A stretch of 33,381 nt of DNA from an uncultured Bacteroidia bacterium (GTDB lineage: Bacteria > Bacteroidota > Bacteroidia > Bacteroidales > UBA932). The position numbers were made by a program, and so were the translations under genes. The stretch lies in NCBI GenBank assembly GCA_902762655.1, contig CACWOZ010000025.1, positions 1 to 33,381 on the forward strand, read 5' to 3'. This document shows, in pieces, positions 1-33,381 of this stretch. A model generated the notes under the pieces. The model worked only from the letters and a program-made list of their open reading frames with translations, was not told the origin of the DNA and did no database searches. Position 1 is the stretch's first letter. Each line of letters starts with the position of its first letter.

Positions 1-1419
1 TATTTCGGAGCTATTCCTTCGCGCGTAGCTGCCTTTATGAAAGAGTTGGAGAGGGAAGGATACAAGTTGGGTATTCCGTTGAAGACAAGGCATAAGGAGG
101 TCGCTCCCAACCAATTCGAGTTCGCCCCCATCTACGGAGAGATGAATCTGGCCAACGACCAGAACCAACAGATAATGAATGTGATGCACAGGGTAGCCCG
201 CAAGCATGGTTTTGTGGTTCTCCTGCACGAGAAGCCCTTCGCAGGGGTGAACGGCAGCGGCAAGCACAACAACTGGAGCCTGGGCACCGATACCGGGGTC
301 AACCTGATCGCTCCCGGCAAGGACGCTCTCGGAAATCTTCAGTTCATCACCTTCTTCGTGAATACCCTCTATGCCGTGCAGAGGCACAACGGCCTGCTCA
401 AAGCATCTATTGCATCGGCGACCAATGCCCACCGACTGGGTGCGAACGAGGCTCCGCCTGCCATAGTGTCCGCTTTCCTGGGTAGGACGATGAACGAGGT
501 CCTGCATAAATTGCTCGAACTTCCTTCCGGCACTCCTATCGAGATTGCCGGCAAGACAGGCGCATCTGTCGGAGCAATAGGCATTCCGCAGATATTCGTA
601 GACAACACCGACCGCAACCGTACATCGCCTTTCGCGTTCACAGGAAACCGTTTCGAGTTCCGTGCCGTGGGAGCCAGCGCCAACTGTGCCGGAGCGATGA
701 TCACCTTAAATACCGCAGTTGCCGAGCAGTTGCTCGACTTCAAACAGGCCATTGATGCCGAAACCGCCTCGGGAAAGCCTTTCGACATTGCCGTTATGGA
801 CACTCTCAAACCGCTGATAGCCAGCATTCTGAAAGTAGTCTGCTTCGACGGTAACGGCTACTCTGAAGAGTGGAAGAAAGAGGCCGCTCTCCGTGGGCTG
901 GATACGGAGAATATAGTTCCGAAGATGATTCTCGAATATGAGAAGGAGGCTTCGGTAAAGATGTTTACCCGATGCGCAGTCTTCAATGAAAAGGAACTGC
1001 ATGCCCGCAACGAGGTCAAGCTTGAGACATATGTAAAGAAGATACAGATTGAAGCCCGTGTAATGGGACGTATGGCATTGAACCACATTATTCCCGCCGC
1101 CATCGACTATCAGACAAGACTCCTGCAGAATGCCAGACTGCAGAGAGAATTGCTGGGAGAGGATGCGGCGAAGGTGGAACTGGGCTTTGCAAAGGAAATA
1201 TCCGTCCTTATCGCCGATATACGCGAAAAGGTGAAGGGCATTACCGAAGCCCGCAAGAAAGCCAACAAGATAGAGGATACCTACAAGAAGGCCCTCGCCT
1301 ACAGCGAGGTCGCCGAACTCCTGCCTGGTATCCGCAAGCCTATCGACGACCTTGAAGAAATCGTGGACAATGCCACATGGCCGCTGCCCAAATATAGGGA
1401 GCTGCTGTTTATCAGTTAA
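1..1419 (+). CDS. glnN: Glutamine synthetase type III, C-terminal part (5' end outside window)
   Basis: ATP-dependent synthesis of glutamine from glutamate and ammonium, in the cytoplasm. The reading frame is open from base 1 (YFGAIPSRVAAF...), so the first ATG at 37 is internal and the gene starts upstream. About 472 codons are present of a family usually near 700-730 residues. Family signatures visible: TRHKEVAPNQFEFAP near the start, HEKPFAGVNGSGKHNNWS (substrate/metal-binding region) and NRTSPFAFTGNRFEFRA. These separate GSIII from GSI and GSII. The C-terminal third is the helical extension typical of GSIII. The stop is 6 bases from the stop of the convergent GH3 gene, with no obvious terminator between them. 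GSIII is the common form in Bacteroidales. Regulation cannot be judged without the upstream region. Confidence 0.96.
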   Translation, partial: YFGAIPSRVAAFMKELEREGYKLGIPLKTRHKEVAPNQFEFAPIYGEMNLANDQNQQIMNVMHRVARKHGFVVLLHEKPFAGVNGSGKHNNWSLGTDTGVNLIAPGKDALGNLQFITFFVNTLYAVQRHNGLLKASIASATNAHRLGANEAPPAIVSAFLGRTMNEVLHKLLELPSGTPIEIAGKTGASVGAIGIPQIFVDNTDRNRTSPFAFTGNRFEFRAVGASANCAGAMITLNTAVAEQLLDFKQAIDAETASGKPFDIAVMDTLKPLIASILKVVCFDGNGYSEEWKKEAALRGLDTENIVPKMILEYEKEASVKMFTRCAVFNEKELHARNEVKLETYVKKIQIEARVMGRMALNHIIPAAIDYQTRLLQNARLQRELLGEDAAKVELGFAKEISVLIADIREKVKGITEARKKANKIEDTYKKALAYSEVAELLPGIRKPIDDLEEIVDNATWPLPKYRELLFIS

Positions 1420-1425
1420 TTCTGC

Positions 1426-3690
1426 CTACTTCGGTTCACAAGCGTGGGTTGCGGGATAATTCTTTGCGGAAGAAAGCTTGAATGCGACTTCTGCTCCGGG
1501 CTTGGTCACATCTGCTCCGAAGAAAGCCTTATAGGCTCCCTTGGCTGTCTCCCAGCGGGATTTCTCCGAATTAAAGGAAGCAAGTTGGCGGACAGGCACC
1601 ATAAATGTCATGGTCTGGCTTTCGCCTGGCTGCAGCAGAGCTGTCTTGCCGAACTCGCGTAGTTCCACCGAAGGTTTATCCTTGAAAGATCCGAGAGGCG
1701 CGGATACATAGAAGCCGATAGCCTCTTTCCCGGCAACAGAACCAGTATTCGTGACAGTCACACTTGCAATCACATTCGCTCCTTTCACTTTTACGCCTGC
1801 CCTGGAATAAGCGAAGGTCGTATAACTGAGACCGAATCCGAAAGGATAGGAGACAGGTTTGGAATTGGTGCAGAAATACCTGTAACCAACATAGATACCC
1901 TCGGTATAATCGGTGTATGCGATGTTTTTCAGGGGCATGTCGCGGCGTTCTGGATGCACAACGCTCTCGTTGGCCCTGTCGCTTATGAACTGATAAGGGA
2001 AATTGTCTGCTCCGGCTGCGTCGAAGTAATCCAGGGGGAAAGTCATCGGCAGGCATCCTGAAGGATTGACCTTACCGGTAAGCACGTCGGCTATGGCATT
2101 CCCGCCTTCCTCGCCGGGAAGCCAGGTGCAGAGAATCGCATCCGGAAGATAATTCCAGGATGCTGTTTCGACGGAGCCACAGATGTTCAGGAGCACTACG
2201 ACTTTCTTGCCTGCGGCGTGATATACCTCGCAGACCGTTTCAATCAGATTCTTCTCATTTTCCTGAATGAGGAAATCTTTTGTCAGTATCCGGTCGCGGG
2301 CTTCGCCGGAAATCCGGCCGAGCGTAATTACAGCGATATCGTTGTTCTCGGCGGTATTCTGTATGAGTTCGCGGGTTATTTCGAGTTCTGGCTTCTGTGC
2401 ATCTCCCACATGCACGTTCACCTTGTGATTGCTTTTCAGGTCTTCAGAAATGAAGGAAGCGTAACCTCTATATAGTTTCTCCAATCCGGGATCCAATTCG
2501 AAACCGGCATTCCTCAAGCCTTCGGCAGCACTGACCACATAGGGAGAATTAACCCATGCGGCGCCGTTTCCGCCCTGTATCAAATCGTAGGAATAAACGC
2601 CGAACAGGGCTGTCCTGACGGGTTCTAAAGGCAAGGTTCCGTCATTTTTCAACAGGACCATGCCTTCGGTAGCAGTCTCGCGGGCAACTTTGGCATGGGC
2701 ATCCAAGTCTGGCTTGAGGCTTGGTTTGTTGCCTTTGAATGCGGGGGTCTTTACTATGAGTTCCAGCAACTTGGTGCATGCCCTGTCCAGATCTTCCATC
2801 TTGAGTGTGCCGTTCGCGAGGCACTCATGGATGTGTGCTGTCTGCTTCGGGTCTCCTCCCATGAAGAGGTCGGTTCCGGCATTAAGTTGCCTGGGCGTAT
2901 TACGCTTGCCTGTCCAGTCGGTGACCACAAGCCCCTTGAATCCAAAGTCGTTTCTGAGAATCAGGGTGAGAAGGTCGCGGCTTTCCTGGGTGTATATGCC
3001 GTTAAGATAGTTGTAGGATGCCATCACCGTCCAGGGCTGGGAATGCTGCACGCAGAGTTCGAAGGCCTTGGTGTAGATTTCCCTCAGGGTGCGGGTGTCG
3101 AGCCTGGAGTCTCCATCAAGACGGTTGGTTTCCTGGCTGTTGGCCGCAAAATGTTTGGCAGAAGTGCCTACACCCTTGGACTGTACGCCATCGATGTATG
3201 CCGAGGCTATCATACCGGTGAGAACCGGATCCTCGGAAAAATACTCGAAGTTCCTGCCGTTCAGGGGATTGCGCAGAATGTTCATGCCGGGAGCCAGGAT
3301 GACATCGTTGCCCATATCGAGAGACTCTTCGCCTATCGCCTCACCGATGGTGCGGGCGACAGTCCGGTCCCAACTGGCAGCGGTCAGCAGGCCGGTAGGG
3401 AAGCATGTAGTCTCGTTCTTGCTCAAGCGTATGCCGACAGGCCCATCCATCATTACTATGGAAGGAATACCAAGCCGTGGGATAGGGTAGGTGACGCCTC
3501 CGGTTCCGGGAAGGTATTTGCCTTTGTAAGGAGGCTCATCCTTCTTGATCCCGACCACGAAGAGAGCCTTCTCTTCGGTTGTCATGGCTTTCACGACTTC
3601 CGGGATGTTGTTTTCGTTAAGTCTGGGTTGAGCGGATGCGCCCGCACCGGCGAGAGCCAGGCAGACGGTAGCGATGATCAATCTTTTCAT
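1426..3690 (-). CDS. Secreted glycoside hydrolase family 3 (beta-glucosidase-like)
   Basis: 754 residues with an N-terminal signal peptide (MKRLIIATVCLALAGAGASA-Q), so periplasmic or exported. The N-terminal GH3 TIM barrel carries the conserved KHFAAN (K179, H180) and the nucleophile Asp258 in GLVVTDW. The C-terminal GH3 sandwich begins near EGMVLLKNDGTLPL (about residue 343), with the probable acid/base Glu463 in GRISGEARDR. A fibronectin III-like domain ends the protein. Length and order match BglB-type GH3 enzymes, which release terminal beta-linked glucose and sometimes other sugars. Substrate cannot be fixed from sequence. It lies 15 bases downstream of a ROK regulator on the same strand, so the two probably form an operon. 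No SusC/SusD pair or sugar transporter is nearby, so this is not a classical polysaccharide utilisation locus. Confidence 0.93.
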   Translation of the reverse strand: MKRLIIATVCLALAGAGASAQPRLNENNIPEVVKAMTTEEKALFVVGIKKDEPPYKGKYLPGTGGVTYPIPRLGIPSIVMMDGPVGIRLSKNETTCFPTGLLTAASWDRTVARTIGEAIGEESLDMGNDVILAPGMNILRNPLNGRNFEYFSEDPVLTGMIASAYIDGVQSKGVGTSAKHFAANSQETNRLDGDSRLDTRTLREIYTKAFELCVQHSQPWTVMASYNYLNGIYTQESRDLLTLILRNDFGFKGLVVTDWTGKRNTPRQLNAGTDLFMGGDPKQTAHIHECLANGTLKMEDLDRACTKLLELIVKTPAFKGNKPSLKPDLDAHAKVARETATEGMVLLKNDGTLPLEPVRTALFGVYSYDLIQGGNGAAWVNSPYVVSAAEGLRNAGFELDPGLEKLYRGYASFISEDLKSNHKVNVHVGDAQKPELEITRELIQNTAENNDIAVITLGRISGEARDRILTKDFLIQENEKNLIETVCEVYHAAGKKVVVLLNICGSVETASWNYLPDAILCTWLPGEEGGNAIADVLTGKVNPSGCLPMTFPLDYFDAAGADNFPYQFISDRANESVVHPERRDMPLKNIAYTDYTEGIYVGYRYFCTNSKPVSYPFGFGLSYTTFAYSRAGVKVKGANVIASVTVTNTGSVAGKEAIGFYVSAPLGSFKDKPSVELREFGKTALLQPGESQTMTFMVPVRQLASFNSEKSRWETAKGAYKAFFGADVTKPGAEVAFKLSSAKNYPATHACEPK

Positions 3691-3705
3691 GATATGGTTA
3701 GGAAG

Positions 3706-4872
3706 TTATATCTGGTTGAGGTATTTACTTCGCGAAAGAAGGCAGTCTCCGATTGCGGCTGCGCTGCGTCCGAGGCGTGAAAACCGTATCTTGGTGTCGG
3801 CGCTGACTTTGCTGAGCGAGAGTTTATTCACGGCAGTACGGATGGGGAGCAAGAGATAATCCCTCCCCACGATAAGACGGCCCCCTATCACCACAAGGCC
3901 AGGGTTGAAAATATTGATGAGCCCTGCTATTCCGCGCCCGAGAGTCTCCCCGATAGCTCCGATTCCTTCGATAGCCAGCACATCTTCATCTTCGACTGCG
4001 TCAAGGACGTTCTGGAGGCTGATTTCACCCTTCTCTTTGTATATGTTGGACAGGGAGGAACGTCTTCCTTCCTTAAGCCTGCTGACAATCCACTTGGTGA
4101 GCGCCGATCCGGAGGCGCCGGTTTCGAGGCAGCCTATCTTTCCGCAGCGGCAGATGATGTTGTTGTCGAGAAGGGGGAAGTGCCCGAATTCCCCTGAGAA
4201 TCCGGACTTTCCGTAATAAAGATTGCCGTCCAGTATCATGCCCATGCCCAGACCCCAGCTAAGGTTGATGAAGAGCATGTTCCTGTCGGCCTGGCCGCTG
4301 GCGGACATGTATTCACCATATGTCATTGCGCGGGAGTCGTTCTCGATATAGACGGGGGTGCCGAGTTCGCGCTGGAATATATCTTTGAGGGGTATGTCGT
4401 CGCTGACAAAATAAGAAAGGCTGAATCCCTTTTCTGGATTGACCCTTCCGGAGAGGCTGATGCCTATTCCGAGGACCTTATCCCAGAAAAGGCCGGAATC
4501 CGTAACTACTTCCTTGATTTTCCGGCATATGGTCCGGAAAGAATCGGCGTTTGCCTCGAGCACGAAGAAGATATCCTGGATGAAGAACTTGAGATTCCCC
4601 GTGAAATCGGCAATGGCGATGTGGAAATGCTGTCTTGCGACATCTACGCCTACGAAGTAGCCTGCATCCGGATTGAGCCCGAAGGTGTTCGGCCTACGGC
4701 CTCCGCTGGTGCCCACCTTGCCTTTCTCGATGAGGAAACCGTCGCTTATCAGTTCGGAAACCAGCTTGGTGACGGTGGGGACACTGAGCGAAAGGTTTTT
4801 ACTGAAGTCTGCGATGCTGCAGTCTCCGTTCCTTATGCAGGATTCGATTATTCCTTTCTGGGCGCTCGTCAT
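3706..4872 (-). CDS. ROK family transcriptional regulator (NagC/XylR type)
   Basis: 388 residues. Residues about 15-50 form a winged helix-turn-helix (DFSKNLSLSVPTVTKLVSEL) followed by GKVGTSGGRRP, the usual wing and linker of ROK repressors. The ROK sugar-kinase-like domain follows, with FVGVDVA in the phosphate loop, ENDSRAM in the sugar-binding region and the zinc signature CRCGKIGCLE. It most likely senses a sugar or sugar phosphate and controls the adjacent GH3 gene and itself. Kinase activity is possible in the family but the HTH argues for a regulator. The ATG at 4872 lies about 17-20 bases downstream of the transcription start predicted from the -7 box at 4895-4902. It is divergent from the 4949 gene, so an operator could affect both. 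Confidence 0.92.
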   Translation of the reverse strand: MTSAQKGIIESCIRNGDCSIADFSKNLSLSVPTVTKLVSELISDGFLIEKGKVGTSGGRRPNTFGLNPDAGYFVGVDVARQHFHIAIADFTGNLKFFIQDIFFVLEANADSFRTICRKIKEVVTDSGLFWDKVLGIGISLSGRVNPEKGFSLSYFVSDDIPLKDIFQRELGTPVYIENDSRAMTYGEYMSASGQADRNMLFINLSWGLGMGMILDGNLYYGKSGFSGEFGHFPLLDNNIICRCGKIGCLETGASGSALTKWIVSRLKEGRRSSLSNIYKEKGEISLQNVLDAVEDEDVLAIEGIGAIGETLGRGIAGLINIFNPGLVVIGGRLIVGRDYLLLPIRTAVNKLSLSKVSADTKIRFSRLGRSAAAIGDCLLSRSKYLNQI

Positions 4873-4894
4873 AAGACTTGTAAATGAACCAATA

Positions 4895-4902
4895 CAAAAT
4901 TA
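4895..4902 (-). promoter_or_regulatory. Bacteroidetes -7 promoter element for the ROK-GH3 operon
   Basis: Plus-strand CAAAATTA reads TAATTTTG on the minus strand, an exact TAnnTTTG match 23 bases upstream of the ROK start codon. No convincing -33 TTG at the usual distance. Confidence 0.6.
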
Positions 4903-4914
4903 ACAAAATATTAG

Positions 4915-4922
4915 TACTTTTG
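4915..4922 (+). promoter_or_regulatory. Bacteroidetes -7 promoter element for the 4949-10415 run
   Basis: TACTTTTG matches TAnnTTTG and lies 26 bases upstream of the ATG at 4949, giving a predicted 5' leader of about 22 bases that is very A/T rich. It is back to back with the minus-strand box at 4895-4902. A -33 element is not clear. Confidence 0.6.
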
Positions 4923-4948
4923 TAAAGTTTTTTAAAAATATTTAAAAA

Positions 4949-5767
4949 ATGCGAGATAAGAGATTGTCCCTAAGGGCCAAAATTTTTTTGAGCCTGTTTT
5001 CCATAGCGGTTGTGCTGCTCATTTCCAGCATCATCTCCGTCATGGAATTCAGAAGGATGAGTTCTTACATCTCTGACATGGTCGCCGACAATATCGAGAG
5101 CATCAATGCCGCCCAGAAATTGTATGACGACGCAAACAGCTACAATCTTGCCATCCTATCGGTTATCGGCGATGAAACATCCTCGATGCTTCCAGGCTTC
5201 GACGAGACGTCTTTTTCCTCACGTCTGGACAGTCTCCGTTCTTCGGCTCCAAATTCGATAGTGGCACACCTGGCGGATTCCGTACAGTATGCTTATGCGG
5301 CTTATATGCTGACATCCCTCGAACTCGAGGACGTGCTGGTATCGGATTTCATCGATACCAGGTCCTGGTATTTCGAGCGTTTGCAGCCCCGTTACAACAG
5401 GCTTCGCCACGACATAGACGCCCTCTCAAATTCCATTTATGACGAACTCGAAAACAATTCTGTGACCTTCCAGGGCGCTTTCTACAGGAGCATCATTCCT
5501 GGAATGGTTGCAGTTGCGGTCGGGCTGCTTTTGGTGGTGATGCTGATGTTCTTCCTGGAATCGAACTACATCAAACCGGTTTACCGCATACTCGGTTCGC
5601 TGGGCAATTACCGCAATTTCGGAAGAGATTATAACTACAATTTCGACGGTGATGACCAGCTCAATGACCTCAATACATCCGTTAGGGAACTGACGGAAGA
5701 GAACAAGAATCTCCGGAAACGGATTTCTGCCATGAAGAGGTCTTTCCGTAAAAAAGACAACGCCTGA
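4949..5767 (+). CDS. Two-TM sensor-like membrane protein without output domain
   Basis: 272 residues. Membrane segment 1 is at about residues 12-33 and segment 2 at about 182-203. Between them lies a mostly helical periplasmic domain of about 150 residues resembling the four-helix-bundle ligand-binding domains of chemoreceptors and sensor kinases. After segment 2 come YIKPVYRILGSLGNY, reminiscent of the first HAMP helix, and a charged coiled coil (VRELTEENKNLRKRI). The protein then ends: there is no histidine kinase, cyclase or methyl-accepting domain, and no remnant of one follows, because trkH starts at once. The stop overlaps the trkH ATG by one base (TGATG), so the two are translationally coupled. 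A role in sensing for, or regulating, K+ uptake is inference. Function unknown. Confidence 0.8.
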   Translation: MRDKRLSLRAKIFLSLFSIAVVLLISSIISVMEFRRMSSYISDMVADNIESINAAQKLYDDANSYNLAILSVIGDETSSMLPGFDETSFSSRLDSLRSSAPNSIVAHLADSVQYAYAAYMLTSLELEDVLVSDFIDTRSWYFERLQPRYNRLRHDIDALSNSIYDELENNSVTFQGAFYRSIIPGMVAVAVGLLLVVMLMFFLESNYIKPVYRILGSLGNYRNFGRDYNYNFDGDDQLNDLNTSVRELTEENKNLRKRISAMKRSFRKKDNA

Positions 5768-7221
5768 TGAATTGGAAAACCATCAGCAGGAATGTGGGCT
5801 ACGCACTTCTCGTGAGTGCGTTGTTTATGCTCATAGCCTTGCTGATTGCCATTTTCGGCAAGGAAGATACTGCCATCGCTCCGCTCAGCATCAGTTTCCT
5901 CCTTACATTCATTTTCGGCGTATTTCCTTTCATATTCGTGCGGAAGAATGCCGTCATCACTATGCGCGAAGGCTATGTGATCATCGTGCTGTCCTGGCTG
6001 CTTTCCTTCATTTTCGGTATGCTGCCCTATGTGTTGTGGGGTGGCCCTTTTACCGTTATCAATGCGTGGTTCGAGAGTGTTTCCGGATATACCACTACCG
6101 GCGCCAGCATTCTCGAGCAGGTGGAGACTCTGCCCAGGTCGCTGCTCTTTTGGCGCAGCGCCACGCATTTCATCGGAGGTTTGGGAGTCGTGGTGTTCCT
6201 TCTACTTATCATCCCCTCATCCAGCCCCATGAGGCTGCGTCTGACGAACATGGAACTCTCTTCACTTTCGAAGGATTCCTATAATGTGCGTGCCAACCAG
6301 ACGGTGTACATCTTTACCTCCGTCTACCTTGGCATGAACATCGTGGCCTTCTTCGCCTACTGGATTGCCGGGATGACGCCTTTCGACGCGATCAACCACG
6401 CCTTCAGCGTATGTGCCACGGGAGGTTTCAGCAGCAGGGACCTGTCCATCGCGTCCTTCCATTCGCTGCCCATCACCCTGGTGACCATGTTCTTCATGTA
6501 TGTCGCTTCGCTACATTTCGGCATGCTCTACATAACGGTTGTCACCCGTTCGATAAAGCCCCTGAACAACGATGTTTTCAAATTTTACACGGGAACACTG
6601 ATAGTCGGCTCCATACTGGTGGCCACCGCCCTCAAGCGCAGCGGAGTGATAGAATCCTGGTACTGGGCACTGATAGACGGCAGTTTCCAATTGCTCAGTT
6701 ATGCTTCGACAACGGGATTCGCTATATCCGATAACAGCATATGGCCGCTTTTTCCTACGATACTCATTCTGGTACTTGGCGTTCAATGCGGCATGGCCGG
6801 GTCCACGACAGGAGGTGTTAAGTCCGACCGTATCCTGCTGGTTTTCAAGAGCATGTCCGTACATATCAAGCGCTCTGTCAACCCCTCGACCGTGAACGAG
6901 GTCCGCCTTAACGGCAAGCCTCTGAGCGACAAGGATGTAGAGCCACATGTGCTATACGTCGCCTTCTTCTTCCTGATTTTCGTTATTTCGACTCTTCTAT
7001 GCCTTGCATCCGGATCCGATAATACTAACGCTATCATGGGCACGCTGAGTTGCCTCGACAATGTTGGCCCTGCGGCTGGCAGCATAGGTACCTTCGGCAA
7101 CTACAACGCCGAGCCGGCCATGGCCAAGTTCTTCTATACGATAGACATGTTCATGGGGCGCGTGGAGATTTATCCCGTGCTAGCAGTCGCGTCATTCATC
7201 TTCAGCAGAAAGAACAGATAG
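5767..7221 (+). CDS. trkH: TrkH-family potassium uptake channel subunit
   Basis: 484 residues, an inner-membrane protein of the TrkH/KtrB/HKT superfamily that moves K+ (often with Na+ or H+ coupling). All four pore-loop selectivity motifs are visible: SGYTTTGAS, CATGGFSS, YASTTGFAIS and LDNVGPAAGSIG, each flanked by hydrophobic helices. This is the full family length. TrkH normally works with the NAD/ATP-binding regulatory subunit TrkA, but no trkA is in this window. Its partner here is the sensor-like protein just upstream, with a one-base overlap. The stop TAG is followed directly by the ATG of the helicase gene at 7222, so these genes share a transcript. Confidence 0.95.
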   Translation: MNWKTISRNVGYALLVSALFMLIALLIAIFGKEDTAIAPLSISFLLTFIFGVFPFIFVRKNAVITMREGYVIIVLSWLLSFIFGMLPYVLWGGPFTVINAWFESVSGYTTTGASILEQVETLPRSLLFWRSATHFIGGLGVVVFLLLIIPSSSPMRLRLTNMELSSLSKDSYNVRANQTVYIFTSVYLGMNIVAFFAYWIAGMTPFDAINHAFSVCATGGFSSRDLSIASFHSLPITLVTMFFMYVASLHFGMLYITVVTRSIKPLNNDVFKFYTGTLIVGSILVATALKRSGVIESWYWALIDGSFQLLSYASTTGFAISDNSIWPLFPTILILVLGVQCGMAGSTTGGVKSDRILLVFKSMSVHIKRSVNPSTVNEVRLNGKPLSDKDVEPHVLYVAFFFLIFVISTLLCLASGSDNTNAIMGTLSCLDNVGPAAGSIGTFGNYNAEPAMAKFFYTIDMFMGRVEIYPVLAVASFIFSRKNR

Positions 7222-8655
7222 ATGGACCGCAGCGATTTTCTCTACAAAGAATTCTCTCGCCGCTTTGCGTATGAGCCCACTCCATGCCAGGATGCTCTCA
7301 TGCATAAGATAGCATCCTTCCTTACCGGTGACGACGGCGACATCCTTGTCGTGAACGGATATGCCGGAACAGGCAAGACGACAGCTATTTCGGTAGTGAT
7401 AGATGCGCTGGAGGAACTCAAACTCCACACTGTGCTGCTAGCTCCTACCGGCAGGGCGGCAAAGGTTCTCTCAGGTATGGCCCGCAGGCCCGCCTATACC
7501 ATTCACAAACATATCTATCGCCAGAAGTCCGTGGGAGCGGACGGGTTCGGCCAGTTTTCCTTATCTCCCAACAAGGCGAGGAACACCCTGTTCGTCGTGG
7601 ACGAGGTCTCGCTCATAGGCATCGACGAATCAGCCCATCAAGGCACCACTGCATTCGGCACAGGCAATCTGTTGGAAGACCTGATCGCGTTCGTCCGTGC
7701 GGGCAGCGATTGCCGGCTGATACTGATAGGCGATGCCGCACAGCTGCCTCCGGTAGGGCTGGATGCCAGCCCTGCTCTCAGTCCGGACTACATGGACGGT
7801 TTTGGGGGCGTGGATTATGCCGAACTCACTTCGGTGGTTCGTCAGGCGTCTGAATCCGGAATCCTGCGCAACGCTACCAGGATCAGGGAGATGATACGCA
7901 TGGCAGAGGCGGGGGAGGATCCCGGGACTATCAAACTGAACGTTCAGGGTTGCAGCGACATAGTCCGTATAGGCGGAGGGGAATTGATCGATACCCTTAC
8001 CTCGGCTTACGGCGATTACGGAGAGGATGGGACCATCATTCTCTGTCGTTCCAACAAGAGGGCGATCCGCTACAATCTGGGCGTACGTGCCCAGGTACAA
8101 TACAAAGAAGAACGCCTGGTGCGCGGCGACCGGCTTATGATCGTGAAGAACTGCTACCAGTTCGTGCAGGATGTCGAGGGAATGGATTACATCGCAAACG
8201 GTGACATGGCCTCACTTGTGCGTATCCGTAATTACGAAGACCGCTACGGCCTGCATTTCGCCGATGCGGTGCTGTCTTTCCCGGATTACGGTGAGAGGGA
8301 AATAAAGGCCAAGGTCTGTCTTGATACCCTGGAAAGCGAATCCGCCTCGCTTACCTACGAACAGCAGAACCAACTATATCAGGGTGTATCGGCCGACTAT
8401 GCGTCACTGACGACGAAGAAGGCCCGTTACGAGGCTGTGCGCGAGGATCCCTATTATAATGCCCTGCAACTTAAATACGCCGAAGCGATTACCTGCCACA
8501 AGTCGCAGGGAGGGCAGTGGGGCTGCGTATTCATAGATTGCCCGTTCTGGCAGGACGAGCAGACACTGGACGACCTCAAATGGCTTTATACGGCAATCAC
8601 GCGCGCTGTCGAGAAAGTATATCTGGTAAATTTCAATGACAGGTTTTTTGTATGA
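7222..8655 (+). CDS. RecD-like superfamily 1 DNA helicase / AAA ATPase
   Basis: 477 residues. Walker A is NGYAGTGKTT (about residues 45-54), Walker B FVVDEVSLIG, and the motif III region LIGDAAQLPPVG. The C-terminal UvrD_C_2-type segment carries AITCHKSQGGQWGCVFID and LYTAITRAVEKVYLV. This is the compact RecD/exonuclease V alpha-like ATPase common in Bacteroidetes, presumed to be a 5'-3' ssDNA-dependent helicase. It lacks a RecB/RecC context and the long N-terminal region of RecD2, so a role in a RecBCD complex is unlikely. It abuts trkH with no gap and overlaps the downstream peptidase by ATGA. Genes in this run are functionally unrelated housekeeping genes packed together. Confidence 0.9.
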   Translation: MDRSDFLYKEFSRRFAYEPTPCQDALMHKIASFLTGDDGDILVVNGYAGTGKTTAISVVIDALEELKLHTVLLAPTGRAAKVLSGMARRPAYTIHKHIYRQKSVGADGFGQFSLSPNKARNTLFVVDEVSLIGIDESAHQGTTAFGTGNLLEDLIAFVRAGSDCRLILIGDAAQLPPVGLDASPALSPDYMDGFGGVDYAELTSVVRQASESGILRNATRIREMIRMAEAGEDPGTIKLNVQGCSDIVRIGGGELIDTLTSAYGDYGEDGTIILCRSNKRAIRYNLGVRAQVQYKEERLVRGDRLMIVKNCYQFVQDVEGMDYIANGDMASLVRIRNYEDRYGLHFADAVLSFPDYGEREIKAKVCLDTLESESASLTYEQQNQLYQGVSADYASLTTKKARYEAVREDPYYNALQLKYAEAITCHKSQGGQWGCVFIDCPFWQDEQTLDDLKWLYTAITRAVEKVYLVNFNDRFFV

Positions 8656-10415
8656 AACTGCTTCTTTTACTACTGTCTTCGATAGTCAATCTGACTTATA
8701 ACTCCGATTCCACCCGCTTCGCATTTACCCGCGATAATGACCTGTATGTCTGCGAAGCCGCATCGACGGACACCCTGCGCCTGACCAATGATGGTTCGGA
8801 CGTCATCCTGAACGGCTATGCCTCCTGGGTGTACTATGAAGAGATTTTCGGGCGTTCTTCCCGCTACAGGGCATTCTGGTGGAGCCCGGACGGGCGCAAA
8901 CTGGCGTTCTATCGCTTCGACCAGACGGAGGTCCCCATGTTCCCTATCTATTCGGCTGTGGGGCAGGACGGATATCTCTACAAGACACGCTATCCCAAGG
9001 TAGGGGAGCCAAACCCGAAGGTGCGCATAGGCATAATCGACCTTGGCAAGCCTCATGAAACCATCTGGGCAGACTTCGATACAGATGTGGACCAATATTT
9101 CGGAACCCCATTCTGGGGTGCCGACAGCAAGGAACTCTTCGTTCAGTGGGAGCCTCGGGTCCAGAATAATCTGAAACTGTACAGGGTGAGCGCAGCCGAC
9201 GGAAGAAAGCGGCTGGTCTACGAAGAGAAATACAAGACCTGGCTTTCCTGGATAGAAGGAATGCTCTTCGCCAAGGATGGTCTCTACATGGCACGCGCAT
9301 TCGAGACCGGGTGGCAGCAGATATACTTCCTTTCCTATGACGGAAAGATTCTGAAACGCCTGACCGACGGCCCCAACTGGAGGATATTTCTCCGCAAGTA
9401 TGACGAAAAGAAAGGGGACGTCTATTTTATCGCGCAGAGGGATTCCAGGGTCCGGTCTTCCTTCTACAAACTTACGAAGAAGGGGAAGGTCGTGCGACTT
9501 TCGCCCGAGGGATACAATGTGGAAAGGGCGTGGTTCTCCCGGGACATGAAGAATGTGTACTGCAAACTGTCGAATGCCCGCACCATGCCTTTCGAGTGGT
9601 CTACCAGAGCCCCTGGCAGCATCAAGGAAGAAGAGAATCCCTCGCACATGGCACTGCCAAGGATAGTGAGTATCAAGGCGGCCGACGGGCAGGATATGTT
9701 CGCTTCCGTGCTGCTTCCCAAGGACTTTGATCAAAGCCGCAGATATCCTGTACACTTTGAGATTTACGGAGGACCGAATACTGCCTATGTGACCGACCGG
9801 TGGCGCACTCCGGACCAGTGGTGGAGTGATAACGGCATCATCCACATAGTAGCTGACGGGCGCGCAGCAGGGCATACCGGACGCGCAGGAACGGACCTTG
9901 TTTTCAAGGACCTCACGACAGTACCCGTGCAGGATTTCGTGACCTGGGCGGAGTGGGCCAGGAGCATGCCATATGTCGATGCGGAACATATAGGAGTTGA
10001 AGGCTTCTCGTTCGGAGGCACGATGACGGCCATGCTGCTGATGCGTCATCCTGATGTCTTTTGCTGTGGAATCGCCGGCGGCGGCGTGTACGATTGGAAA
10101 CTATATGATTCGCATTACACCGAGCGTTTCATGTTGACTCCGGACCTGAATCCCGATGGCTTTGAAAAGGCTCGGGTGCTTTCATATGCCCAGGAGTTAT
10201 CGGATGCCGTAAGCTTGAAGCTCACCCATGGAACAGGTGACGACAACGTGCATTTCCAGAACAGCCTCCAACTGATTGATGCACTGCAGCAGGCCGGACG
10301 CCAGTTCGAACTGATGATATACCCTGACGGCATGCATGGCTACCGCGGAAAACAGGGAGAACATTCCCGCGAAGCAGACCATGTTTTTTGGTTGAAACAC
10401 CTTAAAAATCAATAA
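8652..10415 (+). CDS. S9 family peptidase, DPP IV-like, N-terminally short
   Basis: 587 residues. The C-terminal alpha/beta hydrolase has the full catalytic triad: Ser453 in EGFSFGG, Asp530 in HGTGDDNVHF and His562 in PDGMHGYRG. The propeller has SWVYYEEIF with Glu63-Glu64, the pair that binds the substrate N-terminus in DPP IV (human E205/E206), so X-Pro dipeptide release from peptides is likely. The family is normally about 700-740 residues, and the missing length is all before the Glu pair, about the first 140 residues by comparison with human DPP IV. The start is supported by an ATGA overlap with the helicase stop, and MKLLLLLLSSIVNL is a short hydrophobic signal-like start. Probably periplasmic. 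Whether it folds with an incomplete propeller is uncertain. Confidence 0.88.
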   Translation: MKLLLLLLSSIVNLTYNSDSTRFAFTRDNDLYVCEAASTDTLRLTNDGSDVILNGYASWVYYEEIFGRSSRYRAFWWSPDGRKLAFYRFDQTEVPMFPIYSAVGQDGYLYKTRYPKVGEPNPKVRIGIIDLGKPHETIWADFDTDVDQYFGTPFWGADSKELFVQWEPRVQNNLKLYRVSAADGRKRLVYEEKYKTWLSWIEGMLFAKDGLYMARAFETGWQQIYFLSYDGKILKRLTDGPNWRIFLRKYDEKKGDVYFIAQRDSRVRSSFYKLTKKGKVVRLSPEGYNVERAWFSRDMKNVYCKLSNARTMPFEWSTRAPGSIKEEENPSHMALPRIVSIKAADGQDMFASVLLPKDFDQSRRYPVHFEIYGGPNTAYVTDRWRTPDQWWSDNGIIHIVADGRAAGHTGRAGTDLVFKDLTTVPVQDFVTWAEWARSMPYVDAEHIGVEGFSFGGTMTAMLLMRHPDVFCCGIAGGGVYDWKLYDSHYTERFMLTPDLNPDGFEKARVLSYAQELSDAVSLKLTHGTGDDNVHFQNSLQLIDALQQAGRQFELMIYPDGMHGYRGKQGEHSREADHVFWLKHLKNQ

Positions 10416-10422
10416 TATTTAC

Positions 10423-10430
10423 TATATTTG
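10423..10430 (+). promoter_or_regulatory. Bacteroidetes -7 element for the phosphohexomutase gene
   Basis: TATATTTG fits TAnnTTTG and lies 24 bases upstream of the ATG at 10455. The longer in-frame TTG start at 10428 falls inside this box, which argues against it. Confidence 0.6.
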
Positions 10431-10454
10431 AAGATACAGAAAAACCACATTGTC

Positions 10455-12116
10455 ATGGCAGATTATATTTCCAGAGCCAATGCCTGGCTCACCGGCGACT
10501 TCGATCCCGAAACCAAAGGCAAGATCATAGAACTCCGCAATTCCGACCCGGCCGCATTCGAGGATGCTTTCTACAAGAATCTCGAATTCGGCACCGGAGG
10601 CCTTCGCGGCATCATGGGAGTAGGAACCAACCGTATGAACAAATACACGGTTGGAATGGCCACCCAAGGCCTCGCGAACTACATCCTCGCCCATTGCGAA
10701 GGGGACGACCTGCGCTTCTGCATTTCCTATGACAGCCGTAACAACAGCAAGGAATTCGCCAAGATAACCGCCGAAGTGATGTCTGCCAACGGCATCCATG
10801 TGTTCATCTTCGACAATATCCGCCCTACTCCCGAACTGAGTTATGCAATACGCCTGAAGGGCGCAATAGCCGGCGTTATGATCACGGCTTCGCACAATCC
10901 TAAGGAATACAACGGATACAAGGTATTCTGGAGCGACGGAGGACAGATTACATCCCCAGTCGACAAAGACATCGTGGCGGAGGTGAATAAGATTACTGAG
11001 CCTTCGATGGTAAAGTTCGAGGCAGGGGAGCGCTGCGGCAGCATAGACATAATGGGGACAGATGTGGATGAACTCTATCTTCGTGATATCCTTTCACTTG
11101 CGATGTCGCCGGAGGCATGCGCCCGCCATTCCGACATCAAGTTCGTTTACACTCCTTTGCACGGATGCGGTGTGCGTCTTGTTCCCGAATGCCTCAAACG
11201 TCTGGGATTCAAACACATTATCCATGTGCCGGACCAGGATGTTAGCGACGGCAACTTCCCCACCGTAGTATCTCCCAATCCGGAAGAACCTGCCGCAATG
11301 AAGATGGCCCTGGAGGCCGCCGACCGCGAAGGGGCCGACATAGTCATGGCCACCGACCCTGATGCCGACCGCCTGGGCATCGCCGTTCGCGACAATGACG
11401 GCAAGATGGTGCAGTTCAACGGCAACATGACGGCCACGCTGCTCACCTATTATATCTTGTCTCGCCGGGCCGCACTTGGCACCCTGGGCAAGGGAAAGTA
11501 TCTGGTGAAGACCATTGTTACCACCGAATCCATCAAGGAACTCGGAGATAAGTTCGGAGTGCCGTGCTACGATGTTCTGACCGGATTCAAGTATATTGCG
11601 GAAGTAGTCAAACGCCACGAGCCTGACGGAGAGTTCATCTGTGGAGGCGAGGAGAGTTATGGCTTCAATGTAGGCCAGTTTGTGCGCGACAAAGACGCTC
11701 AGACGGCCTGCATCATGGTGGCAGAATGCGCCGCTTGGGCAGCCGACCAGGGACTGAGCATGTACCAGCTGCTTCAGAAGGTGTATTCCGAAATCGGTTA
11801 TCGCAAGGAGCACATGGTTTATATTGTCCGCAAGGGCATCAGCGGTGCCAAGGAGATATCTGATATGATGACTGCCTTCCGTCAGGATCCTCCCAAGGAA
11901 CTCGCCGGTGTGCCGGTAAGCAAGGTCATCGATTATCTTGAGCCCGAGAAGACCGGGCAGCCCAGGAGCAATGTGCTGCAGTTCTTCAGCGAGGCTGGCG
12001 ACGTGGTTTCCGTACGCCCTTCAGGAACCGAGCCAAAGATTAAGTTCTACTTCGGTGCGAAAGGGGCTGATGCCGATGCCAAAATAAAAGCCCTGACGGA
12101 ACAGTTCGTCAAATAG
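10455..12116 (+). CDS. Phosphoglucomutase/phosphomannomutase (PgcA/PGM2-like)
   Basis: 553 residues from the ATG at 10455. Interconverts hexose 1- and 6-phosphates through a phosphoserine enzyme, feeding glycogen, cell-wall and polysaccharide precursors. Visible signatures: FGTGGLRGIMG near the start, catalytic Ser146 in TASHNPKEYNGYK, the metal-binding loop DPDADRLG, the sugar-binding GGEESYGF and the phosphate-binding RPSGTEPKIKFYF near the C-terminus. All four domains are present. The longer reading from TTG at 10428 would begin inside the promoter box and adds nine residues with no family similarity, so I rejected it. The 3' end overlaps the convergent nth gene by 8 bases. Substrate preference (glucose, mannose or ribose phosphate) cannot be told from sequence. 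Confidence 0.94.
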   Translation: MADYISRANAWLTGDFDPETKGKIIELRNSDPAAFEDAFYKNLEFGTGGLRGIMGVGTNRMNKYTVGMATQGLANYILAHCEGDDLRFCISYDSRNNSKEFAKITAEVMSANGIHVFIFDNIRPTPELSYAIRLKGAIAGVMITASHNPKEYNGYKVFWSDGGQITSPVDKDIVAEVNKITEPSMVKFEAGERCGSIDIMGTDVDELYLRDILSLAMSPEACARHSDIKFVYTPLHGCGVRLVPECLKRLGFKHIIHVPDQDVSDGNFPTVVSPNPEEPAAMKMALEAADREGADIVMATDPDADRLGIAVRDNDGKMVQFNGNMTATLLTYYILSRRAALGTLGKGKYLVKTIVTTESIKELGDKFGVPCYDVLTGFKYIAEVVKRHEPDGEFICGGEESYGFNVGQFVRDKDAQTACIMVAECAAWAADQGLSMYQLLQKVYSEIGYRKEHMVYIVRKGISGAKEISDMMTAFRQDPPKELAGVPVSKVIDYLEPEKTGQPRSNVLQFFSEAGDVVSVRPSGTEPKIKFYFGAKGADADAKIKALTEQFVK

Positions 12117-12738
12117 GGAACGATTTGCAGAATGCGGCGAGTGGGCACTCGCTGCATTTTGGTTTCTGTGCGGTACAGGTATAGCGCCCGTGTAGCAATA
12201 TCCAGTGGTGCGCTATCGGGCGGATGTCCAGGGGGATATGCCGTTCGAGGTCGAGTTCGACGGCCCGGGGAGTCGTGCCGCGGCTTAGGCCGAGACGTCT
12301 TGCAACGCGGAATACGTGGGTGTCTACTGCTATTACAGGTTCATTGTAAAGTATTGATGCAACGACGTTTGCGGTTTTGCGTCCCGCTCCGGGCAGTTTC
12401 ATGAGATTGTCTACGTCCGAAGGAATCTTCCCGCCAAAATCAGCCATTACCTTCCGCGCCATCGCGGCCAGGTTCTTCGCCTTGTTGTTCGGATAGGAAA
12501 CCGATTTAATGAATGGGTAGATATCTTCTTCCGTGGCCTTTGAAAGAGCTTCCACGGTGGGGTATGCGGCGAAGAGCGCAGGGGTGACCAGGTTTACGCG
12601 TTTGTCGGTGCACTGGGCTGAAAGGATTACGGAAACGAGCAGTTCGTAGTCGCTGCCGAAGTGGAGTTCCGACTCTGCGCCGGGCACATTATTCCGGAAG
12701 TAATCCAGGATAGCGGCGTATCTCTGGCTGAGTGTCAT
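12109..12738 (-). CDS. nth: Endonuclease III (DNA glycosylase/AP lyase)
   Basis: 209 residues from ATG 12738. Base-excision repair enzyme that removes oxidised pyrimidines and cuts the abasic site. The helix-hairpin-helix LPGAGRKTANVV contains catalytic Lys121, and Asp139 lies in AVDTHVFRV. The C-terminal 4Fe-4S cluster has the C-x6-C-x2-C-x5-C pattern at Cys188, 195, 198 and 204. The ATG at 12738 overlaps the ftsE stop as ATGA. An upstream in-frame TTG at 12750 is less likely. Translational coupling to an FtsE-like gene has no obvious functional meaning. The stop lies 8 bases inside the end of the convergent phosphohexomutase gene. Confidence 0.96.
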   Translation of the reverse strand: MTLSQRYAAILDYFRNNVPGAESELHFGSDYELLVSVILSAQCTDKRVNLVTPALFAAYPTVEALSKATEEDIYPFIKSVSYPNNKAKNLAAMARKVMADFGGKIPSDVDNLMKLPGAGRKTANVVASILYNEPVIAVDTHVFRVARRLGLSRGTTPRAVELDLERHIPLDIRPIAHHWILLHGRYTCTAQKPKCSECPLAAFCKSFPI

Positions 12739-13403
12739 TTCTCGCTGCAACTTTCGTCCGAGCAGACGAATACGCGGCCCGGATAACGCTCGACTATGCT
12801 CTTGTCATGCGTGACCATTATGAGGGTCGTGCCATTCTCCTTGTTCAGTTTGTTCAGAAGCTGGAGAATCTCTTCCGTGGTTTCTTCATCCAGATTGCCA
12901 GTGGGCTCATCTGCCAGGATTACCTCTGGTTCGTTCAGTAGTGCACGTGCTATGGCAATGCGCTGCTGCTCTCCTCCAGAGAGCTGGTGAGGCATTTTAT
13001 GTGCCTTGGTGGTCATACCGACTGCCTCCAGTACCTCATCGATGCGTACATCGGCCGCTTTGCGGTCCTTCCAGCCTGTGGCCTTGAGGATGAAATCCAG
13101 ATTCTCCCATACGCTGCGGTCCATAAGCAGGCGGAAGTCCTGGAAAACGACTCCGAGCCTGCGGCGCAGTTTGGGGATATCCCTCTGCCTGATGCCGTTC
13201 AAACTGAAACCGCACGCCTCGCCCTCGCCCTTGCCGAGTTTGTTCTCGGCGGTAATGGTGCGGATGATGGAGGTTTTGCCGCTGCCTACTTTGCCGAGTA
13301 TGTACACAAGGTCGCCAGCGGCGACTTCCATGTCGAGGTCATGGACGACCACATTGTCGCCAGCCACGATGTCCGCATTGCGGAAGGAGATGAGAGAGCC
13401 CAT
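12735..13403 (-). CDS. ftsE: FtsE-like ABC transporter ATP-binding protein
   Basis: 222 residues from ATG 13403. In the FtsEX complex the ATPase acts at the inner membrane with FtsX to control peptidoglycan hydrolases at division. Walker A is GKVGSGKT (residues 37-44), the Q-loop region is VVFQDFRLL, the ABC signature is [16 protein letters not shown], Walker B plus D-loop is [12 protein letters not shown], and the switch His is in MVTHD. Size and motifs match FtsE and the related LolD/MacB ATPases. No ftsX or other permease is next to it, so the FtsE assignment rests on similarity only. The longer frame starting with TTG at 13427 overlaps the -7 box at 13425-13432 and is rejected. Divergent from the TPR gene. 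Confidence 0.88.
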
Positions 13404-13424
13404 AAATAATGTGTCTGATACCTG

Positions 13425-13432
13425 CAAATATA
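13425..13432 (-). promoter_or_regulatory. Bacteroidetes -7 element for ftsE-nth
   Basis: Plus-strand CAAATATA reads TATATTTG on the minus strand, an exact TAnnTTTG match 22 bases upstream of the ftsE ATG at 13403. Confidence 0.6.
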
Positions 13433-13466
13433 CATTTTATTTGAGTAAAAATTGATGAAAAATGAT

Positions 13467-13474
13467 TATATTTG
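13467..13474 (+). promoter_or_regulatory. Bacteroidetes -7 element for the TPR/beta-barrel operon
   Basis: TATATTTG lies 22 bases upstream of the ATG at 13497. A TTTG at 13440-13443 is 23 bases upstream of the box, at the long end of the allowed -33 spacing. The leader is A/T rich. Confidence 0.6.
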
Positions 13475-13496
13475 AAGATTAGAAAAATATCATTTT

Positions 13497-16448
13497 ATGA
13501 AAAATAAATATTTGTTGGTTATAACCGCTGCCACGGCTCTTCTATTTTCTCTTGCACGCGCGGGCGCGCAAGACGCGGATGTTCGGTTCCGTGAGGCTGT
13601 AAAACTCTATGAGAGTGGGGTTTACGGAAAAGCAAGGACCATCTTTGAGTCGCTTGGCGACCCTATGTCCAAGGCTTACGTGGTGCTATGTGCGGTCAAG
13701 GCGGACGATGACGACCATGCACGCCTGTTCCGGGAATACAACGAATCCTATCCTGAATCTGTTCTGGATAACAGGATCCGATATGAATATGCCGGCAAAC
13801 TTTTCGCGAAGGAGGATTATGCCGGTGCGGCAGATCTTCTCAAGCAGGTCAGCGAAACCCGCCTCGGCCAGGCCGACCAGTTGAATTACAACTTCCGCCG
13901 CGGCTACTGTGCATTCAATGCAGGTCAATATGACGAAGCGGTGACATATCTGCTTAAAGTCGAGAACGCCCCCAAAAGCAGCCTCACGTCTCCCTCCAGA
14001 TATCAACTTGGATATATAGCCTATCAGGGCCGCCAGTTCGATGTTGCTGAAAAGTGGTTCCGCCTGATTGAACAGGACGAGCGGTTCGAGGCAATCGCGA
14101 AGTATTATATTCTGGAATGCCGCTTCATGAAGAAGGATTACGACTATATCGTGGAGAACGGTCCCGCCATGCTCGACCAGGCTCCAGAAGAGCGCAAGGC
14201 CCGTCTGGCTCGCATCGTGTCGGAATCATTCCTTGTTAAAGGCGACAAGAACAAGGCTCTCGCATACTATATGCTGGAAGGTGACAAGGCCGGGCAGTCC
14301 CGTTCGGATCTCTTCCATGCCGGTTCGGTAATGTATGCCGTCCAGGACTACCGGGGGGCGATCGAGAAACTCTCCAGGATAGAGAACAGGTCAGACTCTC
14401 TAGGGCAGGTGGCCAACTACCAGCTTGCATATTCCTACATCCGTACAAGCAACAAAGTTGCGGCTTCCGATGCTTTCCGGGATGCTTCCCAGGCAGGATT
14501 CAACCCTCAGATACAGGAAGATGCCTGGTTTAATTACGCCAAACTTGCCTTCGACCTGAATTCCGACATGTCGGTCTTCGGAGGATACCTGCAGCAATAT
14601 CCTCAGACTTCGCGCCGCGAGCAAATCTACAACTATCTCGCTATCGCCGCACTCAACGCCAAGGACTACGCCGCTGCCATCGAGGCCTACTCCAGCATCG
14701 AGGAACTTAACGAGGAACAACTCGGCAACTATCTTAAGGCCAACTATCTGCGCGCCAGCCAGCTTGCTGCCGGTGGTGCCTGGACCGATGCCGTGCCGTA
14801 TTTCCGCTCCGCTGCCTACAATCTTCCCAAGAACGACCGCTATGCCCAGTTGTCACGCTACTGGCTGGCGGAGTCTTTGTTCAACAGCGGGAATTATGCC
14901 GATGCGGCCGAAATTTACGAAGATCTCTACAACATCTCCGCCCTCTACGATCGCAGCGAGGGTAAGATGCTGAGTTATAATCTGGGTTACTCCAACTTCA
15001 ACCAGGGCAAGTATGAATCCGCAGCCCGATGGCTGGATACCTACATCGGTTCAGGCGATCCTTCCGTGCGAAAAGATGCACTTGTGCGCCGCTCGGACTG
15101 CGATTTCGCCCGCCATAACTATAAGGCCGCCATCGCATCGTATCAGCGCGTGCTGGACAATTACTACGATGTCAACGACATCTACCCCTACTATCAGCAG
15201 GCCATTGCCTACGGTCTCTCGGGCAACAAGAAGGAAAAGGTAAAAGTGCTTTCCCGCGTGAGCGGGGCATCGGCCGATTCTCCCTTGTATTCCGAAGCCA
15301 TGTACGAACTCGGCAGGGCCTATATGGAAGTCGATGACAACCAGCAGGCCATCAATACTTTCGGCTCGCTGCAGACAACCACTTCCGACAACACATTCGC
15401 CGCACGCGCCCTTATTGGCCGCGGGATGGCGTTCAGGAACATGAAGAATTACGAGCAGGCACTTTCCGAATACAAGCAGGTGGTGGAGCTCCTTCCAAAG
15501 AGCGAATACGCCGAAGAGGCCCTTATGGCCATCAACTCCATCTATCAGACCACGAATCAGCCGGAGAAGTTCCTGGAATATATGCAGTCCCGCAATCTTT
15601 CTGTTGGCAAGACTCCAAAAGAGCAGGAGAACATTTATTTCAATACCGCCGAGCAGATATACCTGTCCGGCGGATACGACCGTGCCGTGACATCTTTCCA
15701 GAAATACCTGCAGGATTATCCTGAGGGCGAGAAGAAGGGGGACGCATGGTTCTATCTGGCAGATTCCTACCGCGCTCTTTCCGAGAAGGAAAAGGCCTGC
15801 GCAGCATTCAAGATGGCGACATCCGAACTTAAGGAAGGTTCTTTCGCTGAGACTGCAGCATACAATTATGCAAAACTCTCCTTCGAACTCCAGCATTACA
15901 CCGATGCCTACGAAGGTTTCTGCACCCTGCTGGACATCGCGAAGATGGATGAGAACAAGGCGGCTGCCCGTCTGGGCAAGATGCGTTCAGCCTATCAGGC
16001 GCACAACTTCGAAGATGCGATCGATGCTGCGAGAGAACTCATATCGAGCAACCCTTCCACTGCCGAGCAGCGCGAAGGCTGGTTCATCGAAGCCAAGTCG
16101 CTGCTTGCTACCAGCCATCGCGACGAGGCGTATCTCTTCTTCAAGAAACTAGCCGGGCAGCCATCCTCGCCGGAGGGAGCAGAGTCCTACTACATGCTTG
16201 TCCGCGACCTGTGCGATTCCGGAGAATTCGCAAAACTCGAAGATAAAGTATACGAATTCGCATCGAAGTGTGGCGACCAGACATACTGGCTTGCCAAATG
16301 CTACATCGTGCTCGGCGACGGTTTCCGCGAGCAGGGCAAGACCGCCCAGGCCAAGGCCACATGGGAGAGCATTCGCGACGGCTACACCGCCTATGGCGAA
16401 GGAGACGACATTGTTGAAACAGTTAACCAGAGACTTGCATCTTTATGA
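13497..16448 (+). CDS. Exported tetratricopeptide-repeat protein
   Basis: 983 residues with an N-terminal signal peptide (MKNKYLLVITAATALLFSLA...AGAQ), so periplasmic or outer-membrane associated. Nearly the whole mature chain is helical TPR-like repeats. Clear units include AVKLYESGVYGKARTIFESL near residue 33, ALSEYKQVVELLPKSEYAEE and VTSFQKYLQDYPEG in the C-terminal half. There is no enzymatic motif. TPR solenoids bind partner proteins or peptides. It is coupled by ATGA to a gene for an outer-membrane-barrel-like protein, so the pair may act together at the envelope, much as other exported TPR proteins assist barrel or lipoprotein machinery. I do not recognise a named family. A promoter box precedes it and gyrB follows the pair. 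Confidence 0.88.
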   Translation: MKNKYLLVITAATALLFSLARAGAQDADVRFREAVKLYESGVYGKARTIFESLGDPMSKAYVVLCAVKADDDDHARLFREYNESYPESVLDNRIRYEYAGKLFAKEDYAGAADLLKQVSETRLGQADQLNYNFRRGYCAFNAGQYDEAVTYLLKVENAPKSSLTSPSRYQLGYIAYQGRQFDVAEKWFRLIEQDERFEAIAKYYILECRFMKKDYDYIVENGPAMLDQAPEERKARLARIVSESFLVKGDKNKALAYYMLEGDKAGQSRSDLFHAGSVMYAVQDYRGAIEKLSRIENRSDSLGQVANYQLAYSYIRTSNKVAASDAFRDASQAGFNPQIQEDAWFNYAKLAFDLNSDMSVFGGYLQQYPQTSRREQIYNYLAIAALNAKDYAAAIEAYSSIEELNEEQLGNYLKANYLRASQLAAGGAWTDAVPYFRSAAYNLPKNDRYAQLSRYWLAESLFNSGNYADAAEIYEDLYNISALYDRSEGKMLSYNLGYSNFNQGKYESAARWLDTYIGSGDPSVRKDALVRRSDCDFARHNYKAAIASYQRVLDNYYDVNDIYPYYQQAIAYGLSGNKKEKVKVLSRVSGASADSPLYSEAMYELGRAYMEVDDNQQAINTFGSLQTTTSDNTFAARALIGRGMAFRNMKNYEQALSEYKQVVELLPKSEYAEEALMAINSIYQTTNQPEKFLEYMQSRNLSVGKTPKEQENIYFNTAEQIYLSGGYDRAVTSFQKYLQDYPEGEKKGDAWFYLADSYRALSEKEKACAAFKMATSELKEGSFAETAAYNYAKLSFELQHYTDAYEGFCTLLDIAKMDENKAAARLGKMRSAYQAHNFEDAIDAARELISSNPSTAEQREGWFIEAKSLLATSHRDEAYLFFKKLAGQPSSPEGAESYYMLVRDLCDSGEFAKLEDKVYEFASKCGDQTYWLAKCYIVLGDGFREQGKTAQAKATWESIRDGYTAYGEGDDIVETVNQRLASL

Positions 16449-18031
16449 AACACAAGATAATAATCGCCGCAGTTGCATTGACCTGCGCCATCCCGGCGTT
16501 TACCCAGAATCTTAATCCGCAGGTTCAGGTGACGAACGACTATAAGGCGGAATTAGGAAAGGCCGGCAAACAAAGTGTTCCTCTCGAGATTCCGGATTCG
16601 CTTAACAGTTTCCGTACATCGGTGAGTTACAATGTTTTCGCAACACCTTACAAGGGTTCGTATGAATTTGTCCCTTACGAAATCAGCGTAACGCCACAGA
16701 AGCCAGCCCCGGATTACAACAAGTTCTATTTAAAGGCTGGGGCCGGTTATCCCCTGCGTCCCGAACTGAAGGCGGTATGGACTCCGGTCCGTTCTCTTTC
16801 AGGCAATACCCTCACCGTATTCCAGGACCTGCACGGCTACGCCGGCAACTACGGCACCCTGGATAGCCGCGACGATTACAGCGGCTATGACATTTCCGAG
16901 ACATTCGGCCTGGAAGGACGTTGGTTCGGAAACTCTTTCTCCCTTGCTTACGGGCTTGATTATCAGGGGCTTTTTAATAACGATTTCACCGGTAAGTCGA
17001 ATTTTAACGACTTTACCCTGCGTACAGCCGTCCGTTCCGACGCCGATTCCAGGATATTATACGACTTCGACCTTGCCGTAAGCCAGGCGTTCGACAGTTT
17101 TGTGAGCCAGACCGCAGTCAAGGCTTGCGGAGGATTCCTTCCCAACTGGATGTTGCCCTTCGACCTCCGCATCGACTTCAATCTTGAGACCGATATTTAC
17201 GCGAACGATATCTATGACAATGCCTTTGTTGCCCAGATAGCCGCCAAGGCCCTTTTTGACTGGGACCCTGTAAGGCTGTCCGCCGGAGTGAGCGTCAGCC
17301 CCGCCAGCGATCTCCAGTGGCTCTATCCCGATGTCCGGTTGACGGCCGACCTTTTCGACAATGTCCTTCAGGCATATGCAACGGTAAAAGGCGGGCAGTT
17401 CGTCCGCGGCTATGCCGACCTCAAACTCGAAAACCACTGGTTTAATCCTTCATATACCGCAGCTGTCAAACCGACGCTCGAAAGACTAAATGCAATGCTT
17501 GGCCTTCGCGGAAGTGCTCTCAAGTATCTGCAGTACGATGTCAGGGGAGGATGGGCCTCCTATTCGGATGCGCCCCTGCATTCCTTTACGGCCAGCATAT
17601 TCGCCCCGCCGGTGCTCGACTGCGGAATTGCCTATGCCGACTATAACACGGTTTATGCCGATGCCGACATCCATTGGAAATCGCCTCGCTTTGCGCTCGA
17701 TCTTTCGGCCGGGTTCAAGCATACGAATATTGAACTCAATGACGATTATCTGGACCTGCCCGCCTTTACCGGCGCTGTGTCGGCTGTCTACAACTGGAAC
17801 TCCAGGATTTTCGCCGGCCTGACCTGCAAAGGCCGCACCGAGCAGGCGGCCCTTACCTGGTCCGTGCCCGGCTTCGCGGATCTTGGCCTGATTGGCGAGT
17901 ACAGTTTCAATAATCGTTTCGGTGTCTGGGCCAATGTAGGGAACCTTCTTTGCCATGATATCGCACTTTCTCCGCTGCACGTTCAGAAAGGTATTTATTT
18001 CACGGGAGGCATACGTCTGAATTTGAGATAA
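16445..18031 (+). CDS. Predicted outer-membrane beta-barrel protein (TonB-receptor-like)
   Basis: 528 residues with a signal peptide (MKHKIIIAAVALTCAIPAFT-Q). After a short N-terminal linker (to about residue 80, including VPYEISVTPQKP) the protein consists of alternating polar and aromatic/aliphatic strands such as FSLAYGLDYQGLF, ALDLSAGFKHTNI and FGVWANVGNLL, ending in YFTGGIRLNLR, a plausible last barrel strand. No plug domain or TonB box is evident, so it is not a standard TonB-dependent transporter, although such proteins are often annotated that way in Bacteroidetes. It shares an ATGA overlap with the upstream TPR gene, which suggests paired production. A function in export, assembly or uptake cannot be assigned from sequence. 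Confidence 0.8.
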   Translation: MKHKIIIAAVALTCAIPAFTQNLNPQVQVTNDYKAELGKAGKQSVPLEIPDSLNSFRTSVSYNVFATPYKGSYEFVPYEISVTPQKPAPDYNKFYLKAGAGYPLRPELKAVWTPVRSLSGNTLTVFQDLHGYAGNYGTLDSRDDYSGYDISETFGLEGRWFGNSFSLAYGLDYQGLFNNDFTGKSNFNDFTLRTAVRSDADSRILYDFDLAVSQAFDSFVSQTAVKACGGFLPNWMLPFDLRIDFNLETDIYANDIYDNAFVAQIAAKALFDWDPVRLSAGVSVSPASDLQWLYPDVRLTADLFDNVLQAYATVKGGQFVRGYADLKLENHWFNPSYTAAVKPTLERLNAMLGLRGSALKYLQYDVRGGWASYSDAPLHSFTASIFAPPVLDCGIAYADYNTVYADADIHWKSPRFALDLSAGFKHTNIELNDDYLDLPAFTGAVSAVYNWNSRIFAGLTCKGRTEQAALTWSVPGFADLGLIGEYSFNNRFGVWANVGNLLCHDIALSPLHVQKGIYFTGGIRLNLR

Positions 18032-18037
18032 TTTACG

Positions 18038-20098
<2,061 letters not shown>

Positions 20099-20108
20099 TT
20101 ATTATACC

Positions 20109-21371
20109 ATGTTAGACATTTTCGATCGCATCGAACGCGATTCCGGCGGCCCTATCGGCCAGTATTTCGAACAAGGATTCGGCTATTACATGTATCCCCG
20201 CCTCGAAGGGGAACTTGGCCCCCATATGACCTTCAACGGCATTCCGGTGCTTAATTGGAGCCTAAACAACTACCTCGGTCTGGCAAACCATCCCGAGGTG
20301 CGCAAGGCTGATGCACAGGGTGCAGCCGACTGGGGCCTTGCCTATCCTATGGGCGCCCGCATGATGTCCGGCCATACCCGCTATCATGAGAAACTCGAGA
20401 AGGTTTTCGCCGACTTCGAGAAGAAGGAGGATGCTTTCCTCTTCAACTTCGGCTATCAGGGAATAGTCTCTACTATCGACGCCCTTCTCGCCCGCCACGA
20501 CGTTGTCGTGTACGATGCTGAGTGCCATGCCTGCCTGCTTGACGGAATCCGTCTGCACATCGGCAGCAAATACAAATACCGTCACAACAACATTGCCGAC
20601 TGCGACAAGGTGCTCACCCGCGCCTGTGCAGAAGCGGAAGAGAACGGCGGCGGCGTGCTGCTGATTACCGAAGGCGTGTACGGTATGACCGGCGCACTGG
20701 GCAAACTCGACGAGATCGTAGCCCTCAAAAAGAAGCACAAGTTCCGTATCCTGATTGACGACGCCCACGGCTTCGGCCTCCTCGGCGAGCACGGACGCGG
20801 CACCAGCGAACATTTCGGCGTGATGGACGGCATCGACCTCTACATAGGCGCATTCGCGAAGAGCATGGCCAGCATTGGTGGCTTCGTGGCAGGCCCTCAC
20901 AGCATCATCAACTACCTGCGTGCCAATATGCGCTCCCAGATGTATGCAAAGAGCCTCCCTATGCCTCTTGTTATCGGCAACCTCAAGCGAATGGAGATTA
21001 TCGATTCACCCGAAGGAGATGAACTCCGCAAGAAATGCTGGGCCATCACCCACGCCATCCAGGATGGTTTCAAGAAGGAAGGATTCGATATCGGCGAGGC
21101 TGAAGCCTGTGTTACTCCCGTGCACATAAAGGGCGGTATCGCCCAGGCTACCAAGATGGCCAAGGACCTGCGCGAGAACTACAAGATCTTCTGCTCCATG
21201 GTCATCTATCCGGTTATCCCCAAGGGCATGATTATCTTCCGCATCGTCTGCACCGCTGCCCATACCATGGAAGACGTGGAATATACACTCAAGGCCTTCA
21301 AGGAAATCAAAGCGAAACTCGACGCCGGCCTCTATGACGGTGATGACATCGCCGCAATGACCGTCAAATAA
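20109..21371 (+). CDS. Alpha-oxoamine synthase, probable serine palmitoyltransferase
   Basis: 420 residues from the ATG at 20109 (MLDIFDRIERD...). PLP-dependent enzyme condensing an amino acid with an acyl-CoA. The Schiff-base lysine is Lys251 in AFAKSMASIGGF, the cofactor-binding Asp is in IDDAHGFG, and the ring-stacking His is in DAECHACLLDG. LNNYLGLANHPEV and GARMMSGHTRYHEKLE are typical of the Bacteroidetes clade usually annotated as serine palmitoyltransferase, the first step of sphingolipid synthesis (3-ketosphinganine). It is clearly different from the Kbl paralogue at 27945. The next gene is an SDR reductase, which would fit the second step. A longer frame reaching back into gyrB is a readthrough artefact. 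Other acyl-CoA specificities cannot be excluded. Confidence 0.83.
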   Translation: MLDIFDRIERDSGGPIGQYFEQGFGYYMYPRLEGELGPHMTFNGIPVLNWSLNNYLGLANHPEVRKADAQGAADWGLAYPMGARMMSGHTRYHEKLEKVFADFEKKEDAFLFNFGYQGIVSTIDALLARHDVVVYDAECHACLLDGIRLHIGSKYKYRHNNIADCDKVLTRACAEAEENGGGVLLITEGVYGMTGALGKLDEIVALKKKHKFRILIDDAHGFGLLGEHGRGTSEHFGVMDGIDLYIGAFAKSMASIGGFVAGPHSIINYLRANMRSQMYAKSLPMPLVIGNLKRMEIIDSPEGDELRKKCWAITHAIQDGFKKEGFDIGEAEACVTPVHIKGGIAQATKMAKDLRENYKIFCSMVIYPVIPKGMIIFRIVCTAAHTMEDVEYTLKAFKEIKAKLDAGLYDGDDIAAMTVK

Positions 21372-21373
21372 TT

Positions 21374-21400
21374 GTCATTCCGAACGAAGTGAAGGAATCT
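21374..21400 (+). repeat. Short interspersed-repeat-like palindrome overlapping the SDR start
   Basis: The stretch begins GTCATTCCGAACGAAG and ends GGAATCT, a wording I recognise as common in dispersed intergenic repeats of many bacterial genomes (often mis-translated as VIPNEVRN). ATTCC at 21377-21381 pairs with GGAAT at 21394-21398, with a small inner AC/GT stem. It starts two bases after the upstream stop and contains the GTG used to begin the SDR. Only one copy is in this window, so repeat status rests on recollection. Confidence 0.55.
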
Positions 21401-22210
21401 GAATATTTCAAAAACAAAGTGATCGTCGTCACAGGAGCCAGTTCGGGCATCGGACTGGCTTCGGCGCGTCATTTCGGAAAATGCGGGGCGAAGGTGGTTA
21501 TGGCCGCCCGCAGGCTGGATGCACTCCAGGAACTGGCTCCCTCTGTCGCCCCGGAGGAGAATGTGCTTTGTGTGAAGTGCGACGTATCTTCGGAGTCTGA
21601 CTGCAAGGCCCTCATGGATGCGGCAGTAGCCCGCTTCGGCGGCATCGACATCCTGGTGAATAATGCCGGACTCTCTATGCGTGCCATGTTCAAAGACCTG
21701 GACCTCAAGGTGATACACTCCCTCATGGACGTCAACTTCTGGGGTACAGTCAACTGCACCAAGTACGCCCTGCCTTATCTCCTTGAGAGGAAGGGGCAGG
21801 TGGCCGGTGTCATCAGCATAGCAGGCTACTCCGCCCTTCCCGCCCGTACCGGATACTCGTCTTCGAAATACGCCATCCGAGGATTCCTGGACACTATCCG
21901 CATCGAGCATCTCAAGGACGGCCTGAATGTGTTGGTCTTTGCTCCCGGCTACACTTCATCCAATGTAAGGAATGCTGCGCTTACCGCAGACGGTTCCGCA
22001 CAGGGGGAGACCCCTCTGGACGAGGGTAAACTGATGAGTGCGGAAGAGTGTGCGGCACATCTTGCCCGGGCCCTGCGCAAACGCAGGTCCGAATGCATAC
22101 TTACCGGTCTTGGCAAGGCTACTGTGCTGGCTCACAGGCTCTTCCCCAGACTTACCGACAAACTTACTTATAAATTCATCGCAAGAGAAGCCAACAGCCC
22201 CTTCAAATGA
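21389..22210 (+). CDS. SDR-family oxidoreductase, possible 3-ketosphinganine reductase
   Basis: 273 residues from GTG 21389. Rossmann fold of the classical short-chain dehydrogenase type: VVTGASSGIG (cofactor loop), AARRLD after beta-2 (the Arg pair suggests NADPH), NNAG, and the active site with a Ser in VISIAGYS and Tyr-x3-Lys in GYSSSKYA. Position directly after the palmitoyltransferase-like gene makes the next step of sphingolipid synthesis its likely reaction, which is inference from context. No ATG lies near the N-terminus. The only early in-frame starts are GTG 21389, inside the repeat-like palindrome, and GTG 21419, which would begin directly at the first beta strand. The 3' end overlaps the next gene by ATGA. 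Confidence 0.85.
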   Translation: MKESEYFKNKVIVVTGASSGIGLASARHFGKCGAKVVMAARRLDALQELAPSVAPEENVLCVKCDVSSESDCKALMDAAVARFGGIDILVNNAGLSMRAMFKDLDLKVIHSLMDVNFWGTVNCTKYALPYLLERKGQVAGVISIAGYSALPARTGYSSSKYAIRGFLDTIRIEHLKDGLNVLVFAPGYTSSNVRNAALTADGSAQGETPLDEGKLMSAEECAAHLARALRKRRSECILTGLGKATVLAHRLFPRLTDKLTYKFIAREANSPFK

Positions 22211-24186
22211 AAAAGTTCCTCCCTTTGCTGATCGTCTTCCTGGTCATCCTGATGGTGCTGCCCCGCAGCGCCAAGTTGAGTTACGACTACCGGAAGGGCG
22301 CGCCGTGGAAGTATGAAACCCTGATCGCCCCCATCGATTTTCCCGTGCTCAAGACGGAAGACGAAATCCTGGAGGAACGTAGGCTAGCCTCTGACAACAT
22401 CATTCCTTATTACAAGTATCAGGAAGATGTTGTCAATCGCAGTGTCCGTGTTGCCGAAAGTGTAGACCTCGGCGATTTTGCTTTCATGCGAACCAGCATC
22501 GTAGCATCGCTCAAGTCGGTTTACGACAGGGGTGTGGTAGGTGACGACGGTGTCCCTGGCAGTTCGGAGATTGTTTATGTCCAGAGGGACAAACGCGCTG
22601 TTGCGCGACCTGCGGCAGAGATTTCCAGACTTGCCGACGCCCGCAGCACATTTATTGCCGGCGTCTCTTCTGAATGGCCGGAAGTGAACGTGGACTCTCT
22701 GCTGCATGCAGTTTCTGCCACCGACCTGGTCGTACCCAATCTGGTTTACGACCGTATCGCCAGCGAACAGTTGAGCCCCGACGCGAACATCCCCGTGTCT
22801 CCCACATCAGGCTATGTCAGTGCAGGGCAGTTGATTGTCTCGCAGGGAGAGATCGTTACCGCCGAAATCGCACAGATGATCGCATCCTACGAGAAAGAGT
22901 ACAATGCGAACATGGGCACATCCGCCGGAGGCTTCCTTTTCTGGACGGGCAATGTAGTGATCGCCCTGCTGCTGGTGGTGTTCCTTTTCTTTGCCATCCG
23001 CCTGGTGAATCCCACCATCTTCAAGGACAACGGCAAGTATCTCTATCTCACACTGATCTTCACTGTGTTCACGGTGATTTCCATAGTACTTCCGCGCACG
23101 CATCCGGAATACCTCTACGTGGTTCCGTTCGTGCTCTGCGCCCTTCTGCTCGAGGCCTTCTTCGACAACAGGCTGGTCGTGATGACCTATGGAATCTCCA
23201 TACTCCCTCTTCTGCTATATGCAGAGGGGGGCCGCGCCGTTTTCCTGGTCTTCCTGGCCGGCGGGGTTATCTCGATTATAACATTCAAGACCTTCAACAA
23301 AGGCTGGAGACAGTTCCTGAACGCTATCATCACCTTCGCCGTGATGTTCCTTGTGTTCCTTGGGCTGCGCCTGACGGACCTTGCCGGAGGAAACATCATC
23401 CGCACGGCATTACTGCTCTTTATTTCGGCCATACTCTGCGTTGCAGGATACCCTCTCTCATATCTTTTCGAGAAGATATTCAATCTGGTCTCGGTATATC
23501 GCCTGAGCGAACTCTGCGACACATCCAACCCTCTGCTCCACGAGCTTGAGCAGAAGGCTCCGGGAACCTTCCAGCACTCCCTGCAGGTTATGAACATGGC
23601 AGATGCAGTTGCCCTGTACCACGACATCGGCAAGATGAACAACCCCATGTGCTTCGTTGAGAACGAATCCATGCTGCTTGCGGACGGCGTGCGCCGCTAT
23701 CATGAAGGCCTTACTCCCCAACAGAGTGCACAGGATATAATCAAGCATATCATCGATGGCGGAGAACTAGCCCAAAAGCATCGCCTCCCGTCCGTAATAA
23801 GGGACTTCATACTTTCGCACCACGGCACAACCGTAGTAAGTTACTTCTATGACCGTTTCCTCAAGGAGGGTGGGGCTCCCGAAGAAATAGGACTATTCCG
23901 CTATCCTGGCAGGAAGCCCGTCACACGCGAACAGACCATACTTATGCTTTGCGACAGCATAGAGGCTGCATCCCGTTCGCTCAAGGATTATACTCCCGAG
24001 GCCTTTGACGCCTTTGTAGAAGGAATCGTTGCCGGAAAGATGGAAGAAGGCCAGTTCGAAGAGGCTGAGATCAGCGTCAAGGAACTCGGCATCGTGAAAG
24101 CCTCCCTCAAGACATATCTCGCCCAGATGTATCACGGGCGCATCGCATACCCTAAAAGGAATAAATTTATCAATTTTATAAAATGA
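22207..24186 (+). CDS. pgpH: PgpH-type 7TM HD-domain phosphodiesterase, HD region shortened
   Basis: 659 residues. An N-terminal membrane anchor (FLPLLIVFLVILMVLP) is followed by a 7TMR-HDED extracellular domain to about residue 230, then seven hydrophobic segments from about 245 to 425 and a cytoplasmic HD hydrolase domain. Members hydrolyse the second messenger c-di-AMP to pApA. Metal ligands are visible: His457 in TFQHSLQV, His472-Asp473 in LYHDIGK, His514, His538-His539 in SHHGT, and an Asp in CDSIEAASRS. The distance from the first His to the HD pair is 15 residues, against 29 in Listeria PgpH as I recall it, because the segment normally reading like IGxNPLLVRTG is missing. The frame is intact, so this is not a frameshift. 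ATGA overlaps join it to both neighbours. Activity is uncertain. Confidence 0.88.
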   Translation: MKKFLPLLIVFLVILMVLPRSAKLSYDYRKGAPWKYETLIAPIDFPVLKTEDEILEERRLASDNIIPYYKYQEDVVNRSVRVAESVDLGDFAFMRTSIVASLKSVYDRGVVGDDGVPGSSEIVYVQRDKRAVARPAAEISRLADARSTFIAGVSSEWPEVNVDSLLHAVSATDLVVPNLVYDRIASEQLSPDANIPVSPTSGYVSAGQLIVSQGEIVTAEIAQMIASYEKEYNANMGTSAGGFLFWTGNVVIALLLVVFLFFAIRLVNPTIFKDNGKYLYLTLIFTVFTVISIVLPRTHPEYLYVVPFVLCALLLEAFFDNRLVVMTYGISILPLLLYAEGGRAVFLVFLAGGVISIITFKTFNKGWRQFLNAIITFAVMFLVFLGLRLTDLAGGNIIRTALLLFISAILCVAGYPLSYLFEKIFNLVSVYRLSELCDTSNPLLHELEQKAPGTFQHSLQVMNMADAVALYHDIGKMNNPMCFVENESMLLADGVRRYHEGLTPQQSAQDIIKHIIDGGELAQKHRLPSVIRDFILSHHGTTVVSYFYDRFLKEGGAPEEIGLFRYPGRKPVTREQTILMLCDSIEAASRSLKDYTPEAFDAFVEGIVAGKMEEGQFEEAEISVKELGIVKASLKTYLAQMYHGRIAYPKRNKFINFIK

Positions 24187-25175
24187 AAGTAGAAAAGAAA
24201 CAACTCGATGCCTTGAACATCGAACTGACTCTCGGGATCGAGAGCGCAGACTATGCAGAAATCGAACGCAAGAAACTGGCAGCTCGCCGCAAAACAGCCG
24301 ACTTCAAGGGCTTCCGCAAAGGAATGGTGCCCGAGAGCCTCGTGCGTCGCGTCTATGGCGACCAGATACTTGCAGAGTCCGTAAACGAGGTGATCTCGAA
24401 GGGACTCCAGGACTTTATCGATGAGAACAAACTCAATGTGCTCGGAGAACCTCTCGGCAGCGAGAATCAGCCTGAGGTGGAATGGAAGAGCGGCAACGAC
24501 TTCACATTCATCTTCGACATCGCTACCTATCCTGAGTTCGAGGTGTCTGCCGGCAAGGAAGATGTTGTCAACAAGTACACCATCACCGCATCTGCAAAGG
24601 ACAAGGCTTCGATGACCGAGAACCTCAAGAAGTACTATGAGGAGAAGAAGGAAGAAAAGAGTGACGAAGATATCGAGAAGGAACTCACTGGGCGTCTCGA
24701 GAGCGAATATGCCCAGCAGTCCGAATGGAGGCTCACCAAGGATATCCGCGACTACTTCGTGGAGAAGACCAAGTTCGACCTTCCCGAGGCCTTCATGAAG
24801 AGGTGGCTCTTCGAGGCCAACGGAGGCAAGGTCAGCAAGGAAGATATCGAGAAGGATTTCGAGGGCTTCCTCGCCGATTTCCGCTGGCAGCTCATCCGCA
24901 GCGCCTTCATGCGCAAGTACGGATTCAAGGTTGAGCAACAGGATGTGCAGGATGCAGCCCGCGGCTTTGTACAGTATCAGTATGCGATGTACGGCCTTCC
25001 CAATGTCCCCGAGGACATGCTCAAAGAAGCCGTCCAGAACATGATGCAGGACCGCAAGCAGATCGACCGCCTCGTGGAGCAGGTAGAAGACAACAAGGTG
25101 CTCGGCAAACTCAAGGAAGAGATCACCGTCAAGGCCAAGAAGATCACTTCCGAGAAATACCGCGAACTTAAGTAA
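24183..25175 (+). CDS. tig: Trigger factor lacking the PPIase domain
   Basis: 330 residues against about 430-450 for usual trigger factors. Ribosome-associated chaperone for nascent chains. The N-terminal ribosome-binding domain is complete, with the docking signature FKGFRKGMVP at 41-50 and FIFDIATYPEFEV near 105-117. The protein then passes through a short linker (about 120-160, highly charged) straight to the C-terminal substrate-cradle domain (FDLPEAFMKRWL..., QYAMYGLPNVPEDMLKEAV). The missing length matches the about 100-residue FKBP-type PPIase domain inserted between these parts in E. coli. The frame is uninterrupted, so this looks like a natural short form. It is followed one base later by clpP and then clpX, the classical tig-clpP-clpX order. 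Confidence 0.9.
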   Translation: MKVEKKQLDALNIELTLGIESADYAEIERKKLAARRKTADFKGFRKGMVPESLVRRVYGDQILAESVNEVISKGLQDFIDENKLNVLGEPLGSENQPEVEWKSGNDFTFIFDIATYPEFEVSAGKEDVVNKYTITASAKDKASMTENLKKYYEEKKEEKSDEDIEKELTGRLESEYAQQSEWRLTKDIRDYFVEKTKFDLPEAFMKRWLFEANGGKVSKEDIEKDFEGFLADFRWQLIRSAFMRKYGFKVEQQDVQDAARGFVQYQYAMYGLPNVPEDMLKEAVQNMMQDRKQIDRLVEQVEDNKVLGKLKEEITVKAKKITSEKYRELK

Positions 25176-25176
25176 T

Positions 25177-25848
25177 ATGTCTGATTTCGAGAAATTTGCG
25201 AAGTCCGAATTCGGTGTGGGGCCTATGACCCTGCACCGTTATTCTTCGGCAACCGGTTCCTACATCAATCCCACCATCATCGAGGAGCGCAAGTTGAACG
25301 TGGCCTCCATGGACGTGTTCAGCCGACTGATGATGGACCGCATCATCTTCCTCGGCGTTCCCATCGACGATGATGTCGCCAACATCGTGCAGGCGCAGTT
25401 GCTTTTCCTGGCGTCTTCCACCGACAGCAACGCCGACATTACCCTCTATCTGAACACCCCGGGAGGAAGCGTGTCAGCAGGGCTCGGCATTTACGATACC
25501 ATGCAGATAGTCGAACCGGACATCGCAACGGTATGCACGGGAATGGCGGCCTCCATGGGCAGTGTCCTGCTCTGCGCAGGCACAAAAGGTAAACGTTCCG
25601 CCCTTCCTCACAGCCGCGTACTGATCCATCAGCCCCTCGGCGGAGCGCAGGGACAGGCATCCGACATCCTCATTGCTGCCAAGGAAATAGAGAAGATGCG
25701 CGATGAACTTTGCCGCATCATTGCCGAGCACAGCGGCCAGCCATTCGAGAAGGTCTTCGCCGACGCCGACCGCGACTACTGGATGAACGCGCAGGAAGCC
25801 CTTGCTTACGGAATGGTTGACAAGATTCTCAGCAAAAAGAAGAAGTGA
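25177..25848 (+). CDS. clpP: ATP-dependent Clp protease proteolytic subunit
   Basis: 223 residues. Serine protease forming the barrel that degrades proteins fed by ClpX. The catalytic triad is visible: Ser126 in GMAASMGS, His151 in LIHQPLGG and Asp200 in [22 protein letters not shown], shaping the active site, is intact. The chain carries about 25-30 residues before the mature region, as in other Bacteroidetes ClpP. The ATG at 25177 is one base after the trigger-factor stop and the TGA overlaps the clpX ATG by one base, so expression is tightly linked. Confidence 0.97.
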
Positions 25849-26906
25849 TGGCGGAACAGCAGAAAGTGCAGATACCTAAACCGAAAGAAATCAAGGCCTT
25901 CCTCGACCAATACGTAATTGGTCAGGACAGGGCTAAGAAACTCCTTTCAGTGGCGGTTTACAATCATTATAAGAGAATACTCCACAATGTAGTAAATCCT
26001 GCGAACGACGGGGTTGAATTGGAGAAATCAAACATACTCCTCGTGGGTCCTACGGGCACAGGAAAGACATTACTGGCCCGCACCATTGCCAAGATGCTGA
26101 TGGTGCCCTTCGCCATCGTGGATGCGACGGTGCTGACCGAGGCAGGATATGTGGGAGAAGATGTCGAGAGCCTTCTCGTACGACTGCTTCAGGATGCAGA
26201 CTACGACCAGGCACAGGCGGAGATGGGTATTGTCTTCATCGACGAGATCGACAAGATCGCGCGTAAGAGCGACAACCCTTCCATTACCCGCGACGTTTCC
26301 GGAGAGGGCGTACAGCAGGGGCTCCTTAAGTTGCTGGAGGGAAGCGTTGTAAACGTACCCCCGGCAGGAGGCCGCAAGCACCCCGAGCAGGAGTTCATCC
26401 ACTTCAACACGGAGAACGTGCTGTTTATCTGCGGCGGTGCCTTCGAGGGTATCGACCGTGTGATTGCCCAGCGCCTGAACACCCGTGTTATCGGTTTCGG
26501 CTCCGACGAAAAACAGGCAGTCGACAAGGACAACCTCCTTCAGTATGTGGAGGCGCAGGATATGCGCAAATACGGGCTCATCCCCGAGATTATAGGCCGT
26601 CTGCCCGTCATCATGAGTCTGGACAATCTCGACCGTAAGGCCCTTAAGCGTATCCTTACCGAACCACGCAATGCCATCCTGAGGCAGTACGAGAAGATGT
26701 TCGAGATAGATGGCATCAAGCTGGAGATAGAACCCTCCGTCCTCGACATAATAGTAGATACGGCTATCAAGGAGAAACTCGGTGCGCGCGGACTCCGGTC
26801 CATCTGCGAACGCATCATGAACGATGCGATGTACGAGGCACCATCCTCACGGAGGAAGACCTTCAAACTCACCGCTGCCTATGCGAAAGAAAAACTCGGA
26901 GCCTGA
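25848..26906 (+). CDS. clpX: ClpX unfoldase lacking the N-terminal zinc-binding domain
   Basis: 352 residues from ATG 25848. AAA+ unfoldase that recognises substrates and feeds ClpP. The ATPase core is complete: Walker A GPTGTGKT (67-74), pore loop GYVG (100-103), Walker [10 protein letters not shown] (127-135), RKH loop at 176-178, and the ClpP-binding IGF loop at 215-217. The usual ClpX has about 60 more residues at the N-terminus forming a four-cysteine zinc domain that binds adaptors and some substrates. Here the protein starts seven or eight residues before [16 protein letters not shown], and the preceding bases are the end of clpP, so there is no room for the domain. A GTG at 25845 would add only one residue. 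The stop codon lies in the loop of the terminator hairpin. Confidence 0.95.
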
Positions 26907-26920
26907 GCCCCGAGTTTTTT
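26891..26920. terminator. Bidirectional intrinsic terminator between clpX and tdh
   Basis: AAAACTCGG (26891-26899) pairs with CCGAGTTTT (26910-26918), with an inner GC/GC extension around a CTGA loop. It is followed by a T run on the plus strand and by TTTTTCTTTC on the minus strand. The clpX TGA is in the loop, and the tdh stop begins at 26919. Confidence 0.85.
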
Positions 26921-27872
26921 ATTTCAGTTTGATTCTGAGATGCTCGATCATGTCGCGGGACATTGAATCGAGGTCGTAGTGGGGTGTCCATCCCCATTCC
27001 GCACGGGCGCAGGAGTCGTCCATATTGTCCGGCCAGGAATCAGCGATAGCCTGGCGCACAGGATCGACCTCGTAGCGCATGCGGGCGTCGGGGATGATCT
27101 TCTTGATTGCAGCGAAGACATCTTCCGGCGCGAAACTCATCGAAGCGATGTTGAAGGAGTTGCGATGGATGAGTTTGGAAGGATCCGCCTCCATGATGTC
27201 TACCGCGGCCTTGAGGGCATCCGGCATATACATCATATCCATGAGGGTGCCTTGTGCGATGGGGCATACGAATTCTTCGCCCTTGACTGCGGCATAGTAG
27301 ATTTCGACTGCATAGTCGGTAGTGCCGCCTCCGGGAAGGGTGGTGTAGGAGATCAGTCCGGGGAAGCGTACCGAACGGGTATCCACTCCATATTTATGGA
27401 AATAATAGTCGCTGAGCAGTTCTGTCGCCACCTTTGTTACGCCATACATGGAGGTGGGTCGCTGGATGGTATCCTGGGGTGTGTCCTTATGAGGAGTGCT
27501 TGGCCCGAAGGAACCGATGGAACTGGGGGTAAAGACAGCGCATCCGTGCTCGCGGGCGACTTCCAGTATGTTGATAAGCCCGTTCATCTGGATGTCCCAT
27601 GCCTTGAGAGGGAATTTCTCCGCGGTTGCCGAAAGAAGGGCCGCAAGATTATATATGGTATCGATATCGTATCTGCCTACAGCATCGGCAATCTGCACAG
27701 CATCCACCACATTTACAACGGCCGAGGGACCGCTCTCCAGGAGTTCGCCTTTCGGCTCAAAGCCGGGGATATAACCTGCCACAATATTTCCTTCGGGATG
27801 CAAGTGCCTGAGTTTCATGGTCAACTCAGAACCAATCTGACCGGTAGAACCGATTACAAGAACATTTTTCAT
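26919..27872 (-). CDS. tdh: L-threonine 3-dehydrogenase, SDR (epimerase-like) type
   Basis: 317 residues. Oxidises L-threonine to 2-amino-3-ketobutyrate with NAD+. Rossmann motif GSTGQIGSEL at residues 8-17, active-site Ser in TPSSIGSFGP and the Tyr143-x3-Lys147 pair in SMYGVTK. This is the extended-SDR form found in Bacteroidetes and some other bacteria, not the zinc-dependent Tdh of E. coli. RFPGLISYTTLPGGGTTDYA is characteristic of this form. The divergent kbl gene supplies the next enzyme, which strongly supports the assignment. The ATG at 27872 has a -7 box 23 bases upstream. The 3' end abuts the shared terminator with clpX. Confidence 0.94.
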   Translation of the reverse strand: MKNVLVIGSTGQIGSELTMKLRHLHPEGNIVAGYIPGFEPKGELLESGPSAVVNVVDAVQIADAVGRYDIDTIYNLAALLSATAEKFPLKAWDIQMNGLINILEVAREHGCAVFTPSSIGSFGPSTPHKDTPQDTIQRPTSMYGVTKVATELLSDYYFHKYGVDTRSVRFPGLISYTTLPGGGTTDYAVEIYYAAVKGEEFVCPIAQGTLMDMMYMPDALKAAVDIMEADPSKLIHRNSFNIASMSFAPEDVFAAIKKIIPDARMRYEVDPVRQAIADSWPDNMDDSCARAEWGWTPHYDLDSMSRDMIEHLRIKLK

Positions 27873-27894
27873 TAAAGTGTCACTAATTCCGATA

Positions 27895-27902
27895 CAAATT
27901 TA
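27895..27902 (-). promoter_or_regulatory. Bacteroidetes -7 element for tdh
   Basis: Plus-strand CAAATTTA reads TAAATTTG on the minus strand, an exact TAnnTTTG. One base separates it from the opposite box for kbl. Confidence 0.6.
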
Positions 27903-27903
27903 C

Positions 27904-27911
27904 TATTTTTG
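27904..27911 (+). promoter_or_regulatory. Bacteroidetes -7 element for kbl
   Basis: TATTTTTG matches TAnnTTTG and lies 33 bases upstream of the kbl ATG. With the tdh box it forms a nearly overlapping divergent promoter, so the two genes are unlikely to be transcribed independently. Confidence 0.6.
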
Positions 27912-27944
27912 TTGTAAAGTTGAACCGAAACTATAATCAATATT

Positions 27945-29135
27945 ATGTACGGAAAATTTCAAAAGTATCTTCAAGATGAGTTAAAAGCCATCGAAGAAGC
28001 CGGTCTTTACAAACACGAACGCAATATCTGCTCTCCCCAGGGCGCCGAGATCACCCTTGAGGACGGCAGCAAGGCACTTAACTTCTGTGCCAACAACTAC
28101 CTTGGCCTTTCAGACAATCCGCGTCTGATCGCCGCCGCCAAGAAGGCAATGGATGAGCGTGGCTATGGCATGTCATCCGTGCGTTTCATCTGTGGGGCGC
28201 AGGACATCCACCGCCAGTTGGAGAAAGCTATCGCCAAGTATTTCCATACCGATGATACCATTCTCTATGCTGCCTGCTTTGATGCCAACGGGGGAGTGTT
28301 CGAGCCTCTGCTGACTGCCGAAGATGCCATCATCTCCGATGCACTCAACCATGCATCCATCATCGACGGCGTGCGCCTATGCAAGGCTGTGCGCTATCGT
28401 TATGCCAATGCAGACATGGCCGACCTTGAGCGCTGCCTGCAGGAAGCCCAGGCACAGAGGTTCCGCATCATCGTCACCGACGGTGTGTTCAGTATGGACG
28501 GTAATGTCGCTCCCATGGACAAGATCTGCGAGCTCGCCGAGAAATATGACGCCCTCGTGATGGTGGACGAAAGCCATTCTGCGGGAGTCGTAGGCCCTAC
28601 CGGCCACGGTGTTGCCGAGGAATTCGGTCTTTACGGCCGCATCGACATCCACACCGGCACCCTCGGAAAGAGTTTTGGAGGCGCTGTCGGTGGATTCACC
28701 ACCGGCCGTCAGGAGATTATCGATATGTTGCGCCAGCGCTCCCGTCCGTACCTGTTCTCCAACTCGCTTCCTCCTATGATCTGCGGAGCCTGCATCGAAC
28801 TCTTCAAGATGTTGGAAGAGAGCAACGCTCTCCACGACAAGCAGCAGGAGAACGTAAAATACTTCCGCGAGAAGATGCTTGCCGCCGGATTCGACTGCAA
28901 GCCCACCCAGAGTGCAATCCTCGCCGTAATGCTTTACGACGCTCCGCTGAGCCAGAAATTCGCTGCCCGTATGGCCGAAGAGGGAATCTTCGTCACCGGA
29001 TTCTACTATCCTGTTGTGCCTAAAGGCCAGGCCCGCATCCGCGTGCAGATTTCCGCCGCCCACGAGAAGCAGCACCTTGACAAGGCGATAGCCGCCTTCA
29101 TCAAAGTCGGGAAGGAACTCGGGGTGTTGAAATAG
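27945..29135 (+). CDS. kbl: Glycine C-acetyltransferase (2-amino-3-ketobutyrate CoA ligase)
   Basis: 396 residues. PLP enzyme cleaving 2-amino-3-ketobutyrate with CoA to glycine and acetyl-CoA, completing threonine breakdown begun by tdh. LNFCANNYLGLSDNPRLI, FICGAQDIHRQLE, SDALNHASIIDG (ring-stacking His), VDESHSAGVVG (cofactor Asp) and the Schiff-base Lys242 in GTLGKSFGGAVGGF are all typical of Kbl. Length equals the E. coli enzyme. It is an alpha-oxoamine synthase like the gene at 20109, but the two are diverged and in different contexts. A strong terminator follows 26 bases after the stop. The single ATG at 27945 follows an A/T-rich leader of about 30 bases. Confidence 0.96.
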   Translation: MYGKFQKYLQDELKAIEEAGLYKHERNICSPQGAEITLEDGSKALNFCANNYLGLSDNPRLIAAAKKAMDERGYGMSSVRFICGAQDIHRQLEKAIAKYFHTDDTILYAACFDANGGVFEPLLTAEDAIISDALNHASIIDGVRLCKAVRYRYANADMADLERCLQEAQAQRFRIIVTDGVFSMDGNVAPMDKICELAEKYDALVMVDESHSAGVVGPTGHGVAEEFGLYGRIDIHTGTLGKSFGGAVGGFTTGRQEIIDMLRQRSRPYLFSNSLPPMICGACIELFKMLEESNALHDKQQENVKYFREKMLAAGFDCKPTQSAILAVMLYDAPLSQKFAARMAEEGIFVTGFYYPVVPKGQARIRVQISAAHEKQHLDKAIAAFIKVGKELGVLK

Positions 29136-29161
29136 AATGGAATTACAACATCGAGTGTTAT

Positions 29162-29191
29162 GGGTGCCTTTAATCAGGCACCCTTTATTTT
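29162..29191 (+). terminator. Intrinsic terminator after kbl
   Basis: GGGTGCCT (29162-29169) and AGGCACCC (29176-29183) form a perfect 8-bp stem with a 6-base loop, followed by TTTATTTT. Confidence 0.9.
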
Positions 29192-29208
29192 GTGTTGGGT
29201 GTCAACAC

Positions 29209-29227
29209 CGGTCCAAAGTTTGGACCG
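29209..29227. repeat. Perfect 19-bp inverted repeat between two terminators
   Basis: CGGTCCAAA at 29209-29217 and TTTGGACCG at 29219-29227 flank a single G. A second small inverted repeat, GGTGT/ACACC, lies just upstream (29198-29209). It is not followed by a T run, lies in the 168-base gap between the convergent kbl and oadB genes, and has no gene start beside it. It could be an operator-like site, an mRNA 3'-end structure or an element remnant. Confidence 0.55.
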
Positions 29228-29253
29228 ATATAGTCATGCCGGCCGCCAATACA

Positions 29254-29286
29254 AATAAAACTCGAAGCATTGCTCCGAGTTTTATT
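29254..29286. terminator. Bidirectional terminator, mainly for the mmd operon (minus strand)
   Basis: AATAAAACTCG (29254-29264) pairs with CGAGTTTTATT (29276-29286), with an inner AGC/GCT stem and an ATT loop. It lies 17 bases beyond the oadB stop. The core ACTCGRAGC...GCYCCGAGT is shared with the terminator at 26891-26920. Confidence 0.85.
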
Positions 29287-29303
29287 AATCAGTTTTGGAC
29301 ATT

Positions 29304-30467
29304 CTATCCGAGGAATCCAAGCAGGATACCGGCGGCGACTGCCGAGCCGATCACACCGGCTACGTTAGGCGCCATGGCGTGCATCAGCAGGTGGTTGGAA
29401 GGATCCGCTTCCAGGCCGACGGTTTCGGAAACGCGTGCGCTGTCGGGCACTGCGGACACGCCTGCGTTGCCGATCAGAGGATTGATCTTGTGGCCTTCTT
29501 TACAGAAGAGATTCATAATCTTCACGAAGAGCACACCACTGAAGGTCGCGATTACGAATGACAGCAGACCGAGTCCGAAAATCATGACAGATCGGGCGTT
29601 CAGGAAAACGTCTGCCTGGGTGGATGCTCCGACGGTGAGGCCGATCAGGGTGGTGACCACGTCGATCAGCGGCCCGCGTGCGGTCTCTGCCAGGCGGCGG
29701 GTGACGCCAGACTCCTTGAGCAGGTTGCCGAAGAAGAGCATACCCAGCAGAGGCAGTCCGGAGGGCACGATGAATGCGGTGCAGATGAATCCCACAATAG
29801 GAAAGATAATCTTCTCTTTCTGGCTGACCACACGAGGCTTGGCCATGCGGATCAGGCGCTCCTTCTTGCTGGTCATCAGCAGCATGATAGGCTTCTGGAT
29901 CACAGGCACCAGGGCCATGTAGGAATATGCCGATACTGCTATCGCACCCATTAGTTCGGGCGCAAGTTTGCCGCTCAGGAAGATGGCGGTAGGTCCGTCT
30001 GCTCCGCCGATGATGCCGATTGCACCTGCTTCATTAGGTGTGAAGCCGAGCAGCAGTGCAAGCAGATACGCTCCGAATATGCCCATCTGCGCCGCGGCGC
30101 CGATCAATACCAGGCGAGGTTGGGAAATCAGCGCACTGAAGTCTGTCATAGCGCCTATTCCAAGGAAAATAAGGGGGGGATACCACCCTTGTCGAACGCC
30201 CTGATACAGTATGTTGAGCACCGAGCCTTCTTCGTATACGCCTATGCGCAGGCCTTCGCCTGTAGCCGGGTCGAAGAACAGGGGGATGTTGCCTATGATC
30301 ATACCGAATCCTATCGGCACCAGAAGCAGGGGTTCCCAGTGCTTCCTGATACCAAGGAAGATGAATATCAGTCCTATGCAGATCATCGCAAGATGCTGCC
30401 AGGTACAGTTGGCAAATCCGGTAAACTGCCAGAATTGCTGGAGACTGTCGATAACTGTACTGCCCAT
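29304..30467 (-). CDS. oadB: Na+-pumping decarboxylase beta subunit
   Basis: 387 residues, polytopic inner-membrane protein. It decarboxylates the carboxybiotin carried by the neighbouring carrier protein and couples this to Na+ export. The conserved region with the essential Asp is present in GIIGGADGPTAIF, along with GIGAMTDFSALI and a C-terminal GNAGVSAVPDSARV. The length is slightly under the 400-430 typical of OadB/MmdB/GcdB. In this operon the partner is a methylmalonyl/propionyl-CoA carboxyltransferase, so methylmalonyl-CoA decarboxylase (the MmdB role) is more likely than oxaloacetate decarboxylase. The start lies three bases after the carrier-protein stop. The operon ends in the bidirectional terminator at 29254-29286. 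Confidence 0.93.
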   Translation of the reverse strand: MGSTVIDSLQQFWQFTGFANCTWQHLAMICIGLIFIFLGIRKHWEPLLLVPIGFGMIIGNIPLFFDPATGEGLRIGVYEEGSVLNILYQGVRQGWYPPLIFLGIGAMTDFSALISQPRLVLIGAAAQMGIFGAYLLALLLGFTPNEAGAIGIIGGADGPTAIFLSGKLAPELMGAIAVSAYSYMALVPVIQKPIMLLMTSKKERLIRMAKPRVVSQKEKIIFPIVGFICTAFIVPSGLPLLGMLFFGNLLKESGVTRRLAETARGPLIDVVTTLIGLTVGASTQADVFLNARSVMIFGLGLLSFVIATFSGVLFVKIMNLFCKEGHKINPLIGNAGVSAVPDSARVSETVGLEADPSNHLLMHAMAPNVAGVIGSAVAAGILLGFLG

Positions 30468-30470
30468 GCT

Positions 30471-30965
30471 TTATGCGATGCTGGCTATATCCGCTCCTTC
30501 AAGCACGGAGTCTGTCTTCTTCACGTAGATGGCGGTAACGGTTCCGTCGGACTCGGCGAGGATGTCATTCTCCATCTTCATAGCCTCTATGACAGCGATC
30601 TTCTGGCCGCGCTTCACTGCATCGCCTACATTTACACAGACGTCAATGATGACGCCCGGAAGGGGAGACACTATCTTCTTTCCGGCACCGGAAGCGGCGG
30701 CAGGAACTGCTGAGCCTTGGGCTGGACGGGAGCTCTCCTCGGCAGCCGCTGCCACCCTCGGCACGCTAAGAGGGAGGGGCCCAGCAACGCTGGGAGGGGT
30801 CTCGCGGAGCGAGACGGCTGAAGAGGAGAGACTCCCGTCCAGCCCGGATTCGAGTTCTACATTATAATCAACGCCGTTAACGGTGACGGACGCATTCTTG
30901 CCTTCTACTGAATTGACGGTAACATCGAAATCCTTACCGTTGATCTTGAATTTATACTGGCTCAT
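30471..30965 (-). CDS. Biotin carboxyl carrier subunit with repeat-extended linker
   Basis: 164 residues. It carries carboxybiotin between the carboxyltransferase and the membrane beta subunit. Residues 1-40 form an N-terminal strand domain (YKFKINGKDFDVTV). Residues about 95-164 form the biotinyl domain, with biotin-accepting Lys130 in VIEAMKMEND. The Pro/Ala-rich linker between them is enlarged: residues about 41-83 are encoded by a nested palindromic element (30719-30845) and include SLRETPPSVAGPLPLS, which does not look like an ordinary Pro/Ala linker. The frame is kept through the element. ATGA overlap with oadG upstream, three bases to oadB downstream. Equivalent to MmdC/AccB-like subunits of Bacteroides mmd operons. 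Loss of function is unlikely because the insertion is in a flexible region. Confidence 0.92.
   Translation of the reverse strand: MSQYKFKINGKDFDVTVNSVEGKNASVTVNGVDYNVELESGLDGSLSSSAVSLRETPPSVAGPLPLSVPRVAAAAEESSRPAQGSAVPAAASGAGKKIVSPLPGVIIDVCVNVGDAVKRGQKIAVIEAMKMENDILAESDGTVTAIYVKKTDSVLEGADIASIA
30719..30845. repeat. Nested palindromic element inside the biotin carrier gene
   Basis: The outer arms, 30719-30748 (starting GGGCTGGACGGGAG) and 30815-30845 (ending CTCCCGTCCAGCCC), are complementary over about 30 bases with about three mismatches or bulges. Inside are further hairpins: GGCAGC/GCTGCC (30741-30753), CCCTC/GAGGG (30755-30774), CCCAGC/GCTGGG (30780-30794) and GTCTCGC/GCGAGAC (30799-30815). 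This density of perfect stems is far above coding background and the segment is more G+C rich than its gene. It resembles a mobile palindromic repeat inserted in frame. Only one copy is in the window. Confidence 0.8.
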
Positions 30966-31372
30966 TTCTTTGGAGTTTTTCTGAAATTAAGTGATGGCGT
31001 TCCCCAGGCACTTTCGCGGGGAACATAGGTTATTATACCGGGCTCCACATCGTGGACTGCGTTCGAAAGATGAAGATGCAGGGCCATTGCGATGGCGGCA
31101 TTCACTTCGCCGCCGAGTTCGGCTTCAAGGGCCATGGCAATCGCTGCGGCCGTATCGGCATCGGGCTCACCCTTGGCAGCCTTCTTCCGGGCAGCCTTCG
31201 GGGCTTTCGGGGCGGACGGATGGGAGAGTTTCCCGATCAGGCTGTACACGAAATACAGTATCACCAGTGCGGTGAACACGGTGGTGACGGCAATCAGCGC
31301 AAGGGTGAAACCATGAGGGTCGGTTTCCGCCATGCGTTTGGCGCCCTCTGTCATGTTTAGGATTACAGTCAT
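30962..31372 (-). CDS. oadG: Na+-pumping decarboxylase gamma subunit (OadG-like)
   Basis: 136 residues. One membrane helix at about residues 22-46 (FTLALIAVTTVFTALVILYF) is followed by a Pro/Ala/Lys-rich linker and a short C-terminal domain (AAIAMALHLHL...). The gamma subunit anchors and assembles the decarboxylase complex and helps dissociate CO2. OadG is poorly conserved, but the topology, size and operon position between mmdA and the biotin carrier are diagnostic. Its ATG overlaps the mmdA stop by one base (TAATG) and its stop overlaps the carrier ATG (ATGA). Confidence 0.9.
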   Translation of the reverse strand: MTVILNMTEGAKRMAETDPHGFTLALIAVTTVFTALVILYFVYSLIGKLSHPSAPKAPKAARKKAAKGEPDADTAAAIAMALEAELGGEVNAAIAMALHLHLSNAVHDVEPGIITYVPRESAWGTPSLNFRKTPKK

Positions 31373-32934
31373 TACAGAGGCAGATTATCGTGTTTCTTGG
31401 CAGGAAGCTCCTGACGCTTGCCCTGCAGACTCTCGAGCGCGCGTATTACGCGGAAGCGCGTATTGCGCGGCTCGATGACATCTTCGATATAACCCTTCTG
31501 GGCGGCCTGATAAGGATTGTTGAACAGTTCCTCGTATTCGGCCTTCTTCTCGGCGCGGACCTCAGCCTGCTTTGCAGGGTCGGTCTCCGCCTTGATCTCT
31601 TTCCCGTATAGCACGTTCACTGCTCCGTCGGCACCCATCACCGCAATCTGTGCAGTAGGCCATGCATAGTTGATATCGCCGCGTAACTGCTTGCAACTCA
31701 TTACAATGTGCGCTCCGCCGTAGGCCTTGCGGAGGGTGACCGTCACCTTGGGGACGGTTGCCTCGCCATAGGCATAGAGCAACTTCGCTCCGTTGGTGAT
31801 GACTGCGCCGTACTCCTGCTGGGTGCCGGGAAGGAAACCGGGCACGTCCACGAGGGTGACCAGAGGAATGTTGAAGGCATCGCAGAACCGCACGAAGCGG
31901 GCTGCCTTGCGGGATGCGTTGATATCGAGCACGCCGGCAAGCACCTTGGGCTGGTTGGCCACGACGCCTACGCCACGGCCGCCGAAATGTGCGAATCCGA
32001 CTATGATATTCTTTGCGAAATCCTTGTGTACCTCGAAGAAGTCGCCGTCGTCCACGATGGTGCGGATGACCTCATACATATCGTAGGCCTTGTTGGGATT
32101 GTCGGGGATAATCTCGTTCAGCAGGTCCGACATCCTGTTAACAGGGTCTGCCGTGGGCCTGAAGGGGGCCGTCTCCATATTGTTCTGGGGAATGTAGCTA
32201 AGCAGGCGCTTGATTGTGTCGATGCCGTCCTGTTCGTCTTCCGCAGCGAAATCCGCCACACCGCTCTTGCTGGCATGGACGCTCGCTCCGCCCAGACCTT
32301 CCTGGTCTATATCCTCTCCTGTCACACTCTTGACCACCGCGGGACCGGTGAGGAACATATAGGATGTATTCTTCACCATGAGAGTGAAGTCGGTGAGGGC
32401 GGGTGAGTAGACGGCGCCGCCTGCGCAGGGACCGAAAATCCCCGAAATCTGGGGAACCACACCACTGGCGAGGATGTTGCGCTCGAAGATTTCGCCATAG
32501 CCTGCGAGGGAGTCGATACCCTCCTGGATACGTGCTCCGCCGGAATCGTTAAGGCCGATGACCGGTGCACCGCAGCGCATGGCCATGTCAAGGACCTTGC
32601 AGATCTTCTCGCTCATGGTCTTGCTCAGGGAACCTCCGCTTACGGTGAAGTCCTGGGCGTATACGAATACGTGACGGCCGTCGATGGTGCCTTGCCCGGT
32701 CACCACTCCGTCGCCGTCAGGATGAGATTTTTCCATTCCGAAGTTTGTGCAGCGGTGCTGGACGAACATGTCGAATTCCTCGAAACTGCCTTCATCCAGA
32801 AGCAATGCAAGGCGCTCACGTGCCGTGAGTTTGCCTTTCTCGTGCTGTGCGTCGATGCGTTTCTGCCCGCCGCCGAGGCGCGCTTTGGCACGGCGTTCGA
32901 CAAGGGCTGCAATCTTTTCTTGCTGTATGCTCAT
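31372..32934 (-). CDS. mmdA: Methylmalonyl-CoA decarboxylase / propionyl-CoA carboxylase-type carboxyltransferase
   Basis: 520 residues, the full length of the family. It transfers the carboxyl group of methylmalonyl-CoA to biotin, giving propionyl-CoA. Both crotonase-like halves are visible: N-terminal [32 protein letters not shown] and [13 protein letters not shown], and C-terminal [30 protein letters not shown] with [17 protein letters not shown]. The operon contains no biotin carboxylase but has the membrane beta and gamma subunits, so the complex runs as a Na+-exporting decarboxylase in the succinate-to-propionate pathway. First gene of the operon, with a -7 box 30 bases upstream of the ATG at 32934. 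Confidence 0.94.
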
Positions 32935-32963
32935 AGTTAAGTGTGTGTCCTGATTTTAACTTG

Positions 32964-32971
32964 CAAATATA
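32964..32971 (-). promoter_or_regulatory. Bacteroidetes -7 element for the mmd operon
   Basis: Plus-strand CAAATATA reads TATATTTG on the minus strand, predicting a leader of about 24 bases before the mmdA ATG at 32934. Confidence 0.6.
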
Positions 32972-32983
32972 GCCATTTAATTT

Positions 32984-32991
32984 TATATTTG
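32984..32991 (+). promoter_or_regulatory. Bacteroidetes -7 element for recF
   Basis: TATATTTG ends only four bases before the recF ATG at 32996. If this box is used, transcription starts at or beside the start codon. Confidence 0.55.
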
Positions 32992-32995
32992 TGGT

Positions 32996-33381
32996 ATGGA
33001 TCTGAAGAAGATAGTCGTTCAGGATTTCCGCAACATCGAGTTGCAGGAACTTGAATTCTGTCCCAATATAAACTGTATTTCAGGCAACAACGGCGAAGGA
33101 AAGACGAACCTCATGGATGCCATATGGTATCTGTCCATGGCCAAAAGCGCCTTTTCCACCTCCGACCGCTACAATTTCCGCCACGGCTGCAGCAGTTTCG
33201 CGCTCTCCGGCCTGTACTCCATGCCTTCCGGTCCGGACACCCGCATCAGCATACAGGTGGACGGCTCCGGCAAGAAACTGCGTAGGGACGACAAGCCGTA
33301 CCAGCGCCTTTCCGACCATATCGGACTGCTACCGGTGGTGATGGTCTCTCCCACCGATGTCGCAATGGTGAGCGAGACGGG
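32996..33381 (+). CDS. recF: RecF recombination protein, N-terminal part (3' end outside window)
   Basis: Translation from ATG 32996 runs open to the window end for 128 codons: MDLKKIVVQDFRNIELQEL..., Walker A GNNGEGKTN at residues 30-38, then NLMDAIWYLSMAKS and PVVMVSPTDVAMV, all typical of RecF. RecF is an SMC-like ATPase that helps load RecA at single-strand gaps. The family is about 360 residues, so roughly two thirds is missing. It is divergent from the mmd operon and has a -7 box almost touching the ATG. Confidence 0.93.
   Translation, partial: MDLKKIVVQDFRNIELQELEFCPNINCISGNNGEGKTNLMDAIWYLSMAKSAFSTSDRYNFRHGCSSFALSGLYSMPSGPDTRISIQVDGSGKKLRRDDKPYQRLSDHIGLLPVVMVSPTDVAMVSET

Follow-up and report, generated by a model that had tools for sequence, protein, structure and literature searches.

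Does the long palindrome inside the biotin carrier gene of this uncultured Bacteroidales bacterium belong to the protein, or is it mobile DNA? Palindromic elements carried in frame are best known from Rickettsia, an intracellular genus with reduced genomes. A sequence-only reading of the window (the whole stretch of 33,381 nucleotides that was analyzed) had proposed an RPE-like mobile palindromic repeat carried in frame, a proposal that the dispersed copies and the variable linker described below support. We go beyond it in finding that the arms are mostly owned by the site, that intergenic copies lie in hairpins, and that cores are inverted. The element is probably a mobile palindrome of the RPE-like, non-autonomous kind, enriched in one genus; its structured core would favor hairpins, and copies in genes would be tolerated as in-frame linkers.

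The biotin carrier gene (30471..30965, reverse strand) encodes 164 amino acids with a Pfam Biotin_lipoyl domain (E 3.4e-16). The palindrome had been placed at 30719..30845, about 127 bp, and repeat and fold analysis give the same coordinates. As also claimed, it lies within the coding sequence without a stop, spanning residues 41-83 with the frame open; the carrier thereby appears to have gained about 42 additional linker residues. Because 127 nt is not a multiple of 3, the net insertion must have ends that differ from the visible ends of the palindrome. The left outer arm (30719..30748, forward strand) and its complement, the right outer arm (30815..30845, forward strand), are about 30 nt each and near-complementary, as had been seen: 30719-30732 and 30832-30845 match over 14 nt at 100%, and the inner stretches 30733-30748 and 30815-30830 over 16 nt at 88%. 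Folding of either strand gives an outer stem of about 30 bp that encloses three internal hairpins, one fewer than the "at least four" counted earlier. The fold has z-scores of -8.27 as RNA and -8.15 as DNA, with 0 of 200 shuffles as good in each case.

The conserved core motif is at 30744..30785 (forward strand; match to covariance model R1, E 1.4e-10, the window copy being one of the seven rows of R1). Core helix 1 (30750..30763) pairs TGCC at 30750-30753 with GGCA at 30760-30763, and core helix 2 (30755..30774), which crosses it, pairs CCCTC at 30755-30759 with GAGGG at 30770-30774; both are defined on the forward strand by covarying columns in 89 distinct copies. Internal hairpins CCCAGC/GCTGGG (30780..30794) and TCTCGC/GCGAGA (30800..30814) were found on the same strand as palindromes and in the fold. 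The element is richer in G+C than the remainder of the gene (72% vs 51%), as noted before, and three of its six frames are free of stops. The encoded linker had been called atypical; in most of the carriers read in L086-L117 the linker is of Ala/Pro type. Rfam models gave three matches to 30400-31100 of the window, all far below their gathering scores.

Further copies are present in the same genome. A DNA search led to six related places that were followed, all with the same fold plan and all in open frames. Model R1, a 42-column core built from the window copy and these six, recovers eight strong copies, with E values under 1e-6, of which one is new; further matches have E 0.012, 0.052, and 4.8. 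The strong copies are in genes for GH95, the biotin carrier, an outer-membrane beta-barrel protein, atpG, fmt, truB, folP, and pdhC, and the frame is open across the insert in all eight. The weak copies L023 and L024 (E 0.012 and 0.052) also fold with long arms; L024 is outside any long frame and the frame of L023 is ambiguous. In-gene copies use different reading frames and both orientations. With copies dispersed in this way, the picture of a sequence that occurs once and is conserved in relatives, an ordinary linker, does not hold.

The element occurs both in other proteins and between genes, the two settings that the earlier reading had suggested searching. In other genomes, 25 frames span an element by at least 25 codons, and 17 were chosen for Pfam analysis (leaving out L060, L068, L224, L225, L236, L271, L274, and L281). 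Pfam hits were obtained for 12 of the 17, including radical-SAM proteins, RibF, SpoU and SAM methyltransferases, MurB, AroB, GH3, a glycosyltransferase, and EamA. L230 and L240 have no Pfam hit; they are 58-59% identical to each other and, for L240, to L264, which has a PG_1098_Fer hit and is related to the methyltransferase family discussed below. Three frames look spurious (L036, L067, and L283, long frames without a Pfam hit), and L283 is located between convergent genes despite spanning a long frame. Open reading frame span alone is thus a poor test of in-gene status. No copy was confirmed within a gene in G016.

The core is enriched in one genus. It is matched at E<=0.1 in 30 of 36 genomes of the same genus, sampled from at least 400, and in none of 24 genomes from other genera of the order. 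Stricter filters were applied to a larger sample of 295 genomes from the order, in which some of the 24 genomes recur. Among the matches listed, four genomes besides our own match there at E<=0.001, one from the same family and three from other families, which gives four of 293 genomes outside the genus; the same-genus genome G253 has no match at this threshold. Out-of-genus copies follow this plan too, and the arms of some are A+T-rich. As many as 45 matches were counted in G027, and 39 matches at E<=1 were found in the 8-contig genome G016. The named loci with the most similar neighboring mmdA gene are from Bacteroidales metagenome-assembled genomes, many of them, judging by title, from rumen and gut. 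Plasmid and phage records contain no match to window positions 30700-30860. Viral spread was considered and rejected: 28 IMG/VR contigs contain an exact core 15-mer, and six of these gave weak model matches, the best at E 1.2e-4.

Sites in orthologous genes are filled in some species and empty, inverted, or altered in others. For the biotin carrier, a comparison that the earlier reading had called for, the nearest relative (L084) contains a near-identical core that is reversed relative to the window, L085 has a palindromic insert without a core model match, and no locus other than L084 among 47 around mmdA (L084-L130) matches the core model. Three of 22 atpG loci (L164-L185) match, those of our genome, G108, and G122; the cores of G108 and G122 are reversed relative to our own, and the arms of G122 resemble our own arms. 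Among 13 relatives, the truB, pdhC, and fmt linkers vary between filled and empty. At fmt, L303 (G195) has a bare in-frame palindrome with 15-bp arms exactly where relatives carry the element, which is either a remnant or a target; the fmt tree, in which two of 11 inner branches are starred, does not date this palindrome. The folP, atpG, pdhC, fmt, and methyltransferase sites are filled in several species, with inversion and loss.

The folP gene has an insert in the same loop before SxDTT in our genome and eight relatives (L195-L202). The core model is matched at E<=0.05 by all of these inserts except that of L196, and it is also matched in L219 and L221 of the folP set. Relative to the gene, the core runs antisense in L194, L195, L198, L199, and L202 and sense in L197, L200, and L201, and a flip at one site separates L198 and L199 from L200. 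Across L194-L201 the arms terminate at one shared Ser codon and are complementary despite differing sequences. The strand preceding SxDT, which is also present in relatives lacking the element, is encoded by the right arm. Where a folP or fmt site is free of the element, the palindromes seen there (L204, L209, and L303) could be remnants. In L202 (G197) the insert itself is apparently duplicated in tandem within the gene, with the frame still open. We also observed that L203 and L208, from two species, share ACTTGGGAAAAGCCTCC in the folP loop, encoding the peptide KTWEKPP, possibly another in-frame repeat.

In the methyltransferase family, 10 of the 12 members of one starred clade read as filled, two of these 10 in altered form (L388 and L389). 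L386 is a short form nested with support among filled members, and L387 has lost the core and kept arm stubs, its nesting among filled ones being the simplest reading. As judged from these sequences, both short forms would most simply be losses. The sister species L361 and L363 have opposite orientations and different arms. The methyltransferase linker of the distant genus members L367, L370, L371, L375, L377, and L383 contains a third kind of insert with AKTAQNAL-like peptides, which marks this linker as a hot spot for unrelated repeats.

The core is about 65-90 nt long and consists of the two crossing helices plus hairpins. BLAST of L280 against 18 relatives matched about 65-90 nt at other loci with 82-99% identity, the matches ending within the arms. 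In an alignment of 102 matches (89 distinct), the two mutually crossing helices, of TGCC/GGCA and CCCTC/GAGGG type, covary: 99.6% of 782 cells are paired, and 80 double changes were counted versus 15.0 in shuffles and at most 12 when the helices are slid. The counts of pairs and of pair types in the 89 distinct copies are not above shuffles. The alignment was fitted to a model containing helix 2 but not helix 1. The crossing helices form either an H-type pseudoknot or two alternative hairpins.

Arms and core behave differently. Arms extracted around the core at loci of 10 genomes gave 117 rows, of which 58 form a strict set (arm score at least 18, length at most 175, and only the best row for each locus and strand); this set omits all 13 conserved-arm G016 loci and almost all copies of G027, which have short or poor arms. 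Arms are 24-31 nt long in 43 of the 58 elements, and the two arms within one element are 94% complementary. Between elements of the strict set, arms have a mean identity of 52% over 51 same-genome pairs with cores at least 85% identical and of 50% over 88 pairs with cores less than 70% identical. With looser cuts (98 elements), 187 like-core pairs average 72%. This set includes the G016 subfamily (L069-L074 and L077-L083), whose 91 pairs average 92.5%; the 96 like-core pairs outside it average 53%. The terminal inverted repeat is thus unshared in most copies and shared in the G016 subfamily. Three of four pairs with identical cores have arms just 55-60% identical (L058/L063, L059/L061, and L280/L281), and L224/L225, the remaining pair, shows no difference anywhere and looks like a single locus represented on two contigs. 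G524, outside the genus, has two copies with similar arms (L324 and L327). In most copies, then, the outer arms are a property of the site and not of the core. Shuffled arms are 42+-10% identical, below the 52-53% of like-core pairs, and about 8-14 nt adjoining the core are found again at other loci; the element may therefore own part of the arm. By-eye reading of element flanks and of intergenic empty sites found no constant target-site duplication.

Between genes, the copies L224, L229, L274, and L280-L283 are a few nt from the stop codons of neighboring, in cases convergent, long frames. Three such sites of G017 (L280, L281, and L283) were traced into relatives. At L283 the core is inside the stem CCGGGG..CCCTGG, and three species (L442, L447, and L443, from G422, G113, and G408) have CCGGGG-loop-CCCCGG plus an A tract and no core, the A tract being as for a terminator of the opposite strand; a matching hairpin is absent in 11 of the 14 relatives shown. 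Among 10 relatives shown for L281, G235 and G212 are filled. The core of L396 (G212) is inside AAGTAAGCCCCTATCA..TGATAGGGGCTTACTT, and in L397 (G066) an almost identical stem encloses 6 nt, preceded by an A tract and followed by a T tract. The arms of L281 itself are bare in none of the 10 relatives, and the matching filled and bare pair consists of two relatives. Between genes, therefore, the core can sit in a hairpin that relatives have bare, as observed at two sites. At the third site, L280, 11 relatives were placed. G408 and G422 have the arms of G017 with the core reversed (L280 vs L452 and L453), and the arms covary among the three. G072 is filled with other arms, G113 holds another repeat, five relatives have a spacer of 12-22 nt and no hairpin, and two have long gaps. 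At the L281 site, L392 (G422) has a stem of about 21 bp whose interior is just some 26 nt long and contains two small hairpins; this may be a core that has shrunk or one of another kind.

These arms bear on whether the element is an ordinary MITE with its own terminal inverted repeats, the arms diverging fast by paired (concerted) changes and the bare hairpins being deletion products. Arms that covary among folP orthologues and among L280, L452, and L453, the conserved arms of the 13-locus G016 subfamily (mean 92.5%), the similar arms of L324 and L327, and the arm stubs left by core loss in L387 are all expected under such a history. We nevertheless regard it as doubtful, because identical cores have arms only 55-60% identical in three of four pairs and because the bare hairpins at the L283 site carry the A tract of an opposite-strand terminator in three species. 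Selection for the insert itself, as a functional linker or as a regulatory RNA whose structure tunes translation or folding of the host protein, would account for the same linkers being filled in several species and for the covarying core pairs. We consider it improbable, since orthologues lose the element (L386 and L387), flip it, or carry other repeats in its place, and the peptide changes with the frame. That the element is untranslated, spliced out or bypassed in a mini-intron- or byp-like manner, is suggested by the conserved host genes and the strong fold; it is highly improbable, because removal would need no open frame and yet the frame is open over the insert in all eight strong copies of our genome, with different frames and both orientations in use.

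The hairpin-preferring mobile palindrome is the reading we favor. Dispersal, mostly site-specific arms, inversion, loss, frame keeping, and, at two sites, a core in hairpins bare elsewhere are the observations that it joins. The core would move as a folded single strand or via a recombinase reading a cruciform, and it would insert at or near hairpin loops. Template switching or arm-to-arm conversion would later maintain the complementarity of arm pairs and would also permit inversion and core deletion. Gene copies would persist only if the linker that they add is in frame and tolerated. The arms of in-gene copies possibly derive from short host palindromes, an inverted target copy, or element-borne inner arms. 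An inverted target copy made at insertion, suggested by the folP right arm, was set aside because the arms are better accounted for by the hairpins seen bare at two intergenic sites; within genes it may still apply. Long pre-existing palindromes in genes were rejected as too rare (hairpins of at least 11 bp with loops up to 14 nt: nine in 240 kb of L084-L117 and 34 in 333 kb of L118-L163), and the in-gene sites are thus unlikely all to be former long hairpins. A bolder version, which we hold as tentative, is that hairpins (terminators and linker palindromes) are lasting docking sites at which a shape-recognizing cassette system inserts, exchanges, inverts, and deletes interchangeable cores, repeatedly reshaping the linkers of essential proteins.

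Among known systems, RPE are described, in the parts of the sources consulted, as palindromes of about 100-150 bp, in frame in genes for conserved proteins and intergenic (PMC2229807, PMC10969869). A 100-150-bp palindrome in frame in conserved genes is also what we find. The Bacteroidales element differs in being from another phylum (compared with RPE by description only), in outer arms that are mostly site-specific, with copies in terminator-like hairpins, and in the use of several frames and both orientations, with cores inverted at one site. Most copies lack the repeat-borne outer ends of the RPE and MITE families, and this sets the element apart from RPE. Bacterial MITEs (Correia/NEMIS, ERIC, RUP, and YPAL) are, in the sections seen, small non-autonomous structured repeats, some fused in frame to open reading frames (PMC2229807). 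Dispersed copies are common to both; MITEs bear their own ends and mostly a target duplication, whereas here most outer arms are owned by the site, and repeat-borne ends are limited to the inner part and to a single subfamily. The insertion sequences that target REP palindromes, as far as the consulted part of the source describes them, are a precedent for palindrome targeting (PMC1525189); the Bacteroidales element differs in having no internal transposase and hairpin targets unlike in sequence. We found no description of this repeat in Bacteroidales among open-licence papers.

The element offers a case unrelated to Rickettsia, in the Bacteroidales, in 30 of 36 sampled species of one genus. 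With orthologous sites in essential genes filled, empty, flipped, and lost, comparison can test two long-standing questions. One is the way in which palindromic repeats get into genes without destroying them; the other is whether hairpin shape can guide a mobile unit to its target. Annotators should bear in mind that an unusual linker in one of these proteins may be mobile DNA.

A second short palindromic repeat, with a GAGCGAAGCGAAG-like core and CHSERSEESP-like peptides, occurs in in-frame linkers and between genes. It was seen in L386 (methyltransferase linker, G418), L228 (RibF, G019), L295 (fmt, G250), and L477 (intergenic, G113); L386 holds it where relatives have the core element. The third hairpin of several cores resembles this GAGCGAAGCGAAG-like repeat. 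In the window itself, an 11-bp hairpin (AATAAAACTCG..CGAGTTTTATT, 29254-29286) lies between convergent genes at 27945-29135 (forward strand) and 29304-30467 (reverse strand), and is likely a bidirectional terminator and an unoccupied potential target.
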